A DNA stretch of 64,000 nt from Parvivirga hydrogeniphila (GTDB lineage: Bacteria > Actinomycetota > Coriobacteriia > Anaerosomatales > Anaerosomataceae). The stretch lies in assembly GCF_023371205.1 (NCBI RefSeq), contig NZ_JAMCCO010000001.1, positions 926,662 to 990,661 on the forward strand. Reading direction: 5' to 3'. How positions within the stretch are numbered: the stretch's first letter is position 1; every line of letters begins with the position of its first letter. The translations under genes and the position numbers were made by a program. Under the pieces are notes generated by a model that saw only the letters and a list, made by a program, of their open reading frames with translations, was not told the DNA's origin and did not search any database. Below, piece after piece: positions 1-64,000 of the stretch.

Positions 1-1
1 C

Positions 2-814
2 GAGCGGCACATGGAGGACGTGGCAGCCGGGCGTATCAGACGCATCGCGCGCGCCGAGAACGTTTCGGAAGAAGACGTGCTCGACGCGATCGAGGTCTTG
101 CGAAGCCTCAATCCGCGTCCTGCCGCGGCGTTCGGATGGACGGCCGACGTGTCGTACGTGGCGCCGGACGTCATCGTGCGGGAGTTCGACGGCGAGTGGG
201 TGGTGTTCCCCGACTTCGAGGTGCTGCCCATGCTCCGCGTGTCGCCGCGCTACCGGGCCATGCTCGTCAGCGGTGACGGCGTGGACGAAGAGGCTCGGCG
301 GTACCTGAGGGAGCACGTGAAGAAGGCCGAGACGTTCATCCGGAACCTCGACAGGCGCAGGGACACGGTGGTCCGCATCGCGAAAGTCATCGTTGAGACG
401 CAGCGGGAGTTCTTCGAGACGGGCAGAGCTCCGCTCAAGCCGCTTCGGCTCGAAGACGTCGCCATCGAGCTTGGGGTCCACCTGAGCACTGTGAGCCGCG
501 GTGTCACCGGCAAGTACATGGCCACTCCGTACGGCATGTTCGAACTGAAGCACTTCTTTTCGGGCGGCTATCGGACGCGGACCGGTTTCGATGTCGCTTC
601 GACGAGCGTGAAGCAGCGGATCCGTGAGCTCGTGCGAGCGGAGAACGCCGACGATCCGCTCTCGGACCAGCGCATCGCCGACCTCCTTGCTGACGAGGGG
701 GTTCCGGTGGCTCGACGGACGATCGCGAAGTATCGCGAGGAGCTCGGGATCCCGCCCTCGTGGATGCGCAAGCGGCGAGCGGACGGCGCTCGGACGCGGG
801 GTGCTCTGCGATGA
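2..814 (+). CDS. rpoN: RNA polymerase sigma-54 factor RpoN (5' end outside window)
   Basis: C-terminal 270 residues of sigma-54, the alternative sigma factor that binds -24/-12 promoters and needs an AAA+ activator. The frame is open to the left edge, so the ATG at 11 is internal and the gene is cut by the window. Visible are the core-binding region (NPRP at about residue 35), the helix-turn-helix around LSTVSRGVTGKYM, and the diagnostic RpoN box ARRTIAKYRE near the C-terminus, which reads the -24 element. Its stop overlaps the ATG of the following sensor kinase, and an NtrC-type activator and a matching promoter lie just downstream, so this is a compact sigma-54 control module. Confidence 0.95.
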   Translation, partial: ERHMEDVAAGRIRRIARAENVSEEDVLDAIEVLRSLNPRPAAAFGWTADVSYVAPDVIVREFDGEWVVFPDFEVLPMLRVSPRYRAMLVSGDGVDEEARRYLREHVKKAETFIRNLDRRRDTVVRIAKVIVETQREFFETGRAPLKPLRLEDVAIELGVHLSTVSRGVTGKYMATPYGMFELKHFFSGGYRTRTGFDVASTSVKQRIRELVRAENADDPLSDQRIADLLADEGVPVARRTIAKYREELGIPPSWMRKRRADGARTRGALR

Positions 815-2301
815 GCGCTCAAGGAACGGCGCGGTCAGGCTCGGCGTACCGTGATGCCGTATCGATCGCCGCGCTGCTCGCCACCATCACGGGGCTCCAC
901 CTGGTCACAGACCCGTCCGGGCAGTGGGCGTCGATGCACCTGTTGTACCGCCGCCTCTTCTACGTCCCGATCCTCTATGCCGGGTTCGTGTTCGGTCGGC
1001 GCGGAGGTGCGGTCACCGGACTGGCCGCCGCCGTCCTGTACGGCTTCCATGCACAGCTCTCGATGGGAGGCCTTCTCGGGCCCGGCCTGGACAACCTGTA
1101 CGAGACCGTCAGCTTCGTGGTGCTCGGAAGCCTGTTCGGCTGGATGCGGGACCTCGCAGACATGCGGACCGCGGACCTTCGCATCGTGAGCTCGCAGCTC
1201 CAGCGCGCGTACCACAAGCTCGAAGAGCGTGCGCTCCAGCTGTCGAGCGTCCAGGAGTACACGCAAGCCATCCTGCGCTCCGTCACGGCCGGCGTCATGA
1301 CGCTCGGCCCTGATGGTTCGATCGTCACGGCGAACCCGGCTGCGGAACGGCTCCTCGGTCAGCGGGAGCCCGACCTGGTCCCGCGGCGCATCCAGGCAGT
1401 CCTCGCGGACGACGGCGGGTTGGATGCGGACGTGTCGAAGGTGCTCGCAGGGAGAGCGCCACGCATCGTCAGAGAGACGAAGATCGTCACCAGGAACGGC
1501 AAGGCCGTGCACGTGCAGGTGTCGATATCGCGCATGCGGGACGCAGAGGGCAGAATCCTCGGTGCCGTCGTCGCCCTTGAGGACATGAGCGAGGTCAAGG
1601 CGCTGACCGACCAGCTCATCCGCTCCGACCGGCTCGCAGCGATGGGCGAGCTGACGGCCGGCGTCGCCCACGAGGTGCGCAATCCGCTCGGAATCATCCG
1701 TGCGTCGGTGCAGCTGATCGAGGAGAGCAACGGCGATCCGGAGCGCATCGCTGAGGCGACGTCCGTGGTAAAGCAGGAGATCGACCGGCTGGATCGCGTC
1801 ATCAAAGCGCTGCTGGACTTCGGCAGGCCGAGCGCGCCAGCGTTCAGGGCCGTGAAGGTCGCCGACGTGATCGACGACGTCGTCCTTTTCACGAGGAGGT
1901 TCGCACGAGAGGCGCACGTCTCGATCTCGTACGATATCCCGCCGGACATCCCGTACGTGCGCGCTGACCCCGACCAGATGAAGCAGGTGTTCGTCAACCT
2001 CATCTCGAACGCTGTGCAGGCGATGCAGGGGCGCGGTGGCAGCATCTCTCTAAGCGCACGCGCAGACGGGGGCTTCGTCGCTATCCGTGTCGAAGACGAC
2101 GGACCGGGCATCCCTGAGGCCGAGCTGCCGAAGATCTTCGACCCGTTCTACTCCACTAAAGATGATGGGACAGGGCTCGGGTTGACGATGGTCCACCGCA
2201 TCGTGGACGACCACGACGGGTACATCGAAGTCGCCTCTCGCGTGGGCGAGGGGACGTCGTTCACCGTCTACTTCCCGGCAGCCACAGGATCGGAGGACTG
2301 A
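811..2301 (+). CDS. Membrane-bound PAS sensor histidine kinase (NtrB/ZraS-like)
   Basis: Sensor kinase of 496 residues, predicted to phosphorylate the NtrC-type regulator encoded 1 nt downstream. The N-terminus (about residues 12-105) is hydrophobic with several membrane segments. A coiled-coil stretch and a PAS domain (about 165-275) follow, then the HisKA H-box VAHEVRNPLGI near residue 285, and an HATPase domain with N-box NLISNAVQAM, G1 box DDGPGIP and G2 box GTGLGL. The ATG at 811 overlaps the rpoN stop and is preferred over an in-frame ATG at 760 that lies inside rpoN. The signal it senses cannot be read from the sequence. Confidence 0.9.
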   Translation: MSAQGTARSGSAYRDAVSIAALLATITGLHLVTDPSGQWASMHLLYRRLFYVPILYAGFVFGRRGGAVTGLAAAVLYGFHAQLSMGGLLGPGLDNLYETVSFVVLGSLFGWMRDLADMRTADLRIVSSQLQRAYHKLEERALQLSSVQEYTQAILRSVTAGVMTLGPDGSIVTANPAAERLLGQREPDLVPRRIQAVLADDGGLDADVSKVLAGRAPRIVRETKIVTRNGKAVHVQVSISRMRDAEGRILGAVVALEDMSEVKALTDQLIRSDRLAAMGELTAGVAHEVRNPLGIIRASVQLIEESNGDPERIAEATSVVKQEIDRLDRVIKALLDFGRPSAPAFRAVKVADVIDDVVLFTRRFAREAHVSISYDIPPDIPYVRADPDQMKQVFVNLISNAVQAMQGRGGSISLSARADGGFVAIRVEDDGPGIPEAELPKIFDPFYSTKDDGTGLGLTMVHRIVDDHDGYIEVASRVGEGTSFTVYFPAATGSED

Positions 2302-2302
2302 G

Positions 2303-3649
2303 GTGGGCAAACGCGTTCTCATCGTCGACGACGAAAAGAACATGCGCTGGGTGCTTGCAGAAGCGCTCAGGGCCCAAGGGTACGAGATCTCAGAGGCGGC
2401 TGACGGCAAGCAAGCCATGACGGAGGTCTCGGAGAACGCGCCGGACCTGATGGTGCTCGATCACAAGATGCCTGCCCCGGACGGCATGGAGGTGCTTCGT
2501 CGCGTCCGCGGGAAGGGCTTCACCTTCCCGATCATCATGCTCACAGCGCACGGGAACGTGCAGACCGCCGTCGAGGCGATGAAGGCAGGCGCGACAGAGT
2601 ACCTCTCGAAGCCGTTCGACCTCGAAGAGCTCAAGCTTGTCATCGACAAGGCGCTGCGGACCGGAGAGCTTGCTGCCGAGGTCGAGCGTCTGCGCGCCGA
2701 AGTCGGCAAAGAGTACGACATCGAGGGCATCGTGGCTGGCTCGCCGGCGATGCTGTCGGTTCTGGAGACGGTCCGGAAAGTCGCTCCGACGAGCGCGACG
2801 GTGATGATCTACGGCGAGTCAGGGACCGGCAAGGAGCTGATCGCGCGAGCCATCCACCAGCTCTCAGATCGGGCCCAGCGTCCGTTCGTGTCGGTAAGCG
2901 CCGGGGCGCTCCCGGAGACGTTGCTCGAGAGCGAACTGTTCGGGTACGAGAAAGGCGCGTTCACCGGCGCATTGCAGGCCAAGCCCGGCCGGTTCGAGCT
3001 CGCAAACGGCGGGACGATCTTCCTGGACGAGGTCGGTGACATCTCGCCGGCCGTCCAGGTCAAACTCTTGCGCGTTCTCCAGGAGCGGGTCTTCGAACGG
3101 CTCGGCGGAACGCGCAGCATCGAGGTCGACGTGCGCGTCGTGGCGGCGACGAACCGCGACCTCCAGCAGCTGATCGCTGATGGTTCGTTCCGGGAGGACC
3201 TCTACTATCGCCTGAACGTGGTCCCGATCGTTCTTCCGCCGCTGCGCGACCGCCCGGAAGACATCCCTCGCCTCATCGCGCACTTCCTGGAGAAGATTCG
3301 TGCTGGAGACCGGAAGATAACACCGGACGCGATGCGAGCGCTCGTCGAGTACAAGTGGCCCGGCAACGTTCGCGAGCTCGAGAACACCGTCGAACGGATG
3401 GTGATCCTCTCACGAAGCGATTCGATCGGTGTCGAGGACCTGCCGGCAGAGATCAGGTCGGGTGTGGCGCTGCAAGGCGGCGAGCGTCGCTTCACGCTTC
3501 CTGACGAGGGCGTGAACCTCGAAGAAGTCGAGATGGATCTCATCACGCAGGCCCTGGAGCGGACCGGTGGCAACGTTCCGCGTGCCGCGAAGCTCCTGAG
3601 CCTGACAGCCAAGACACTGGAGGCCAGAATGCAGCGGTTCGGCCTGTAG
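2303..3649 (+). CDS. Sigma-54-dependent response regulator (NtrC family)
   Basis: 448-residue activator with the classic three-domain order. The receiver (about 1-120) has phosphoacceptor Asp in MVLDHKMP and conserved Lys in LSKPF. The AAA+ sigma-54 interaction domain (about 140-370) has Walker A GESGTGKE near residue 171 and the sigma-54 contact loop GAFTGA near 218. The C-terminus has a Fis-type helix-turn-helix (GGNVPRAAKLLSLTAKTLEA). It starts with GTG one base after the kinase stop and is surely co-transcribed with it. A sigma-54 promoter begins 26 nt after its stop, which makes the downstream zinc-ribbon/HMA genes its most likely local target. Confidence 0.95.
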   Translation: MGKRVLIVDDEKNMRWVLAEALRAQGYEISEAADGKQAMTEVSENAPDLMVLDHKMPAPDGMEVLRRVRGKGFTFPIIMLTAHGNVQTAVEAMKAGATEYLSKPFDLEELKLVIDKALRTGELAAEVERLRAEVGKEYDIEGIVAGSPAMLSVLETVRKVAPTSATVMIYGESGTGKELIARAIHQLSDRAQRPFVSVSAGALPETLLESELFGYEKGAFTGALQAKPGRFELANGGTIFLDEVGDISPAVQVKLLRVLQERVFERLGGTRSIEVDVRVVAATNRDLQQLIADGSFREDLYYRLNVVPIVLPPLRDRPEDIPRLIAHFLEKIRAGDRKITPDAMRALVEYKWPGNVRELENTVERMVILSRSDSIGVEDLPAEIRSGVALQGGERRFTLPDEGVNLEEVEMDLITQALERTGGNVPRAAKLLSLTAKTLEARMQRFGL

Positions 3650-3674
3650 CGCGTCTGCTCTGCCTGCAACGCGT

Positions 3675-3690
3675 TGGCACGCCGGTTGCA
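3675..3690 (+). promoter_or_regulatory. Sigma-54 (-24/-12) promoter
   Basis: TGGCACGCCGGTTGCA matches the sigma-54 consensus TGGCACG-N4-TTGCW at every defined position. It lies between the NtrC-type regulator and the zinc-ribbon gene. With the GC of TTGCA at -13/-12, transcription would start near 3701, leaving a very short leader. The coupling to rpoN and an NtrC-family gene just upstream supports it strongly. Confidence 0.9.
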
Positions 3691-3716
3691 TGGGGCATGG
3701 GCCGTAGGAGATGCGC

Positions 3717-4079
3717 GTGGATCGGAGCGGCGTGCTGAGGGCTCTAAGCATCGCGATCGCCGCAGTCATCGCCGTGTCGCTGCTCGTCGTCGCTGCTGGC
3801 CAACCGTGGTTCCAGGAGCGATGCGGTGCTGCTGGCCTGTCTTCGGGCGGTGCGGCCGTGGCTGTCGCTGTGGTAGCGTTGGTGGCGGGAACTGCTGCCG
3901 CCACGCGGGGCGGCCTCAGGAGCGGCGAGAGGCGGCGACCAGGTCTCAAGGAGTGTCCGTCCTGCGGCCAGGCGGTATTGCGCGATTGGCGCATGTGCCC
4001 CTACTGCGGCGCCTCGATGGGCGTCGAAGAATGCGGAAGCCCGAACGACGAAGAGGAGAGAGCGTGGCTGAGACGGTGA
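3717..4079 (+). CDS. Small zinc-ribbon membrane protein
   Basis: About 120 residues with two hydrophobic segments (about 5-27 and 44-62) followed by a basic stretch and a C-terminal zinc ribbon of two Cys pairs (CPSCG and CPYCG), presumably cytoplasmic. No specific family is recognised. An ATG at 3711 directly abuts the Shine-Dalgarno TAGGAG (3705-3710), so the in-frame GTG at 3717, six bases from it, is the better start. It is the first gene after the sigma-54 promoter and overlaps the following metal-binding protein by 16 nt. A role in metal sensing or handling is inference from this context. Confidence 0.6.
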   Translation: MDRSGVLRALSIAIAAVIAVSLLVVAAGQPWFQERCGAAGLSSGGAAVAVAVVALVAGTAAATRGGLRSGERRRPGLKECPSCGQAVLRDWRMCPYCGASMGVEECGSPNDEEERAWLRR

Positions 4080-4288
4080 GCGTCGAGATCCCGACGCGCG
4101 GGATGCACTGCCGTTCGTGCGAGTCCCTGATCGAGCTGACGCTGGGAGACCTTGATGGAGTGATCTCTGCGAAAGCCGACCGAAGCGCCGAGGCGACCTC
4201 CGTGACGTACGACCCAGCGCGGGTCGACGTGCAGGCCATCGTGGAGGCGATCCGGTCTGCGGGCTACGAGGCCTCGGCTCCCGAGTGA
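4064..4288 (+). CDS. Heavy-metal-associated (HMA) domain protein
   Basis: 74-residue single HMA/CopZ-like domain with metal-binding motif GMHCRSC near residue 12 and the usual beta-alpha-beta pattern ending in AIRSAGYEA. Such proteins bind Cu(I) or similar soft metals as chaperones, or act as small sensors. The GTG at 4064 has a strong Shine-Dalgarno (GAGGAGAG) just upstream. It overlaps the end of the zinc-ribbon gene, indicating translational coupling, and is followed by a promoter/operator and ccdA. Confidence 0.85.
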   Translation: MAETVSVEIPTRGMHCRSCESLIELTLGDLDGVISAKADRSAEATSVTYDPARVDVQAIVEAIRSAGYEASAPE

Positions 4289-4302
4289 TACCTACACAAG
4301 CC

Positions 4303-4321
4303 ATACCCGCCGGGGTATAAT
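4303..4321 (+). promoter_or_regulatory. CsoR/CstR-like operator overlapping the ccdA promoter
   Basis: ATACCCGCCGGGGTAT (4303-4318) is a perfect 6-4-6 inverted repeat. Its right arm runs into a consensus -10 box TATAAT (4316-4321), with a weak -35 TACACA (4293-4298) 17 bp upstream. The GC-rich core flanked by ATA/TAT resembles operators of the CsoR/RcnR/CstR repressor family. The same architecture occurs at 39658-39673. The regulator itself is not in the window. Confidence 0.6.
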
Positions 4322-4363
4322 CTGTGCGCACCACCGCACCGATGCGGGAAACGGAGGCTCCGG

Positions 4364-5107
4364 ATGGGTCAACAGGTCGGTCTGCTCGCCGCGTTCGCGG
4401 GGGGCGCACTGTCGTTCATCGCGCCGTGCGTGTTGCCCCTGATCCCAGGGTACCTGTCGTTCATCACCGGGCTTTCTGCCTCCGATCTCAAGGCAGGCGA
4501 GCGGCGCGCCTCCGAGGTGATCGTTCCGAGCCTGATGTTCGTCCTCGGCTTCAGCGCGGTCTTCATTCTGCTGGGGCTTGCGGCCGGTGCGGCATCGCAG
4601 ACGCTCGGCCCTGCGATCGGCTCCTACAAGCGGGTCCTTGCGGTGATCGCCGGCGTCGTGGTCGCCGTTTTCGGGGTGCTCATGATGGACGTGATCCGCG
4701 TGCCGTGGCTGTACCGGGAGTTCCGCGCCGACCTCGCGAAGAGCCGGCGTTTCGGGAAGGCCGCAGCGCTCGTCATGGGCGCAGCGTTCGGGCTCGGGTG
4801 GACCCCGTGCGTCGGACCGATCCTCGCCGTCATCCTCGGCATGGCAGCGCAGACCGGAGACGCCGGGAGGGCGGCCGTTCTCCTCGCAGCGTACTCGGCA
4901 GGGCTCGGCGTGCCGTTCGTTCTCACTGCCGCGCTGTTCGGTCGTGCTGAACGCGTGCTCAGAGCGCTCGGCAAGCACTCGCTCGCGATCTCGCGCATCT
5001 CGGGAAGCGTGCTCGTCGTGATGGGCGTCCTCATCGCGACCGGCCAGCTCGGACGCATCTCGGGCGTTCTCGTGCGGGTCTTTCCTTTCTTGGGCACCAT
5101 CGGATAG
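4364..5107 (+). CDS. ccdA: Cytochrome c biogenesis / thiol transport protein CcdA
   Basis: 247-residue membrane protein of the DsbD/CcdA family with six hydrophobic segments. It passes electrons from cytoplasmic thioredoxin across the membrane for cytochrome c maturation or extracytoplasmic thiol reduction. The two conserved redox cysteines are visible in IAPCVLPLIPGY (TM1) and GWTPCVGPI (TM4). The start ATG at 4364 has ACGGAGG upstream. It follows the HMA gene by 75 nt, a gap that holds its own promoter and a palindromic operator. No ResA/ResB/CcmF partner is visible in the window. Confidence 0.92.
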   Translation: MGQQVGLLAAFAGGALSFIAPCVLPLIPGYLSFITGLSASDLKAGERRASEVIVPSLMFVLGFSAVFILLGLAAGAASQTLGPAIGSYKRVLAVIAGVVVAVFGVLMMDVIRVPWLYREFRADLAKSRRFGKAAALVMGAAFGLGWTPCVGPILAVILGMAAQTGDAGRAAVLLAAYSAGLGVPFVLTAALFGRAERVLRALGKHSLAISRISGSVLVVMGVLIATGQLGRISGVLVRVFPFLGTIG

Positions 5108-5193
5108 GCGGCCCGTGCGTCAGGTGACGCCGTAGAGCCGTTGCACTACGATGGGAACGTCGTCGTTGGCATCATGGACCGGACGGGCGTCCT

Positions 5194-8100
5194 GTGAGAC
5201 CTGCGATTCTGAGCCGAGACAGCCTTGCTGCGAGGTATACGCGCATCGCCGCAGCGCTTGCGCTTGCTACGACGTTGCTGCTTGGTGCGACGGCCGCTCT
5301 CGGCGTGTACCGGGTGATGAAATCGGAGCAGGCGGCGCGCGTTGGTGCGTATCGGGACATCCTGCGCCTGGAAGCGGCGTCACATCTGCAGACGGCGTAC
5401 CGGCTCGCGCGGGCGCTGGCTGATCGAAGCGAGGTAGCCGCTGGCGCCGCTCCGCAGGCGAAGCTCGCGCTTGGCGTAGCGCTCCTCGACAACGGGACGT
5501 ATCTCTCCCATCTGGCTCTCGCTGAGACTTCAGGGACCGTGATAGCGGCGTATCCAGCGACCGGTACGCCGGCGCCGTCTGCCATCGCATCGTGGTCGGA
5601 GCGCCTCGCCGCAGCAGGGAGCAGGAGCGAGTGGCTCGTCGACGAGTCCGGGTTGAGGGTCGTGTGCTGGTCGGGATCTTCCGGAAGCGCCGGTCGCGTG
5701 CTCATCGCGCAGGTCGCAACGGATCGTATACAGAGCACCTTGGAGCAGATCGCGGCAACGGCGCGCTCGCCCGTGGCATTCATCCGAGACGGAAACGGTC
5801 GCATCATCTTCTGGGCGGGCTCCCTCGCGGGTCTCGAAGATGCCGAATTCAAGATCGAGAAGGTCGACGATTCGAACGATGCGCGAGTGACAGCCACATC
5901 TGCGTCACGCGGCCGCATGGAGGGGTACCTGGGCCGTGTCGCAGGCGTGCCCGGCCTGGCGTGGGACGTCGTGGTGTTGGAGCCTTCTGGCGCCGCGATG
6001 AGCGAGACGTGGAGCGCCCTGCGGCCGGCCATCATCGTGTACGTGGGGGTCTTGGTCCTCGTCGTCGTGGTCGCTGCGACCGCCTTCTCGTGGCTCGTCA
6101 GGCCACTGCGTGCGCTGGAATCGCGCGCTCGCGCTGCAGCGCAGGGCGCGGTCCTGGACCCCGTCGCTGTCGACCGCGGAGACGAGGTCGGTCGTCTGCT
6201 GGAGTCGTTCAACCTCGTCGCGATGCGGCTGAACCGTCTCCAGGAGTCGGCTCGGGTGCTCGCGCGGACAGAGGAGCCGCGCGAGGTCGCGGAGAACGTT
6301 GCGCGCGCAGTCATACACCTCCTCGGAGCATGTGACGTGGCGGTGCTGCTTGCAGACGCTGAGGGCGATGCATCGAGCTCCATGAGAGTTGCTGCCTATC
6401 GCGGGCATACTGGCCAGGAGGACGGGTCGCTGCTCGAGTTCGAGTCCACGGCGTTGCCGGATATGTCGGATGCTCGTGATGCGAGGGTCATCGAGGGCGG
6501 GCTGGATGCGCTGTTCGGCGGCGAGCGTTCGGCCGAGGCGGATGGGTCTGTGACGCTCGCGGTGCCGTTGCGGGCCTCGGGAGGAGCCGTCGGCGTGCTC
6601 GCCGTCTCGCGGACGCGTGAGCGGCCGTTCTCTGCGGCCGAGATAGAGCTGGTGAGCTCGTTCGCGTCGCAGGCCGCTCTTGCTCTGGAGAAGGCGCGCC
6701 TTTTCGAACGGGAGCGGCGGGCGCGGGTCGAGGCGGAGGCTTTGCAGCAAGCCGCTCAGATGCTCGTAGAGGAGCCCGACCTCGCGTCCGCCCTCGAGAA
6801 GGTGGCGACCTGCCAAGCGGTGTCGCTCGGGATGCGCTGGTCGAGCGCCTGGCTTGACGAGCGTCTGCGGGAGGAAGATGGACAGGAGCAGCGCTGTGAC
6901 TCGATCGCGGACCTCGTCGAGCTCATCGAGCAGCGTTTGTCAGGAGAAGATATCGCAGGGCTCGCTTCCGGCGTGTTCGTCTTGCGTTCGGACGACGGTG
7001 ACGAGCGCATCACCGCGTGGTTGCAACGCCAGCCCCTCGCTACGGCCCTCGTCTCGTATGCTGCGCTCGACGGCCATCTCATGGGGATGGTTGTGACGGG
7101 CACGCCGGACCACTCATTCGTGGTGGATGAGCGATGCATGCGTATCGCGGGGACTATCGGCAAGGAGGCCGCGCTGGCCGTTGAGCGCGTCCGGCTGTTC
7201 AAGGAGGCGAAAGACCGCGCGACAAGCCTCGAGACGGTGTTCCGCGTCTCACAGGTCGTGTCTTCCTCGCTGAAAGTGAACGTCGTCTTGAGCCGGGTCC
7301 TCGACGTCGTGCAGAAGATCTTCAATGCCGACACCGTGATGCTCATGAGGCGGAACGAGGACCGGCGTGTGCTGGAAGTCTCGATGGCGCGCGGCGTGCT
7401 CGACCAAGTGATGCTCGACCACACGTGCCGGGCCGATGAGGACCTGCCTGGTGCCGTGCTGCAGACCCAGCAGGTCATGCTCGTGTCACGCCTCGAGGAC
7501 ATCGGCACGGCCTTCTCGCGCGCGGCGCTGAAGAGGGGGCTGCATTCGGCGTTGCTGGTGCCGCTTGTGGCTCGCGGGAAGGCCATCGGGGTGCTGGTGA
7601 CGCTTGGCGCGCAGCCCGGCAAGTTCGGTAAGGCCGACGCGGATCTGCTGAGCACGTTCGCCTCCCACGCCGCGCTTGCCATCGACACCGCCGAGCTGTT
7701 CGCCCGCGAGCACGAGGTATCGCACGTGCTGCAGTCGAGCATCCTCCCGGATCGGCTTCCGCGCTACGACGGCCTCGATCTCGGCGCGGCGTATGTGCCT
7801 GCTGAGGGGATCGCCCGAATCGGCGGTGACTACTACGACGTGTTCGCTGCACCTGACGGGCGCGTGGCGTTCGTCATCGCGGACGTGTGCGGCAAAGGCG
7901 TCGAGGCAGCGACGAAGACATCCATGATCCGGTTCATGGTGCGCGGGATGGTGGCGGCGGGCGCGGGTCCGAAGGAGATCCTTGAGGCGCTGAACGAGAC
8001 GGTTCACGCAAGCGGCGATGCGAACGACATATTCACGATCTGGCTCGGCATGCTGGACCTTCGCACCGGGACGCTCTTGTGGGCGGACGGAGGCCATCCG

Positions 8101-8496
8101 CCTGCGCTCCTGTGGCGGTCTTCAGAGCGTAGCATCGTACGGCTCGGCACGACCGGTCCATTGGTGGGGGCCGTCAGCGGGGCGCAGTACGACGAGGCTT
8201 CCGTGGTATTGCGTTGCGGAGACCAGGTGCTCTTGTATACGGACGGCGTGAGCGAGGCTAGGCGCAACGGTCGGCTGTTCGGTGAGGAGCGGATCCGGCG
8301 CGTCTTGAGGCGCTCCAGAGGCGCAGCTTCGCTCCCCGAGGAGCTGCTCGGAGCAGTGCAGAGGTACACGGGGGGCGCCTTGCGAGATGACGCTGCGATC
8401 CTCGCGGTCGGCTATCTTGGGGCTGGGTCGTTTACCGCGGCTGAAGCGCGGGGAAACACCATCGCGTACGAGCAGCCGAGGCCAGAACGGCGATGA
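5194..8496 (+). CDS. Membrane sensor with HAMP, GAF domains and SpoIIE-type PP2C phosphatase
   Basis: 1100-residue signalling protein. Order: TM1 (about 18-38), an extracytoplasmic sensor region with a Cache-like look (about 40-275), TM2 (about 279-301), HAMP (about 302-355), three GAF-like domains (about 355-505, 520-670, 680-835) and a C-terminal SpoIIE/RsbU phosphatase (about 845-1075, motifs GGDYYDVF and DVCGKGVEAA). It would dephosphorylate a phospho-STAS protein, and the next gene, overlapping by 4 nt, encodes one fused to an anti-sigma-like kinase domain. The GTG start at 5194 has only a weak Shine-Dalgarno. The sensed ligand is unknown. Confidence 0.88.
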   Translation: MRPAILSRDSLAARYTRIAAALALATTLLLGATAALGVYRVMKSEQAARVGAYRDILRLEAASHLQTAYRLARALADRSEVAAGAAPQAKLALGVALLDNGTYLSHLALAETSGTVIAAYPATGTPAPSAIASWSERLAAAGSRSEWLVDESGLRVVCWSGSSGSAGRVLIAQVATDRIQSTLEQIAATARSPVAFIRDGNGRIIFWAGSLAGLEDAEFKIEKVDDSNDARVTATSASRGRMEGYLGRVAGVPGLAWDVVVLEPSGAAMSETWSALRPAIIVYVGVLVLVVVVAATAFSWLVRPLRALESRARAAAQGAVLDPVAVDRGDEVGRLLESFNLVAMRLNRLQESARVLARTEEPREVAENVARAVIHLLGACDVAVLLADAEGDASSSMRVAAYRGHTGQEDGSLLEFESTALPDMSDARDARVIEGGLDALFGGERSAEADGSVTLAVPLRASGGAVGVLAVSRTRERPFSAAEIELVSSFASQAALALEKARLFERERRARVEAEALQQAAQMLVEEPDLASALEKVATCQAVSLGMRWSSAWLDERLREEDGQEQRCDSIADLVELIEQRLSGEDIAGLASGVFVLRSDDGDERITAWLQRQPLATALVSYAALDGHLMGMVVTGTPDHSFVVDERCMRIAGTIGKEAALAVERVRLFKEAKDRATSLETVFRVSQVVSSSLKVNVVLSRVLDVVQKIFNADTVMLMRRNEDRRVLEVSMARGVLDQVMLDHTCRADEDLPGAVLQTQQVMLVSRLEDIGTAFSRAALKRGLHSALLVPLVARGKAIGVLVTLGAQPGKFGKADADLLSTFASHAALAIDTAELFAREHEVSHVLQSSILPDRLPRYDGLDLGAAYVPAEGIARIGGDYYDVFAAPDGRVAFVIADVCGKGVEAATKTSMIRFMVRGMVAAGAGPKEILEALNETVHASGDANDIFTIWLGMLDLRTGTLLWADGGHPPALLWRSSERSIVRLGTTGPLVGAVSGAQYDEASVVLRCGDQVLLYTDGVSEARRNGRLFGEERIRRVLRRSRGAASLPEELLGAVQRYTGGALRDDAAILAVGYLGAGSFTAAEARGNTIAYEQPRPERR

Positions 8497-9287
8497 TGGT
8501 CGATCTGAGGTATGAGAGCGATTCCACCTGCGTGGCGCGTCTCGAGGGAGATCTCGATGTGACGGTCGCCTCCGCAGTCCGAGAGGCACTGAGCAAAGCC
8601 ATCGAGCGCGGCTGCCGCAACGTGGTGCTCGACCTGTCCGGGGTCGCGTACGTGGACAGTTCGTGCATCGCGCTCTTGGTGTGGCTGAACAGGGTGCTCG
8701 AGCCGCGTGACGGGAGGCTGGTGTTGGCCGGCGCGAGCCCCGATGTGGGGCGGATCCTTGAACTGTCAGGTCTTCTTCGCGTCGCGCCCGTGGTCTCGAC
8801 CGCATCGGACGAGCATGAGGCCCTTTCCTCGCTGGAGATTGCGCCGACTGCTCAGGAGCCGTCGTGGGAGCAGGGGCTGTCATTCCCAGCTGATACCGCC
8901 CAGCTCGCTACGGCGCGTCAGCGGGTGATCGAGCTTATCGCCGGACTCGACATCCCCGAGTCGACGATGTTCGACATCCGAGTGGCTGTCGGCGAGGCGC
9001 TCGCGAACGCGATGCGGCACGGCTCGCCCGGCGGCAGATCCGACACCGTCGGGGTCGTCGTAGAGGTCTACGAAGACCGCGTCGCGATCGTCGTTTCGGA
9101 TCAGGGGTGCGGATTCGACGGAACGTTGCCGGAGTCGTCGGACCTTTACGCTGCCTCGGGTCGCGGCGTGATGTTCATGCGAGCGCTGATGGACCGCGTC
9201 GAGTTCACAACGTGCGAGGGCGGCGGGACTTCCGTCCGGCTCGAGAAACACGTGGATCGACGGACGAGCATCGCGCATCGCCCGTGA
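8493..9287 (+). CDS. STAS (anti-anti-sigma) domain fused to an RsbW-like HATPase domain
   Basis: 264 residues. The N-terminal STAS domain (about 1-105) has the phosphorylatable serine region VDSSCIALLVWL, as in SpoIIAA/RsbV. The C-terminal HATPase_c domain (about 130-255) has N-box GEALANAMRHG and G1 box DQGCGFDG, as in SpoIIAB/RsbW. In partner switching these two activities are normally separate proteins, so the fusion is unusual. It overlaps the phosphatase gene by 4 nt. No sigma factor gene is adjacent, so the output (sigma factor or another effector) cannot be named. Confidence 0.88.
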   Translation: MMVDLRYESDSTCVARLEGDLDVTVASAVREALSKAIERGCRNVVLDLSGVAYVDSSCIALLVWLNRVLEPRDGRLVLAGASPDVGRILELSGLLRVAPVVSTASDEHEALSSLEIAPTAQEPSWEQGLSFPADTAQLATARQRVIELIAGLDIPESTMFDIRVAVGEALANAMRHGSPGGRSDTVGVVVEVYEDRVAIVVSDQGCGFDGTLPESSDLYAASGRGVMFMRALMDRVEFTTCEGGGTSVRLEKHVDRRTSIAHRP

Positions 9288-9328
9288 TATGCTGTCGTCA
9301 GTACGGCCACGAGGTGCGGAGGTGTCAC

Positions 9329-9895
9329 GTGGAGCTCGCTGAAGTGTTGAAACGCAGACGCTCGATCCGGCTGTACACGGGAGAGCCGATCGCGACGAGC
9401 GTTATCGATGACCTCATCGATGCGGCCACCAGCGCGCCGTCCCCTCTCAACTCTCAGCCGTGGCACTTCCACGTGGCGCTCGGAACCGCGCGCAAGGCCG
9501 TGGGGGAAGCGGTCGCGCAGTCCACGCGCTTCCTCGAGGAGTACGCGAGCATTCTGCCTGCCGGCCAGTTGGAGAAGGCGGCGGAGTTCTACGCCGATCT
9601 CGGGAACGCCCCCGTCGTGATCGGCGTGTCTGTTCCAGACAGCGAAGACGATGTGGAGCGCACAAACCGTCTCGTGGCTGCTGGAGCCGCCATCGAGAAC
9701 CTCATGCTCCGCGCTACCGACCTCGGCTTCGGAGCGTGCTGCATCACGGCTCCTCGCTGGGTGATCGACGAGGTGAAAGCCGCACTCTGCGTTGCTGACG
9801 ACCGCGTGCTCGCAGGGCTCGTCTTGGTGGGCGTGCCTGCCGAGGAGCCCATACCCACCGAGCGGCGTCGCGACGCGGTCACCTATCTCGAGTGA
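9329..9895 (+). CDS. Nitroreductase-family FMN oxidoreductase
   Basis: 188 residues with the nitroreductase signature: N-terminal RRSIRLYTGEP, FMN-binding region APSPLNSQPWHF and C-terminal GFGACCITAP. Members use FMN and NAD(P)H to reduce nitro compounds, quinones or other acceptors. The physiological substrate cannot be read. The GTG at 9329 is chosen because GGAGGTG lies 5 nt upstream. The frame also extends back into the STAS-HATPase gene without a good start. Its stop overlaps the start of the HAD hydrolase gene. Confidence 0.85.
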   Translation: MELAEVLKRRRSIRLYTGEPIATSVIDDLIDAATSAPSPLNSQPWHFHVALGTARKAVGEAVAQSTRFLEEYASILPAGQLEKAAEFYADLGNAPVVIGVSVPDSEDDVERTNRLVAAGAAIENLMLRATDLGFGACCITAPRWVIDEVKAALCVADDRVLAGLVLVGVPAEEPIPTERRRDAVTYLE

Positions 9896-10611
9896 TGCGA
9901 CCGCGAGCCGTATTCTTCGACGTCGGCAACACGCTTCTTCAGCCGTATCCGAGCGTGTCGAGCGTGTGCCAAGAGGTCTTGAGCGAGTTTGGTCATTCCG
10001 CGGACCTGGAAGCGATCGAGTCGCTCATGCCGCTCGTGGACGCCTACTACGAGGACCGCTACCGTGCCGACGATACCTTCTGGACCGACGAGGAGGAGAC
10101 ATCCTCGGTGTGGGTGGGCATGTACTCGCTGCTGTGCGAGCGGCTCGGAATCGCAGATCAAGCACCGGTCATTGCACGACGCGTGTACGATGAGTTCGGC
10201 AAGCCAGGCAGGTGGCGCCCGTATCCCGACGTCGCGCCTGCAGTGACGGCGCTGCGCGATGCAGGCATCATGACGGGCATCATCTCGAACTGGGACAGAC
10301 GGCTTGCATCGCTCATCGAAGGTCTCGGGCTCGGTGGGATGTTCGACGTCGTGGTGTCCTCCGCAGACGTCGGCTTGCGGAAGCCCGACCCCCGCGTTTT
10401 CGTCCTCGCGTGCGAGCGGCTCGGTGTCGCTCCAGAGGAGGCCGTCCACGTGGGCGATCATCACTACGCGGACGTTCTTGGCGCGCGAGCGGTCGGGATG
10501 ACGCCGGTGCTGATCCAGCGAACCGGCAGCGACGTGATGCCTGCGATGGCCGCATGTGCGACCATACGAACCTTCGTGGAGCTGCCGGACGTGCTCGGAC
10601 TCGAGGACTGA
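9895..10611 (+). CDS. HAD-superfamily hydrolase
   Basis: About 238 residues with all four HAD motifs: FFDVGNTLL (nucleophile Asp), SNWDRR, KPDPRVF (Lys) and HVGDHHYADVLGA. A helical cap (about 20-95) lies between motifs I and II, typical of small-molecule phosphatases. The substrate is unknown. The start is ATG 9895, or GTG 9892 overlapping the upstream stop by 4 nt. It precedes the menaquinone-type genes by 9 nt, but shared function is not implied. Confidence 0.85.
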   Translation: MRPRAVFFDVGNTLLQPYPSVSSVCQEVLSEFGHSADLEAIESLMPLVDAYYEDRYRADDTFWTDEEETSSVWVGMYSLLCERLGIADQAPVIARRVYDEFGKPGRWRPYPDVAPAVTALRDAGIMTGIISNWDRRLASLIEGLGLGGMFDVVVSSADVGLRKPDPRVFVLACERLGVAPEEAVHVGDHHYADVLGARAVGMTPVLIQRTGSDVMPAMAACATIRTFVELPDVLGLED

Positions 10612-10620
10612 GGAGGGACG

Positions 10621-12117
10621 ATGGCGTTCCGTGACCTGCGCGATTTCATCGCGCTGCTCGAAAGCTCTGGCCAGATCAAGCGGGTGCCGGTGGAGCTTGA
10701 CGTGCGCCTCGAGATTCCGGAAGTGGCGGATCGCGTGAGCAAGCGCCACGGTCCAGCGCTCCTCTTCGAGCGCCCGGTCGACCGCGCATCGGGGCGGACG
10801 TTCGGCATGCCCGTGGTGATGAACCTGTTCGGGTCCTATGAGCGCATGGCATGGGCGCTTGGAGTGGAGCCGAAGACAGGCAGCTGGCAGGACTTGGACG
10901 CGAAGGCCCGTCAGCTGATGGACTTGGTGCCGCTCGACGCCCCTGCGTCGCTCAAGGGCAAGCTGGACGCCCTGCTCGGCCTCAAAGACCTGGCCGCTTC
11001 CGGTCCGAGGGAAGTCAAGCAGTCCAAAGCGCCGGTGCAGCAGGTCGTGCTGCGGGGCGCTGAGGTGGATCTCGGCGCCCTTCCTGTGCTCACGACGTGG
11101 CCTGGCGACGGCGGACCGTTCGTCACGCTGCCGCTCGTCGTGACGATGTCCCTGTCAGGGCGGCTCAACGTCGGGATGTACCGGCTGCAGGTCTTCGATG
11201 AGCGCACCACCGGGCTGCACATCCACGAACACCACGACGGGGCCAAGAACCTGCGCGAGTGGGCCGCTGCAGGTCACGACAGAATGCCGGTCGCCGTAGC
11301 GCTCGGCGCCGACCCGGCGACCATCTACTCGGCCACGGCCCCTGTTCCGCCCATCATCGACGAATACCTGTTCAGCGGGATCCTGCGCGGCGAGCCAGTA
11401 GAGGTCGTCCGCTGCGTGACGAACGACCTGCTCGTTCCCGCGCATGCGGAGATCGTCCTCGAGGGCCACGTGCGCATCGGCGAGCTCAAGACAGAAGGTC
11501 CCTTCGGCGACCACACGGGCTACTACTCTTTGGCGGGCGACTTCCCCGTGCTTCACGTCGACGCCATCACCATGCGTTCAGACCCGCTGTATCCGGCCAC
11601 GATCGTCGGTCGACCGCCGATGGAGGACTGCTACATGGCCAAAGCGACCGAGCGGCTCTTTTTGCCCGTGATCAAGGCCATGATGCCCGAGGTCATCGAC
11701 TACGACCTGCCGCTGGAAGGCGTGTTCCACAACTGCGCGATCTTCCAGATCAAGAAGGAGTTCCCGGGCCAGGCGTTCCGCGTGATGAACTTCGCCTGGT
11801 CCATGGGCCAGATGATGTTCACGAAGTTCGTCATCGTCGTCGACGAGGACGTGGACTGCCACGACTACTCGGAAGTGGCGTGGCGATGCTTCAACAACGT
11901 GGATCCGAGCAGGGACGTGCTGGTGAGCAAAGGCCCGCTCGACCGTCTGGACCACTCGAGCAACTACGAGAGCTTCGGCTTCAAGATGGGCATCGACGCG
12001 ACGAAGCCGCTTCCTGGCGAGGGGCACCTGCGCGAGTGGCCGGACGCGCTCGAGATGAGCCCTGAGGTCAAGGCGCGCATCGACGAGCTCTGGGAAGGGC
12101 TGGGACTCGATGCGTAG
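10621..12117 (+). CDS. mqnL: UbiD-family decarboxylase, probable menaquinone biosynthesis (MqnL-like)
   Basis: 498-residue UbiD-type decarboxylase, the prenylated-FMN-dependent class. Conserved features include LTTWPGDGGPFVTLPLV, GMYRLQVFD and EGPFGDHTGYYS. UbiD, UbiA and UbiX homologues follow each other here, as in the mqnL-mqnP-mqnM sets of futalosine-pathway bacteria, so decarboxylation of the dihydroxynaphthoate intermediate is the likely role (inference). ATG 10621 has GAGGAGGG upstream. It overlaps the prenyltransferase gene by 8 nt. The usual length is about 480-500 residues. Confidence 0.85.
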   Translation: MAFRDLRDFIALLESSGQIKRVPVELDVRLEIPEVADRVSKRHGPALLFERPVDRASGRTFGMPVVMNLFGSYERMAWALGVEPKTGSWQDLDAKARQLMDLVPLDAPASLKGKLDALLGLKDLAASGPREVKQSKAPVQQVVLRGAEVDLGALPVLTTWPGDGGPFVTLPLVVTMSLSGRLNVGMYRLQVFDERTTGLHIHEHHDGAKNLREWAAAGHDRMPVAVALGADPATIYSATAPVPPIIDEYLFSGILRGEPVEVVRCVTNDLLVPAHAEIVLEGHVRIGELKTEGPFGDHTGYYSLAGDFPVLHVDAITMRSDPLYPATIVGRPPMEDCYMAKATERLFLPVIKAMMPEVIDYDLPLEGVFHNCAIFQIKKEFPGQAFRVMNFAWSMGQMMFTKFVIVVDEDVDCHDYSEVAWRCFNNVDPSRDVLVSKGPLDRLDHSSNYESFGFKMGIDATKPLPGEGHLREWPDALEMSPEVKARIDELWEGLGLDA

Positions 12118-13135
12118 AGCGCTCGACAAAGTGAAGTTGTTCGCCGAACTCGTGAAGTTCGAGCACTCGATCTTCGCGCTCCCGTACGCGTACGTGGGGG
12201 CGCTGTACGGTGCGTCGCTGGCAGGGTTCGCGCGCTCTGAGGTGTGGCAAAGGGTGCGCGCGGATGTCGCGGCCTTCGTCGGGCAGCGGCTGGCGATCGC
12301 GTGGACGTCCGATGCCCCGTTGCCTCCGCAGGTCCGGGCCGTCCATCTTCCGTGGGGCAAGGGGCTCTCGACGCTCGTGCCGACGTGGTCGTCCCTTGCG
12401 TGGATCACGGTCGTGATGGTCGGCGCGCGCGCATTCGCCTTCGTGCTGAACCGCGCGATCGACAAGGAGATCGACGCGCGAAACCCGCGCACCGCGAACA
12501 GGGCGGTGCCCGCCGGTCTCGTGAAGGCGTGGGAGCTGTGGCTGTTCGCTGCAGCGATGCTGGCGCTCTACCTCGTCGGCGTGTGGCAGCTTGCGCCGGT
12601 GGTGCGGCCGCTGGCACCGATACCGCTCATCGCGTTCGCGGTCTACCCGTACACGAAGCGATTCACTGCCCTGTGCCACTACTGGCTCGGGATGTGCCTC
12701 GGACTCGCGCCGGTGGGCGCGTGGCTCGCGATCGGAGCCCCAGCCAACCATCCCGCGCCGTGGCTGATGGGGGTCTCAGTCGCGCTGTGGACCGCCGGGT
12801 TCGACATCATCTACGCCACGCAGGACGTCGAGTGCGATCGCCGCGACAAGGTGCATTCGATGCCGGCAGACATCGGTGTTCCACGCGCGTTGCGTCAGAC
12901 GAAGGCGCTCCACGTGCTGACCGTGCTGTTGCTCGCGGCGGCCGGCGTCCTTGTCGGAGCGGGAGCGTTTTGGTTCGTCGGCGTCGCCATCGCGGCGGGG
13001 CTGCTCTGGTACGAGAACTCGATCGTGAGCCATGAGGACTTGAGCAGGGTCGACGCGGCGTTCTTCACGACGAACGGCGTCATCGCGATCGTGGTGTTCG
13101 CAGGAGCGCTGGCAGACGTCTTGATCGGGGTGTGA
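12110..13135 (+). CDS. mqnP: UbiA-family prenyltransferase, probable menaquinone biosynthesis (MqnP-like)
   Basis: 341-residue polytopic membrane enzyme that would attach the polyprenyl tail to the naphthoate ring. Both Asp-rich motifs are present: NRAIDKEIDARNP (near 115) and DVECDRRDK (near 240). It is about 50 residues longer than typical because of an insertion at about 35-90 between the first two membrane segments, containing a polar stretch (SDAPLPPQVRAVHLPWGK). It overlaps the UbiD gene upstream and is 3 nt from the UbiX gene, so the three are one operon. Confidence 0.88.
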   Translation: MRRALDKVKLFAELVKFEHSIFALPYAYVGALYGASLAGFARSEVWQRVRADVAAFVGQRLAIAWTSDAPLPPQVRAVHLPWGKGLSTLVPTWSSLAWITVVMVGARAFAFVLNRAIDKEIDARNPRTANRAVPAGLVKAWELWLFAAAMLALYLVGVWQLAPVVRPLAPIPLIAFAVYPYTKRFTALCHYWLGMCLGLAPVGAWLAIGAPANHPAPWLMGVSVALWTAGFDIIYATQDVECDRRDKVHSMPADIGVPRALRQTKALHVLTVLLLAAAGVLVGAGAFWFVGVAIAAGLLWYENSIVSHEDLSRVDAAFFTTNGVIAIVVFAGALADVLIGV

Positions 13136-13138
13136 ACG

Positions 13139-13744
13139 ATGGCGGGCATCGAGCGGGCAGCGGTGATCGTGACGGGAGCGTCGGGTTCCGCATACGGGCT
13201 GCGCACCATACAGCAGCTTGCAGACGGCGGGGCCGACGTGGTGGCGATCTTCACACCGACCGGCGAGGCCGTGGCCAGGCATGAGGTGGGCCTCTCGCTG
13301 GAAGGGCGCGACAAGGCCGCATCCCTCGGACGGTTCCTGGACCTGAAGCCGTCTGCGCGCCTGCGCGTCGCAGATGACGCTGACCTGTTCGACCCGGTGG
13401 CGAGCGGGTCCAATGCGCTCGATGCGGTCATCGTGGTGCCGGCGTCCATGGGTTTCGTTGCCTCGTCGGCAGCAGGGTTGGCGAGCGATCTGGCGGAGCG
13501 CGTGGTGGACGTCGCGCTCAAGGAGCGGCGGCCGGTCGTCTTCGTTCCGCGAGAGACGCCGCTTCATCTCATCCACCTGCGCAACCTGACGACGCTGGCC
13601 GAAGCAGGTGCAGCGATCGTGCCTGCGATGCCGGCGTACTACACGATGCCGAAGAGCGTCGACGACATGGTGGACTTCGTGGTGGGCAAGGTCCTCGACG
13701 TGCTCGGCTTCCCGCACGAGCTCTTCAAGCCGTGGCGCGCGTGA
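13139..13744 (+). CDS. mqnM: UbiX-family flavin prenyltransferase (MqnM-like)
   Basis: 201 residues, the size of UbiX/Pad1 proteins, which join dimethylallyl phosphate to FMN to make the prenylated FMN used by UbiD enzymes. The N-terminal flavin loop VTGASGSAYG, the PASMGFVASSAAG region and RETPLHLIHLRNL are conserved. It is immediately downstream of the UbiA-like gene, completing the UbiD-UbiA-UbiX trio. The operon appears to end here: a new promoter starts within 10 nt of the stop. Confidence 0.9.
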   Translation: MAGIERAAVIVTGASGSAYGLRTIQQLADGGADVVAIFTPTGEAVARHEVGLSLEGRDKAASLGRFLDLKPSARLRVADDADLFDPVASGSNALDAVIVVPASMGFVASSAAGLASDLAERVVDVALKERRPVVFVPRETPLHLIHLRNLTTLAEAGAAIVPAMPAYYTMPKSVDDMVDFVVGKVLDVLGFPHELFKPWRA

Positions 13745-13750
13745 ATGCGC

Positions 13751-13779
13751 TTGACGCGAGGCGCCGCGCGGAGCACAAT
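13751..13779 (+). promoter_or_regulatory. Candidate sigma-70-type promoter for the 50-residue ORF
   Basis: TTGACG (13751-13756), a 17-bp spacer, then CACAAT (13774-13779). It is placed right after mqnM and about 65 nt before the small ORF. It rests on sequence match only. Confidence 0.45.
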
Positions 13780-13844
13780 CCAGGAGAAGGCGGGTCATCG
13801 TAGCAGCAGTTGCAGTCTCAGTCGTAGCAGTGAAGGAGCAGGCC

Positions 13845-13997
13845 ATGACCCTATCGCAGGCGCGGAAGCGCTATCCGCTGGTTCCACGCGAGATCGTCAA
13901 GTGGGCCGTCGAGAACATCCAGGACCCTGAAGCGCTCGCTCGCGGTCTTCACCGCTTGGAGCAGGCGCGGCGCATCCAGATCAAGTACGGGGTGTAG
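13845..13997 (+). CDS. Small conserved-looking hypothetical protein (50 residues)
   Basis: ATG 13845 with AAGGAG 6 nt upstream and a TAG stop at 13995. The product is basic and helix-rich, starting MTLSQARKRYPLVPRE and ending RRIQIKYGV, with no membrane segment and no cysteines. It has its own promoter-like sequence upstream and a strong terminator 3 nt downstream, so it looks like a genuine monocistronic gene rather than a chance ORF. The family is not recognised. It sits between the menaquinone genes and a tRNA pair on the opposite strand. Confidence 0.6.
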   Translation: MTLSQARKRYPLVPREIVKWAVENIQDPEALARGLHRLEQARRIQIKYGV

Positions 13998-14000
13998 AGA

Positions 14001-14031
14001 AAAGCCCCGGCACAGCGTGCGCCGGGGCTTT
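14001..14031. terminator. Bidirectional rho-independent terminator
   Basis: AAAGCCCCGGC (14001-14011), a 9-nt loop, then GCCGGGGCTTT (14021-14031). The perfect 11-bp stem carries A-rich and T-rich flanks, so it can stop the 50-residue ORF on the plus strand and the tRNA-Cys transcript on the minus strand. Confidence 0.85.
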
Positions 14032-14037
14032 CATGTC

Positions 14038-14111
14038 TGGAGGCGACGCCCGGATTCGAACCGGGGATAAGGGCTTTGCAGGCCCCTGCCTTGCCACTTG
14101 GCGACGTCGCC
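14038..14111 (-). tRNA. tRNA-Cys (GCA)
   Basis: 74 nt including encoded CCA. Acceptor GGCGACG pairs with CGTCGCC, the T-arm reads GGTTCGAATCC and the anticodon is GCA. It is read on the minus strand and is followed by the bidirectional terminator. Confidence 0.95.
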
Positions 14112-14191
14112 ACGCGTATCGGGCTATCAATCGAGAAGGTTGGCCCGCGTGGGCCCACCTCGGCCTCGGACCAACCTTCCGAACGGTCGTC

Positions 14192-14267
14192 TGGAGCGGA
14201 CGACGGGACTCGAACCCGCGACCCCAACCTTGGCAAGGTTGTGCTCTACCAACTGAGCCACGTCCGC
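14192..14267 (-). tRNA. tRNA-Gly (GCC)
   Basis: 76 nt including encoded CCA. Acceptor GCGGACG pairs with CGTCCGC, the D-arm is GCTCAGTTGGTAGAGC, the anticodon loop is in CCTTGCCAAGG and the T-arm is GGTTCGAGTCC. It is upstream of tRNA-Cys on the same strand, probably co-transcribed. Confidence 0.95.
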
Positions 14268-14383
14268 GCGCAACGCGTAGTCTAGCAACGCGGGTGGTAG
14301 CGCGCAAGGTGAGAAGTCGATGAAATTCAGGGTGGCGCACACGCCGGTTGCTGATACAATATGCGTCGCTGTCCTTGACAGAC

Positions 14384-14458
14384 GGGCGCTTAGCTCAGGG
14401 GGAGAGCACTTCCTTGACGCGGAAGGGGTCGTAGGTTCAAATCCTACAGCGCCCACCA
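14384..14458 (+). tRNA. tRNA-Val (GAC)
   Basis: 75 nt including encoded CCA. Acceptor GGGCGCT pairs with AGCGCCC, anticodon loop TTGACGC gives GAC and the T-arm is GGTTCAAATCC. A possible -10 box TACAAT lies at 14355-14360. A terminator follows 11 nt downstream. Confidence 0.95.
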
Positions 14459-14469
14459 TCAAACGAGCT

Positions 14470-14502
14470 CGGCCCCGGGATCTTCCGGGGCCGTTTGCGT
14501 TT
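14470..14502 (+). terminator. Rho-independent terminator after tRNA-Val
   Basis: CGGCCCCGG (14470-14478), loop GATCTT, CCGGGGCCG (14485-14493), followed by TTTGCGTTT. Confidence 0.85.
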
Positions 14503-14567
14503 CCGCCGAACTCGTCAGCGGTTCGTGCTATCGTTGGTGCAACGATGCGACGGGGGAGCGTGGCTGC

Positions 14568-16262
14568 ATGCGACTGTGGGCAGTTCGAGCGGCGGTGCTC
14601 GGGTCGATCTGTGCTGTGCTGGCCGCTGCTCCGGTGGCGGCATGGGGCGCGTACGACGGCGGCGACGTGTGCGTGACCACACAGCGCATCGCGGGCGTGG
14701 ACCGCTTCGCGACGGCCGCTGCGGTTGCTGAGGCGGCATTCCCGAACTGGGAGGGCGTCCGTGCCGTCATCATCGCTTCTGGTGAAGATACGGCGCTGAG
14801 CGATGCGCTCGCAGCATCCACGCTCACCAGCGTGTTGCACGCTCCGCTCGTGCTGGTGCGCCGGGACGGCGTGCCCGCACCTGCGACCTCTGTGCTCCGC
14901 GCCGTCGCCTCTCATGTCGGAACGGTCCCCGTCGTGGCCGTTGGTGGTCCGGGCTCCATCTCGGATGCCTGTCTGGCACGGGTCGCCGCCGAGTTCGGCG
15001 GATCGGTGGAGACCACGCGGGTCTTCGGTTCCGACCGGTACGGCACTGCGGCAGCAGTCGCTTCGGTCGTCGCTTCGTCCACCACGGACGGCGGTCGCCG
15101 TGTGCTTATCGCGAACGGTGAGCCGTCGCGAGGGCTCGTGGACGCGCTTGCCGCTGCGAACGCTGGAGCGGCGCTCCGCGTGCCGGTGCTGTACGTGGCC
15201 CGCGACTCGGTTCCCGGCGCCACGGCAGCGCGGCTAGCTTCGCTGGACCCTATGGAAGTTGTCGTGCTCGGCGGCCCCGGCGTGGTGTCTGACGAAGCCG
15301 CACAGGCAGTGGGTGCGACGGAACGGTGGTGGGGCGCCGACCGATATGGAACCGCTGCTGCCGCTGCCACTGCGGTCTGGAAGCTCGGGGGAGCTCGGAC
15401 CGGCTCCGCGATCATCGCGCGCACCGTCGCTGACGCCGTCGCTTCCGCGCAGCTCGGCGCTCGTGGCGGCGGCCCGCTGCTGCTCGTGAGCGCGACCGGC
15501 GTCCCAGAGCAGACCGCCCGCTGCGTCTCCGCGAGCGATCCTCCCGTGACGACCGTGACCATCGTCGGCGGAACAAGCGCGGTTCCGCAGGCGGTGGCAG
15601 GCGAGCTTCAAGGCGCCCCGCATGCTCCTGCGATCACGACGCCGAAATCAGGCTCGCTCGTCGCGAAAAAGGCCAACGTGAGCGTACGTACCGGCGTGAA
15701 CACCGCCCGTGTGCGGCTGTACCGAGGCGCCACCTTGATCGCCGAAAAGGCGGCGGCCCCGTTCTCGACCGTCGTTTTCGGCGCCGTCGCGATGCCGAGC
15801 GACGGCGAGGCGTTGCGCGCGGTGGCTGTCTCCCAGCGCGGTACGACGACGCAGTCGGCCGCACGGTACCGCCGGTTAGCGTACCCTGCAGCGACGAGCA
15901 TCGTCATCGACAAGTCTGATTTCCGGCTGTACTGGGTGAAGGGCGACGTTCTCGTGAAGTCGTATCCGATCGCCATCGGGAGGCCAGGGATGGAGACTCC
16001 CGTCGCGATGTGGAAAGTCGGTGCCAAGTACTACACCGACCCTGCGAGCGTGTACGGTCCGCGCAAGATGCGGCTGTTCCGGCGAGTGGGAAGCGGCGAC
16101 TCAGTGCGTTATGTGTACACGGCGTACGGCATCCACGGGACGAACCAGCCGTGGGTGATCGGCACGAAAGCGTCACATGGGTGCATCCGGATGTACAACA
16201 AAGACGTCCTCGAGCTGTTCCCGCAGGTCCCGCTCGGCACGCTCGTTCAGACGCGGGAGTGA
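14568..16262 (+). CDS. Cell-wall-binding (CWB2) protein with C-terminal L,D-transpeptidase domain
   Basis: 564-residue secreted protein. A signal peptide (about 1-27, ending near AAWGA) is followed by three CWB2-type repeats (about 35-345, each with the RxxGxDRxxTA and GG-P-xxSD patterns), a short Ig-like linker (about 355-440) and a YkuD L,D-transpeptidase domain (about 445-564). The catalytic Cys is in SHGCIRMYN near residue 538, with the upstream His in YGIHGTN. It would anchor to the wall through CWB2 and form 3-3 cross-links or attach polymers to peptidoglycan. Its 3' end overlaps the convergent lipid kinase gene by 16 nt. Confidence 0.92.
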   Translation: MRLWAVRAAVLGSICAVLAAAPVAAWGAYDGGDVCVTTQRIAGVDRFATAAAVAEAAFPNWEGVRAVIIASGEDTALSDALAASTLTSVLHAPLVLVRRDGVPAPATSVLRAVASHVGTVPVVAVGGPGSISDACLARVAAEFGGSVETTRVFGSDRYGTAAAVASVVASSTTDGGRRVLIANGEPSRGLVDALAAANAGAALRVPVLYVARDSVPGATAARLASLDPMEVVVLGGPGVVSDEAAQAVGATERWWGADRYGTAAAAATAVWKLGGARTGSAIIARTVADAVASAQLGARGGGPLLLVSATGVPEQTARCVSASDPPVTTVTIVGGTSAVPQAVAGELQGAPHAPAITTPKSGSLVAKKANVSVRTGVNTARVRLYRGATLIAEKAAAPFSTVVFGAVAMPSDGEALRAVAVSQRGTTTQSAARYRRLAYPAATSIVIDKSDFRLYWVKGDVLVKSYPIAIGRPGMETPVAMWKVGAKYYTDPASVYGPRKMRLFRRVGSGDSVRYVYTAYGIHGTNQPWVIGTKASHGCIRMYNKDVLELFPQVPLGTLVQTRE

Positions 16263-17140
16263 GCCTCCGGCACGACGACGAGCGCAGCGTTCGGCAGGAC
16301 CCGGGCAGAGAACGGCGTCGGTGCGTCTACCTCGCCGTCGTGCTGCACGCGCAGCGGTGGTTCGGCGATGAGCTCGACCTCATGGGCCGTGTGCACCTCG
16401 AAGCCAGGGCGATCCGGGTAGGAGGCGAGCCGGTCGAGCAGCGCCGCCCAGATCGTCGGCACGAGGTCTGCGAGCGTGCGCGTCTTCATCACCACGACCT
16501 CGAACACGCCGTCGGTCGCGTCGCTTTCGTGGACGAGCGAAAGGTCGAACTGGATGCGGGCAAGGTTGACGAGCAGCACGGCCGTGCCCTCAGTGACCAT
16601 CTTCCTGCCGTCGAGCGTGAGGATGAGCGTGGACGGCCAGGTCCGCGCGGCCTGCAGGGCTGACAGGATGTACGCGCCCTCGCCGATGATCGGCTTCATG
16701 GGCTCGGCGCCTGCCATGATCTGCGCGTCGAAGCCTGCGCCCGCGACCACGAAGAAGCTGTGCACCGCGCCGCCGACGGCGATCTCGCCGAGGTCGAACC
16801 GCGACACCGGCCCGTGAAGCGCAAGATCCGCGAGCGCACGGGGGTCGCTCGGCAGCCCGAGGTTGCGCGCGCTGAGGTTGGCTGTGCCGGAGGGGAGGAT
16901 CGCGACCGGCACGTCGCGGTCGCGCACGGCGTGGAGCACCGATGAGACGGTCCCGTCACCTCCCGCAGCGACGATCCTGTCGAACGACGCAGCATCGTGG
17001 ACAAGCGACTCCGCGGGCGTGTGCGGGGCGACGAGCCGCATCGTCACCGACGCCCCAGAGCGGGTGAGCGCGTCAGCGAATTCCAGGAGCCGGACATCCG
17101 AGGAGCCGGAGCGCAGATTGGCGATCACGAGAACGTCCAT
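16247..17140 (-). CDS. Diacylglycerol/sphingosine kinase-family lipid kinase
   Basis: 297 residues of the DAGK catalytic family (YegS/DgkB-like). The ATP-binding motif AAGGDGTVSSV is near residue 57 and ILPSGTANLSARNL near 82. The N-terminal MDVLVIANLRSG is the usual P-loop-like start. Members phosphorylate diacylglycerol or related lipid alcohols at the membrane. A second paralogue lies at 51503-52408 next to plsY. It is convergent with the L,D-transpeptidase gene. The exact lipid substrate is unknown. Confidence 0.85.
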   Translation of the reverse strand: MDVLVIANLRSGSSDVRLLEFADALTRSGASVTMRLVAPHTPAESLVHDAASFDRIVAAGGDGTVSSVLHAVRDRDVPVAILPSGTANLSARNLGLPSDPRALADLALHGPVSRFDLGEIAVGGAVHSFFVVAGAGFDAQIMAGAEPMKPIIGEGAYILSALQAARTWPSTLILTLDGRKMVTEGTAVLLVNLARIQFDLSLVHESDATDGVFEVVVMKTRTLADLVPTIWAALLDRLASYPDRPGFEVHTAHEVELIAEPPLRVQHDGEVDAPTPFSARVLPNAALVVVPEAHSRV

Positions 17141-17208
17141 GCGCGTCCTGTCACAGGGTTACGGTACACTCTCAACGGATTCTACGTCACCTGACCCGTG
17201 AGGCGACC

Positions 17209-18387
17209 GTGCTCATCGATTCCACCGAAGCGCTTGCATCGTTCGTCGGTCGTGCGGCCGGCGCTGGCGCGCTCGCCGTCGACGCCGAGTTCATGCGCGA
17301 GCGCACGTACTACCCGCGCCTGTGCCTGCTGCAGCTCGCGACAGAGCGAGAGGCGGTGGCGGTCGACCCGCTCGCAGGCGTCGACCTTGCGCCGCTCGCG
17401 CCGCTCATGCGGGACGCTGCGGTGACGAAGGTGTTCCACGCCGGCGGGCAGGACATCGAGATCTTGAACCGCGTGTTCGGCGCACCCCCAGCACCGGTGT
17501 TCGACACGCAGGTAGCGGCGACGCTCGCCGGGTTCGCTGCGCAGGCGAGCTATCAGGACGTGGTGGCGTCAGTGCTGGGCGTGACGCTCGAGAAGTCCCA
17601 GCGCTACACGGACTGGTCGGCGCGGCCCCTCGCTCCCGAGCAGGTCGAGTACGCGCTCGACGACGTGCGCTACTTGATCCCGCTGTACCGGGAGATGAGG
17701 CGGCGTCTCGAGTCCGCAGGACGGATGGCGTGGCTTGCAGACGAATTCGAGCGCATGGCCGATCCCGCTACCTACGCTGTCGACCCCGAGAAGCAGTACC
17801 TGCGCGTGAAGCGAGCGTCCTCGCTGAGAGGATCGTCGCTCGCTGTGCTGCGCGAGCTAGCCGCATGGCGTGAGCGTGAGGCGCAGCGACGAGACATCCC
17901 CAAACGGTGGCTCGTTCCTGACGAGACGCTCGTGGAGATCGCTCGCAGAGCGCCGAAACGTGAGGCGGATCTCGTGGGCGTCCGCGGTCTGTCCGAGCAA
18001 GTCGTCCGGCGTCATGGTCGCGCCATCATCGAGGCGGTCGAGCGGGGGCTGGCCACGCCGCGCGAGCTGTGGCCGGTCATCGAGCGGCCATCGTCGCGCC
18101 GCACCGTCTCGGCAGAGGTCGTCGACCTCATGGCAGCGCTCGTTCGCGCTCGGGCCCGGGCGCACGGCGTTGCGCCGACGCTGATAGCCACCCGCTCCGA
18201 TCTCGAGGCCTTCGCGGAAGGCGACCGAGAGAGCCCGCTCGCGCACGGATGGCGGCACGCGATGGTGGGTGCCGAGCTCGAAGGGCTGCTTCGCGGCGAG
18301 ATAGCGCTCAGCGTGTCCGAAGGCGGCGTGGCAGCCACGCCGGTCGAGAGGGGCGCCGTGAAGCGGGAGGACGGTGACGAGGCGTGA
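17209..18387 (+). CDS. rnd: Ribonuclease D
   Basis: 392 residues. The DEDDy 3'-5' exonuclease domain (about 1-170) has acidic motifs AVDAEFMRE, FHAGGQDIEIL and YALDDVRYLIPLY, and is followed by an HRDC-type domain (about 210-290) and a C-terminal region of lower complexity. It trims 3' ends of tRNA and other stable RNAs. The start is GTG 17209. Its stop overlaps the xseA GTG by 4 nt. Confidence 0.92.
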   Translation: MLIDSTEALASFVGRAAGAGALAVDAEFMRERTYYPRLCLLQLATEREAVAVDPLAGVDLAPLAPLMRDAAVTKVFHAGGQDIEILNRVFGAPPAPVFDTQVAATLAGFAAQASYQDVVASVLGVTLEKSQRYTDWSARPLAPEQVEYALDDVRYLIPLYREMRRRLESAGRMAWLADEFERMADPATYAVDPEKQYLRVKRASSLRGSSLAVLRELAAWREREAQRRDIPKRWLVPDETLVEIARRAPKREADLVGVRGLSEQVVRRHGRAIIEAVERGLATPRELWPVIERPSSRRTVSAEVVDLMAALVRARARAHGVAPTLIATRSDLEAFAEGDRESPLAHGWRHAMVGAELEGLLRGEIALSVSEGGVAATPVERGAVKREDGDEA

Positions 18388-19721
18388 ACGACAAGGCGCT
18401 CTCCGTGTCTGAGGCGCTTTCTCTCGCGAAAGCAGCGCTCGATGCCATCGCCGTGCGCGTGATCGGCGAGGTCACAGAGGCCACTTCGAAGCCCGGCTAC
18501 AAGGCCGTGTACTTCACGCTCGCCGACGACCGGGCGGCGATGCCGTGCTTGATGTGGCGCGACGCGTATGAGGCGTGCGGATTCGAGCTTCGGCAGGGCA
18601 TGCTCGTCGAGGCGGTCGGGACCTTCACGGTATACGTCCAGAAGGGTCGCATGCAGTTCCAGGTCCGGAGCATGGCGCCAGCTGGTGAAGGCGTCTTGCG
18701 GATGCAGGTGGCTGCCCTCGCTCGGAGGCTCGAGGCCGAAGGGCTGATGTCTGCGGCCATCAAGCGGTCGCTGCCGCCGTACCCCGACCGTATCGGCGTC
18801 GTCACGTCGCCGCGCGGCAAGGCCGTGCACGACGTCCTGCGGACGCTCAAGCGTCGGTACCCGGCGGCGGAGGTCGTCATCGCGGGCGTGCAGGTGGAAG
18901 GGGACGGGGCGGTCGATGCGATCGTCGAGGGGCTGCGGCGCATCGGCGAAGAACCGGGCGTGGACGTGGTCATCCTGTGCCGGGGCGGCGGCTCGTACGA
19001 AGACCTGATGCCGTTCAACGACGAGCGCGTCGCGCGGGCGATCCGGGCGTGCCCGGTGCCCGTGGTCACCGGTATCGGGCACGAGCCGGACGTGTCGATC
19101 GCCGACTTGGTCGCCGACGTCCACGCTTCGACGCCGACGGCAGCCGCTGAGGCAGCGGCCCCCTCGGCCGCGGAAGTCCTGAAGCGGTTCGACGAGCAGC
19201 AGCGGCTGCTTGCGCGCGCGCTCCGGCACGGCGTCCAGCGGCAGCGGCATCGCCTCGAGATCGTCGCCCAGAAACGCCCCATCTCCGATCCGAGGAGCGT
19301 GCTGTCGAGCTGGATGCAAGCGCTCGACGATGCCGCCTCTGGACTTGCAGCGGCGCTGCCTGCACGCATCGCGCGTGAGCACGATCGCCTCGATGCGATG
19401 CGTCGCTCGCTCGCGGACGCGAGCATGTGCGCGCTCGAGCGTGCCCGTTCGCGCTACGCGCTCGGCGAGCGCGACCTCATGCGCGCAGGCCCGCGTCTGT
19501 TCGACGAACCGAAGCGGCAGGTCGGTTTGTACGCGGCGAGGCTGGACGGCCTTTCGCCGCTCAAGACGCTCGGGCGTGGGTATGCGGTATGTTATGCAGA
19601 TGCGACGGGGCGGATCGTCCGGTCGGTCGACGATGTGGCGCCCCGAGACGAGCTGTCGGTCCGCGTGTCTGACGGCCGTATCGCGTGCGAAGTGCGGGGA
19701 GTCGAGAAGGAGCGCACATGA
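18384..19721 (+). CDS. xseA: Exodeoxyribonuclease VII large subunit
   Basis: 445 residues. An N-terminal OB-fold nucleic-acid-binding domain (about 5-105) precedes the catalytic domain with VTSPRGKAVHDVLRTLKRR near 135, CRGGGSYEDLMPFNDE near 195 and GIGHEPDVSIADLVAD near 232. A long helical region follows, with the conserved C-terminal LGRGYAV. With XseB it forms the enzyme that degrades single-stranded DNA to oligonucleotides. The start is GTG, overlapping rnd by 4 nt, and its stop overlaps the xseB ATG by 4 nt. Confidence 0.95.
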   Translation: MNDKALSVSEALSLAKAALDAIAVRVIGEVTEATSKPGYKAVYFTLADDRAAMPCLMWRDAYEACGFELRQGMLVEAVGTFTVYVQKGRMQFQVRSMAPAGEGVLRMQVAALARRLEAEGLMSAAIKRSLPPYPDRIGVVTSPRGKAVHDVLRTLKRRYPAAEVVIAGVQVEGDGAVDAIVEGLRRIGEEPGVDVVILCRGGGSYEDLMPFNDERVARAIRACPVPVVTGIGHEPDVSIADLVADVHASTPTAAAEAAAPSAAEVLKRFDEQQRLLARALRHGVQRQRHRLEIVAQKRPISDPRSVLSSWMQALDDAASGLAAALPARIAREHDRLDAMRRSLADASMCALERARSRYALGERDLMRAGPRLFDEPKRQVGLYAARLDGLSPLKTLGRGYAVCYADATGRIVRSVDDVAPRDELSVRVSDGRIACEVRGVEKERT

Positions 19722-19954
19722 CAGAAGCGAATGCACCAGTCGAACCCGGCGAGCTGTCGTTCGGGGACGCGCTCGCAGAGCTCGAGCGCATCGTGGCCGA
19801 CCTCGAGAGCGGCACGCTGGAGCTCGAAGAGAGCCTGACCCGGTACGAGCGTGGCGTCGCCCTCTTGCGCGCGTGCCGTGCCAAGCTCGAGGCGGCCGAG
19901 CAGAAGGTGACCATGCTCATCGGGGAGCTTGAAGACACACAGGAAGCCGAGTGA
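19718..19954 (+). CDS. xseB: Exodeoxyribonuclease VII small subunit
   Basis: 78 residues with the family core: LSFGDALAELERIVADLE, a short turn, then LEESLTRYERGVALLRACRAKLEAAEQKV, a helical hairpin that coats the XseA extension. ATG 19718 overlaps the xseA stop (ATGA), as is common for this pair. The frame also runs back into xseA without a better start. Confidence 0.95.
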   Translation: MTEANAPVEPGELSFGDALAELERIVADLESGTLELEESLTRYERGVALLRACRAKLEAAEQKVTMLIGELEDTQEAE

Positions 19955-19976
19955 TCGTGAAGAGAAAGGGGCGGCT

Positions 19977-20324
19977 GTGAGCGAGTGCGTGTTCTGCATG
20001 ATCGCGCGAGGTGAGATACCAGCGAAGGTGGTGTACTCTGACGAGCATGTCATCGCGTTCGATGACATCGCGCCGCAAGCGCCGGTGCATACCCTCATCA
20101 TCCCGAAGGTGCACTACGACAGGATGGGTCCGGACGTTCCGTCCGAGGTCACGTGCGCGCTGTTCGCCGCAGTTCCGAAGGTGGCGGAGGCCAAAGGTGT
20201 GGCGGAGTCCGGATATCGGGTCATCGTCAACAACGGGCCTGACGCGATGCAGACCGTGGAGCACCTCCACGTGCACGTGATCGGCGGCAGACGCATGTCC
20301 CACGGCATGGTCAACTTCGGGTAG
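19977..20324 (+). CDS. HIT-family nucleotide hydrolase/transferase
   Basis: 115 residues of the HINT type: N-terminal zinc-site CVFCMIARGEIP, the IIPKVHYD segment and the catalytic histidine triad HLHVHVIGG near the end. Such proteins hydrolyse adenosine phosphoramidates and similar nucleotides. GTG 19977 with GAAAGGGG upstream is chosen. An earlier in-frame ATG at 19929 lies inside xseB. Confidence 0.92.
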   Translation: MSECVFCMIARGEIPAKVVYSDEHVIAFDDIAPQAPVHTLIIPKVHYDRMGPDVPSEVTCALFAAVPKVAEAKGVAESGYRVIVNNGPDAMQTVEHLHVHVIGGRRMSHGMVNFG

Positions 20325-20334
20325 GGGGCGTGCG

Positions 20335-21183
20335 ATGGAAGATCGAGCCGTCGGCATCGTCACCGACAGCACGTCGGACATCACCCCACAGATCGCTGAG
20401 CGTTTCGACATCGAGGTCGTGCCGCTGTCTGTGACGGTCGGAGGCCGGACGTTTAAGGACGGCTCGGTCTCGCAGAAGGAGTTCTTCGAGCTGATGGCGC
20501 ACGCACCGGAGCTCCCCACCACCTCGCAGCCGTCTGTCGGCGCGTTCGTCGAGGCGTACGAGCGGGTCCTCGCGCGGTACCCGGAGGTCGTCTCCGTCCA
20601 CATCTCGTCGGCGCTTTCCGGCACGGTCGAGTCTGCACGCGAGGCGGCGAAGCGGTTCGCAGGCCGGGTGCACGTCTTCGACACCCGGAACCTCGCGTGG
20701 GGCGAGGCTCTCCAAGTCCTCGAGGCGGCTCGGGCGGCATCGGCAGGCGCAAGTGCGCCGCGCGTCCTTCAGGTGCTCGAAGAGGCGCGCGCAAAGGCGA
20801 AGATGATCGTGGGGCTGGACAAGCTGGACAATCTCGCCAAGGGCGGGCGCATCGGCAAGGTGGCAGCGCTCCTCGGAGGACTCCTCGACCTCAAGGTGAT
20901 GATCAGCCCTGGCGTTGATGGTGCGTTCGAGGCCGTCGGGCGCGCCCGCGGCACGCGGGCCGCTCTCGACAAGACGCTCGCGTGGGTAGGTCAGCAGATG
21001 GGCGAGCGCACGAAGGGCGTCTTCGCTGTCATGCACGCCATGTCAGAAGACAAGGCGCGGTATCTCGTCGAGCGGATCTTTGAGCGCTACGAAGTCGAGG
21101 AGATGCACGTGGTCGAAGCAGGCCCGGTGATCACCGCGCACACCGGGACCGGCTGGGGCGTGGCGCTGCTTCCGAGGGGCTGA
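20335..21183 (+). CDS. DegV family fatty-acid-binding protein
   Basis: 282 residues, the normal DegV length. The N-terminus GIVTDSTSDITPQIAERFDI and the ligand-binding segments TSQPSVGAFVEAYE and HISSALSGTVESA identify the family, whose studied members (FakB) hold a fatty acid for phosphorylation by FakA. No FakA is adjacent, so its partner is unknown. The gene is 10 nt after the HIT gene and 2 nt before the [2Fe-2S] protein, so all are probably co-transcribed. Confidence 0.92.
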   Translation: MEDRAVGIVTDSTSDITPQIAERFDIEVVPLSVTVGGRTFKDGSVSQKEFFELMAHAPELPTTSQPSVGAFVEAYERVLARYPEVVSVHISSALSGTVESAREAAKRFAGRVHVFDTRNLAWGEALQVLEAARAASAGASAPRVLQVLEEARAKAKMIVGLDKLDNLAKGGRIGKVAALLGGLLDLKVMISPGVDGAFEAVGRARGTRAALDKTLAWVGQQMGERTKGVFAVMHAMSEDKARYLVERIFERYEVEEMHVVEAGPVITAHTGTGWGVALLPRG

Positions 21184-21185
21184 CG

Positions 21186-21476
21186 GTGGCCGGTTGCCGC
21201 GTCCGCTTCGAGCCGTACGGCATCGAGGTGACGGTCTCTCCGGGAACCACGGTTCTCGAGGCCGCCAGGAAAGCCGGGATCGCTATCGCTGCCCAGTGCG
21301 GCGCTCGAGGCACCTGCGGGCAGTGCGCGGTACGGATACTTGAGGGACAGCCTGCTGCGATCAGGCAAGCTTTGGGTCGGGCGGCCGCGCTCCCGAAAGG
21401 AATGGCGCTCGCGTGCCTTGCCGAGGTGGCCGACGGTCTGGCGGTCCGGCCGGTGAACGCTGTCCGCGTCGGATAG
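21186..21476 (+). CDS. [2Fe-2S] ferredoxin-like protein (RACo N-domain type)
   Basis: 96 residues with a plant-type [2Fe-2S] site: CGARGTCGQC plus a fourth Cys in LACLAEV near residue 77. The VTVSPGTTVLEAARKAGIAIAAQCG start resembles the N-terminal ferredoxin domain of corrinoid-activating ATPases (RACo/DUF4445), but here it stands alone. It may serve as an electron carrier or as a stand-alone piece of a reductive activator. The start is GTG 21186, 2 nt after degV. Confidence 0.8.
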   Translation: MAGCRVRFEPYGIEVTVSPGTTVLEAARKAGIAIAAQCGARGTCGQCAVRILEGQPAAIRQALGRAAALPKGMALACLAEVADGLAVRPVNAVRVG

Positions 21477-21499
21477 CGTGTCGGCGTCCGAAGAGACTG

Positions 21500-21529
21500 G
21501 AGAGCCCTGGCCTTCGGGCCAGGGCTCTC
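21500..21529 (+). terminator. UUCG-capped hairpin after the xse-HIT-degV operon
   Basis: GAGAGCCCTGGCC (21500-21512), TTCG, GGCCAGGGCTCTC (21517-21529): a perfect 13-bp stem with a stable UUCG tetraloop. No run of T follows, so it may act as a terminator in high-GC style or as an RNA-stabilising element. Confidence 0.6.
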
Positions 21530-21958
21530 ACCATGCCTTCCCTGTCTACCCCTGAGTCTCGTACGGTCCGCGGCTTTCTGCCGCCAGATCGGGATGCCGG
21601 TCACCGATCTTCCAGACCTGCCGTCTGGCGCTCGCGCCGGGCGGCTCTAACTGAGGGAAGGGAAACTGTTCTGCACGGAACATAGCGCACGATACCAAGG
21701 ATTGCAACTGCAGTTACCAACCGGAGCGACGGACGACGCAGATCGGTCGGGACTGCCGAGACCCGCTGGCGCCTGGCGTCCCATGGACGCGAGCGGCCGC
21801 CGGACGATGGAACGCGCCGTCCACCGACGATTCGCGGCCGGACACCTGGGGCGCGTCCCAGAGATACCGTCGCGTCTCATACCATGGACGCTGAAGGTGT
21901 GTCCGGAACAGGATGAAAGCGTGCCGGACGCAACATGCCGAACGCGAAGGAGGCGAGC
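21530..21958 (+). other. Non-coding leader region upstream of acs
   Basis: About 430 nt without a supportable gene. It contains small inverted repeats: TGTTC-N6-GAACA at 21667-21682 and the palindrome AACTGCAGTT at 21706-21715. No known riboswitch core was recognised. A strong ribosome-binding site AAGGAGG (21947-21953) ends the region. Long ORFs crossing it in other frames are attributable to high GC content. Confidence 0.5.
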
Positions 21959-23947
21959 ATGTCGGAGTCGACGCACATCGAAGCGCTGTCGCAAGAGGGC
22001 CGCGTCATCCAGCCGCCTGCGTGGGTCGCCGAGCGGGCGTACATCAACAGCATGGAGCAGTACGAGGAGATGTACCGGCGCTCGATCGAGGACCCCGAAG
22101 GTTTCTGGGGCGAGATGGCCGAGGAGATGCTTCACTGGCACAAGAAGTGGGACACCGTCCTCGACTACGAGTTCGACACACCGCGTATCGAGTGGTTCAA
22201 GGGCGGCAAACTCAACGTCGCTTACAACTGCATCGACCGCCACCTGAACAGCTGGCGGCGCAACAAGGCGGCCATCATCTGGGAGTCGGACGAAGGCCGC
22301 ACGAAGGTGTACACCTACCAGTCGCTGTACTACAAGGTGTGCCGGTTCGCCAACGTGCTCAAGAAGCACGGTATCAAGAAAGGCGATCGCGTAGCCATCT
22401 ACCTCCCGATGATCCCCGAGCTCCCGATCGCCATGCTCGCATGCGCTCGCATCGGCGCGATCCACTCCGTCGTGTTCGGCGGGTTCTCGTCGGCAGCGCT
22501 GCGGGACAGGATCCAGGACTGCGGAGCCAAGATGCTCATCACGGCAGACGAAGGCATCCGCGGCGGTCGCCTGACGCCGCTCAAGGCCGAGGCCGACGTC
22601 GCGCTCCTCGAGTGCCCGTCTATCGAGTCCGTGATCGTGGTGTCGCGTGCGAGGACCCGCGTGGATATGGAGCCCGGGCGCGACTTCTGGTACCACGAAG
22701 AGGTGCGCGCGGCCGACGTGGGGCGGCACTGCGACATCGAGTGGATGGATGCCGAAGACCCGCTGTTCATCCTCTATACGTCCGGCTCCACCGGTAAGCC
22801 GAAGGGCGTGCTGCACACGACCGCAGGGTACCTGCTGTACGCGGCAACGACGTTCAAGTACGTCTTCGACTACCACGACGAGGACGTCTTCTGGTGCACC
22901 GCGGACATCGGCTGGGTCACGGGTCACTCGTACATCGTCTACGGGCCGCTCGCAGTGGGCGCGACCACGCTCATGTTCGAGGGCGTGCCGACCTATCCGG
23001 ATCCCGGGCGCTTCTGGGAGATCGTCGAGAAGCACGGCGTGAACCAGTTCTACACGGCGCCGACCGCGATCCGCGCCTTGATGAAGGCAGGGGAGGAGTG
23101 GCCCGCCAAGTACGATCTCAGCAGTCTGCGGGTTCTCGGCACGGTAGGCGAGCCGATCAACCCTGAGGCGTGGATGTGGTACTACAAGAACATCGGTCGC
23201 GAGCGCGTGCCGATCGTCGACACCTACTGGCAGACGGAAACGGGCGGGCACATCATCACCAACCTGCCTGGCGCCACGCCGATGAAGCCCGGGTCTGCGA
23301 CGCGTCCGTTCTTCGGCATCGCGCCTGAGGTCGTGAATGAGGACGGCTCCCCGACTCCGGTCGGAAGCGGTGGACGGCTGTGCATCACGAAGCCATGGCC
23401 GGGCATGCTGCGCGGCACGTGGGGCGATCCCGAGAACAAGCGGGTGAAAGAGATCTACTTCACGGCGTTCCCCGGCAAGTACTTCACCGGTGATGGAGCG
23501 CGGAAGGACGAGGACGGCTACTACTGGTTGCTCGGCCGCGTGGACGACGTCATCAACGTCTCGGGTCATCGTCTCGGCACCGCAGAGGTGGAGAGCGCGC
23601 TCGTGAGCCACCCCGCTGTTGCGGAGGCAGCGGTCGTCGGGTACCCGCACGACGTGAAGGGCGAGGGCATCTACGCCTACGTCATCCTGAGGCAAGGTCA
23701 GGAACCGAGCGAGTCGCTCGCGAAGATCCTCACCGGTCACGTGCGCGAGGAGATCGGCCCCATCGCGAAGCCGGATTTCATCCACTTCGTGCCTGAGCTG
23801 CCGAAGACCCGCTCCGGCAAGATCATGCGCCGCATCCTTCGGAAGATCGCGGCGGGGGAGCGGGACATGGAGGCCTTCGGCGACATCAGCACGCTTGCCG
23901 ATCCGAGCATCGTGCAGAAGATCCTGGACACGGCGCCGAACGCGTAA
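21959..23947 (+). CDS. acs: Acetyl-CoA synthetase (AMP-forming acetate-CoA ligase)
   Basis: 662 residues, the normal ACS length. Motifs: ATP-binding [11 protein letters not shown] near 278, [10 protein letters not shown] near 420, hinge/C-domain [24 protein letters not shown] and the acetylatable lysine motif [10 protein letters not shown] near 620. It activates acetate to acetyl-CoA in the cytoplasm through acetyl-AMP. ATG 21959 is chosen because AAGGAGG precedes it, and an in-frame ATG at 21935 lacks one. It is monocistronic: a long leader lies upstream and a terminator downstream. Confidence 0.95.
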
Positions 23948-23982
23948 CGGCCGAGCGTCGCCGAGACACGGCGTTCCTCGAG

Positions 23983-24016
23983 GCGGGTCCCGGAGCGATC
24001 CGGGACCCGCTTTCTC
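23983..24016 (+). terminator. Rho-independent terminator after acs
   Basis: GCGGGTCCCGG (23983-23993), loop AGCGAT, CCGGGACCCGC (24000-24010), then TTTCTC. The 11-bp stem is perfect. Confidence 0.9.
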
Positions 24017-24067
24017 GTCTCCGTGGTAGACTTGTGCGCGATTTCCTCCCGTGTGAAAGGACCCCTG

Positions 24068-25147
24068 ATGCCCTTCAACGACGTGTTCTTGCGTGCGTGC
24101 AGGCGCGAGCCCACCGAGCGGACCCCGATCTGGATGATGCGGCAGGCAGGCCGCTACCTCGCGGAATACCGTGCGATCCGTGAGAAGCACGGATTCTTGG
24201 AGATGTGCCGCACGCCCGAGCTGGCCGTCGAGGTGACGCTCCAGCCGGTCGACATCGTCGGCGTGGACGCCGCGATCCTGTTCTCGGACATCCTCATCCC
24301 GTTCCCCGGCATGGGTCTCGACCTCGAGTTCGCGAAGGGCGAAGGTCCAGTCATCCACAATCCGGTGCGCTCGGCAGCCGACGTGCGGCGTCTGCGCGTC
24401 GCGGACCCCATCGAAGACACCGGGTTCGTGATGGAAGCGATACGGATCCTGCGCCGCGAGCTCGTCGACAAGGTGCCGCTCATCGGCTTCGGCGGTGCGC
24501 CGTTCACGCTTGCGAGCTACATGGTCGAAGGCCACGGAACGCGGGACTACGAGGTCACGAAGGCGTTGATGTGGGGCGATCCGGCGGCGTGGGACGAGCT
24601 CATGAGCAAGATCTCCGACACGGTGATCGCCTACCTGTCGGCGCAGATCGACGCAGGCGCGCAGGCGGTGCAGGTCTTCGACAGCTGGGTGGGCTACGTC
24701 GCTCCCCGTGACTACGAACGCTACGTGCTGCCGCACACGACGCGCGTGGTGCAGGCCCTGATCGAGCACGGCAAGAAGGCCGTCCCAGAAGGGGTGCCCG
24801 TCATCTACTTCCCAAACGGCGCGACGTCGATGCTCGATCGTGCGCTCCAGACCGGGTGCGACGTGGTTGGCATCGACTGGCGCCTCGACATGAAGAAGGC
24901 GGTCGAGCTCATCGACGAGCGCTTCGGCATCCAGGGGAACATCGACCCTGTCGCGCTGTTCGCGCCCGACGACGAGCTCGAGCGCATGGTCGTGGAGATC
25001 CTCGAGGCCGTCGGGACGCGGCCCGGGCACATCTTCAACCTCGGGCACGGCATCCACAAGACGACCGATCCAGAGAAGGCCAGGACGCTCGTGCGGCTGG
25101 TGCACGAGCACTCCGAACGGATCCGTGGCGGGAAGCATGCTGGCTGA
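24068..25147 (+). CDS. hemE: Uroporphyrinogen decarboxylase
   Basis: 359 residues. The family signature WMMRQAGRYLAEYR is near residue 20, the catalytic Asp lies in the FSDILIPF region, and GFGGAPFTLASYMVEG is near 138. It converts uroporphyrinogen III to coproporphyrinogen III. ATG 24068 has GAAAGGA upstream. An earlier in-frame start at 24023 lacks a Shine-Dalgarno. Its 3' end overlaps the ferrochelatase gene. It is the first gene of a heme operon with ferrochelatase and two oxidases, in the order typical of the coproporphyrin-dependent pathway. Confidence 0.95.
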   Translation: MPFNDVFLRACRREPTERTPIWMMRQAGRYLAEYRAIREKHGFLEMCRTPELAVEVTLQPVDIVGVDAAILFSDILIPFPGMGLDLEFAKGEGPVIHNPVRSAADVRRLRVADPIEDTGFVMEAIRILRRELVDKVPLIGFGGAPFTLASYMVEGHGTRDYEVTKALMWGDPAAWDELMSKISDTVIAYLSAQIDAGAQAVQVFDSWVGYVAPRDYERYVLPHTTRVVQALIEHGKKAVPEGVPVIYFPNGATSMLDRALQTGCDVVGIDWRLDMKKAVELIDERFGIQGNIDPVALFAPDDELERMVVEILEAVGTRPGHIFNLGHGIHKTTDPEKARTLVRLVHEHSERIRGGKHAG

Positions 25148-26105
25148 CGGCGTGCTGCTCACGGGCTTCGGCGGTCCTGACTGTCCGGACGCGGTGGGTC
25201 CGTTCATGCGCAACCTCACGGGCCGCGACCCCGATCCGGCGACCCTCGAGCGCGTGAGAGCGCGCTACGAGCGCATCGGCGGCTGCTCACCGCTCGTCCA
25301 GACAGCGCGCGAGCTCGCCCTCGCAGTGGAATCCGCGCTCGAAGAGATGGGGCGCGAGGTTCCCGTGGAGGTCGGGATGCGGTACTGGCAACCGACGATC
25401 GCGGAAGGGATCGAGCGGCTTGCTGAGCGTGGCGTTCGCTGCGTCGCACACGTCTCGCTCTCGCCGATCGAGGCTGCTGTGACGCACGCGAGGTACCGTG
25501 AGGCCATCGACGCGGCGCTGTCGGGCATTCCGCACATGGTTGTGTGCGATGCCCCGCAGCTCTCGACGTTCTCGGCGTACCGGGACCTGCACGCACACGC
25601 GCTTCGGCAGGCCCTCGCTGCTGTCGCAGACGGCCCCGCGTTCGTGGCGTTCACGGCGCACAGTCTGCCGGCCTCCGACGAGGGTGCGGCAAGATACGAT
25701 CGCGAGCTGCGGGCGGTAGCCGACGTGGTTGCAACGAGCGCAGGCCTGGCGAGCGGTCACGACGTCTCCGTTGCGGGTGCGACGACGTGGGGGGATGTCG
25801 AGGGCGCGACGCCGTGGGCGGTGTGCTACCAGTCGAAGGGCGCGCGCGGCGGCGCGTGGCTCGGTCCCGACCTGGACGATGTGATTCCCGCGGTCGCCGG
25901 TCTCGGGGCGCGGGCCATCGTCATCGCTCCGGTCGGCTTCGCACTCGACCACATGGAGACGCTGTACGACCTCGACGTGGACGCGAAGGAGCACGCGGAG
26001 CGGGCGGGCGTAAGGTTCGTCCGCGCTCAGGTGCCGAACGCACATCCGGCGCTCGCGCGTGCTATCGCAGAGGTCGTGCTCGGCACGGGGTGTGGGCAGG
26101 GGTAG
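25137..26105 (+). CDS. hemH: Ferrochelatase (coproporphyrin type likely)
   Basis: 322 residues. The N-terminus LLTGFGGPDCPDAVGPFMRN, the catalytic-His segment FTAHSLP near 182 and the QSKGARGGAWLGPDLDD region near 235 match the ferrochelatase family. In actinobacterial heme synthesis this enzyme inserts iron into coproporphyrin III (CpfC), which fits the neighbouring hemY-type oxidases. That assignment is inference. ATG 25137 overlaps hemE by 11 nt. A GTG at 25125 is possible. The terminal HemQ enzyme is not in the window. Confidence 0.92.
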   Translation: MLADGVLLTGFGGPDCPDAVGPFMRNLTGRDPDPATLERVRARYERIGGCSPLVQTARELALAVESALEEMGREVPVEVGMRYWQPTIAEGIERLAERGVRCVAHVSLSPIEAAVTHARYREAIDAALSGIPHMVVCDAPQLSTFSAYRDLHAHALRQALAAVADGPAFVAFTAHSLPASDEGAARYDRELRAVADVVATSAGLASGHDVSVAGATTWGDVEGATPWAVCYQSKGARGGAWLGPDLDDVIPAVAGLGARAIVIAPVGFALDHMETLYDLDVDAKEHAERAGVRFVRAQVPNAHPALARAIAEVVLGTGCGQG

Positions 26106-26178
26106 TTCTAATCAGCAGGCATGCCGACGCTCCGGCAAGCGGTCGCGTGCGACGAGACGAGCGAGGTGCTGGCACGGC

Positions 26179-27675
26179 ATGAAGCGGATCGTCATCATCG
26201 GCGGCGGCATCGCGGGGCTGGGCGCCGCGTACGAGATCGCGAAGGCTGGGCGGTCGGGCGAAGACGTGGAGTTCGTCCTCGTGGAGAAGCACGACCGCCT
26301 CGGTGGGAAGATCTTCACGGACCGGGCGGCCGATCCGGACGGAGACGAGTACGTCGCAGACGGCGGCTCCGACTCGTTCTTGACGGAGAAGCCGGCGGTG
26401 CATCGCGCTGCTGCTGAGCTCGGCATCGCTGACCGGCTGTGCGGGACGCTCGATGAGAACAAGCGGACCTTCATCGTCAAGGACGGAAGGCTCGTGGAGC
26501 TGCCCGACGGCGTCATGATGTTCGCGCCGACCAAGCTCGTGCCGCTCGCCACGACGTCGCTGTACTCCTGGCCGGGCAAGTTCCGCATGGCGTGCGACCT
26601 CGTGATCCCCCGCAAGGAGCGCTGGGCGCCCGGCGAGAGCGGGAAAGACCACGACGAGACCCTCGAGAGCTTCGTGACGCGCCGGATGGGGCGCGAGTGC
26701 CTCGACCGGCTCGCCGAACCGCTCGTGGGCGGCGTGAACGGATCCGATCCTGCGACGATGTCGCTCGCAGCCACCTATCCCAATCTGCTCGAGATGGAGC
26801 AAAAGCACGGATCGCTCATCCGGGGCTTCGTCGCGCAGCGGAAGCGGATCGAAGCGATGCGCGCCAAGGCGCCTGCGGGCTCGCCACGCCGCACGTTCTT
26901 CTCGTCGTTCCGAGACGGCCTGCAGACCATCACCGACGCGCTTGCCGACGCTGCGGGCAGGGAAAGGATCGTCACCGGCGTCGCCGCAGTGCGCGTGGGG
27001 CGCGCGCCTGAGGGCTGGCGTACCGAGCTTGCAGACGGGTCGGTGATCGACTCTGACGGGCTGATCGTCGCGACCGAAGCGTGGGCCGCCGCGGTGCTGG
27101 CGGAAGGCGTCGACGCGAGGGCGGCCGAGCTCTTGAGCAGCATCCCGTGTTCCTCCTCGGCGACCGTGGTCCTCGCGTACGACGAATCGGACTGCCCGTT
27201 CGACAAGCGGTGGCACGGGATCCTCACGCCCGCCGTCGAGCGCCGGCACCTCACCGGCATCTCGCTCATGTCCTCGAAGTGGCCGGACCGCGCACCGAAC
27301 GGCCGCGTGCTTCTGCGCGGCTTTCTCGGCGGTCCGCGCGACGAAGGCGTTCTGGACGCCACCGACGACGAGCTCATCGCTCTTGCGCGTGAGGAGCTCG
27401 CGGATCTGCTCGGGGTGCGTCGAGCGGCGCGACCGCGCTATGCGCGGCTCTTCCGGTGGCCGGGAGGAATGCCGCAGTACACGCTCGGTCATCTCGAGCG
27501 CGTGGACGAGATCGAGCGGCTCGAGGCGCAGATCGCCGGCGTGGCGTTCGCTGGGAACGCGTACCGCGGCGTCGGCGTGCCGAACGCGCTCGAAAGCGGC
27601 CAGCGGGCAGCGCACAAGGTCCTTGCCGACCTGGGCGTTGTGAGCGGCGGAACGACTGCGGAGGAGACGCGATGA
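26179..27675 (+). CDS. hemY: HemY-type (copro)porphyrinogen oxidase, copy 1
   Basis: 498-residue FAD protein: dinucleotide-binding IGGGIAGLGAAYE at the N-terminus, VEKHDRLGGKI near 38, and a C-terminal FAD segment GNAYRGVGVPNALESG. It would oxidise coproporphyrinogen III to coproporphyrin III (CgoX) or protoporphyrinogen to protoporphyrin. ATG 26179 is chosen, since an extension to 26059 would overlap the ferrochelatase gene. It is followed directly, with a 4-nt ATGA overlap, by a paralogue sharing a nearly identical internal tract (26521-26696 here). Confidence 0.92.
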   Translation: MKRIVIIGGGIAGLGAAYEIAKAGRSGEDVEFVLVEKHDRLGGKIFTDRAADPDGDEYVADGGSDSFLTEKPAVHRAAAELGIADRLCGTLDENKRTFIVKDGRLVELPDGVMMFAPTKLVPLATTSLYSWPGKFRMACDLVIPRKERWAPGESGKDHDETLESFVTRRMGRECLDRLAEPLVGGVNGSDPATMSLAATYPNLLEMEQKHGSLIRGFVAQRKRIEAMRAKAPAGSPRRTFFSSFRDGLQTITDALADAAGRERIVTGVAAVRVGRAPEGWRTELADGSVIDSDGLIVATEAWAAAVLAEGVDARAAELLSSIPCSSSATVVLAYDESDCPFDKRWHGILTPAVERRHLTGISLMSSKWPDRAPNGRVLLRGFLGGPRDEGVLDATDDELIALAREELADLLGVRRAARPRYARLFRWPGGMPQYTLGHLERVDEIERLEAQIAGVAFAGNAYRGVGVPNALESGQRAAHKVLADLGVVSGGTTAEETR

Positions 27676-29177
27676 AACGCGTGGTGGTGATCGGCGGCGG
27701 TGTCGCTGGGCTCGGCGCGGCGTACCGCATCATTCGTGCGCAAGCGGCCGGCCATCCGGTGGACGTGGTGGTCGTCGAGAAGAGCACGCGTGTCGGCGGG
27801 AAGCTTGCCACGGACATCGTGCCGGACCCAGAGGGCGGCGAGTACGTGGTGGACGGCGGCTCTGATGCGTTCGTTTCGACGAAGCCAGCGGTGCGTCGTA
27901 TCGCGAGGACGCTCGGCATCGAGGACGACATCGTTCCTGCGCGCGACGAGAACAAGCGCACGCTCATCGTCAAGGGCGATCGGCTGATCGAGCTTCCCGA
28001 CGGCATCATGATGTTCGCGCCGACCAAGCTCATGCCGCTCGCCACGACGTCGCTGTACTCCTGGCCGGGCAAGTTCCGCATGGCGCTCGACCTCGTGATC
28101 CCCCGCAAGGAGCGCTGGGCGCCCGGCGAGAGCGCGAAAGACCACGACGAGACCCTCGAGAGCTTCGTGACGCGCCGGATGGGTCGCGAAGCGCTCGATC
28201 GCGTGGCAGAGCCGCTCGTGGGCGGCGTCCACGCGTCCGACCCGACGGTGATGTCGCTTGCCGCAACGTTCCCGGAGTTCCTGGAGATGGAGCAGAAGCA
28301 CGGCTCGCTGATCCGGGGGTTCCTCGAACAGCGCAAGGCGCGCGAGGCGATGAAGGCGCGCCAGCCAGCCCGGCCCGGTCAGAAGCCGTGGTCGTTCTTC
28401 AACACGTTCGTTCGCGGGATGCAGACGCTCCCGAATGCGATGGCGGCAGCGGTCGGCGCGGAGAGGATCGTGCTCGGAAAGGCGGTGACGGCGGTCGAGC
28501 GCGCGGGCGCTGGGTGGCGGGTCGTGCTTGACGATGGCGATGCCATCTCGGCAGACGGCGTCATCGTCGCCACGGAGGCGTGGGCCGGGACCGGGATCGT
28601 CTCGGGCGTGGATCCGCGCATCGCGGAGCTTCTCGCACAGACCCCGTGCTCGTCGTCGGTGACCGTTCCGATGGCGTTTCGCGAGGCCGATTGCCCATTC
28701 GACAAGCGGTGGCACGGTATCTTGGTGCCGCTCGTCGAGAAGCGCCCGTTGCTTGCCGTGACGCTCTCGTCCTCGAAGTGGCCAGACCGCACGCCCGATG
28801 GCAAGGTGCTGATGCGCGGCTTCATCGGCGGCCCGCGCAACCAGCATCTCGTCGAGGCGAGCGACGAAGACCTCGTCGAGCTGACGCGTCGGGAGATCGT
28901 GCGCATGCTCGGCATGCCCGACGACGCGCGGCCAGTGTTCGCGAGCGTCTACCGCTGGACGGGCGGGATGCCGCAGTACACGCTCGGACACCTCGATCGG
29001 GTCGAGGAGATCGAGGCGCGCACGGCGCAGATCCCCGCGTTCGCGATGGCCGGCAGTGCGTTCCGGGGCGTCGGGATCCCGAACTGCATCGAGGGCGGGG
29101 AGAAGGCGGCCGACAAGGTGCTACGCGACCTTGGCGTCGAGCACGCCGAAGACCGTTCCAGCGGTCAGCGCCGCTAG
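27672..29177 (+). CDS. hemY: HemY-type (copro)porphyrinogen oxidase, copy 2
   Basis: 501-residue paralogue of the preceding gene: IGGGVAGLGAAYR at the N-terminus, VEKSTRVGGKL, and C-terminal GSAFRGVGIPNCIEGG. Both copies are full length with intact FAD motifs, so neither looks like a pseudogene. The tract 28014-28189 is about 97 percent identical to copy 1 at the DNA level while the flanks differ clearly, suggesting gene conversion. Possible division of labour (different porphyrinogens, or oxygen-dependent versus anaerobic use) is inference. It converges with the inositol monophosphatase gene by a 4-nt overlap. Confidence 0.9.
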   Translation: MKRVVVIGGGVAGLGAAYRIIRAQAAGHPVDVVVVEKSTRVGGKLATDIVPDPEGGEYVVDGGSDAFVSTKPAVRRIARTLGIEDDIVPARDENKRTLIVKGDRLIELPDGIMMFAPTKLMPLATTSLYSWPGKFRMALDLVIPRKERWAPGESAKDHDETLESFVTRRMGREALDRVAEPLVGGVHASDPTVMSLAATFPEFLEMEQKHGSLIRGFLEQRKAREAMKARQPARPGQKPWSFFNTFVRGMQTLPNAMAAAVGAERIVLGKAVTAVERAGAGWRVVLDDGDAISADGVIVATEAWAGTGIVSGVDPRIAELLAQTPCSSSVTVPMAFREADCPFDKRWHGILVPLVEKRPLLAVTLSSSKWPDRTPDGKVLMRGFIGGPRNQHLVEASDEDLVELTRREIVRMLGMPDDARPVFASVYRWTGGMPQYTLGHLDRVEEIEARTAQIPAFAMAGSAFRGVGIPNCIEGGEKAADKVLRDLGVEHAEDRSSGQRR

Positions 29178-29980
29178 CGCTGGGCGTCGAGCACGGCCTC
29201 GAGCAGCACGTCGTGGAGCGCTGGTCCGGCCGCGACGATGCCTGGCGTGAAGATGTCCCACGGCCGTCCGTCCGTACCGGTCACGAGCGCGTGCGCCTCC
29301 CGCAGGATGACGACGCCTGCGGCGAGGTCCCACGGCTTGAGCTCGAACTCCCAGAAGCCGTCGACGCGTCGAGCTGCCACCTCGCAGCAGTCCACGGCCG
29401 CGGAGCCGTCTCGGCGGATGTCGTGGGCAACGCGAGCAACGCGCGCGAGCACGCGCATCTGCACCTCGAATGGCCGTCCGCGGTCGTAGGGAAAGCCGGT
29501 GACGAGGAGCGCGTCTTCCAGCCGAGCGACGCTGCTGACCGCAAGTGGCACGCCATCGAGATCGGCTCCCGAGCCGGTTTCAGCAGAGGCGAGCTCGTCG
29601 AGAGCGGCGTTGTAGACCGCGCCGACGACCGGCTGCGTTTCGCGGACGAGTGCCACGCTCGTCGAGTAGCACGGATAGCCGTGCACGAACGACGTCGTCC
29701 CGTCAAGAGGGTCGATCACCCACACGTCGCCGCGGCCAAGCTCGCCGCGCGGCACGCCGGCACGCCCGTAGACCTCCGGCTCCTCGACGACGAACGTCGC
29801 TCCTTCGATGCGCTCGGCGATCGCGCGGCATGCCGCGACGCCGGCCGCGATGTCCGCGTCGGTCACGAAGTCGACGCGTGACGATTTCGTGCGCGCCACG
29901 CCGAACGAGCCTTGCATCGAGCGGAGAACAGCGCCGCCCGCCCGCGCCGCTGCCTGCGCAGCTTCAAGAACCGCGTCCAT
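29174..29980 (-). CDS. Inositol monophosphatase-family phosphatase
   Basis: 268 residues with the Li-sensitive phosphatase motifs: DFVTDADIAA (about 37), EE in VVEEPEVYG (about 66), DPLDGTTSFVHG (about 90) and the C-terminal WDLAAGVVILREA (about 217). These bind the metal ions and substrate phosphate. Substrates could include inositol phosphate, fructose-1,6-bisphosphate or PAP. It is divergent from the transketolase gene, sharing a 78-nt intergenic region. Confidence 0.9.
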   Translation of the reverse strand: MDAVLEAAQAAARAGGAVLRSMQGSFGVARTKSSRVDFVTDADIAAGVAACRAIAERIEGATFVVEEPEVYGRAGVPRGELGRGDVWVIDPLDGTTSFVHGYPCYSTSVALVRETQPVVGAVYNAALDELASAETGSGADLDGVPLAVSSVARLEDALLVTGFPYDRGRPFEVQMRVLARVARVAHDIRRDGSAAVDCCEVAARRVDGFWEFELKPWDLAAGVVILREAHALVTGTDGRPWDIFTPGIVAAGPALHDVLLEAVLDAQR

Positions 29981-30058
29981 GCCACCTCCGGGTCCGTGTA
30001 TCGGGTATGCTCATCGTATCGCGTGAGCGGGACGTTGTCGTGCCGTGAGGAGGCGCTG

Positions 30059-31978
30059 ATGGTGCCGAGAGGATTCGTGGCTGCAACGCTGGACGAGAAG
30101 ACCGTCGCTGAGCTTGAAGAGAAGGCGCGCCAGGCGCGCGGGGCGATCCTGACGATGACGACGCTCGCCGCGAGCGGACACCCCGGCGGGTCGATGTCCT
30201 CGCTCGAGATGTACCTGGTGTTGTGGAGCTTCGCGAACGTGGATCCCGAGGATCCCTGGCGCTCAGACCGGGACCGCATCGTGGTCAGCCACGGCCACAC
30301 CTCGCCAGGCGTCTACGCGGTCCTCGGGCAGGCGGGGTTCTTCGACCTTGCGGAGGCCATCGCGCACTTCAGGCAAGCGGGGAGCATCTTCGAAGGCCAC
30401 GTGGAGCCGTCGGTCCCAGGCGTGGAGTGGGCAACGGGCAACCTCGGCCAAGGACTCTCGGCGGGCGTGGGGTTCGCGCTCGCATCGCGTATGAGCGGCG
30501 GCTGCTGCTGGCGCACCTTCGTCGCGATGAGCGACGGAGAGCAGCACAAGGGGCAGGTCGCCGAGGCGCGCCGGCTGGCGGCCAAGGAGGGGCTCACCGA
30601 CCTCACCGTCGTCGTGGACCTCAACGGCATCCAGATATCCGGGAAGACGAGCGACGTGATGCCTGTGGACGTCGCGAGGGACTTCGCCGCCGATGGGTGG
30701 GGCGTGATCGAGGTGGACGGTCACGACGTGAGAGCGCTGTACGATGCCATCGCGTCCGCCGTCGCCGACACGCACCGTCCCGTTGCGGTGATAGCGCACA
30801 CCGTCATCGGCAAGGGCGTGTCGTTCATGGAGGGGAAGGCCGAGTACCACGGTCGCGCGCTCACGCTGGACGAGTACGAGCGCGCGATGGGCGAGCTTGG
30901 GCTCGAACCCGTGCTCGACCGCTACGCGCCCGCCCGAAGCGCCAGGCCGCGGACGGTGGACGGTCGTCGCACTCCGCAGCCGCCTGCGATCGCCACGAAG
31001 CCCGCGCGTCCGGCGGACGACTTCGCGAGCACCGATTGCCGCTCGGCGTGGGGCAGAGCGCTTGCGGACATCGCCGAGCAGAACCCTGGCGTCGCCATCG
31101 CCGTCCTCGACTGCGATTTGGCGTCGTCGGTGAAGACCGACGCCTTCGCGCGCGTGCGCCCCGAGGGGTTCGTGCAGTGCGGGGTAGGGGAGCACAACGC
31201 GGCCACCGTGGCCGGCGCGCTTTCGGTGAGCGACGTGCTGACGTTCTGGAGCGATTTCGGCGTGTTCGGCATCGACGAGGCGTACAACCAGCAGCGGCTC
31301 AACGACATCAACGCGACGAACGTGCGCCTGGTGCTCACGCACTGCGGGCTCGATGTCGGTGAAGACGGCAAGACGCACCAGTGCCTCGACTACGTAGGCG
31401 CGTTCCGCAATCTGTTCGGCTGGCGTGTGGTGGTGCCGGCGGACCCCATCCAGACGTACAAGGCGGTCGTCGCCCTCGCAGACGCTCCAGGGAACGTCGC
31501 CTTCGCGATGGGGCGCTCGAAGCTTCCTCCGCTCGCGGATCGCGACGGGAAGCCGTGGTTCGCAAGCGGGTATGAGTTCGCCTACGGGGGGATCGATTGG
31601 GTGCGGGACGGCGCTGACGGCGTGGTGCTCGTCATGGGCACGCCCAGCGGCGGAGCGGTGGAGGCCGCCGATCGGCTCGCCGCCTCTGGCGCCTCGGTCG
31701 CCGTCGGCGTGGTGTCGGCTCCCCTCGACCTCCCGGACTCCCTTTCCGAGCGCATCGGAGCGGCGCCGTTCGTGCTCTGCGTGGAAGACCACCACTGGCG
31801 CACGGGCCTGTGGGCGAGCGTCGTCGAGCACGCGGCCCAGCATGGCATTCGCACCCGTTTCGTCCCGCTGGGCGTGACAGGCTACCAAGGGTCCGGTCAT
31901 GCGCGCGACCTGTACCGCGTCGCAGGACTGGATGCCGACGGCATCGAGCGGAGGTTGCGCGAGCTGCTCAGCGCATGA
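30059..31978 (+). CDS. tkt: Transketolase
   Basis: 639 residues. The N-terminal TPP domain (about 1-290) has GHTSPGVYAVLGQ, TGNLGQGLSAGVG and the TPP/Mg site MSDGEQHKGQ...VVDLNGIQ. A Pro/Arg-rich linker lies at about 305-345. The pyrimidine domain (about 345-515) contains VGEHNAATVAGAL with its catalytic Glu, followed by the C-terminal domain. It transfers two-carbon ketol units in the non-oxidative pentose phosphate pathway. ATG 30059 has GTGAGGAGG upstream. The linker marks where N and C subunits are split in many anaerobes. Confidence 0.92.
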   Translation: MVPRGFVAATLDEKTVAELEEKARQARGAILTMTTLAASGHPGGSMSSLEMYLVLWSFANVDPEDPWRSDRDRIVVSHGHTSPGVYAVLGQAGFFDLAEAIAHFRQAGSIFEGHVEPSVPGVEWATGNLGQGLSAGVGFALASRMSGGCCWRTFVAMSDGEQHKGQVAEARRLAAKEGLTDLTVVVDLNGIQISGKTSDVMPVDVARDFAADGWGVIEVDGHDVRALYDAIASAVADTHRPVAVIAHTVIGKGVSFMEGKAEYHGRALTLDEYERAMGELGLEPVLDRYAPARSARPRTVDGRRTPQPPAIATKPARPADDFASTDCRSAWGRALADIAEQNPGVAIAVLDCDLASSVKTDAFARVRPEGFVQCGVGEHNAATVAGALSVSDVLTFWSDFGVFGIDEAYNQQRLNDINATNVRLVLTHCGLDVGEDGKTHQCLDYVGAFRNLFGWRVVVPADPIQTYKAVVALADAPGNVAFAMGRSKLPPLADRDGKPWFASGYEFAYGGIDWVRDGADGVVLVMGTPSGGAVEAADRLAASGASVAVGVVSAPLDLPDSLSERIGAAPFVLCVEDHHWRTGLWASVVEHAAQHGIRTRFVPLGVTGYQGSGHARDLYRVAGLDADGIERRLRELLSA

Positions 31979-32046
31979 GACTGACACGCGAGGTTCACGA
32001 ACGCTTCACGAGTCGCGGGCACACTGGCGCCATGGAAGGAGAAGAG

Positions 32047-32739
32047 ATGCGGCGGACCGTCCTGGTGGTCGACGACAACGAGAAGATCGTCGAGGTGCTG
32101 GCGGCATACCTGGAAGCCTCAGGCTACGAGGTCGTCACCGCGCACGACGGCGAGGCCGCTATCGAGGCGGTCCGAGCGCGCAGGCCGGACATAGCGCTGC
32201 TCGACATCATGCTCCCCGGCATCGACGGGATCGAGCTGACACGCCGTTTCCAGCGGGACTACGACCTGCCGGTGATCCTCGTGACGGCCAAGACCGAAGA
32301 GATCGACCGGCTGATCGGGCTCGAGGTCGGCGCCGATGACTACGTGTCCAAGCCGTTCAGCCCCCGCGAGGTCGTCGCTCGCGTCAAGGCGGTCCTCAGG
32401 CGGGTGGACCGTGCCAGCGAGAGCGCTGCAGGAGGAATGCTCGTCGTAGGCGACCTCACCATCGACACCGACAGGCGTGAGGTGACGGTCGCTGGCACGA
32501 AGGTCGACCTCACGCGCACGGAGTTCGAGATCCTTGCGACGATGGCTGCGCACCCGGGCCGCGTGTACAGCCGGTTGCAGCTCCTGGAGGCGGTGTCGGG
32601 CGACGCGTTCGAGGGCTACGAACGGACGATCGACGCGCACGTGAAGAACATCCGCAAGAAGATCGGAGATGATCCCAAGGAACCGCGGTACATACGCACG
32701 GTCTTTGGGGTCGGCTACAAGGTGGAGGCGCCGTCGTGA
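32047..32739 (+). CDS. OmpR/PhoB-family response regulator
   Basis: 230 residues. The receiver (about 1-115) has acidic pocket VDDNE, phosphoacceptor Asp in LLDIMLPGIDG, Thr in VTAKT and Lys in SKPFSPRE. The winged-helix DNA-binding domain (about 130-228) has LTRTEFEIL and the recognition segment DAHVKNIRKKI. ATG 32047 is preferred (GGAAGGAGAAG upstream) over an in-frame ATG at 32032. It overlaps its partner kinase gene by 4 nt. The regulated genes are unknown. The hydrogenase locus is adjacent but convergent. Confidence 0.95.
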   Translation: MRRTVLVVDDNEKIVEVLAAYLEASGYEVVTAHDGEAAIEAVRARRPDIALLDIMLPGIDGIELTRRFQRDYDLPVILVTAKTEEIDRLIGLEVGADDYVSKPFSPREVVARVKAVLRRVDRASESAAGGMLVVGDLTIDTDRREVTVAGTKVDLTRTEFEILATMAAHPGRVYSRLQLLEAVSGDAFEGYERTIDAHVKNIRKKIGDDPKEPRYIRTVFGVGYKVEAPS

Positions 32740-33845
32740 AGCGGATGCGCCTTACCTGGGAGGTATTCCTCGCGATCGTCGCTGTCGCGCTTACCTCGGT
32801 GCTCGTTGCCGGCTTCATCGCGCGTCGAGCGCTCTCGAACGCATTCGCTGCATACTTGAGCGCGCTCGGCATGCACATGGGTCCAGGAGTCGGGTTCGGC
32901 CGCATGGTGCTCGGCGCCGCCGAGCGATCGTTCCTCGCCGGTGTCGACCGCGGCATCCTGATCTCGGCAGCGGTGGCCGCGGCGATCGCGGCGGTCGCGG
33001 CGATCGTGCTGGCGGGGTACCTCGTGCGCCCGCTTCGGCAGCTCACCTCGGGCGTGGAGGCCATTGCGAGCGGAAACCTCTCGCATCGGGTCGACGTCAG
33101 CGGTCCGGCCGAGATCGAAGAGCTCGCCACCGCGTTCAACGGGATGGCCGAGTCGCTGGAGCGGAGCGAGACGCTCAGGCGTCGCATGGTGAGCGACGTC
33201 GCACACGAGCTCAGGAACCCGATCGCTGCGTTGCGCGCTCAGGCGGAAGCTGTCGCGGAAGGCGTCATGCCGCTCGACGACGCTCGGATGCGCTCGATGG
33301 TCGAAGACCTGGAGCAGCTCTCCCGGCTGGTGCACGAGCTGCAAGAGCTCGCCGTGGCCGAGGCCGGCGCGCTCCGCTATGACATGAGCCGCACGGACCT
33401 GTGCAGTGTCGCTTCTCGCGAGGTCGAGCGCGCACGCGTGCTCGCACACCAAGGCGTCGATGTCGAGCTTGCGTGCGCAGGCGGCGAGCTTGAGGTGTAC
33501 GCCGACGAGTTCCGCATCGCACAGGCCGTGCGGAACCTTCTTGGCAACGCGCTTCGTCACACTGCCAAGGGGAAGGTCGTCGTCACCGTGGAACGCATCG
33601 ACGGGTGGGTGCGTCTCACGGTGTCAGACACTGGGTCGGGCATACCGGAGAAAGACCTCCCGTACATCTTCGAGCGATTCTACCGCGCTGACGAGGCGCG
33701 GGCCGCAGCGACTGGCGGAGCCGGGCTCGGCCTCGCCATCGTCAAGCGCATCGTCGAGGACCACGGCGGGCAGGTGTTCGCGTCGAGCGTCGAAGGCCGG
33801 GGCAGCGCGATCGGGTTCGTGCTGCCGGTGCTCGCTTACGAGTAG
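32736..33845 (+). CDS. Sensor histidine kinase (BaeS/PhoR-like)
   Basis: 369 residues: TM1 about 7-29, a short extracytoplasmic loop of about 40 residues, TM2 about 72-96, HAMP about 97-150, H-box VAHELRNPIAALRAQ near 155, and HATPase domain with N-box NLLGNALRHT, DTGSGIPEKDLPYIFERFYR and GGAGLGLAIVKRI. The small external loop suggests sensing at the membrane rather than by a large ligand domain. The start is GTG 32736, overlapping the response regulator. Its 3' end overlaps the hydrogenase protease gene by 10 nt. Confidence 0.94.
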   Translation: MKRMRLTWEVFLAIVAVALTSVLVAGFIARRALSNAFAAYLSALGMHMGPGVGFGRMVLGAAERSFLAGVDRGILISAAVAAAIAAVAAIVLAGYLVRPLRQLTSGVEAIASGNLSHRVDVSGPAEIEELATAFNGMAESLERSETLRRRMVSDVAHELRNPIAALRAQAEAVAEGVMPLDDARMRSMVEDLEQLSRLVHELQELAVAEAGALRYDMSRTDLCSVASREVERARVLAHQGVDVELACAGGELEVYADEFRIAQAVRNLLGNALRHTAKGKVVVTVERIDGWVRLTVSDTGSGIPEKDLPYIFERFYRADEARAAATGGAGLGLAIVKRIVEDHGGQVFASSVEGRGSAIGFVLPVLAYE

Positions 33846-34423
33846 TCGGCCGACGATCCGGTGGCCTGCAGGCGCTCGCGCATCTGAGAAAGCGCGCGAC
33901 CGACCGCAGCGGTGAGCGCTGGGTCCGCACCGTCGGCAGTCTCGTGCTCGACGCCGCGCTCCTCGAGCAACATGAGCACGGCGGCGACTGCGCGCGGGAC
34001 CGCCGTCTCGACGTACGGCGTCAAACCGATCGAGAACTCCTCAGGAGCGATGTCCTCGACCTGGACCCCGATGCACTCCACCTCAGGTTCGATGCCGACG
34101 AGCCGCGCCGCGTTCAGCACATCGACGAGCCGCACGTCGTGAAGCGAGTGGAGGACCTGGTTGGGAGCGAAGTGCTCAGGCTTCAGGCGAAGCACGGTGC
34201 CAGGGGGGCGCCCCGTGCCCTCGACCGCGTCGACGACGATGACGTGATCGGCGTCGCGCAACAGGTGCATCATCGCGAACCCGAGGGTGCCGGCGTCCAC
34301 GATCCGGACGTGCGGCGGCAGCCGATACGCGCTGGCGAGCACGTCGACGACGCGCGGACCGACACCTTCGTCGCGCATCAAGGCATTGCCGACGCCCAAG
34401 ACGAGAATCCGCTGGACAGGCAC
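33836..34423 (-). CDS. hyaD: Hydrogenase maturation protease (HyaD/HybD family)
   Basis: 195 residues. The N-terminus ILVLGVGNALMRDEGVGP carries the conserved Glu, with VDAVEGTG and SLHDV supplying the other nickel-sensing residues of the family. It would cleave the C-terminal extension after the His of DPUIGCAVH in the large subunit once nickel is inserted. It lies downstream of hyaC on the same strand, separated by 102 nt containing a strong hairpin, so its expression may be partly uncoupled from the structural genes. Confidence 0.92.
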   Translation of the reverse strand: MPVQRILVLGVGNALMRDEGVGPRVVDVLASAYRLPPHVRIVDAGTLGFAMMHLLRDADHVIVVDAVEGTGRPPGTVLRLKPEHFAPNQVLHSLHDVRLVDVLNAARLVGIEPEVECIGVQVEDIAPEEFSIGLTPYVETAVPRAVAAVLMLLEERGVEHETADGADPALTAAVGRALSQMRERLQATGSSADYS

Positions 34424-34476
34424 TCCTCGCTCCTAACGTGTGATGCCATCACCGTCTCTTCGGATGATAGCGGAAC

Positions 34477-34498
34477 GGGCCCCGGTTTCCCGAGGCCC
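34477..34498 (-). terminator. GAAA-tetraloop hairpin between hyaC and hyaD
   Basis: Read on the minus strand: GGGCCTCGG, GAAA, CCGGGGCCC, a 9-bp stem with one G-U pair and a stable GNRA loop. There is no long T run, so it is a terminator or an attenuator/stabiliser at the end of the structural genes. Confidence 0.55.
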
Positions 34499-34525
34499 GC
34501 CCGTTGCTTCGCTGAGCGTCGTGCC

Positions 34526-35170
34526 CTAGTGCTTGCCCTCGGGCACGGTCTCCTTCCACAGGAAGATGAGCTTGCTCGGGGCGAAGTTGTAGATGTTCGC
34601 GAGGTACGCGTGCACCATCGTGAACAGGATGAACACCCACATCCCCAGGTAGTGGATGATGCGCATGTTCATCGGGCCGCCCACCAGGTCGAGCCCGGCC
34701 TTGAAGAAGCCGAGGTCCATGCTCGGTCCGTAGATCGCGAAGCCCGTGTACGCCTGCAGGTAGGTGAGGGGGATGGTGGCCAGGTACGCAATCTTCTGGA
34801 GCGACCCGTACTTGGCGGAGATCACGCCCTCCTTGCGCAGGAACAGGTAGTACTTCACGGTCTCGAAGAACTGGTGGCGGTTCTTCTCCTGCGGCAGCCA
34901 GTTCTTGATGTCGAGGTCGACCTCGCGCGAGTCCAGGTCCTGGGCCGTCTTGACGAAGAAGGCCGCGACGATCCGGAACGTGAGGTTGATGATGACCACG
35001 TACATCGCGACGAAGTGCATGCCGCGGGCCACTCCCATGAACCCGTCGAAGAACGGGTAGTGGATGTAGAAGCCCGAGAACGCCAGCATCACCATGCAGA
35101 TCAGGTTGATCCAGTGGGTGATCACGAAGATGAGCGGATGCGCCTCACGGTAGTGCGGGTGCCCTGCCAT
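34526..35170 (-). CDS. hyaC: Hydrogenase b-type cytochrome subunit
   Basis: 214 residues of the HyaC/HupC family with four or five hydrophobic helices. His residues near the helix ends (HPHYREAHP at the N-terminus, FVITHWIN, FYIHYPF, GMHFVAMY, TMVHAYLAN) are candidates for ligating two b hemes. It anchors the periplasm-facing hydrogenase and passes electrons to menaquinone. ATG is at 35168-35170, 1 nt after the extended (post-Sec) stop of the large subunit, which supports that readthrough product. Confidence 0.92.
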   Translation of the reverse strand: MAGHPHYREAHPLIFVITHWINLICMVMLAFSGFYIHYPFFDGFMGVARGMHFVAMYVVIINLTFRIVAAFFVKTAQDLDSREVDLDIKNWLPQEKNRHQFFETVKYYLFLRKEGVISAKYGSLQKIAYLATIPLTYLQAYTGFAIYGPSMDLGFFKAGLDLVGGPMNMRIIHYLGMWVFILFTMVHAYLANIYNFAPSKLIFLWKETVPEGKH

Positions 35171-35171
35171 C

Positions 35172-36845
35172 TCACATCACCCCCATCGGCGACGTCGAGA
35201 GCGTTACGTCCTTGCCGGTCACGGTGTCCACCACGTGGACAGCGCATCCGATTCAAGGGTCGAAGCTGTGCGCGACGCGCATGACCTCGAGCGGCCGCTC
35301 GGAATCGACGACCGGCGTGCCGATGAGCGCCTGCTCCATCGGGCCAGGAACGCCCTTGCTGTCGCGCGGGGCGATGTCCCAGGTGGTCGGTGCGACGACC
35401 TGGTAGTTGGCGATCTTACCGCCCTCGACGGTCATCCAGTGACCGACCGAACCACGCGGTGCCTCCCACAGGCCAGCGCCCTGTCCTGAGTCGGCCCGCT
35501 CGGTGACGAAGAAGGAGCTGTCGCCGCCCTTGAGCGCCTCGATGAGCTCGAGGACCCAAGCGATCGACCAGTCGGCGACGACCTTCGCCTCGAGGTTGCG
35601 CGCGGCGACGCGACCGAGCAGCGACACCAGCACGGTGGGCTGAAGCTGAGCGCCTGCGGCCTTCGAAAGCTTGGCCAGGGTATCGTCGATGATCGACTTC
35701 ACCTCGGGACGGCCATTGACGTACGCGACCAGCATGCGCGAAAGCGGGCCGACCTCAGCCGGCACGCCCTTGCAGCGCGCGGCCTTGCCCCACGAGTACT
35801 TGCCCTGCGTGGAGTACGGCTCGAACTTCGGGACGGTCTGGCCGTCTTTCGGGTTGAGTCCGGACGGTACGTCGTACCAGGAGTGGTCGACGTCTTCCGT
35901 CACGTCGTCGGGACCGACTTCTTGCGCCGTGAGGCCTTTCGAAACCTCCACGAAGCCGCGAGGCAGGTACCGGTTGTACGGATCCAAATCCTCGGCCTCG
36001 AAGACGCCCCACGACAGGAAGTTGCCGCAGCCACCGCCGAACGACGCCGCATCCAGGATGTACGGCGCTATCGCGAGAGTGTCAGGGATGAGCGCTGTAT
36101 CGATGAACTCCTTGACGCGGGTGAAGCGGAACAGGACGTCGTCCAGCTTCTGCTCGGTCGGGACGAACGCGGTGCCGCCGGGGATGGAGGTCATCTGGTG
36201 TGGGAACTTGCCGCCCATGATGCCGATGATCTCCGCGGCGACGGCCTGGAGCTCCAGAGCCTCGAGGTAGTGGGCCGTCGCGATGAGGTCGAGCTCCGGC
36301 GGAAGGACGTAGCCCGGATGCTTCTCGGCACCGACGCCGAACCAGCCCTCATGACCGGTGAAGATCGAGAGCTGGCCGTTCTCGACGAAGGCCTTGAGGC
36401 GAGCGGCGACAGCGCCGAAATCCGCGATGCGGGTGCCGGCGGCCTGCGCGAGCGCGTAGGTGTCGGCGATGTCCGCATTGAGCGCGTTCACCGGGTTGAC
36501 GTAGTCGAGTGCAGCCAGCGTGTAGAACCACAGGATGTGGCTGTGCAGGTACTGGGCGGCCTCGATGAGGTTCCGGATGATGCGCGCGTTGTTCGGGATC
36601 TTGATGCCGAGCGCGTCTTCGCACGACTGTGCGGAGGCGTGGCTGTGCGAGATCGGGCACACGCCGCAGATGCGCTGGGAGACCCAGAACGCGTCTTCAG
36701 GAGCGCGGTTGACAAGGACTTTCTCCATGCCACGCCACAGCGTGCCGGAGACCCACGCGTCCGAGACCTTGCCGTTGGTCACTTCGACCTCGACACGCAG
36801 GTGACCCTCGATTCGGGTCACGGGATCGACAACGACGCGAGCCAC
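35172..36845 (-). CDS. hyaB: [NiFeSe] hydrogenase large subunit with in-frame TGA read as selenocysteine
   Basis: Group 1 uptake hydrogenase catalytic subunit. The N-terminus VVVDPVTRIEGHL and the L2 motif RICGVCPISH (near 60) supply two Ni ligands. The other pair should be DPCxxCxxH, but the first Cys codon is TGA (35253-35255, codon 531). Translation through it gives DP-U-IGCAVH and a 20-residue extension ending VM before a TGA at 35172-35174, for 557 residues in total. That tail has the usual length for removal by HyaD. Reading TGA as stop would remove half of the active-site ligands. Start is GTG 36845, overlapping the small-subunit stop by 1 nt. SelA/B/C/D are not in the window. Confidence 0.88.
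35225..35241 (-). promoter_or_regulatory. Candidate SECIS hairpin just after the Sec UGA
   Basis: In the mRNA, 12 nt after the UGA, U-GUCCAC pairs with GUGGAC-A (7 bp) around a GUG loop. Distance, compactness and a GU in the loop fit the bacterial SECIS bound by SelB. The element lies inside the coding sequence and is translated as AVHVVD. Confidence 0.7.
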
Positions 36846-38077
36846 TACTTATCGCCTCCCTTCTTCGCGAGACGCTTGCGGTCGTACGCTTTCATCTCCT
36901 CCATGGGAGGCCCGTCGCCGATGCGGCCGGCTGCCTTCATGCCGATGCCGTGCAGCACCAGGCCGGCGGCTGCGACAGCACCCACGGCAGCGCCGATGGT
37001 TCCCGGCTGCACGAAGGTGTCGCCGATGCGCATGTCGGACATGCGCTTGAGGAACGGCGAGTTGTTGTCCACCCAGTTCAGGCCGCCGCAGCCGATGCAG
37101 GGGGCGCCGGACTCGACGCACCAGCTCGCACGACGGTTCCAGCGGGTGACGGGGCACTGCGTGAAGGTCTGGGGGCCTTTGCAGCCGACCTTGTACAGGC
37201 AGTAGCCCATCGCCTCTTCCTTGCTGCCGAGCTCGGTGACGAACTCGCCGTTCTCGAAGTGGCCACGGCGTGGGCAGTTGTCGTGGATGGTCTGGCCGTA
37301 GATCGCCTTCGGCATGAGAAGCGTGACCTTCTCGCCGGTGACAGGATCGTTGTACGGAACCTCGACCATCGGGGTGACCTGCAGGAACTTCGCGGGATCG
37401 CGGTCGGCGACCAGCAGGAGCTGGACGACCATCGCGACGACCCACTCGGGGTTGACCGGGCAGGTCGGCATGCTGACGACCGGTGTCTTGATGCCCTTCT
37501 TCTGCAGCCATGCGGCCACACCGGTGGCTTCAGAAGCATTCGGATAGCCAGCGATCCAACCGCCGTCGACCGCGCACGAGCCGATCGCCAACACGGCGGC
37601 AGCGTTCGCGGCGGCCTCCTCGAGGATCTCGATGCCCTTCTTGGCGCCCTCGTTCTCAGGTCCGCCGCCGACGAACAGCGTGTTGCCGTCCTGGCCGGTC
37701 ATCACCGAACCCTCGTAGACGAGGATGTAGCCGCCTTCTTCGGCGCGCTTCGTGATGTTCTTCTCAGCCCACGAACCTGCTGCGGCCATGATCGTCTCGA
37801 AGTACTCGAACGACAGGTAGTCGAGGACGATCGTGGCGACATCGGGCGTGTCGACCTGCGCGATGGACTCGGTGCAGCCGGTGCACGAACCACCGTTGAG
37901 CCACAGGGCCGGCATCAGCTTCGGCGCCCCTTCGAGGGCAGCTGCGATCTGTGGGGCCATCGTCTCAGACAGCCCAAGCATCGCGGCCACTGAGCCGCAA
38001 TACTTGAGGAAGTCGCGACGGGTCACGCCACGGACCGCGAGCAGGTCGTGCAATGCACCGTGCGCCTCTTGCGCCAT
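36845..38077 (-). CDS. hyaA: Hydrogenase small subunit with Tat signal
   Basis: 410 residues. The Tat motif TRRDFLKYC followed by a hydrophobic stretch exports the folded dimer. Proximal cluster: GGSCTGCTE, GSCAVDGG and MPTCPVNP. Distal: HDNCPRRGHF, GYCLYKVGCKGP. Medial: QCPVTRWN, SWC, PCIGC, so four Cys, where the standard [3Fe-4S] enzymes have Pro in place of the second. A C-terminal hydrophobic helix (about 365-390) anchors it. The start at 38077 has AAGGAGG 8 nt upstream. An in-frame ATG at 38113 lies before that ribosome-binding site. Confidence 0.94.
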   Translation of the reverse strand: MAQEAHGALHDLLAVRGVTRRDFLKYCGSVAAMLGLSETMAPQIAAALEGAPKLMPALWLNGGSCTGCTESIAQVDTPDVATIVLDYLSFEYFETIMAAAGSWAEKNITKRAEEGGYILVYEGSVMTGQDGNTLFVGGGPENEGAKKGIEILEEAAANAAAVLAIGSCAVDGGWIAGYPNASEATGVAAWLQKKGIKTPVVSMPTCPVNPEWVVAMVVQLLLVADRDPAKFLQVTPMVEVPYNDPVTGEKVTLLMPKAIYGQTIHDNCPRRGHFENGEFVTELGSKEEAMGYCLYKVGCKGPQTFTQCPVTRWNRRASWCVESGAPCIGCGGLNWVDNNSPFLKRMSDMRIGDTFVQPGTIGAAVGAVAAAGLVLHGIGMKAAGRIGDGPPMEEMKAYDRKRLAKKGGDK

Positions 38078-38644
38078 GCCATACACCTCCTTGGTGTCAT
38101 CTCGAAACGACATGCGAGCTTCAGTACACGTCGATCGTGCGGGGCTTCAGCCCCTGGTGCGCACCTTCCCTCCTTCCATGCTCACAAAGAACCTGCCGTT
38201 GCACACGGACGAACGCCGATAACCGGCATGTGGCGCGCCGGAGCAGGCGTCGTTCCCGAGGAGAAAAACGTCGCACGGCGGAGATTCGGCGAGCGACGGC
38301 GGCAGACCTGCCGCAGGGCGCGACCTCAATACGCGGGGAGAGGATGAGCCGAGCCAGCGGACGAAGGCCGCGCGGGCTCGGCAGAAGAGCGCGTGGCTCG
38401 CCGATCCCTCTTCGCCGGTCTGGCACCCCCTGGATGCCATGCTGTCGCATGTGCTGGCATGCTACGAGTGTAACAAGACGGCGACGATTTGTGCAGAAGG
38501 GAATATGGATTCTGCCAGGGCCGCATGGTGCTCCTGCGCACTGCTGGTGCAGGATATGCGTTGCGAGCGTGTAATCTCACGCTAGACGGCATCGCAGGTC
38601 CGCCGACGCAGCATGAGTCGGCAGGGCAGGCAAGGAGGCGCTTC
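38078..38644. other. Non-coding region between divergent hyaA and DUF2249 genes
   Basis: 567 nt with the hydrogenase promoter expected on the minus strand and the DUF2249 promoter on the plus strand. Visible are a GGGGCTTCAGCCCC inverted repeat (38139-38152) and a loose ATGCCA/TGGCAT pair near 38434-38460. No clear sigma-54, Fnr or sigma-70 element was found, and no RNA gene recognised. ORFs here have no ribosome-binding sites or family resemblance. Confidence 0.5.
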
Positions 38645-38902
38645 GTGCGCGCTGCACCGACAGGTCTCGTGCTTGACATCCGAGGGCTGACACCGGCCAT
38701 GCGCCGGCCGATCGTCTTCGCCGTCGTCGACAAGATGCTCGAGCTGGACTGCATGGACAGCATCGTCGTCATCTGCGACCACGACCCATCGGGTCTTGGC
38801 TACCAGCTGGATCTTCGTCGCGAGTCACGAGGCAAGTTCGAGTTCGACTGCGACCAGCGTCTCGACGGCGCGTGGGTCGCGCTCATCCGGCGGAAGATCT
38901 GA
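38645..38902 (+). CDS. DUF2249 domain protein
   Basis: 85 residues. The DUF2249 core LVLDIRGLTPAMRRPIVF, then VVICDHDPSGLGYQLD and the terminal WVALIRRK. The domain has a TusA-like look and is commonly found near hemerythrin, nitrogen-oxide and respiratory genes, but has no firm function. GTG 38645 is chosen because AAGGAGG sits 6 nt upstream. The frame extends back to 38489 without a ribosome-binding site. It is divergent from the hydrogenase operon and overlaps the convergent HAD gene by 20 nt. Confidence 0.8.
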   Translation: MRAAPTGLVLDIRGLTPAMRRPIVFAVVDKMLELDCMDSIVVICDHDPSGLGYQLDLRRESRGKFEFDCDQRLDGAWVALIRRKI

Positions 38903-39596
38903 CGAGGGCAGGAAGCAGCGACACCAGGTCCTCGAGCGAGCCGCTGGCATCGGTCCACAGTCCTCCCTCCGCTGTTCCGACGAAGAACGTCTTCATGCCG
39001 ACGTCGGCGGCAGGCATGTCGAGGTAGCGGTCATCTCCGACCATGAGGCACTCGGGAGGCTCGAGTCCGGCAAGCCTCGCCGCTTCCCGGAAGTACGACG
39101 GATGAGGCTTGCATGCGGTCATGTTCTCGAACGACGTGACGCCAGCGAATGGCAAGTCGTCGAGCTCGGCCCACGCGAGCCGAGCCTGGACCGCTGTGCG
39201 TGGGAAGATCGGGTTCGTTGCGATGATCACGGCAAGGCCGAGGTCGAGAGCGGTCTCGACTGCCCGGCGGGCTCCGGGCCGTGGCCCTGCCGAGTCCTTG
39301 AGGAGCGGGAAGACCTCCGCGTAGAACCGTTCGTAGATGGGCCACGCCTTGTCCAGAGACATGCCGATGCTGCGCAGAAGCTCGTCAGCGAACACGTCGC
39401 GGTTCGTCCGGCCGGGGTGGACGTCCATCATCGCGCGCGTGCCGCGTGCGACGGCCTCCCGAAAGACAGCAGGGGTCACATCAGGCGGCAAGACGGGGAT
39501 AGATGACTCTGTCAGCGCGCTGAAGTACTGGTCCAGGAACGCGGAAAGGTCGATGTCGAGCAGGGTCCCGTCGAGGTCGAACAGCACACCGCGCAT
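38883..39596 (-). CDS. HAD-superfamily hydrolase
   Basis: 237 residues with motifs LFDLDGTLLDID (nucleophile Asp), ATNPIF (motif II), CKPHPSYF (Lys) and MVGDDRYLDMPAADVG (motif IV), plus a helical cap at about 18-90. It resembles phosphoglycolate-phosphatase-like members, but the substrate is unknown. ATG at 39594-39596 places the first HAD motif at residue 5. A longer frame to 39827 would run over the neighbouring promoter and has no HAD-like sequence. It is divergent from the FAD/Fe-S oxidoreductase gene. Confidence 0.85.
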   Translation of the reverse strand: MRGVLFDLDGTLLDIDLSAFLDQYFSALTESSIPVLPPDVTPAVFREAVARGTRAMMDVHPGRTNRDVFADELLRSIGMSLDKAWPIYERFYAEVFPLLKDSAGPRPGARRAVETALDLGLAVIIATNPIFPRTAVQARLAWAELDDLPFAGVTSFENMTACKPHPSYFREAARLAGLEPPECLMVGDDRYLDMPAADVGMKTFFVGTAEGGLWTDASGSLEDLVSLLPALVRSSAG

Positions 39597-39647
39597 AGAA
39601 GCCCTTCGATCGCAGAGAGCCGGTCGGGAAGAATCATACCAAAGCCG

Positions 39648-39676
39648 TTGACGGCACATACCCAAAGGGGTATGCT
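39648..39676 (+). promoter_or_regulatory. Sigma-70-type promoter with embedded CsoR/CstR-like operator
   Basis: TTGACG (39648-39653), a 17-bp spacer, TATGCT (39671-39676). ATACCCAAAGGGGTAT (39658-39673) fills the spacer and reaches into the -10 box as a perfect 6-4-6 inverted repeat of the same form as that at 4303. A further half-site ATACCC lies near 39681. Binding here would block RNA polymerase. Confidence 0.65.
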
Positions 39677-39744
39677 GGCGAAGGTTAAGGATACCCGCAC
39701 CCGTATGAACCACGATGACACACGGAAGGAAGGAAGCGACAGGC

Positions 39745-42700
39745 ATGTCAGCGATCCCTGAACAGTTCGAACGGGCGCTCCGGGAGATCTTCGGGCCCCG
39801 CATGAGCACCGACCGTGTGGAGCGCAAGCTCTACTCTGCCGACATCGGGTCGATGCCCAAGCTCGTCAAGCCGCTCATGCCGACCGGCGTGGCCGGCGCC
39901 GTCGTCAGGCCGAAGAGCGAGGAGCAGGTCGTCGCTGTCGTGCGCCTCGCGCGAGAGCACGGCGTGCCGATCGTCCCGCGAGGCATGTCCACCTCAGGAT
40001 ACGGCGGCGTGCTGCCTGTGCCAGGGGCCGTGGTCGTCGACATGTCCGGTATGAGCAGAGTCCTCGAAGTCGATGAGGAAGCGAAGACGGTCCGCATCGA
40101 GGCCGGAATCATCTGGGAGCAGCTGCAAAGAGAGCTTGCGAAGCGCGGGCTCGACCTCGTGATGTACCCCTCGTCGCTCCCGTCCTCGACGGCGGCAGGA
40201 TGGCTTGCGCAAGGCGGCGCGGGCTTCGGTTCGTTCGAGCGTGGCTGGTTCAAGGACAACGTGATCTCGGCCCGCGTGGTGTGGCCCGACGGTTCTGTGA
40301 GCGAGGTGTCCGGCGAGAAGCTGCAGACGCTCGTCGCTGATGCCGAGGGCATCACCGGCATCATCACCGAGCTCACGATCCCGGTGCGCGACCTCGAGCC
40401 GGAGGTGCACCGGTTGATCGCGTTCCCGGACGCGGGGTCGCTCGCTGCGGCGCTCAAGGACATCTCTGTGCAGCGCCTGCCCATCTGGTCGATCACCTTC
40501 ATCAACCCCGAGTCGGTCCGCATGAAGAAGCGGCTGCCGCATCGGCATGGCCACCCCTACGAGATGGCGCACCTCGGATTCGAGCCGGAACTACCCGAGG
40601 CGTACATCGCTGTCATCGCGTACCCGGAGTCCCGGCGCGGCGCCGTCGACGCCGCGTTGGAGGCGATCGCCCGGGCGCACGGCGGCACTGAGCTCGACGC
40701 AGAGACGGCAGAGCACGAGTGGGAGCAGCGGTTCGCTCCGATGCGGCTGAAGCGCATCGGCCCGTCCATCGTCCCGACCGAGGTCGTGGTGCCGCTCGGC
40801 GAGCTGCCACAGGTCCTCTCCGAGATCGACCGCGCCCTGAAGCAGCCGTTCGTGCTCGAAGGCATGGTGTCGAAGGGCGACAAGGTCGTCCTGCTCGGCT
40901 TCATCCCGCACGACGAGCGGTCGCTCGCGTTCAACCTCGCCTTCGCGCTCGCGCTCGTCGTCATCAAGATCGCGAAGAAGCACGGCGGCGGTGCGTACTC
41001 CACCGGCGTGTTCTTCCGCCAGGAAGCCAGAAGCGTGCTCGGCGAACAGAAGCTTCAAGCGCTCGCTTCGTTCAAGCGCGAGAACGACCCCAAGGGCGTG
41101 CTGAACCCCAAGAAGATCCTGGGCACGGGCGCGGTGAACGCGCTGATGAAGTTCGCGCTTGCCTTCGAGCCCATCGTCCGACCGATCGCGAACGCCGCTC
41201 GCCCGCCGAAGGGCGACCCTGTCGGTACGAAGGAGCGGCGGGGCGTTCCGGCAGACGTCGCGTACTACGCGTATTCCTGTGCGCAGTGCGGCTACTGCGT
41301 CCCGACGTGCGAGGAGTACTCGGTGCGAGGGTGGATGAGCCACTCGCCGCGCGGCAAGTACCTTTACCTGCGCGAAGTCATCGAGGGCCGTGAGAAGTTC
41401 GACCAGGCGATGGTCGACAAGTTCCTCGTGTGCACGACCTGCGAGGTCTGCAACACGCGCTGCCAGCTCCAGCTGCCCGTGGAGCACTCGTGGATGGAGA
41501 TGCGAGGCAAGCTCATCCACGACGAAGGCCGCATGACCTTCCCGCCGTTCGAGATGATGGCGGCCGCGCTGCGCGGCCAGTTGAACATCTGGGCCGGCAA
41601 GCGCGAGAAGCGCGCAGACTGGGTGCCTGAGCACATCAGGCCAAAGATCAAGGACAAGGCGGACGTCCTCTACTTCGCTGGATGCACGGCAAGCTACGTG
41701 AACACCGACGTCGCCAAGGCGACCGTCGAGCTCCTCGACCGCTCGGGCGTGGAGTTCACCTACATGGGGACGGACGAAGCGTGCTGCGGCATCCCGATGA
41801 AGGTCGCTGGCAAGTGGGACGTGTTCGAGGAGATCTACGAGCACAACGTCGCCGAGGCCCGGAAGCGGGGGGCCAAGACGATCGTCACCTCGTGTCCTGC
41901 GTGCGGTCTCGTGTGGAAGGAGTTCTACGCGAACCTCGCGGCGGAACGCGGGGAGACCTATGAGTTCGAGGTCAAGCACTACTCCGAGCTCGTGGCAGAG
42001 GCCATCAAAGAGGGGACGATCGAGTTCGATCGCCCCATCGAGAAGCGGCTGACGTTCCACGATTCGTGCCACATGGGCCGTGCGCAAGGCGTGTACGACC
42101 CGCCGCGCGAGATGCTCAAGGCCATCCCGGGCGTCGAGTTCGTGGAGATGGAGCACAACCGCGAGGAAGGGCTGTGCTGCGGCTCGGTGCTCACGCTCAT
42201 CGGCGAGACGCCGGTCGCGCCCGAGCTCGGCAAGATGCGCCTCGACGAGGCCATCGACGTCGGAGCCGACGCGGTGGTCGCCCTGTGCCCGTGCTGCCAG
42301 GTCCAGCTCCGCGACTCGTCGGAGAAGAAGGAGCTCGGCATGCCGGTGGTCGACCTCGCCCACGTGGCGGCCGAAGCGCTCGGCATCGAGATCCCTGACC
42401 CGACGGCGTACTCCATGGAGATGTGGGGCTACTTCGAGAAGTTCATCTACCTCATGAAGCCCGAGGTCGTGGCAGACATCATGGTCGCGATCCTTCCCGA
42501 CATGATGAAGGCGATGCCTGCAGGCATGGTCCCGATGATGAAGGTCATGCGTTCGGTTCCCGGCGGGCTCGGCCTCATGGGCGCGATGATGCCGAAGATG
42601 ATGCCTGCGATGGTCCCATCGATGATGCCGAAGGTCATGCCTGCGCTGCTTGACGAGGTCTCGCGTCGCGTCGGCCCGCTCCCACAGGACATGAACGACC

Positions 42701-42813
42701 TGATGCCCGACCTGCTGCCGAAGACGTTCGATGCGCTGCTGCCCAACCTGCTGCCGCTGGTGATCCCGCACCTCATGCCGGGGATGCTCGACTACATCAA
42801 GGACGAGCTCTAG
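39745..42813 (+). CDS. FAD-linked oxidoreductase fused to Fe-S and CCG domains, with Met-rich C-terminal tail
   Basis: 1022 residues. An FAD-binding GlcD-type domain (about 40-215; VPRGMSTSGYGG) and FAD-oxidase C domain (about 215-470) precede two [4Fe-4S] motifs (CAQCGYCVPTC near 512, CTTCEVCNTRC near 563) and two HdrB-like CCG motifs (ACCGIP near 678, LCCGSV near 810). It resembles D-lactate/glycolate or related 2-hydroxyacid dehydrogenases that feed electrons to quinone or HdrD-like partners; the substrate is not evident. The last 120 residues are rich in MP/MMP repeats (about 22 Met). ATG 39745 has GGAAGGAAG upstream. A strong terminator follows. Confidence 0.85.
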   Translation: MSAIPEQFERALREIFGPRMSTDRVERKLYSADIGSMPKLVKPLMPTGVAGAVVRPKSEEQVVAVVRLAREHGVPIVPRGMSTSGYGGVLPVPGAVVVDMSGMSRVLEVDEEAKTVRIEAGIIWEQLQRELAKRGLDLVMYPSSLPSSTAAGWLAQGGAGFGSFERGWFKDNVISARVVWPDGSVSEVSGEKLQTLVADAEGITGIITELTIPVRDLEPEVHRLIAFPDAGSLAAALKDISVQRLPIWSITFINPESVRMKKRLPHRHGHPYEMAHLGFEPELPEAYIAVIAYPESRRGAVDAALEAIARAHGGTELDAETAEHEWEQRFAPMRLKRIGPSIVPTEVVVPLGELPQVLSEIDRALKQPFVLEGMVSKGDKVVLLGFIPHDERSLAFNLAFALALVVIKIAKKHGGGAYSTGVFFRQEARSVLGEQKLQALASFKRENDPKGVLNPKKILGTGAVNALMKFALAFEPIVRPIANAARPPKGDPVGTKERRGVPADVAYYAYSCAQCGYCVPTCEEYSVRGWMSHSPRGKYLYLREVIEGREKFDQAMVDKFLVCTTCEVCNTRCQLQLPVEHSWMEMRGKLIHDEGRMTFPPFEMMAAALRGQLNIWAGKREKRADWVPEHIRPKIKDKADVLYFAGCTASYVNTDVAKATVELLDRSGVEFTYMGTDEACCGIPMKVAGKWDVFEEIYEHNVAEARKRGAKTIVTSCPACGLVWKEFYANLAAERGETYEFEVKHYSELVAEAIKEGTIEFDRPIEKRLTFHDSCHMGRAQGVYDPPREMLKAIPGVEFVEMEHNREEGLCCGSVLTLIGETPVAPELGKMRLDEAIDVGADAVVALCPCCQVQLRDSSEKKELGMPVVDLAHVAAEALGIEIPDPTAYSMEMWGYFEKFIYLMKPEVVADIMVAILPDMMKAMPAGMVPMMKVMRSVPGGLGLMGAMMPKMMPAMVPSMMPKVMPALLDEVSRRVGPLPQDMNDLMPDLLPKTFDALLPNLLPLVIPHLMPGMLDYIKDEL

Positions 42814-42831
42814 CGCCTCGTTCGATCGCTG

Positions 42832-42870
42832 CGAAGAGCGCCGGACTGTGACATCCGGCGCTCTTCGTGT
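42832..42870 (+). terminator. Rho-independent terminator after the FAD/Fe-S oxidoreductase gene
   Basis: CGAAGAGCGCCGGA (42832-42845), 8-nt loop, TCCGGCGCTCTTCG (42854-42867), then TGTTTC. The 14-bp stem is perfect. Confidence 0.9.
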
Positions 42871-42923
42871 TTCACTAGTGTGTGCGACGAGTCTGCACGC
42901 ACGTACGAGAGAGGTGGGCAGAG

Positions 42924-43625
42924 GTGCCGGAGGACATCACGCTGGCGCGGATCCGGGCGTTCCCTGTGTTCGCTGGGTTGTCGGACCACGATCTCGAACG
43001 GCTCTGCCGGCTGCTCACCTACCGGCGCTATTCCAAGGGCGCCCACATCATCTCGCAAGACCAACCGGGCACGGCGATGTATCTGCTTACGACGGGACGC
43101 GTGAAGGTGGCCATCGCGTCGAGCCAAGGCAAAGAGCTCGTGTTGGACTACCTGGAAGCGCCTGCGCACTTCGGTGAGATGAGCATCGTGGATGCCGAAC
43201 CGCGTTCCGCTGACGTCGTCGCCATGACAGACGTCGAGGTGCTCATGCTCGATGGGAGGGACTTGGCCGAGGCGGTGCAGATCCAGCCGAAACTGGCTGT
43301 GAGCCTCATCGGAACTCTGTCGCGGCGCGTACGGGGGCTCATCGGTCGGCTTGAGGACATCGTGTTCCACGACGCGTACCATCGCGTGATGCGCGTGCTG
43401 CTGAACATCGCGACGGCGTCGTACGAGTCGGTCGGCGTGCCGGTTATCGAAGGGTTCACCCACGCGGAGATAGCGTCGCTGGCCGGCACGTCCCGTGAGA
43501 CCGCGAGCAGAGCGATCTCGATGCTTGCGCGCGAGGGTCTCGTCCGGACGAAAGGGCGCAAGATCGTCGTCGACCTCATCGGCCTCAAGGAGCGTCTCGA
43601 TTCCGAGCCAGACGAGCTCGACTGA
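42924..43625 (+). CDS. Crp/Fnr-family transcriptional regulator
   Basis: 233 residues. The cyclic-nucleotide-binding-like domain (about 10-125) has a GTAMYLLTTGRVKVA core and LGEM-like HFGEMSIVD. A dimerisation helix (about 130-155) precedes a winged helix-turn-helix (about 160-220) with recognition helix SRETASRAISMLAREG. No Fe-S cysteine cluster is visible at the N-terminus, so it is not a classical oxygen-sensing Fnr. GTG 42924 follows AGAGAGG. The longer frame from 42882 starts closer to the terminator and lacks a ribosome-binding site. Possible targets include nearby redox genes (inference). Confidence 0.9.
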   Translation: MPEDITLARIRAFPVFAGLSDHDLERLCRLLTYRRYSKGAHIISQDQPGTAMYLLTTGRVKVAIASSQGKELVLDYLEAPAHFGEMSIVDAEPRSADVVAMTDVEVLMLDGRDLAEAVQIQPKLAVSLIGTLSRRVRGLIGRLEDIVFHDAYHRVMRVLLNIATASYESVGVPVIEGFTHAEIASLAGTSRETASRAISMLAREGLVRTKGRKIVVDLIGLKERLDSEPDELD

Positions 43626-43688
43626 CGCGCAGGCGTCAGGGCCGTTCGGGAATGAACACGCTGTCAGCACTCGGACGAGGAGGCGCGC

Positions 43689-43916
43689 ATGAAGGAGTTC
43701 ACGCTGGAGGAGCTCAAGTCCTTCGATGGCAAGGACGGCCGGCCCGCGTACGTGGCGTACAAAGGCATCGTGTACGACGTCACCGAGAGCGCCATGTGGT
43801 CAGAGGGCGATCACGAGGGGATGCACTTCGCCGGCCAGGACTTGACCGAGGCGCACGAGGATGCGCCGCACGACGAGCACATCCTCGACTTCCCTGAGGT
43901 CGGTCGACTGGTCTAG
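43689..43916 (+). CDS. Cytochrome b5-like heme/steroid-binding domain protein
   Basis: 75 residues forming one b5-like domain: FTLEELKSFDGKDGRPAYVAYKGIVYDVTES, then HEGMHFAGQDLTEAHEDAPHDEHIL. Candidate axial residues lie in the His-rich second half (HEGMH, EAHEDAPHDEH), though the exact HPGG motif of true b5 is missing. It is soluble with no signal peptide. ATG 43689 has GAGGAGG upstream. It may carry or sense heme. It lies 63 nt after the Crp/Fnr gene and converges with rlmD by a 4-nt overlap. Confidence 0.82.
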   Translation: MKEFTLEELKSFDGKDGRPAYVAYKGIVYDVTESAMWSEGDHEGMHFAGQDLTEAHEDAPHDEHILDFPEVGRLV

Positions 43917-45199
43917 CGGCCAAACACCGCCACGGTCTCCACGTGGTAGGTCTGCGGGAAGAGGTCGACAGGGACCGCGCGCTCGACGGCGTATCCGGCG
44001 TCGGCAAGCCGCGCGGCGTCGCGGGCGAGCGTCGCCGGATCGCACGACACGTACACGACGCGCGGAGCCCGCGTCCGTACGACCGCGTCGATGGCCTCAG
44101 GCGACAGACCTGCGCGAGGCGGGTCGATGATCACGAGGTCCGCGTCGCCGGCCTCAGCGAGCGCGTGCGCGGCGTCTCCAGGCACGATGTCTGCCGTCAG
44201 CCGCGCGCGCTCGAGGTTCCGTCGCAGGTCTTGCAGCGCGTACGATGAGGACTCGATCGCCGTCGTGCTCGCCACGCGTGCCAGGGGCAGCGTGAAGGTG
44301 CCGACGCCCGCGTAAGCATCGACGACGTGCGCAGGGGCGCTCTGGCGAACGATGTCTGCGACGAGCGCGCGCAGCCGTTCGGCGGCGCCGGAGTTCACCT
44401 GGAAGAAGGACGGCGCCGAGACGACGTAGCGATCCGAGCCCAGGGTCTCCGTCCAGAAGCCCGGTCCTGACAGCACCTCGACCTTCCGCACGACACGCGC
44501 GGAGGCAGGGCCCCGGACGATCGTTCTGGTGATGGTACGCGCGCGCGTCGCGTCCGTAAGCGCCTTGGCCGCGAGGGCGCGAGGGAACGGGCCAGGCGGC
44601 GTCCAGACGTCCACTTCCGTCTCGCCGTTCGAGGCCACGCGGAGAGCCACGCGAAGCACCGGCGTCTCCGTGCGCCCAGCGATGAAGCGCAGGGCGCCAG
44701 CGGCAGCGCCGGGGAGGGCGGAGCGCGCTTCCGGAAGCAAGGGGCATGCCTTCACGGGCACGACCTCGGAGGTGCCTGTGCGGGCGAACCCGAGCGTGAG
44801 CGCAGACCCGGCACGTCCCGGGAGGAGCTCGACTTTGTTCCGGTAGCCGATCTCGCGGGGAGAGGGGACCGTCGGCTCGACCGTCACGCGCACGCGGCCG
44901 ATGCGGGCGAAAGCATCTTCGACGGCCTGGCGCTTCCAGGCGATCTGGGCGGGATATGAGACGTGCTGCCACTGGCAGCCGCCGCAGGCGCCGAAGTACG
45001 GGCACGCCGGGACCACTCGGTCCTGAGAAGGCTCGACGACTTCGAGGAGGCGGGCCTTGAGGTACGTCGGGTGGTCCTCCGCCACCTCGGCCTCGACCAC
45101 GTCGCCCGGGCACGTGCCAGGAACGAAGACCGTGCGTCCGTCCGGAGCGGTGGCCACGCCGTCGCCGCCGTATGCTAGTCTCTGGATTGCAACGCGCAC
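43913..45199 (-). CDS. rlmD: 23S rRNA (uracil-5-)-methyltransferase, RumA/RlmD type
   Basis: 428 residues. An N-terminal TRAM RNA-binding domain (about 1-55) is followed by an Fe-S site with CPYFGACGGCQWQH near 67 and another Cys (CPLL) near 142. The SAM-dependent methyltransferase domain has VVDAYAGVGTFTLPLA near 288, LVIIDPPRAGLSPEAI near 352 and catalytic Cys in VYVSCDPATLARD near 385. It methylates a specific uridine of rRNA or tRNA. The exact target within the TrmA/RlmC/RlmD family is not certain. The start is GTG at 45197-45199 with GAGAGGAG upstream. Confidence 0.9.
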   Translation of the reverse strand: MRVAIQRLAYGGDGVATAPDGRTVFVPGTCPGDVVEAEVAEDHPTYLKARLLEVVEPSQDRVVPACPYFGACGGCQWQHVSYPAQIAWKRQAVEDAFARIGRVRVTVEPTVPSPREIGYRNKVELLPGRAGSALTLGFARTGTSEVVPVKACPLLPEARSALPGAAAGALRFIAGRTETPVLRVALRVASNGETEVDVWTPPGPFPRALAAKALTDATRARTITRTIVRGPASARVVRKVEVLSGPGFWTETLGSDRYVVSAPSFFQVNSGAAERLRALVADIVRQSAPAHVVDAYAGVGTFTLPLARVASTTAIESSSYALQDLRRNLERARLTADIVPGDAAHALAEAGDADLVIIDPPRAGLSPEAIDAVVRTRAPRVVYVSCDPATLARDAARLADAGYAVERAVPVDLFPQTYHVETVAVFGR

Positions 45200-45343
45200 G
45201 TGCGCTCCTCTCGTGGTCGGACCATGATACCGCGTGCGGATAGTAGGATCGCGCCGACGACTGCGGGTTCAGCCGCTGCGCCGGAATGCCGATACTCCGG
45301 CACGTGTCCTTGAGTCGGCTTGTCTGGAGGAAAGGGAACCAGA

Positions 45344-47008
<1,665 letters not shown>

Positions 47009-47079
47009 GCGTGCCGGGTACGCGGGGTATCCTCACGGCATCACGCTCTGCGCCGCACACGTTCCTTTGGAGGTGAACG

Positions 47080-47547
47080 ATGGACACCGTCGTCGTCCGC
47101 TGGACTGCGAACCGCCAGTTCGTCGGCTGGGATTCTGAAGGCCACACCGTCGTGATGGACGCCACGCCTGCGTCTTCCGGCGAGGGCGCCGGCATGCGGC
47201 CGCTGCAGGTCTTCCTGTGCGGGCTCGCGGGATGCACGGGCATGGACGTCGTCTCGATACTCGAGAAGAAGCGGCAGGACGTCCGGGGCGTCGAGATCGT
47301 GGTCGAGGGCACGCAGCGGGAAGACGAGTACCCGAAGATCTACGTCGACGTCCACCTCCACTACCGCGTGACAGGCTATGCGGTGTCGCCCGCTGCCGTG
47401 GAGCGCGCGATCGAGCTGTCGGAGCACAAGTACTGCTCCGTTGGCGGGATGCTTGGTCCCCAGGTCACCGTGCGCACGTCGTTCGAGGTCGTCGAAGCGG
47501 CACCACCCGGCACGCCGAGCATCGATCGGAGGGGGCAGCGCGCGTGA
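47080..47547 (+). CDS. OsmC family protein
   Basis: 155 residues. The OsmC fold shows in GMRPLQVFLCGLAGCTGMDVVSIL with the first redox Cys region and EHKYCSVGGML with the second Cys. Members reduce organic hydroperoxides with thiols. This YhfA-like subgroup is less characterised. ATG 47080 has GGAGGTG upstream. Its stop overlaps the glycosyltransferase GTG by 4 nt, making it the first of four genes that end with a BshC-like protein. Upstream, GGGTAC-N3-GGGTAT lies at 47027-47041, an imperfect, direct-repeat relative of the operator elsewhere. Confidence 0.88.
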   Translation: MDTVVVRWTANRQFVGWDSEGHTVVMDATPASSGEGAGMRPLQVFLCGLAGCTGMDVVSILEKKRQDVRGVEIVVEGTQREDEYPKIYVDVHLHYRVTGYAVSPAAVERAIELSEHKYCSVGGMLGPQVTVRTSFEVVEAAPPGTPSIDRRGQRA

Positions 47548-48272
47548 CAGACGCGCTCGTCCTTCCCGTCTACAACGAAGCGAGGACGGTCGAAGCGGTG
47601 CTGTCGGCGGTTCGCGAGGTGTTCGATGGCGTCGTGGTCGTCGTCGATGACGGCTCGACGGACGACACGCCGCGGATCGTGAACGCGGTGCCCGGCGTCG
47701 TGACGCTCTGTCATGAGGAGAACCGCGGGTACGGCCGTTCGCTTATCGATGGGTTTGAGGCAGCGTTCACGGTCGGCGCCGACCGGATCGTCACGATGGA
47801 CTGCGACGGGCAGCACGAGCCCGCGCACATACCTGCGTTCTTGGCGGCGCTTGAACGCGCGGACATCGTGTCGGGCAGCCGGTACCTGCCCGAGAGCGGC
47901 GCTGTCGGCGCGACGCCGCCGGACAGGATGCGCGTGAACGCTGCCGTCACGAAGGCGATCAACCGCGTCACGCGCTGGGGCATCACCGACGCGTTCTGCG
48001 GCTTCAAGGCGTATCGCGCCGCCTCGCTTAGACGGCTTCGGCTGACAGAGGACGGCTACGCGATGCCGATCCAGTTGTGGGCGGAAGCGTGGAAGGCGGG
48101 GCTTTCGGTGTGCGAGATCGCGATCGAACGCATCTACTGCGATGCGGACCGGAGCTTCGGAGCCGACCTTGACGATCCCGGGCGGCGTCTTGCGTACTAC
48201 CTCTCGGTATGGGAGAACGCGCTCAAGGGCACCGTCGGCGGTGGCTCGGGAAAGGAACATACGCATGGCTGA
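47544..48272 (+). CDS. Family 2 glycosyltransferase
   Basis: 242 residues of the DPM1/polyprenyl-phosphate glycosyltransferase type: LVLPVYNEARTVEAVL at the N-terminus, nucleotide site VVVDDGSTDDTP near 35, metal site TMDCDGQHEP near 88 and GSRYLPESG near 112. No C-terminal membrane anchor is visible. It would move a sugar from an NDP-sugar to a lipid or small acceptor. GTG 47544 follows GGAGGGGG. It sits between OsmC and a PIG-L deacetylase with overlaps of 4 and 8 nt, so a common pathway with the deacetylase is plausible. Confidence 0.85.
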   Translation: MTDALVLPVYNEARTVEAVLSAVREVFDGVVVVVDDGSTDDTPRIVNAVPGVVTLCHEENRGYGRSLIDGFEAAFTVGADRIVTMDCDGQHEPAHIPAFLAALERADIVSGSRYLPESGAVGATPPDRMRVNAAVTKAINRVTRWGITDAFCGFKAYRAASLRRLRLTEDGYAMPIQLWAEAWKAGLSVCEIAIERIYCDADRSFGADLDDPGRRLAYYLSVWENALKGTVGGGSGKEHTHG

Positions 48273-48948
48273 GGTCGTGTGCATCGGGGCGCATCCCGAC
48301 GACGTCGAAATCGGTATGGGCGCGACGGTCGCGCAGATGGTCCGCGAGGGGGTCAGCGTGGCCATCGTCGACCTGACCGACGGCGAGCCGACCCCCTTCG
48401 GGACGCCGGAGCGGCGTGCAACGGAAGCCGCTGAGGCGGCGCAGGCGCTCGGCGTCGAACGCGTGACCCTCGGCCTTCCGAACCGGTCGCTCTCCGACAC
48501 CCTGGAGGCGCGGCGCGCTCTCGCAGAGGTGCTCCGGGCGCTCAAGCCGCGCATCGTCGTGGGTCCGTATCCGCGCGACGCGCACCCGGATCACGTCGCC
48601 GCCTCCGCGCTCGCGATTGCCGGCCGGTTCTACGCGAAGCTGAGCAAGTCCGGGCTTGCCGGCGAGCCGCACTATCCAGCGCGCGTCTACCAGTTCGCCG
48701 CCGTGCACAGCGCGCTTGCGCTCACGCCGTCCTTCGTCGTTCCGGTGGACGAGGAGGCCATAGCAGCCAAACGTGCCGCGCTTCTCGCGTACCGGTCGCA
48801 GTTCGTCGACAACCCCGCGAACGCCGGGCTCATCGAGCGCGTGGAGCTGCAGACGAGGTACTGGGGATCGCTGGTCGGTGCACCTGGAGGCGAGCCGTTC
48901 TTTGCGACAGAGACGCTCGCCGTCCCGTCGCTCACGTCGCTGCTGTAG
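48265..48948 (+). CDS. PIG-L/LmbE family N-acetylglucosamine deacetylase (BshB-like)
   Basis: 227 residues with the zinc-binding motifs of the family: GAHPDDVEIG near the N-terminus and RDAHPDHVAAS near 110. Members deacetylate GlcNAc conjugates, e.g. GlcNAc-malate in bacillithiol (BshB) or GlcNAc-inositol in mycothiol (MshB) synthesis. It overlaps the glycosyltransferase by 8 nt and is 3 nt before a BshC-like gene, a pairing that favours a bacillithiol-type role (inference). ATG 48265 has AAAGGAA upstream. Confidence 0.88.
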   Translation: MAEVVCIGAHPDDVEIGMGATVAQMVREGVSVAIVDLTDGEPTPFGTPERRATEAAEAAQALGVERVTLGLPNRSLSDTLEARRALAEVLRALKPRIVVGPYPRDAHPDHVAASALAIAGRFYAKLSKSGLAGEPHYPARVYQFAAVHSALALTPSFVVPVDEEAIAAKRAALLAYRSQFVDNPANAGLIERVELQTRYWGSLVGAPGGEPFFATETLAVPSLTSLL

Positions 48949-48951
48949 GCC

Positions 48952-50508
48952 ATGCGACGGACGCACGCCATACCGTGCGGCAACGGCGAGGCGCTCATCG
49001 AGCCACCGTTCGACGAGTGGGAAGGGCTTGTGCGGAGAACGGCGGCGGCTGCAGCCGTGTGGGACGTCGAAGTGGGCGGCATGCCGCTGTCGGCGTTGCG
49101 GTCCGATGCGCGCGCAGACGCCCTGCGGCTCGCCGGGGAGACGTGTCGCCGGCTCGGCATCGCCTTCGAGGTCCGCGATTCGTCGGCCCCTATCGTGATG
49201 ACCGGCCATCAGCCTGAGCTGTTCCATCCGGGGGTGTGGTCGAAGCACTTCGCCATCCAGAAGTTCGCCGACCAGCACGAAGCGACTCCGCTCGATCTCG
49301 TGGTGGACTCCGACCGCTGCGGCCGCGTCTCGTTGCGCGTGCCCTGCGTACGGGAGCGGGTGCGACGGCACGACGTCGTGCTCGCAGACGGCGGCGATGC
49401 CTGCTACGGCTGTGTCCCTGCGCCCAGCCCAGAGGCGATCGAGCGGTTCGCGAACGAGGCCCTCGCGTGCGCGAAGACGCTCCCGGGCGACGGGCCGTAC
49501 GAACGCGTGCAGCGATTCGTCGGTTGCCTGAACGATGCGGTACCGCGGTCGCGTACGATCGCCGAGGCAGTCGTCGTTGCGCGAAGGTCGTATGAGACAC
49601 CGGCCGTGAGCCGGTACGGAGAAGTCTTCGTCACCGACCAGGCGGCCGCTTCGAGCTTCCTTCGGTTCGCGGCGCACCTCGTACGCGACGCCCAGCGTTT
49701 CACCACGGTGTTCAACGACGAGGTCCGGGCCTATCGTGCGCGCAGGCGCGTGCGCTCGGCCGCGCACCCGTTCCCCGAGCTCTCGGTCGCAGGCGGGATC
49801 GCCGAAGTCCCCCTCTGGGTGCTCGTGGGCGGCGTGAGGCGGCGCGTGGCGTTCGAGCAGGCCACGGGGAGCATCCACGTCGAGGACCATGGCGTCATCG
49901 AAGCAGGCGTGGACGACGTCAGCGTGGTCCGTGCGCTAGAAGCGTCGGGTCTGCGGATTCTTCCGCGAGCAGTGGCCCTCACGATGTTCGAGCGCTTGTG
50001 CGTGGCAGACCTCTTCGTCCACGGCGTGGGCGGCAGCAGGTACGAGTTCATCACCGACCGCGTCATCGAGCGTTGGTTGGGCGTCGCTGCTCCACCGTAC
50101 GCCGTCGTCTCGCTCACGATGCGCTTGCCAGTCGGTTCTGCCTCGGCCATCGACGAGCGCATCGCTGAGCTCAGGCGCACGCTGCACGTGGCCAAGCACA
50201 ACCCGGACAAGCTCCTTGACATGGCGCTGGCCGATCCTGGAGAGCGTGCGAGGGCGGATGCGTACGTCCAGGAGAAGCGGGATCTCATCGCTCGGGCATC
50301 CGAGCCAGGCGCAGACAAGCGTGCCGTGGGCCAGGCGATCCGCGCGGTGAATGCTCGCCTTGAAGCAGCGATCCGCCCATTCGTGGCCGCCGTCGAGGAG
50401 AAGATCCAACGTCTTGAGTGTGAGCGCGGCGCGCACGAGGCGCTCTCGGACCGGGAGTGCTCCTTCCCGCTGTTCGACCCGCTCGACGTCATGGACGCCG
50501 TGGGCTAG
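48952..50508 (+). CDS. BshC-like protein (putative cysteine ligase of a bacillithiol-type thiol)
   Basis: 518 residues, near BshC length. MTGHQPELFHPGVWSKHFAI (about 80-100) parallels the BshC FTGQQ motif, and HGVGGSRYEFITDRVIERW near 362 resembles the matching C-terminal region. A charged helical segment (about 400-490) is like the BshC coiled coil. BshC adds cysteine to glucosaminyl-malate. Here similarity is recognisable but divergent. It follows the PIG-L deacetylase by 3 nt. A BshA-type (GT4) glycosyltransferase is not present locally. If the call holds, an actinobacterium would use a bacillithiol-like thiol rather than mycothiol. Confidence 0.62.
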   Translation: MRRTHAIPCGNGEALIEPPFDEWEGLVRRTAAAAAVWDVEVGGMPLSALRSDARADALRLAGETCRRLGIAFEVRDSSAPIVMTGHQPELFHPGVWSKHFAIQKFADQHEATPLDLVVDSDRCGRVSLRVPCVRERVRRHDVVLADGGDACYGCVPAPSPEAIERFANEALACAKTLPGDGPYERVQRFVGCLNDAVPRSRTIAEAVVVARRSYETPAVSRYGEVFVTDQAAASSFLRFAAHLVRDAQRFTTVFNDEVRAYRARRRVRSAAHPFPELSVAGGIAEVPLWVLVGGVRRRVAFEQATGSIHVEDHGVIEAGVDDVSVVRALEASGLRILPRAVALTMFERLCVADLFVHGVGGSRYEFITDRVIERWLGVAAPPYAVVSLTMRLPVGSASAIDERIAELRRTLHVAKHNPDKLLDMALADPGERARADAYVQEKRDLIARASEPGADKRAVGQAIRAVNARLEAAIRPFVAAVEEKIQRLECERGAHEALSDRECSFPLFDPLDVMDAVG

Positions 50509-50581
50509 CGTCGGAGCGCGGGCGGTGTATCATGTGCGTACCGTCTCGGCGGTAGTGTCGGTATGGAGAAAGGATCGTGAC

Positions 50582-50758
50582 ATGGGCAAGCCTGTCGTCA
50601 ATCCGGACCTGTGCACGGCGTGCGGCATCTGCGTGGACGAGTGCCCGACGAGCGCCCTCGACCTCGAGGACACCGCTGTGCTCGCTCGGCCGGACGACTG
50701 CACGGAGTGCGGCACCTGCGAGTCCGTGTGTCCGAACGAAGCGATCAAGCTCTCGTAG
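50582..50758 (+). CDS. 2[4Fe-4S] bacterial-type ferredoxin
   Basis: 58 residues with two clusters: CTACGICVDECP and CTECGTCESVCP, separated by the usual spacing. It is a small soluble low-potential electron carrier, a natural partner of Rnf and other anaerobic oxidoreductases. ATG 50582 has AAAGGA upstream. TATCAT at 50528-50533 may be its -10 box. A hairpin lies just downstream, before the convergent plsY gene. Confidence 0.95.
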   Translation: MGKPVVNPDLCTACGICVDECPTSALDLEDTAVLARPDDCTECGTCESVCPNEAIKLS

Positions 50759-50778
50759 CAGCGGATCAGGCAGGAGTC

Positions 50779-50812
50779 GCGAGGCCGTCGGCAACCGCGC
50801 CGGCGGCCTCGC
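50779..50812. terminator. Hairpin between convergent ferredoxin and plsY genes
   Basis: GCGAGGCC (50779-50786) and GGCCTCGC (50805-50812), with inner GTCGG/CCGGC partly pairing, followed by TGCTTC. A likely shared terminator. Confidence 0.6.
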
Positions 50813-50829
50813 TGCTTCAATGCGGCAGT

Positions 50830-51498
50830 TCAGCCGCGAGGGCCGCCGGAATCGTCGATGTACATGCGCGGCTCCTCGCCGCGGGCAAGGCCGCCAAGCC
50901 GGCGGGCATGCGCGATGACGACGACGGCGGACAGGACGACGGCGAAAAGGACATCGGGCGAGCGCAGGAGGACGGCCGATGCTGGAAGCGCGACGGCAGC
51001 GGCGACCTGGCCCACGAGCATGATGCGCGTGATGGCGAGCGCAGCCAGTCCGACGGCAAGCACGATGGCGAAATACCGCGGGTCGTACGCGAAGAGCGCA
51101 CCCGCTCCCGTGGCCAGCCCCTTGCCGGTTCTGCGCAGGCGGCGGTCCTTCAGCGCGAGCCACAGCGAGTAGTTGTGGCCGAGGACGGCTCCGATCACGG
51201 CGGCCTGCGCGAGCATGGCCTCCGCTCCGGCGGTGCTTGCGGGCACCAGGGGCGGGACGCCGCCGAGCACGGTCTTCACAAGGAGCGTCGGGACGAGGCC
51301 TTTGGACGCGTCGGCGATGACGGCGAGCGCGAACCAGCTCCACGAACCGGTCGTGCGGCGCACGTTCATCGCCCCGACGTTGCCGCTTCCGTGAGAAGTG
51401 ATGTCCTCGCCCGTCGCGGCGCGCACGATCAGGTAGGCCCACGGAATGGAGCCGATCAAGACGGACGCCGCGAGAACGGCTGCCGCACCTGTTGCCAT
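50830..51498 (-). CDS. plsY: Glycerol-3-phosphate acyltransferase PlsY
   Basis: 222 residues, a polytopic enzyme that acylates glycerol-3-phosphate from acyl-phosphate, the first step of phospholipid synthesis. Motifs: IPWAYLIVRAATGEDITSHGSGN (SGSGN-like motif 1), ADASKGLVP (motif 2, DxxKG) and GHNYSLWLALKDRR with GKGLATG (motif 3 region). ATG at 51496-51498. The frame extends further upstream only within the lipid kinase gene. It is 4 nt after that gene, so both form a lipid operon. Confidence 0.92.
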   Translation of the reverse strand: MATGAAAVLAASVLIGSIPWAYLIVRAATGEDITSHGSGNVGAMNVRRTTGSWSWFALAVIADASKGLVPTLLVKTVLGGVPPLVPASTAGAEAMLAQAAVIGAVLGHNYSLWLALKDRRLRRTGKGLATGAGALFAYDPRYFAIVLAVGLAALAITRIMLVGQVAAAVALPASAVLLRSPDVLFAVVLSAVVVIAHARRLGGLARGEEPRMYIDDSGGPRG

Positions 51499-51502
51499 GG
51501 CC

Positions 51503-52408
51503 TTACGCCTGCCGTGGAACGACGCACGAGATGGCCTGGGGGAGCAAGGAGATCTCGTAGCGGCTTTCCAGCAGGACCTCGCCATCGATCTGTGCCGGCA
51601 CGGGGCAATCTGCTTCGATGATCGCAGACCGGTGCCGGGACATGTGGACGGGGCGCATGCGGGTGTGCTTGCCCAAGACGACGAACGGCAGACGTGCGAG
51701 CGCGTTCGGTAGCGAGAGGGGATCGATCGCGCAGACTTCGAACAGGCCGTCGTCGGGGACGGCACCAGGCGTGATGCGGAAGCCGCCGCCGTAGGTCGAG
51801 CCGATGGTGAGGGCGAGTATCAGGGTGTCGAGGTCGTGCGGGTCGTCGTCATCGAAGCGCACGCGGGCCGAGAATCCGGACAGGTCGTTGAAAAGCACGT
51901 GCAGCAGCGCTGTGAGGTAGAGCCACAAGCCGTCGCGTCGCTTCGTCACCTTGTATTCGATCGCCTTGGCGGTGACCTTGGCGTCAAGGCCAGCGGCGAA
52001 GCTGTTGTTGAAGAAGAGACCGTTGCACACGCCGACATCGAACGAGCGGACCTCGCCGGAGGCCAACGTGAGGACGGCCTGCGCGAGATCTTCAGGGACG
52101 CCGTACGTGCGGCGCGTGTCATTCCCCGACCCGGTGGGCAGGATGCCGAGGACCGGGCGCTGATCGGTGGGAAGCGACATCAGGCCGTTCAGCACTTCAT
52201 GGACCGTGCCGTCACCGCCGACGGCCACGACGAGATCGTGCCCCTCGCTTGCAGCCGCAAGTTCGCGGGCGTGCCCAGGCGCCTCGGTGAGCACCGTGGT
52301 GTGCGGCAACACGCCTTCAAGGAGCTGCTCGATCACGGGAACGACGGCCTGGGTCTCTCCATGCCGTGCGGCAGGGTTGACGATGAGAAGCGCGTTACGG
52401 GGGGTCAT
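51503..52408 (-). CDS. Diacylglycerol kinase-family lipid kinase (second copy)
   Basis: 301 residues. LLIVNPAARHG at the N-terminus, nucleotide motif VAVGGDGTVHEVLNGL near 58, ILPTGSGNDTRRTYG near 85 and the C-terminal PDDGLFEVCAI. It is closer to the DgkB/YtlR group than the copy at 16247. Coupled to plsY, it may recycle diacylglycerol to phosphatidate. ATG 52406-52408 (GGAG upstream) is preferred over an in-frame ATG at 52444. Confidence 0.88.
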   Translation of the reverse strand: MTPRNALLIVNPAARHGETQAVVPVIEQLLEGVLPHTTVLTEAPGHARELAAASEGHDLVVAVGGDGTVHEVLNGLMSLPTDQRPVLGILPTGSGNDTRRTYGVPEDLAQAVLTLASGEVRSFDVGVCNGLFFNNSFAAGLDAKVTAKAIEYKVTKRRDGLWLYLTALLHVLFNDLSGFSARVRFDDDDPHDLDTLILALTIGSTYGGGFRITPGAVPDDGLFEVCAIDPLSLPNALARLPFVVLGKHTRMRPVHMSRHRSAIIEADCPVPAQIDGEVLLESRYEISLLPQAISCVVPRQA

Positions 52409-52460
52409 AGTGTCTCCATGCGGTCGGGTGCTCGGCAGGAGCATAGCGTGCGGAAGCGGC

Positions 52461-52489
52461 TTGGAAAAGGCGCGTTCCTGTGGTACTGT
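52461..52489 (+). promoter_or_regulatory. Promoter of tRNA-Arg
   Basis: TTGGAA (52461-52466), 17-bp spacer, TACTGT (52484-52489). The start would be near 52496, about 20 nt before the tRNA. Confidence 0.6.
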
Positions 52490-52516
52490 TCACCGGCGGT
52501 CGCCAGGCGGCCGAAC

Positions 52517-52592
52517 GCCCTCTTAGCTCAGGGGATAGAGCGTCTGCCTCCGGAGCAGAAGGCCGCAGGTTCGAATCCTGCAGAGGGCGCCA
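52517..52592 (+). tRNA. tRNA-Arg (CCG)
   Basis: 76 nt including encoded CCA. Acceptor GCCCTCT pairs with AGAGGGC, the D-arm is GCTCAGGGGATAGAGC, anticodon loop CTCCGGA gives CCG and the T-arm is GGTTCGAATCC. Confidence 0.95.
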
Positions 52593-52602
52593 CACGAAAC
52601 GA

Positions 52603-52635
52603 CGAGGGCCCGGTCTTCCGGGCCCTCGCTTCTCT
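52603..52635 (+). terminator. Rho-independent terminator after tRNA-Arg
   Basis: CGAGGGCCCGG (52603-52613), TCTT, CCGGGCCCTCG (52618-52628), CTTCTCT. It may also serve the convergent EF-G-like gene. Confidence 0.85.
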
Positions 52636-52657
52636 CGTATCGACGGCAGGCGCGCTG

Positions 52658-54727
52658 CTAGTGCGATTCTGCGCGCTGCTTCTGGTACTGCTCGATGATC
52701 TTCTTCGCCAGATCGCCCGGAACCTGCTCGTACGAATCGATGCTGATCGTGTAGCTGCCCGTTCCGCTCGTGAGCGATCGGAGCTGCGGCGAGTAGTGCA
52801 CGACCTCGGCGTAGGGGACCTGGGCCTTGATGACCTGCACGCCCGGTTCCGGGGAGTCCATCCCGAGCACGCGTCCGCGCTTCGCGCTGATGTCGCCCAT
52901 CACGGCACCTGCGTACTGCTCAGGCACTTCGATGGTCAGCGTCGCGATCGGTTCCAGAAGCGCCATGTCCGCCTTCTCCGCAGCAGCGCGAAACCCGATC
53001 CGGGCAGCGGTCTTGAAGGCGATCTCGGAGGAGTCCACCGGGTGGTAGGAGCCATCGTAGACGGCCACCTTCACGTCGACGACGGGATAGCCTGCGATCA
53101 CGCCTTGCGCCATCGCCTCCTGCACGCCCTTGTCGACCGCTGGGATGAACTGACGGGGGATCTTGCCGCCGACGATCTCGTCGATGAACTCGTAGCCGCC
53201 GCCAGGGTTGGGCTCCAGCCGCAGCCAACAGTCGCCGAACTGGCCGGCGCCGCCGGTCTGCTTCTTGTGGCGGCCTTGCGCAGATGCCGTCTTCCGGATG
53301 GTCTCGCGGTACGGGATGCGCAGGTCCTCGAGCTCGGCCTCGACGTGGAACCGGTCGCGAAGCCGCGAGAGCAAGACGTCGATGGCGACGTCTCCCATCG
53401 CCGAGATCACGGTCTGGTGGGTCTCCTCGTCGCGGTGCAGCCGCAAAGACGGGTCCTCGTCGACGATCGTCTTGAGCGCGGTGCCGAGCTTGTCCTCATC
53501 GGCCTTCGTCTTGGCGACGATGGCGACGGGGTAGAGTGGTTCGGGGAGCGGAAGCGGCGTGAACGCGATGTCTCCGGTCTGCGAGAGCGTGTCGTTCGTG
53601 AGCGTGTCGGCAAGCTTCGTGAGTACGGCGATATCTCCGGCAGGGGCGCCGTCGATGTCGACGATCTCCTTGCCGGTCATCTTGAACACGTGTGCGATGC
53701 GCTCTTTCTTGCCCGTACGGGAGTTGACGAGCTCGGTGTTCGGAGCGAGCGTGCCGGAGACGACTTTGACGAGGTTGATGCGCCCGATGTAGGGGTCCGA
53801 AAGCGTCTTGAAGACGTGCGCAGCAGTCGGGCCGTCGACGGAAAACGGCACGTCGCGGCCGTCGACGGTCTTCATCGGTCCGTGCGCGGTCGGCTTGGGG
53901 AAGAACGAGACGATCTCGTCCATGAGGTCCTCGATGCCCTGCAGCTTGAGCGCCGATCCGACAAAGACCGGAATGAAGATGCCTTGGGCGATGGCCTTGC
54001 CGAGCAGGTCCTCGAGCTCTTGTTGCGTCAGGCGCTCGCCTTCGAGGTACTTCTCCATCAGCGCGTCGTCGGCTTCGGCGACGAGCTCGCAGAGGTTGTC
54101 GCGCGCGGCCTCGGCGGCGTCGGCGAGCTCGGCCGGGATGTCGAAGACGTCTTCCTTCTCGCCCTCGTGGTGGTACGCCCGCATGCGGATGATGTCGACG
54201 ACGCCACGGAACGCCGCTTCTGCGCCGATCGGAAGCTGCACGGCACCAACGCGGTGGCCGAACGAGGCGGTGAGCGTGGACATCACGTTGTCGAAGTCCG
54301 CGTGCTCCTTGTCCATGCGGTTGACGAAGACTGCCCGCGCGATGCCCATCTCGCCGGCGATCTTCCACAGCTTGCGGGTCTGGACCTGGGGTCCGGAGAC
54401 GGCGTCGACGACGAAGAGCGCCATTTCGGCGGCCTCCATGCCGGCGATCGCGTCACCGATGAAGTCGGCGTATCCAGGGGTGTCGATGATGTTGATCTTG
54501 ACACCGTCGTGCTCGACCGGGGCAAGCGCGAGGTTGATGGTCATCTTGCGCTTGACTTCTTCCGCGTCGTAGTCGAGGGTGGAGTGCCCGTCGTCGACGC
54601 TGCCGAGGCGCTTGGTCTGTCCGGCCATGAAGAGCATCGCCTCGGCGAGGGACGTCTTCCCTGCGCCTCCATGGCCGACCAAGACGACGTTGCGGACCTT
54701 GTCAGTGCTTGGCGCTCCCACGAGCAT
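52658..54727 (-). CDS. Elongation factor G-like GTPase (EF-G2 type)
   Basis: 689 residues with full EF-G domain order: GTPase (about 1-270), domain II (about 295-380), III, IV (about 465-585) and V. The P-loop is GHGGAGKTS instead of the canonical AHIDAGKTT, and G3 is DTPGYADFIG instead of DTPGHVDF. These deviations, plus an isolated location away from ribosomal protein genes, mark the EF-G-like/FusA2 subgroup whose role (ribosome rescue, recycling or regulation) is not settled. The start 54725-54727 has AAGGAGG upstream. The longer frame to 54829 has no ribosome-binding site. Confidence 0.9.
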   Translation of the reverse strand: MLVGAPSTDKVRNVVLVGHGGAGKTSLAEAMLFMAGQTKRLGSVDDGHSTLDYDAEEVKRKMTINLALAPVEHDGVKINIIDTPGYADFIGDAIAGMEAAEMALFVVDAVSGPQVQTRKLWKIAGEMGIARAVFVNRMDKEHADFDNVMSTLTASFGHRVGAVQLPIGAEAAFRGVVDIIRMRAYHHEGEKEDVFDIPAELADAAEAARDNLCELVAEADDALMEKYLEGERLTQQELEDLLGKAIAQGIFIPVFVGSALKLQGIEDLMDEIVSFFPKPTAHGPMKTVDGRDVPFSVDGPTAAHVFKTLSDPYIGRINLVKVVSGTLAPNTELVNSRTGKKERIAHVFKMTGKEIVDIDGAPAGDIAVLTKLADTLTNDTLSQTGDIAFTPLPLPEPLYPVAIVAKTKADEDKLGTALKTIVDEDPSLRLHRDEETHQTVISAMGDVAIDVLLSRLRDRFHVEAELEDLRIPYRETIRKTASAQGRHKKQTGGAGQFGDCWLRLEPNPGGGYEFIDEIVGGKIPRQFIPAVDKGVQEAMAQGVIAGYPVVDVKVAVYDGSYHPVDSSEIAFKTAARIGFRAAAEKADMALLEPIATLTIEVPEQYAGAVMGDISAKRGRVLGMDSPEPGVQVIKAQVPYAEVVHYSPQLRSLTSGTGSYTISIDSYEQVPGDLAKKIIEQYQKQRAESH

Positions 54728-54923
54728 CGCCTCCTTGTTGACCAGGCCGGTCTTCCGGCTGTCCGCTCGATAGCAGCCGCGCTCCCCGTGAGCGGCTGCA
54801 CGAAACGAAACGATAGCACACGCGCGCACGCGGGCGGTCGCTGAGCGCAGGCGGGTTATGCTGCATCGCGAGGATTGCTAGAATCAGCGGAGCGTGAAGC
54901 GCTGTCTGGTAAGAAGGGACGTG

Positions 54924-55580
54924 ATGGAGGCACGCAGCATCCCGTACGCTGTGGCTGCAGCGGCAGCTCTGGCGCTCGCGATGTCGCTCTGGGCCGTTCA
55001 TGGGTGCACGAGCGGGCGCGACACGCCGGACGAAGCGCATTCGAATGGCCGCACGTCTTCCGAAGAGGCATCTGTCGCCGTGTTCGAAGGGGAGGTCCCG
55101 GTGCACACATCAGCAGTCGATGTGCAAGGAGACGAAGTCGCGGTGATCCAGACGGCGAAAGGCGAGATCCACATCCGGTTCTTCCCTGAGGACGCACCGA
55201 ATCACGTGGCCAGCTTCATCGAGCTCGCGGAAAGCGGCTTCTACGACGGGACGACGTTCCACCGTGTCGAACCCGGTTTCGTGGTGCAAGGCGGGGATCC
55301 GTACTCGAAGACAGGCGAGGGTCCCGTGGGTACCGGTGGCCCAGGCTGGCGGCTCAAGGCCGAGTTCAATCGCCGGCCGCACCTGGAGGGCACCGTTGCG
55401 ATGGCGCGAGCCCAGGATCCTGACAGTGCGGGCTCCCAGTTCTACATCTGCCTCGCGCCTGCACCGTTCCTCGATGGCAAGTACACCGTCTTCGGCGAGG
55501 TCGTCGAAGGGATGGACGTGGTCAAGCAGCTGCAACCGGGTGACGTGATGTCGTCGATCCGCATCGAGCACCGACCCTGA
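54924..55580 (+). CDS. Exported cyclophilin-type peptidyl-prolyl isomerase
   Basis: 218 residues. An N-terminal hydrophobic segment (about 8-27) ends in AVHGC, which may be a weak lipobox, followed by a polar linker. The cyclophilin domain (about 75-218) has FYDGTTFHRVEPGFVVQGGDP, GTVAMARAQDPDSAGSQFYICLA and LDGKYTVFGEVVEGMDVV. It would catalyse proline isomerisation of proteins outside the cytoplasm. ATG 54924 follows AAGAAGGGA. A possible -10 TAGAAT lies at 54879-54884. It is 13 nt before a TPR gene. Confidence 0.92.
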   Translation: MEARSIPYAVAAAAALALAMSLWAVHGCTSGRDTPDEAHSNGRTSSEEASVAVFEGEVPVHTSAVDVQGDEVAVIQTAKGEIHIRFFPEDAPNHVASFIELAESGFYDGTTFHRVEPGFVVQGGDPYSKTGEGPVGTGGPGWRLKAEFNRRPHLEGTVAMARAQDPDSAGSQFYICLAPAPFLDGKYTVFGEVVEGMDVVKQLQPGDVMSSIRIEHRP

Positions 55581-55593
55581 CGGAGGGACGCTT

Positions 55594-56841
55594 GTGGACG
55601 AGACTGCGCTTCACGCTGCAGACGAGGCGTACAAGGCCGGGGACTGGCGTACCGCGGCGCGCGAGTACCTCCTCGCTGCCGGCGCAGGAGGGCCGGGGAC
55701 GGGCGTGGCTTTCGCGAAGGCGGGCAACGCGCTTGTGAAGCTTGGAAGGCACGCCGATGCCGTCATGGCCTACCAGCGCGCCCTGGACGACCCTGGGCTG
55801 GCGAGCAGATCCGCCGTCCTATGCAATCTCGGGGCCGCCCAGGCGGCCGCCGACGAGCACGACGCAGCGCTGGTATCGTTCCGTGCGGTCCTCGAAGATG
55901 CTTCGTATCCGAAGCGCTACAAGGCGCTGCAGGGAGCGGCCGGGTCGCTGGCCGCCCTCTCGCGCTTCGAGGAAGCGTGCGAGATGTACCGGGCGGCGGC
56001 CTTGGACGCGTCGAACCCAGACCCTGGCAAGTCGCTGAACAGCCTCGGCGTGTGCTACCTCTCCCAAGGACGCTACGACGAGGCCGTCGAGGCCTTCAGG
56101 GCCGCGCTCGGGGTCGATGGCTACGCTGGCAAGGGGAAGGCGGCGGCGAACCTCGGTCTTGCGCTGTGCGGCCTTGGGCGCTCGCCGGAGGCGATCGAGG
56201 CGTTCGAACGCGCCACGGGCGAGTTCGGGCACGCGCTCAACGACGAGGCGCTCGCCGCGTACGAGGCATGCAAGCGCGCGGTCGCTCAGCCCAAGCGCGA
56301 GACCGTGGAGGGCTGGCGTACCGGCGAGATGCCGCCTGTCTTCGCGGACGACGATGAGGACCTCTCGTTCTTCACTCGCACCGAGGAAGAGATGAAGCAG
56401 GCCGACCGCGAGGCGCGCCGTGCCGAGCGTGCAGCACGCCGTCAACAGCAGGGGCTTCTTGTGCGAGTCGGCTCTGTTGTCGCCGTCGCTGCCGTCGTGG
56501 TGGGGCTTCTCGGATTCCTGTGGGCGAGCGGTATCGGCTTCCCCACGCAGCAGATGACCGTGAAAGGTCTGCTCGAGGCGCACAGGGCCGGGAAGCCGGT
56601 GGACGGGTACTGGGTGGCGGTGCCTGCGGTGGACGTGGAGAAGGAGATGAGCGCCCTGCCGCCGCGCTTCACCTCGTACAAGATCGGGTCCGTCGATCGG
56701 TCGGCGAAGACCTCGACGGTGGAAGTCACCGTCGTGCTGGAGCAGGGCGCGCCGCTCGCGTACAAGGTCTCGCTTGCGCGGGAAGGCGTGGGGTGGAAGG
56801 TGAGCGGAATCGCGAACGATTGGCGCTCGACTGGCGACTGA
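55594..56841 (+). CDS. TPR-repeat protein with single membrane segment
   Basis: 415 residues. At least five tetratricopeptide units (about 5-230; e.g. [44 protein letters not shown]), an acidic-then-basic linker (about 250-285), one transmembrane helix (about 289-311) and a C-terminal extracytoplasmic domain of about 100 residues. It probably organises a protein complex at the membrane. No enzyme motif is seen. The GTG start has ACGGAGGG upstream. It is co-transcribed with the cyclophilin. Confidence 0.82.
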
Positions 56842-56927
56842 GCGGGCGAGCGGTATCTGGCGTTGCGTCTGGGCGGACCGGTTGGTACCGTAACGCAGTC
56901 TTGTCGGCGACACGAGAAGGAGTGCCT

Positions 56928-57329
56928 GTGTTCCAGCGTACCTACGTCATGATCAAGCCTGATGCGGTCGAGCGCCGTCTCATCGGCCGCATCGTCTCCC
57001 GCCTGGAGGACGTCGGGCTCACCATCGAGCGGATGGAGCTTGCCGAAGTCACCCGTGAACAGGCCGAGGCGAACTACGCCGAGCACGCCGGGAAGCCGTT
57101 CTATCCGGGGCTGATCGAGTACGTCACCTCCGGCCCGGTTGTGAAGATGGTCGTCTCGGGCGAGGAGGCGGTCGCGGTCGTGCGCAAGCTCATGGGCGCG
57201 ACGAACCCGAAGGATGCAGCGCCCGGGACGATCCGCGGCGACTTCGGTCTGTCGCTCGATGCGAACATCGTCCATGGTTCTGACTCGCCCGAGAGCGCTG
57301 AACGGGAGATCGGCATCTTCTTCTCGTAA
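56928..57329 (+). CDS. ndk: Nucleoside diphosphate kinase
   Basis: 133 residues, typical Ndk size. [17 protein letters not shown] at the N-terminus, the [17 protein letters not shown] segment, and the active-site histidine in [16 protein letters not shown]. It balances NTP pools by phosphotransfer. GTG 56928 has GAGAAGGAG upstream. TTGCGT-N17-TACCGT at 56863-56891 is a weak candidate promoter. Confidence 0.96.
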
Positions 57330-57457
57330 GCTCCGGGGGCGGTAGACGACCGTTCGCCGAACGGAGGCGGCCGCTTGTCGCAGGCGTGGCAGGTTGTGTG
57401 CGGTCCAGGGTGAACCTGGCAGCGTCATACAAACGCGTGCATCGACGGGGTGATGGG

Positions 57458-58759
57458 GTGCTGAGAAGCGCATTCAGAGGCGGGATCCACCCTCCCGACA
57501 TGAAGCAGGCCACCGCAGGGCGTGCGATCGAGCGTGCGCCGGTGCCGGAGCGTCTGGTCGTCCCTGCGAGCCAGCACATCGGGGCGTGCTGCGAGCCGAC
57601 GGTCGAGCCCGGGCAGCGCGTGAGGCGCGGGCAGATCATCGCATCCATCGATGCGTTCGTGAGCGCGCCCGTCCACAGCCCCGTGGACGGGGAGGTTGCG
57701 GACGTCGGCGAGTGCCTGACGGCCGCGGGCATGCGCGTGCCTGCCGTGACGATAACCCCTGACGCGGAGCAGGACTTCGAGTCCTGGGAGCCGGTGGAGG
57801 GCGGCGAGCCGGCGGCCGTGGTCCGAAGCGCCGGCATCGTCGGCATGGGCGGCGCGACGTTCCCTTCTGCGGTGAAGCTCTCGCCGCCGAAGGAGTTCAC
57901 GCTCACGACCGTGATCCTCAACGGGTGCGAGTGCGAGCCGTACCTCACGTGCGACCACAGGCTCATGCTCGAATCTCCGGAACGCGTGCTCCGTGGCGGC
58001 CGCATCATGCAAGAGGCGCTCGGCGCGAAGCGGCTCGTGATCGGCATCGAGTCCAACAAGCCGGATGCCGCTCGGGCCATGAAGACGGCCGCGCACGGCA
58101 CGGGAGCAGAGGTCGTGGTTTTGCCGACCAAGTACCCGCAAGGCGCTGAGAAGCAGCTTATATGGGCGATCTTGCGCACGGAGGTGCCGCACGGGAAGCT
58201 GCCTGCGGCGGTCGGCGCCCTCGTGCACAACGTCGGCACCGCGGCCGCGATCGCTGATGCGGTCGACCTCCGCAAACCGCTGATGGAGCGCGTCGTCACC
58301 GTCACCGGCCGCGTCGCGCGTCCGGGGAACTACCTGGTCGTGCTCGGCACGCTCGTGCGCGACCTGATCGAGACGGCCGGCGGCTTCGTCGGCGAGGTCG
58401 AGCGCGTCATCGCTGGCGGTCCGATGACCGGCCCTGCGCTCGGTTCGCTCGACGTGCCTGTCACCAAGGGCATGTCGGGCATCGTCGTCCTCGGCCCCGG
58501 TGACGCCGCGGCGCCGGTCGACGCCGACCAGCCGTGCATCCGCTGCGGCCGCTGCTCCGAGGCATGCCCGATGTTCCTCCAGCCGTTCGCGATCGGCACC
58601 TACGCGAACGCGCGCCTGTGGGACCGGACGGAACAGGTCCATGCGCTCGACTGCATCGAGTGCGGTGCGTGCGCGTACGTGTGTCCGACGCGTCGCCCGC
58701 TGGTCCAGCTCATCCGCCTGGCGAAGGCGGAGCTGACGGCGAGGGGGGTGCGGCCGTGA
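57458..58759 (+). CDS. rnfC: Rnf complex subunit RnfC
   Basis: 433 residues. The typical FRGGIHPPDMK start, a barrel-like N-domain, the NADH/FMN-binding region GMGGATFPSAVKL and NGCECEPYLTCDHRLML, and two [4Fe-4S] motifs CIRCGRCSEACP and CIECGACAYVCP near the C-terminus. It is the NADH-interacting subunit of the ferredoxin:NAD+ oxidoreductase. GTG 57458 places the start right before LRSAFRGG. The frame extends back to 57386 without conserved sequence. First gene of rnfCDGEAB. Confidence 0.95.
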   Translation: MLRSAFRGGIHPPDMKQATAGRAIERAPVPERLVVPASQHIGACCEPTVEPGQRVRRGQIIASIDAFVSAPVHSPVDGEVADVGECLTAAGMRVPAVTITPDAEQDFESWEPVEGGEPAAVVRSAGIVGMGGATFPSAVKLSPPKEFTLTTVILNGCECEPYLTCDHRLMLESPERVLRGGRIMQEALGAKRLVIGIESNKPDAARAMKTAAHGTGAEVVVLPTKYPQGAEKQLIWAILRTEVPHGKLPAAVGALVHNVGTAAAIADAVDLRKPLMERVVTVTGRVARPGNYLVVLGTLVRDLIETAGGFVGEVERVIAGGPMTGPALGSLDVPVTKGMSGIVVLGPGDAAAPVDADQPCIRCGRCSEACPMFLQPFAIGTYANARLWDRTEQVHALDCIECGACAYVCPTRRPLVQLIRLAKAELTARGVRP

Positions 58760-59760
58760 ACGAGGCAGCGAGGCAGCATCGCCTGGTCGTCGCCGCACCG
58801 CCGCACGTCCATGGCCCGGGAAGCTGCAGGTCCATCATGCTGTGGGTCGTCGGCGCGCTTGCGCCAGCGGCGTTGTGGTCGGTCGTGCAGATGGGGTCGC
58901 CGGCGCTCATCACGTACGGCGTCTGCATCGGAACGGCGCTCGCCGTAGAGGCGGCCTGGAACGCGCTTGCACGGAAGCCGCAGACCGTCACGGACGGGAG
59001 CGCCCTCGTGACAGGCCTGCTGCTCGCGATGTCGCTTCCGCCGCTCACGCCGTGGTGGATCTCGGCGGTGGGGGCGGCGGTCGCCATCGTCCTCGGCAAG
59101 ATGGTGTTCGGAGGGCTCGGATGGAACCTGTTCAACCCCGCGCTGGTCGGCAGGGCATTCGTGGTGCTCTCGTGGGGAGGCGTCCTTTCCAAACTGCCAT
59201 CGAAGGGGTGGTTCCGGGCCATCGACGTGGCAGGTTCCGGCTCGCTTGACGCGATCAGCGGTGCGACGCGCCTTGCCATCGCTGCGGCCGATCGCGCTGC
59301 CAAGGGGGGCTACCGCTTCGATCTGGCGGCACAGTACCAGCCGCTTCTGTTCCGGAACCTCGAAGGTTCCCTCGGCGAGGTTTCAGCCGCGTTGCTGATC
59401 CTCGGCGGGCTCGTCCTCATCTGGCGGCGCATCATCGACTGGCGCATTCCCGTGGGGTATGCGGGCGCGATGGCTGCGCTCTCGTGGGCGTTCGGTTCTG
59501 ACCCGATCTTCAACGTGCTTGCAGGCGGCGTCCTGCTCGGAGCGTTCTTCATGGCCACGGACTACGTGTCGTCGCCGATGGTGCCGAACGCACGCCTGGT
59601 GTACGGCATCGGATGCGGGGTGTTCAACGCGGTGGGTCGGTTCTTCGGGTCCATGCCCGAAGCGACCACGTTCGCGATCCTCTTCATGAACGGGCTGGCG
59701 CCGCTTCTCGACAAGATCTTCATGCCGAGGACGTTCGGGTGGGTGAAGCGCAATGGCTAG
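58756..59760 (+). CDS. rnfD: Rnf complex subunit RnfD
   Basis: 334-residue membrane subunit with about eight to ten hydrophobic segments. GKMVFGGLGWNLFNPALVGRAF and the flavinylation-type motif SGATR (in DAISGATRL, about residue 175) are conserved. It carries covalent FMN in the membrane. GTG 58756 overlaps the rnfC stop by 4 nt, and its stop lies inside rnfG. Confidence 0.94.
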   Translation: MNEAARQHRLVVAAPPHVHGPGSCRSIMLWVVGALAPAALWSVVQMGSPALITYGVCIGTALAVEAAWNALARKPQTVTDGSALVTGLLLAMSLPPLTPWWISAVGAAVAIVLGKMVFGGLGWNLFNPALVGRAFVVLSWGGVLSKLPSKGWFRAIDVAGSGSLDAISGATRLAIAAADRAAKGGYRFDLAAQYQPLLFRNLEGSLGEVSAALLILGGLVLIWRRIIDWRIPVGYAGAMAALSWAFGSDPIFNVLAGGVLLGAFFMATDYVSSPMVPNARLVYGIGCGVFNAVGRFFGSMPEATTFAILFMNGLAPLLDKIFMPRTFGWVKRNG

Positions 59761-60334
59761 CTCTCCGGCGAGGCTGGTGACCGCGGTCGTCGTCACCTGC
59801 GTGGTGGCGGCAGGCGGGCTGGCGGCGACGTACACGGTGACCGCGCCGCGCATCGCCGCGCAGGAGCGCGAAGCGGAGCGGGCGGCGCTGTCGAAGGTTC
59901 TTCCGGGCGCTGTGAAATTCGAGCCCATGGCCGACGACGTGCTCGCGCGTGCTCGCGAGGCTGCGGTCGCAGGCTCTGTGGAGCAGGTCTGGCGCGCTCG
60001 CGACGCCTCGGGAGCCGACGCCGGGTGGTGCGTCCGCGTGTCCGCGCGCGGGTACGGCGGTCCGGTGCAGATGGTTATCGGGCTGGACAGAAACGGTAAA
60101 GTCGCTGGGCTTACCATCCTCTCGATGAAGGAGACGCCCGGGCTTGGGACGCGGGTGGAGTCGGAAGACTGGTTCTTGCGGCAGTTCACAGGATTGCCGG
60201 CAGGGTATGGGGAGGGCGACGTGAAGAAGCTGGACGCCATCTCGGGTGCGACGCGCTCCTCGCGCGCGGTCAAGAACTGCGCCGTCGCTGCTGCGCAGGC
60301 GTTCGCCGTCGTGTCTGGGGAGGGGAGCCGATGA
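59753..60334 (+). CDS. rnfG: Rnf complex subunit RnfG
   Basis: 193 residues: one N-terminal transmembrane helix (about 8-30), then an extracytoplasmic domain with the FMN attachment motif SGATRSS in DAISGATRSSRAV near 171 and MKETPGLGTRVE. The threonine of SGAT bears covalent FMN, added by an ApbE enzyme not present here. Overlaps rnfD by 8 nt and rnfE by 4 nt. Confidence 0.94.
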   Translation: MASSPARLVTAVVVTCVVAAGGLAATYTVTAPRIAAQEREAERAALSKVLPGAVKFEPMADDVLARAREAAVAGSVEQVWRARDASGADAGWCVRVSARGYGGPVQMVIGLDRNGKVAGLTILSMKETPGLGTRVESEDWFLRQFTGLPAGYGEGDVKKLDAISGATRSSRAVKNCAVAAAQAFAVVSGEGSR

Positions 60335-60960
60335 AGCATCTCGTGAACACCTTCGTCAAGGGCGTCACCCGAGAGAATCCCCTCATGGTCTTGATGATCG
60401 GGCTGTGCGCGACCCTCGCCGTCTCGACGCAGTTCCAAGGCGCTGTCTTCATGGGCATCGCGGTGATCTTCGTGCTGACGATGAGCAACGCCATCATCGC
60501 AGCGTTCCGGCGCTTCATCCCGAGCGAGGTCCGCATCCCGATGTTCATCGTCGTCATCGCGTCGTTCGTGACGATCGTCGACCTTGTGATGAAGGCGTTC
60601 GTGCCGAGCGTGTACGCGTTCCTCGGCATCTGGATCCCGTTGATCGTGGTGAACTGCATGATCCTCGGCCGCGCCGAGGCGTTCGCGTACCACAACGGCG
60701 TCTTTGCATCGATTGCAGACGGTCTTGGGATGGGCACCGGTTATTCGCTCGTGATCGTGCTGTTCGCCTTCGTGCGGGAGCTGCTCGGATCCGGCGCAGT
60801 GAGATTCCTGGGCGCGACGCTCATAGCGTTGCCGGGGTGGTACGCGCCGCCTGCTGTCATCCTTCTGTTTCCCGGAGCGTTCATCCTGTACGGACTGTAT
60901 TTGGCTGCGTGGCGCAGCTTCGTGACGCGCCGGGGCAGCGAAGGAGGCGGGTGCGCATGA
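60331..60960 (+). CDS. rnfE: Rnf complex subunit RnfE
   Basis: 209 residues, six hydrophobic helices. GLCATLAVSTQFQGAVFMG, NCMILGRAEAFAYHNG and the C-terminal helical hairpin match RnfE/NqrD. It is an integral membrane subunit paired with RnfA around a membrane-embedded iron site. ATG 60331 overlaps the rnfG stop. Confidence 0.94.
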   Translation: MKHLVNTFVKGVTRENPLMVLMIGLCATLAVSTQFQGAVFMGIAVIFVLTMSNAIIAAFRRFIPSEVRIPMFIVVIASFVTIVDLVMKAFVPSVYAFLGIWIPLIVVNCMILGRAEAFAYHNGVFASIADGLGMGTGYSLVIVLFAFVRELLGSGAVRFLGATLIALPGWYAPPAVILLFPGAFILYGLYLAAWRSFVTRRGSEGGGCA

Positions 60961-61583
60961 GCCTGGCGGGACAGATGGCGCTGCTGTTCGTCGGCGCCGC
61001 GCTCATCAACAACATCCTGCTCACGAGGTTCATCGGCCTGTGCCCGTTCTTCGGCGTGTCCAGCAGCATGTCCACCTCTATCGGGATGAGCCTCGCGGTG
61101 GTGTTCGTCATGACGCTTGCATCAGGGGCGACCTGGATGGCGTGGAAGTTCTTGCTCGCTCCTCTCGGCGTCGGGGAGTTCCTCTACATCCCTGCGTTCA
61201 TCCTCATCATCGCTGCGCTCGTGCAATTCGTGGAGATGTATCTCAGGAAGGCGAGCCCGGTGCTGTATCGGGCAATGGGGATCTACCTTCCGCTCATCAC
61301 GACCAACTGTGCGGTGCTTGCAACGGCGACCGAGTCCGCCAAGCCTGGCTTCTTCAAGATGAACATCGATCTCGGTGCCTCGCTGGGGTTGGGTGAAGCG
61401 CTCGTCTACACGCTTGGCGTGTCGATCGGGTTCGGCTTCGCGTTGCTCACCTTCGCTGCGCTTCGGGAGCGGCTGGAAGCGGCCCCAGTGCCTGATGCGC
61501 TCAAGGGCTCGCCGATCGCGTTCATCACGGCAGGCCTCCTCTCGTTCGCCTACGTGGGCCTGGCCGGCTGGTTCGGACTGTAG
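60957..61583 (+). CDS. rnfA: Rnf complex subunit RnfA
   Basis: 208 residues, six hydrophobic helices. NNILLTRFIGLCPFFGVS near the N-terminus and PLITTNCAVLATA near 115 are the conserved segments whose Cys residues (LCPF, TNCA) contribute to the membrane Fe site with RnfE. ATG 60957 overlaps rnfE by 4 nt with GAAGGAGG upstream. Confidence 0.95.
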   Translation: MSLAGQMALLFVGAALINNILLTRFIGLCPFFGVSSSMSTSIGMSLAVVFVMTLASGATWMAWKFLLAPLGVGEFLYIPAFILIIAALVQFVEMYLRKASPVLYRAMGIYLPLITTNCAVLATATESAKPGFFKMNIDLGASLGLGEALVYTLGVSIGFGFALLTFAALRERLEAAPVPDALKGSPIAFITAGLLSFAYVGLAGWFGL

Positions 61584-61592
61584 GGGGAGACG

Positions 61593-62492
61593 ATGGACGC
61601 GAGCATGGTACTGAAAGCGGTCCTCGCTCTTGCCTCGCTGGGCCTCGTGGCGTCGGGCGTGCTGGCCGTCGCATCCAAGCGGTTCCACGTGGAGGTCGAT
61701 CCGCGCGTCGAGCAGATCGCATCGGTGCTGCCGGGCTCGAACTGCGGCGCATGCGGGAACCCGTCGTGTTTCGTGACGGCCGAAGGGATCGCGTCGGGGA
61801 GCCTGCCGGTCACGGCGTGCGTGGCGGGTGGACAGGAAGTCGCCGACGCCATCGCCGGGCTTCTCGGCGTTGATCGGTGCGAGGTGGACACAGTCGTCGT
61901 GGTGCGCGCGTGCGGCGGCGGTATCGCGGCCGCCAGGGCCTACGACTACCACGGTGTGCCGTCATGCGCTGCGGCCGCGCGTCTGGCTGGCGGGCCGCTC
62001 GTGTGCCAGTGGGGCTGCTTCGGCTTCGGCGACTGCGTCAAGGCGTGCCCGTTCGGTGCCCTTTCGCTCGATGAGCGCGGGCTCCCGGTGGTCGACCTCG
62101 CACGATGCACGGGGTGTGGCGCGTGCGTTCAAACGTGCCCGCGGAGCAGTTCGGGCCTCCTCTCGTTGGTTCCCGAGCGCGCGCCCGTCTCCGTACGGTG
62201 CTCCGCTCACAGCAAGCCGAAGGAGCGGAAGGCCGCGTGCTCAGCGTGCTGCATCGCATGCAAGAAGTGCGAGCGAGCGTGTCCGAGCGATGCGATACAC
62301 GTCGTGGAGATGCTCGCTGTGGTCGACTACGAGAAGTGCACCGGATGCAACGCGTGCGTGGAGGCGTGTCCCCAGCAGTGCATCGACATCTACGGGCGCA
62401 ACGTGGCGCGGACCACCGGCGCAGACGGGGCCGGATGGCGTGCCGTTGCGGCGGGATCCGCCGTTCAAGAAGCCGAGGTCGCCGAGGCGTGA
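61593..62492 (+). CDS. rnfB: Rnf complex subunit RnfB
   Basis: 299 residues. N-terminal membrane helix (about 8-26), the LPGSNCGACGNPSC cluster motif near 45-58, and two or more ferredoxin clusters: CTGCGACVQTCP near 171, CIACKKCERACP near 220 and CTGCNACVEACP near 250. It accepts electrons from reduced ferredoxin. It is shorter at the C-terminus than clostridial versions with six clusters. It overlaps the NusG-II gene by 1 nt (TGATG). Confidence 0.94.
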   Translation: MDASMVLKAVLALASLGLVASGVLAVASKRFHVEVDPRVEQIASVLPGSNCGACGNPSCFVTAEGIASGSLPVTACVAGGQEVADAIAGLLGVDRCEVDTVVVVRACGGGIAAARAYDYHGVPSCAAAARLAGGPLVCQWGCFGFGDCVKACPFGALSLDERGLPVVDLARCTGCGACVQTCPRSSSGLLSLVPERAPVSVRCSAHSKPKERKAACSACCIACKKCERACPSDAIHVVEMLAVVDYEKCTGCNACVEACPQQCIDIYGRNVARTTGADGAGWRAVAAGSAVQEAEVAEA

Positions 62493-62857
62493 TGACACGG
62501 GCTGACAAGGTCTTGCTGGCAGTCCTCGCGTGCGCAGCCCTCCTGGCGTCGCCCGTGGCGGCGGCCCATGCGACCCGTGGCGGGCAGGCGGCATACGCGG
62601 TCGTTGCTGGCCCGGCTGGGACAAAGCACCTGCCTCTTGCCGAGGACGGCTCGTATGTGGTCCAAGGACTGCGCGGGCGCGTTGTCGTCGCGGTGGAGCA
62701 CGGGTCCGTCCGAATCACTGAGTCCACGTGCCGCGACCAGGTGTGCGTGCACACGAAGGCGGCGTCGCGTCCAGGAGAGGCGATAGCGTGCGTTCCCAAC
62801 GGCGTGTCGGTGACCGTGGAAGGAGGGGCGCGTGAGCTCGACGCTGTTGTACGCTGA
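62492..62857 (+). CDS. NusG domain II-containing membrane/exported protein
   Basis: 121 residues. An N-terminal hydrophobic segment (about 7-27, ending AAAHA) acts as signal or anchor, followed by a NusG-II-like beta domain with ESTCRDQVCVHTKAASRPGEAIACVPNGVSVTVEG. Three Cys residues are retained. Such proteins are often encoded next to rnf, apbE and Gx transporter genes, but their function is not established. It overlaps the next gene by 26 nt. Confidence 0.82.
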   Translation: MTRADKVLLAVLACAALLASPVAAAHATRGGQAAYAVVAGPAGTKHLPLAEDGSYVVQGLRGRVVVAVEHGSVRITESTCRDQVCVHTKAASRPGEAIACVPNGVSVTVEGGARELDAVVR

Positions 62858-63395
62858 TGCTGCTCCTGCGGGCGCCGGCAGCGTCCGCCCTCTCGGGGCG
62901 GCTCGCGTCGTGGCCGAGGACGGCGCGATGCTTGCTCTGGCGTGCGTGCTCGGCATCGTCGAGTCCTGGATTCCATCGCCTGTCCCCGGGATACGGCTCG
63001 GCCTGGCGAACGCAGCCGTCCTGGTGGTCCTGCTCCGTGGCGGTTGGGTCCGTGCAGTCCGCGTGAGCCTTGTGCGAGTGGCGATCGTCGGCGTGGCGAC
63101 AGGGACGCTCTTGGGTCCGGTCTCCGCTCTTTCTCTCGCGGGCGCGGCAGCATCCGTCGTGTGCATGGCTCTCGCGGCCCGTCTCGGCGTTCTTTCAACG
63201 CTCGGGATCTCCGTGGCAGGCGCCTTCTCGCACGTGGCCGCGCAGTTGGTCACCGCCTCGGTCCTCGTCGCGTCGGGCGCGGTGGCAGCGCTTGCTACTC
63301 CCGCACTGCTGGCGAGCCTGCCCCTCGGTCTCGTCACCGGCTCTGTTGCCGGTGTCCTCATCTCCCGGCTGGGAAGGATCTGTCGTCGGGCCTGA
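62832..63395 (+). CDS. Gx transporter family membrane protein
   Basis: 187 residues with four or five hydrophobic helices and the family's IVESWIPSPVPGIRLGLANAAVLVVLL segment. The family was earlier called heptaprenyl diphosphate synthase component I, but is now regarded as ECF-like transporter proteins. The cargo is unknown. It commonly follows NusG-II and rnf genes. Start GTG 62832, inside the end of the NusG-II gene. Confidence 0.82.
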   Translation: MSSTLLYADAAPAGAGSVRPLGAARVVAEDGAMLALACVLGIVESWIPSPVPGIRLGLANAAVLVVLLRGGWVRAVRVSLVRVAIVGVATGTLLGPVSALSLAGAAASVVCMALAARLGVLSTLGISVAGAFSHVAAQLVTASVLVASGAVAALATPALLASLPLGLVTGSVAGVLISRLGRICRRA

Positions 63396-63416
63396 TGAGG
63401 TTGGAGGTCGTGGTCT

Positions 63417-64000
63417 GTGGCGCCACGGATGGTCGGCGGGCGTGCCACGCCGCGCGATCTGGTTCTTGCCGGCACGCCGGAGTTCGTGAGCGATGCCGCG
63501 CTGCTGAGCGTGATCCTACGCGAGGACGACGTCGCGCTCGGAGCGCGGCTGGCTCGCGCGCACCCGATTCCTACAGGGCTGTGGTCTCTCCGCGCAGAAG
63601 ATCTCACTGTGCACGAGGGGATCGGTCCAGCCAAAGCGGCGGCGCTCCTCGCGTCTGTGGAGCTCGCCCGGCGGGCGTCTTTGAATCAGGTGGTCGACCG
63701 ACCTGCGATCTCGACGCCAGAAGACGTCGTCTCGCTCTGCGAGCCCCAGCTGCGGGGGTGCGACCGAGAGCACTTCTGGGCGCTTGCTCTGAATACGAAG
63801 AACCGGCTCATCAAGATCATCGAGGTGTCCATCGGGAGCCTGAGCGCGTCGATCGTGCATCCGCGCGAGCTGTTCAAAGAAGCGGTGCGGTCGTCTGCGG
63901 CGTCCGTTGTGGTTGTGCACAACCATCCGAGCGGGGATCCGACGCCGTCGTCTGCTGACATCCATCTGACGCAGCGTTTGGTCAGAGCTGGTGATGTGCT
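63417..64000 (+). CDS. radC: RadC family JAB/MPN-domain protein (3' end outside window)
   Basis: 194 residues visible, open at the right edge. N-terminal UPF0758/helix-hairpin-helix part (LTVHEGIGPAKAAALLASVELARR, about 65-90), then the MPN metalloprotease-like domain with EHFWALALNTKNRLI and VVVHNHPSGDPTPSSADI, the HxH...D zinc site. Despite its name RadC has no proven repair role. Start GTG 63417 with GGAGG 9 nt upstream. ATG 63429 is the alternative. It follows the Gx transporter by 21 nt. Confidence 0.9.
   Translation, partial: MAPRMVGGRATPRDLVLAGTPEFVSDAALLSVILREDDVALGARLARAHPIPTGLWSLRAEDLTVHEGIGPAKAAALLASVELARRASLNQVVDRPAISTPEDVVSLCEPQLRGCDREHFWALALNTKNRLIKIIEVSIGSLSASIVHPRELFKEAVRSSAASVVVVHNHPSGDPTPSSADIHLTQRLVRAGDV

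Follow-up and report, generated by a model that had tools for sequence, protein, structure and literature searches.

A conserved -24/-12 element behind the activator gene

Surveys of 2011 and 2025 describe the Actinomycetota as a phylum without a sigma-54 system (PMC3162934) and as effectively without functional RpoN (PMC12316311), and the more recent one proposes that high GC blurs sigma-54 promoters into the background (PMC12316311). A locus of Parvivirga hydrogeniphila (Anaerosomatales) raises the question whether an exact sigma-54 consensus string next to rpoN is a working promoter in such a genome, and what it would control. All evidence is comparative. In the window, the whole analysed stretch of 64,000 nt, TGGCACGCCGGTTGCA at 3675-3690 on the plus strand is the only exact match to TGGCACG-N4-TTGCW, with the -24 GG and -12 GC elements at the spacing of that consensus. 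It is separated by 25 nt from the end of an NtrC-type gene at 3649. The earlier note had placed it beside this gene, correctly, and also near the end of rpoN, which was wrong: rpoN ends at 814, and the genes for the kinase and the activator intervene. The features are listed in Table 1.

Table 1. Features of the rpoN locus and of two unlinked sites; positions refer to the window unless a contig or locus is named
Feature	Position	Strand	Basis or remark
rpoN (sigma-54), 3′ part	1-814	+	full gene L025:15049-16476, begins about 614 bases before the window
Histidine kinase	811-2301	+	Pfam: membrane domain of about 120 aa, PAS, HisKA, HATPase
NtrC-type response regulator	2303-3649	+	Pfam: receiver, AAA+ with GAFTGA, Fis-type HTH
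Sigma-54 -24/-12 promoter element	3675-3690	+	exact consensus; position kept in 16/17 relatives
Predicted transcription start	3701	+	12 nt after the C of the -12 GC; inferred from -12 geometry
Small membrane protein, C-terminal zinc ribbon	3717-4079	+	DZR / Zn_ribbon_3
HMA-domain protein, CopZ-like	4064-4288	+	PF00403, 1.1e-13; best NCBIfam match CopZ, under cut-off
Sigma-70-like ccdA promoter, TACACA-17-TATAAT	4293-4321	+	consensus scan, 10 of 12
Palindrome ATACCCGCCGGGGTAT	4303-4318		exact; overlaps the ccdA promoter
CcdA/DsbD-type transmembrane thiol reductant transporter	4364-5107	+	PF02683, 2.4e-17
Site of the DsbD_2-cupredoxin operon, this genome	C1:48227-48242	-	-24/-12 pattern
sRNA, unannotated, convergent to pstB	G000:C1:617932-618031 (L001/L146)	-	order-wide conservation

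A genome scan for the consensus, as proposed by the earlier note, returned four exact matches in 1.84 Mb, none inside predicted genes, and further targets were found, while the count by itself is uninformative. When 20-kb pieces of this genome were shuffled, exact matches numbered 0.00 to 0.01 per piece. At up to two mismatches the window holds 12 matches against 9.6 expected, which is no excess, and across 35 genomes of the order 43 exact matches compare with about 36 for a reversed-pattern control. Because the genome is GC-rich and the exact total lies barely above this control, match numbers carry no weight, and genome-wide counts were dropped as promoter evidence.

The case for a promoter is made by its fixed and conserved position instead. 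Among the 17 relatives of the order Anaerosomatales with readable sequence at this place, 16 carry a -24/-12 site with at most two mismatches within 120 nt after the activator stop codon; on the opposite strand of the same 120 nt none of the 17 does, the best match having four mismatches. The sole exception (L041) has neither the site nor the zinc-ribbon gene, and its HMA gene directly follows the activator gene. Judged by this conservation, the element at 3675-3690 is a real, evolutionarily conserved sigma-54 promoter.

One sigma factor, one kinase and one activator in an operon

The full-length RpoN comprises the Sigma54_AID, CBD and DBD domains (PF00309, PF04963, PF04552), scores above the TIGR02395 cut-off and contains the RpoN box ARRTIAKYRE. 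The kinase has a small membrane domain and no large periplasmic sensor; 19 sequences share this N-terminal domain, in which His30 and His43 are conserved. The response regulator has the complete domain set of an NtrC-type bacterial enhancer-binding protein (bEBP), and GAFTGA as well as Walker A are kept in all 18 activator orthologues. Only one strong match to PF00158 was found in the genome (4.1e-73); the next ones, at 9e-9 or weaker, were taken as generic AAA+ proteins. The genome therefore has a single full RpoN and a single true sigma-54 activator, encoded in one operon with the histidine kinase. Across the order most genomes have one true activator and some have two.

The rpoN gene is itself preceded by a -24/-12 site in 33 of 38 loci at up to three mismatches (control 2/38) and in 14 of 38 at up to two (control 0). 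These sites resemble TGGTAYR-N3-TTTGCT and lie 24-59 nt upstream in most of the 38 loci; the one of this genome, TGGTATACTATTTGCT, is found 27 nt before the start codon.

The downstream operon and a putative second promoter for ccdA

The GTG start of the zinc-ribbon gene at 3717 was picked by its spacing to the Shine-Dalgarno sequence AGGAG (3705-3709). In some relatives (L034, L031) a DsbD_2-like gene, recognised by sequence motif, is inserted in the operon.

A palindrome identical to that over the ccdA promoter precedes trxA (L025:11663-11678), and relatives have similar palindromes at the same places. We take it to be a putative operator of the CsoR/CstR type. Genes for a CDF efflux protein and for a repressor of the CsoR family lie a few kb upstream of rpoN. 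Probably ccdA receives two inputs, one from the sigma-54 site and one from its own promoter under the CsoR-family-type operator. Palindromes of the form ATACCC-N4-GGGTAT precede ccdA and trxA and, at window 39658-39673, also a gene at 39745; at up to two mismatches the window contains four, against 0.25 expected.

Further predicted protein targets

A gene for a PHP-domain protein is preceded by a -24/-12 site in 13 of 15 cases (control 0/15), and a DsbD_2-cupredoxin operon in 24 of 28 (control 1/28). The latter site is followed, mostly at 460-580 nt, by a conserved motif near the DsbD_2 start, and in the cases read a small ORF lies in between. For hemA an exact site is present here and in one congener, and elsewhere the occurrence is patchy (11/28, control 1/28); this is partial support, and hemA was not retained as a core target. 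As predicted from these sites, the core regulon is made up of the rpoN operon, the zinc-ribbon/HMA/CcdA operon, the DsbD_2-cupredoxin operon, the PHP gene, the sRNA described below and sometimes hemA.

A conserved sRNA with C-rich loops

One of the four exact sites of the genome (C1:618041-618056, minus strand) faces no protein gene. The 100 nt downstream of it are near-identical in four congeneric genomes and fold into two hairpins with C-rich loops, the 3′ end being an intrinsic terminator with a C7 loop. An alignment of 27 such RNAs has 19 consensus base pairs, of which 11 display compensatory changes. A covariance model built from the transcript alone, with the promoter left out, finds the sRNA at E < 1e-5 in 54 of the order's 56 genomes; among 64 genomes from the rest of the class it has no match below 1e-3. 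The usual place of the sRNA is convergent to pstB, and in other genomes a second copy lies upstream of the gene for a WYL-domain regulator. One locus (L100, genome G011) shows an extra C-loop hairpin after the sRNA, resembling a duplicated terminator hairpin, and genome G029 probably has one too (partial R1 match).

A -24/-12 site with at most two mismatches precedes 89 of 90 sRNA loci and none of 179 control segments. In 88 of the 89 the site ends 8-12 nt before the model start, and GG, CA and TTGC are invariant over 88 sites. Since the training set was chosen largely by the promoter pattern, the 65 loci outside it weigh most; the site is present in 64 of them. The comparison across genomes indicates that the sRNA is the most conserved output of the circuit, and it is previously undescribed.

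The earlier note also proposed a search for upstream activator sites, which yielded no upstream activator motif. No shared dyad that could serve as a bEBP site was found upstream, beyond the signal of a divergent sigma-70 promoter upstream of the sRNA (TTGCCC-N17-TACAAC, other strand). The word GTTGTA, enriched and conserved there and considered as an activator site, was rejected, as it fits the -10 element of this promoter of the divergent gene.

An Rfam scan near the sigma-54 sites gave no known family above threshold. The sRNA might nevertheless be merely a divergent 6C RNA (RF01066) or an ar14-like RNA (RF02344), in which case the novelty would be limited to the promoter. The locus is the only match of the 6C model in the genome at E<=1 (E 0.22), and it follows the 6C plan of two stem-loops with runs of about six C, as seen in both fold and alignment; ar14 also matches weakly (best E 0.0066). 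All scores stay below the gathering thresholds, however: the 6C model reaches 25.8 bits here and 39.0 at best in the order (threshold 47 bits), and ar14 31.6 bits at best (threshold 58.8 bits). That two unrelated C-rich families match is what shared composition predicts, and the distribution of the sRNA ends at the order boundary. We therefore regard membership in one of these families as a tentative, rather doubtful reading and prefer that of a separate sRNA family.

Distribution of rpoN and age of the cassette

In the phylum rpoN is rare: of 297 genomes sampled, 11 gave a match, and one of these scored under the family cut-off. Within the order nearly every genome has the gene; elsewhere in the class it occurs in a few members of a single other family. 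The closest named neighbours of the gene belong to the Coriobacteriia, with EMTCatB1 first (75% identity) and one filed as Anaerosomatales. The same gene order of rpoN, kinase and activator, with a kinase membrane domain of the same kind, occurs in two other actinobacterial families, in three genomes of the first and one of the second (L322, L323, L324, L326). In these four loci the zinc-ribbon/HMA/CcdA operon is absent after the activator gene, and a search for the sRNA in other sigma-54-bearing Actinomycetota gave no convincing match. Because the outside families have the rpoN-kinase-activator cassette without the operon or the sRNA, the cassette looks older than these targets, and its distribution suggests that it is old in the Actinomycetota. 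In another family of the class, one rpoN-bearing genome (L327, G055) has an exact sigma-54 site (6079-6094) between a stand-alone activator gene and apparent electron-transfer flavoprotein genes, which is a different sigma-54 circuit.

The Anaerosomatales are clearly an exception to the absence of RpoN from the Actinomycetota. Neither sigma nor rpoN came up in a term search of the paper describing the order (PMC9686372), and the open-access literature searched contained no paper on sigma-54 in Anaerosomatales, though one may exist elsewhere.

The proposed circuit and its alternatives

Very likely, the element at 3675-3690 is a functional sigma-54 promoter in a small, self-amplifying circuit of rpoN, kinase and activator with few targets including the sRNA. 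The kinase would sense the redox or metal state of the membrane (our best guess as to the signal) and phosphorylate the activator, which would then remodel the RpoN holoenzyme at a few promoters. The rpoN operon would boost its own expression, and the protein targets would equip the membrane for thiol reduction and for copper handling or cytochrome assembly. The C-rich loops of the sRNA might pair with G-rich ribosome-binding regions of mRNAs and in this way tune other functions post-transcriptionally. Both the targets of the sRNA and its way of acting are guesses, since an exact complement of its loop was not found elsewhere in the genomes of the genus besides the locus itself. For the order as a whole we consider it likely, with good confidence, that a closed self-amplifying sigma-54 circuit operates, usually with one activator, and that its most conserved output is an sRNA family with C-rich loops that is new, stays below the Rfam thresholds and commonly has two copies per genome. 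This would contradict the published absence of RpoN.

Two other explanations of the locus were weighed. The string at 3675-3690 could be a chance match or another conserved element, with transcripts that run on from the rpoN operon covering the downstream genes. At high GC such strings turn up fairly often, the exact counts over 35 genomes about equal the reversed control, and the activator and target genes are close together in the same direction. What makes this explanation highly improbable is the element's recurrence at the same place in nearly all relatives, together with the presence of the same element, invariant in its GG, CA and TTGC, in front of a free-standing sRNA and of unlinked genes in almost all genomes. 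The locus could also encode a metal-stress system of the ZraSR type that senses periplasmic zinc or copper and uses the HMA and zinc-ribbon proteins as its metal effectors. Proteins of the HMA, cupredoxin and zinc-ribbon kinds are indeed among the targets, and the CsoR-family repressor and CDF efflux genes are near; these upstream metal genes adjoin CsoR-type operators, though, and not sigma-54 sites. The kinase has no ZraS-like periplasmic domain, and the most constant target is the sRNA. By NCBIfam scores, kinase and regulator come closest to AtoS/AtoC, under every cut-off, and ZraS (215 bits, cut-off 479) and ZraR (416 bits, cut-off 760) score lower still. We consider a ZraSR-type function unlikely.

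The likeness to ZraSR drawn by the earlier note is thus not upheld, whereas the metal/thiol theme that it saw in the targets is borne out by the HMA, CcdA, DsbD_2 and cupredoxin proteins. Its compact circuit of rpoN, kinase, activator and target agrees with the single RpoN, the single true bEBP and the conserved site; the regulon is wider than it claimed, as the predicted autoregulation of rpoN and the conserved sRNA had been missed.

Comparison with known systems

With the preferred reading, the sigma-54 system of an order with a GC content of about 67% (window) is both complete and conserved, comprises a handful of promoters and is small enough for the circuit to be dissected in full. Few sRNAs of the phylum have known regulators, and here sigma-54 would be tied to one that is broadly conserved.

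ZraSR of enterobacteria likewise pairs a histidine kinase with a sigma-54 response regulator beside metal-related genes; the system described here differs in its kinase without a ZraS-type sensor domain, in having rpoN in the same operon and in its broader regulon. Borrelia and Chlamydia also have single-activator systems with one sigma-54 and one activator (PMC3162934), whereas in the present actinobacterium, with its 67% GC, one operon behind a conserved sigma-54 site encodes both. 6C RNA resembles the sRNA in its length of about 100 nt, its two hairpins with C-rich loops and its intrinsic terminator, besides the weak model match, while the sRNA stays under the gathering score, is confined to one order and has a sigma-54 promoter in front. 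In Mycobacterium abscessus the 6C RNA B11 acts through its C-rich loops on a G-tract-bearing 5′ UTR (PMC10470900), and we infer by analogy that the sRNA may act on G-rich regions in the same manner.

By analogy of function, the closest known system is LuxO-Qrr of Vibrio, in which sigma-54 and a response regulator of the NtrC family drive trans-acting sRNAs that are conserved and often present in several copies (PMC10162802, PMC2680268). In contrast to LuxO-Qrr, the circuit of the Anaerosomatales belongs to another phylum, has an unrelated sRNA with C-rich loops, shows no quorum-sensing parts, keeps rpoN and the activator gene in one operon and includes metal/thiol operons as co-targets.

Follow-up and report, generated by a model that had tools for sequence, protein, structure and literature searches.

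Cells depend on low-molecular-weight thiols to set their redox state. The two described pathways closest to the locus analysed here both lead to glucosamine-cysteine thiols: bacillithiol, made by BshA (a GT4 glycosyltransferase), BshB1 and BshC, and mycothiol, made by MshA, MshB, and MshC. The accessible text of a 2015 review (PMC4360819) describes BshC activity as not shown in vitro and its mechanism as unknown, and that of a 2018 paper names Planctomycetes and Verrucomicrobia as groups with neither a documented nor a predicted thiol. In the titles and abstract beginnings of the open-licence literature, we found neither a GT2-based bacillithiol-type pathway, nor a BshC-like family in Planctomycetes, nor a thiol of Coriobacteriia. 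Here, we analyse a stretch of 64,000 nucleotides from a Coriobacteriia genome (the window). It carries a three-gene operon that looks like a second, unrecognised route to a bacillithiol-related glucosamine-cysteine antioxidant thiol in several bacterial groups lacking the usual genes.

The operon and its BshC-like protein

Four open frames on the + strand form an operon at positions 47080-50508 of the window, encoding an OsmC protein, a GT2 glycosyltransferase, a PIG-L deacetylase, and a protein of 518 aa; a small ferredoxin gene follows:

47080..47547, + strand: OsmC-family protein, 155 aa (PF02566, 59.8 bits), the first gene of the operon in the order
47544..48272, + strand: GT2 glycosyltransferase, 242 aa, GTG start (Glycos_transf_2, 84.2 bits), proposed step 1
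48265..48948, + strand: PIG-L/LmbE deacetylase, 227 aa, BshB1-like, ATG start (PIG-L, 91.9 bits), proposed step 2
48952..50508, + strand: predicted remote BshC homologue, 518 aa (fold, profile-profile comparison), proposed step 3
50582..50758, + strand: 4Fe-4S ferredoxin with two clusters, 58 aa, the following gene (Fer4, 57.3 bits on the frame 50351-50758)

The genes are tightly packed: the GTG start of GT2 overlaps the OsmC stop, PIG-L starts within the last 8 nt of GT2, and the 518-aa frame begins 3 nt past the PIG-L stop. The Pfam scores of OsmC, Glycos_transf_2, and PIG-L all exceed their cut-offs, so that the frames and domains named in the initial annotation are borne out.

The last gene had been called BshC-like, which direct family profiles fail to recover. 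The protein matches nothing in Pfam and NCBIfam at E≤1, and the BshC profile TIGR03998 (cut-off 265.8) has no match at E≤1 in its own genome. The likeness is seen at the level of fold and of profile-profile comparison. The AF2 model (pLDDT 91.4) has BshC (4wbd) as its first match over most of the chain, both in a Foldseek search of the PDB (E 3.5e-13; next match 5.9e-5) and in VIA (Z 27.6, 448 of 518 residues aligned, next Z 19.9), where the whole-chain rmsd of 7.0 means that the arrangement of domains may differ from that of 4wbd. For the profile comparison, we used 18 canonical BshC (A4) from 21 BshC-bearing Bacillota genomes (leaving out L146, L153, and the fragments of G168). An alignment restricted to 21 proteins of the order (A1) gave an unconvincing hhalign probability of 9%, and a broader one was therefore needed (A5, 31 BshC-like proteins, 6 from the order and 25 from the 42 related loci outside it). 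This raised the probability to 70-77%, at about 12% identity; the score of 48.5 compares with 22.5 for the best of 59 column-shuffled controls and 20.8 for the reversed control. Nine residues—G85, Q87, K98, D119, D121, R296, G358, G360, and Y364—are identical in the two families, being invariant in the 18 canonical BshC and invariant or nearly so in the 31 BshC-like proteins, and this conserved core may have a role in catalysis. Model and alignments thus indicate that the 518-aa protein is a remote BshC homologue, and the absence of a significant BshC profile match over 48952-50508, which the initial annotation would have taken as a refutation, is too blunt a test because fold and profile-profile searches show homology. 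Sequence searches of the PDB, queried with the protein alone or with the order-only profile, recovered no relative; their matches to endoglucanase, ribosome-inactivating proteins, Cdc37, and helical designs were rejected as chance.

Distribution of the module and of canonical thiol genes

Among 119 relatives searched, the 518-aa protein was found in 65, which are 65 of the 69 belonging to the genus, family, and order and none of the 50 others. The five-gene run, ending with the ferredoxin, lies at the same place in all 20 fetched genomes of the order, in which the block from Crp to EF-G is wholly syntenic. Because the whole region is syntenic there, gene order inside the order is uninformative on function, and we rejected it as evidence. 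Informative loci come from elsewhere. Outside the order, GT2 and PIG-L both adjoin the BshC-like gene in 21 of 42 related loci, GT2 without PIG-L does so in 13 more (GT2 in 34 overall), and neither is adjacent in 8, from Scalindua and kin. For six of the 16 BshC-like Planctomycetes, the flank examined (up to 1.5 kb) contains no GT2. Comparison of neighbouring genes revealed no clear recurrent partner outside the order beyond lineage-specific synteny. The 'actinobacterial background' of the initial annotation is a side issue, since the module is common to Planctomycetota, Armatimonadota, Nitrospinota, and some Bacillota.

The OsmC protein had been cast as a thiol-using peroxidase of the pathway. 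It has the OsmC domain, and its score against the Ohr subfamily is 16.2 bits (TIGR03561, cut-off 88.85). It stands beside the module in 20/20 loci of the order and in 0/42 outside. We rejected it as a pathway enzyme because this linkage is missing outside the order; it probably lies outside the core pathway, as a local neighbour. The ferredoxin, syntenic in 20/20 loci of the order, is perhaps another such neighbour rather than an enzyme of the pathway.

We then compared the module with the canonical genes, scanning for BshA, BshB1, BshC, and MshC (glutathione genes are outside this set). For Planctomycetota, the scan for the three bacillithiol genes covered 80 of 99 genomes, namely all 16 with BshC-like and 64 of the 83 without. 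Canonical BshC occurs in none of the former and in 39 of the latter. Across the resulting classes—BshC-like, BshC, and neither—BshA exceeds its cut-off in 0/16, 37/39, and 0/25 genomes, and BshB1 is found at E≤1e-40 in 14/16, 38/39, and 0/25 (co-occurrence was assessed with Fisher tests, which ignore shared ancestry). At the curated BshB1 cut-off, the counts for BshC-like genomes and all others are alike (9/16 and 37/64), and these separate only once canonical BshC is also scanned. Two BshC-like Planctomycetes lack BshB1 even at E≤1e-40, and in one of them (G270) the BshC-like gene itself is seen only as a fragment. Among 80 Bacillota, 21 have BshC and 2 have BshC-like, with no overlap (BshA and BshB1 were scanned in a control of 8 BshC-positive and 8 BshC-negative genomes). 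Hence, BshC and the BshC-like protein never co-occur in the 160 genomes compared in these two phyla.

We traced 31 of the 42 outside loci to genomes (leaving out L090, L096, L097, L098, L107, L109, L112, L114, L116, L118, and L125). None of these has BshC over the cut-off, 27 have BshB1, and 1 has BshA, a Scalindua genome (G134) whose GT4 is just above the threshold (282 versus 273.7). In the window's own genome, the best match to BshA (TIGR03999) scores 104.6 bits against the same cut-off of 273.7. The lack of a BshA over the cut-off, with a GT2 standing where BshA is expected, fits the earlier suggestion that the GT2 may replace BshA. MshC (TIGR03447, cut-off 485.1) is over its cut-off in 0/51 genomes, and the match at 306.0 bits in the own genome reads as a cysteinyl-tRNA synthetase. 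On the whole, the previous interpretation is partly supported: it stands for the BshC homologue, the BshB1-like PIG-L, and the lack of BshA and MshC over their cut-offs, and is not supported for OsmC.

A candidate pathway and its product

The PIG-L protein is BshB1-like: it scores 186.3 bits on the longer frame 48142-48948 (186.6 in a second scan) against the TIGR04001 cut-off of 182.5, and its nearest solved relatives are TT1542 and the BshB1 6p2t. We built a tree with the window protein and 44 of the 68 PIG-Ls found, leaving out same-genome repeats and near relatives. The PIG-Ls of the module form a clade apart from canonical BshB1 (support 100/100), and the unlinked PIG-Ls of Planctomycetes and Scalindua join them rather than the canonical Planctomycete BshB1 (100/100).

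We propose, with a probability of about 0.7, that GT2, PIG-L, and the BshC-like protein form a parallel bacillithiol-type pathway, with the GT2 in the role of BshA and a remote BshC homologue ligating cysteine. The GT2 would use UDP-GlcNAc to attach N-acetylglucosamine to a small acceptor, the step for which the canonical pathway has the GT4 enzyme BshA. The BshB1-clade PIG-L, a zinc deacetylase, would strip the acetyl group to free the glucosamine amine; deacetylation is well supported by the family and presumed for this substrate. The BshC homologue would then ligate that amine to an amino acid, most likely cysteine, and so form a low-molecular-weight thiol of the type Cys-GlcN-aglycone. Malate is one possible acceptor and would make the product bacillithiol itself; with a different small acid or phosphate it would be a new thiol. 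We tentatively consider, at somewhat below even odds, that the product is a new glucosamine-cysteine thiol, a third kind whose aglycone is neither malate nor inositol and which serves as the main redox thiol of groups without a known one (many Planctomycetes, the anammox-related Scalindua, Nitrospinota, Armatimonadota, and Anaerosomatales). Such a thiol may have gone unrecognised because BshC profiles miss its ligase.

That the module makes ordinary bacillithiol, with the GT2 as a non-homologous replacement of BshA using L-malate and the BshC-like protein as a diverged BshC, is possible, though we lean against it. It is one of the two outcomes that the parallel pathway allows. The BshB1 score fits it, as do the invariant R51 and H107 of the module PIG-Ls, which correspond to the BshB residues Arg53 and His110 given as needed for GlcNAc-Mal in the accessible text of PMC4101496. 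Against this, the module clade has invariants of its own (P42-T43-P44, N73, R74, R121, K125, and H148, in 28/28), and the signature of the BshC-like protein is GHQ...HPG where BshC has GQQ...TGP. Module PIG-Ls also carry Ala, Ser, or Thr at the position of BshB Arg109, a weak argument because 9/17 canonical proteins lack this arginine too; we did not use it as proof of a different aglycone.

The nature of the GT2 raises an unlikely alternative, an envelope pathway without any thiol: the GT2 would make a polyprenyl-phosphate-linked N-acetyl sugar, PIG-L would deacetylate it, and the BshC-like protein would aminoacylate it for a surface polymer. The nearest solved sequences of the GT2 include dolichyl-phosphate mannose synthase, and its AF2 model (pLDDT 90.2) has a GT-A fold closest to ArnC, dolichyl-phosphate mannose synthase, and glucosyl-3-phosphoglycerate synthase (GpgS), with 9bhc and 5mlz on top in Foldseek (E 3e-14 to 5e-14). 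Given these polyprenyl-phosphate enzymes, a lipid phosphate is a conceivable acceptor. The best NCBIfam match is also a polyprenyl-phospho-GalNAc synthase, albeit at 89.8 bits for a cut-off of 370. However, the GT2 is a single GT-A domain of 242 aa that the soluble, small-acid enzyme GpgS fits about as well (E 1.5e-12), no envelope cluster was seen to recur in a neighbouring-gene comparison with unsystematic annotation, and the BshB1 and the distribution complementary to canonical BshA and BshC would be left unexplained.

Slightly less probable still is the ligation of an amino acid other than cysteine, giving a sugar-amino-acid conjugate that is not a thiol. Specificity is unreadable from the fold, and the motif at H86 and H92-P93-G94 differs from that of BshC, but the module and canonical BshA and BshC exclude each other, which suggests the same physiological class of product. 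Finally, mere conservation of a neighbourhood within one order, as the syntenic Crp-to-EF-G block might suggest, is very improbable and already largely refuted, because GT2, PIG-L, and the BshC-like gene recur in other phyla without those neighbours, and OsmC does not.

The parallel pathway would turn the module into a concrete, gene-based prediction that fills part of the thiol gap (Hiras et al.). At least one species in culture is covered: Blastopirellula marina DSM 3645 carries the module and has neither BshA, BshC, nor MshC over the cut-offs. The BshC-like proteins would constitute a second, highly divergent BshC family, and the residues common to both narrow the search for the active site.

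Comparison with known systems

The GT2 shares its GT-A fold and the DDGSTD and DCDGQH motifs with the polyprenyl-phosphate enzymes DPMS, ArnC, and GtrB and with GpgS, but it is far below every equivalog cut-off, and the comparison gives no clear choice between a lipid-phosphate and a small-acid acceptor. The BshC-like protein keeps the G-x-Q, K, D-x-D, R, G-x-G, and Y positions of the Bacillus subtilis BshC (4wbd), from which it differs in overall sequence and in the GHQ/HPG signature. The mycothiol pathway also builds a GlcN-Cys thiol using a glycosyltransferase, an LmbE deacetylase, and a class I synthetase-like ligase, but MshC exceeds its cut-off in none of the 51 genomes, the PIG-L falls far short of MshB (46.8, cut-off 224.35), and the fold of MshC matches that of the BshC-like protein with a VIA Z of only 9.8 to 9.9. 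The bacillithiol pathway follows the same sequence of three steps, with a glycosyltransferase, an LmbE deacetylase over the BshB1 cut-off, and a ligase of predicted BshC fold with a shared core. The module differs from it by a GT2 in place of the GT4 BshA, a deacetylase clade of its own, a ligase too distant for TIGR03998 and Pfam, and a distribution that excludes canonical BshC.

The operon and its last gene

The four genes that the initial annotation placed in one operon are closely spaced open frames with correct coordinates, and a ferredoxin gene is the next one downstream:

47080-47547, + strand, OsmC (Pfam cut-off reached)
47544-48272, + strand, GT2 glycosyltransferase (Pfam cut-off reached)
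48265-48948, + strand, PIG-L deacetylase (cut-offs reached for Pfam and for the NCBIfam BshB1 model, the latter at 186.3 for a cut-off of 182.5)
48952-50508, + strand, BshC-like protein of 518 aa (fold and profile comparison with BshC)
50582-50758, + strand, ferredoxin of 58 aa

On the upstream side, the operon adjoins a gene for a PilT-family ATPase (45320-47008; TIGR01420, 491.5 bits) whose N-terminus is a response-regulator receiver domain (60.9 bits); this gene is syntenic throughout the order Anaerosomatales. Elsewhere in the window, we observed a 1032-aa FAD-binding/iron-sulphur fusion (39715-42813), GlcD-GlpC-like by eye, whose C-terminal tail is rich in methionine and proline. The 95-nt tRNA-Asp reported by ARAGORN at 6135-6229 is probably a false call: Rfam has no tRNA there, though it recovers the other four.

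The resemblance of the last gene to BshC did not extend to a profile match: the BshC model had none in this genome, and at E<=1 neither Pfam nor NCBIfam has a model that matches the 518-aa protein. AlphaFold2, given 21 sequences, modelled this protein with high confidence (pLDDT 91.4, pTM 0.84). The best solved structure in Foldseek is Bacillus subtilis BshC (4wbd, E 3.5e-13), followed by class I lysyl-tRNA synthetase (E 5.9e-5). The second structure search, VIA, gave 4wbd a Z of 27.6 over 448 aligned residues, with a high rmsd of 7.0 suggesting that domain orientation may differ; the next-best Z was 19.9, and MshC of mycothiol synthesis reached 9.8 to 9.9. Alignment of 31 BshC-like with 18 canonical BshC proteins by hhalign was colinear along most of the chain and scored 48.5, against at most 22.5 when the columns of the BshC alignment were shuffled (59 times) and 20.8 when it was reversed. 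The HHalign probability was 70-77% with these alignments and 9% with an order-only alignment. The two sets share nine identical positions, each with at least 90% conservation in either set (G85, Q87, K98, D119, D121, R296, G358, G360, Y364); near this core, BshC-like proteins have T-G-H-Q ... H-P-G where canonical BshC has T-G-Q-Q ... T-G-P. Taken jointly, predicted fold, score relative to controls and conserved core indicate that the protein is a remote BshC.

The glycosyltransferase and the deacetylase

Nothing in the genome exceeds the BshA cut-off (best score 104.6, cut-off 273.7). The GT2 protein is a single GT-A domain of 242 aa (model pLDDT 90.2). The structures closest to it are those of ArnC and dolichyl-phosphate mannose synthase (E 3e-14 to 5e-14), together with that of the small-molecule enzyme glucosyl-3-phosphoglycerate synthase (E 1.5e-12). 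Since lipid-phosphate and small-molecule enzymes are both represented, the structure cannot tell the acceptor class.

The nearest solved relatives of the PIG-L protein are Thermus TT1542 (148.9 bits) and BshB1 6p2t (122.7); deacetylases of other kinds reach at most 63.5, and MshB 36. In a tree built without an outgroup, which shows two groups but not which is derived, a 100/100 branch separates 28 PIG-L proteins of the module (the GT2, PIG-L and BshC-like genes) from 17 canonical ones. Nine PIG-L proteins of Planctomycetes and Scalindua, unlinked to the BshC-like gene, group with the module proteins, and nine canonical BshB1 from this phylum stand apart from them. The zinc and substrate residues of BshB described in PMC4101496 (His12, Asp15, His113, Arg53, His110) are invariant in the module as H10, D13, H110, R51 and H107. 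Further invariant residues are particular to the module group (P42-T43-P44, N73, R74, R121, K125, H148), which has Ala, Ser or Thr in place of Arg109 of BshB. These sequence differences hint at a different aglycone, short of proof.

Distribution of the module

The BshC-like protein is present in 65 of the 119 relatives searched: 65 of the 69 within the genus, family or order, and none of the remaining 50. In 20/20 order loci, synteny spans everything from RumA (mostly with Crp) to EF-G, so that its presence throughout the order does not in itself point to function. Scanning named genomes yielded at least 556 relatives; among the best 80, 42 lie outside the order. In these 42 loci, the BshC-like gene directly adjoins both GT2 and PIG-L homologues in 21, GT2 without PIG-L in 13, and neither in 8. 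OsmC adjoins it in none. The initial annotation saw OsmC as a thiol-using peroxidase; it may use a thiol in the order, and lies outside the conserved module. By record title, outside-order carriers belong to Armatimonadota, Planctomycetota, Nitrospinota, Nitrospirota, Verrucomicrobia, Bacillota and 'Terrabacteria ANGP1'; a separate scan found GT2-PIG-L-BshC-like in two Bacillota genomes. Two titles suggest bins that are mislabelled or mixed: Aeromicrobium sp. bin3 (L086, with the operon) and Slackia heliotrinireducens FI88 (L090, with GT2-BshC-like).

The functional evidence is strongest in Planctomycetota, where PIG-L is usually unlinked. The BshC-like protein occurs at E<=1e-10 in 16 of 99 genomes, four of them by weak or partial matches only. 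We scanned 80 of the 99 (these 16 and 64 negatives) for BshC, BshB1 and BshA.

Thiol gene families in 80 Planctomycetota genomes (with BshC-like; with BshC; with neither)
BshC, E<=1e-10: 0/16 with BshC-like; 39/64 of the others
BshB1, E<=1e-40: 14/16; 38/39; 0/25
BshB1, curated cut-off: 9/16; 37/39; 0/25
BshA, over cut-off: 0/16; 37/39; 0/25

BshB1 at E<=1e-40 thus occurs only alongside BshC or BshC-like (Fisher test, BshC-like versus neither, p = 3e-9), and these two never occur together (p = 5e-6); both tests are descriptive and ignore shared ancestry. A lipid-linked pathway, the alternative to a small-acceptor route, agrees with the GT2 fold and is at odds with this exclusion. In 80 Bacillota, BshC was found in 21 genomes, BshC-like in 2 and both in none. 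Among 31 module genomes from several phyla, none has canonical BshC over the cut-off and 27 have BshB1. Of the 51 genomes in the combined order and module set, none has MshC above its cut-off. BshA over the cut-off is absent from 30 of the 31 other module genomes, the exception being a Scalindua (G134) with a borderline GT4 (contig L194, 1501-2703; 282.0 for a cut-off of 273.7). This genome has a BshC-like protein and a module-type BshB1, with GT2 beside neither; in Scalindua the BshC-like ligase may work together with a GT4.

A candidate thiol pathway

The most likely reading is a GT2, PIG-L, BshC-like route to a Cys-GlcN-type thiol. GT2 would join GlcNAc to a small acceptor, the BshB1-clade PIG-L would deacetylate the product, and the BshC-like enzyme would ligate an amino acid, presumably cysteine. 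With malate as acceptor the product would be bacillithiol; with another, a new Cys-GlcN thiol. 

Searches of an open-licence library gave no description of the module; subscription journals may hold one. According to PMC12719100 and PMC6282198, canonical bacillithiol surveys use BshA, BshB and BshC as queries; because two of the module's three proteins escape these, such surveys would miss it. A 2018 paper lists Planctomycetota without a predicted thiol; canonical bacillithiol genes occur in about half of our 80 genomes of this phylum (G140, G230-G324; BshA over its cut-off in 37/80, a BshC match in 39/80). The module would be a variant on the known bacillithiol pathway, and a chemically new thiol is possible.
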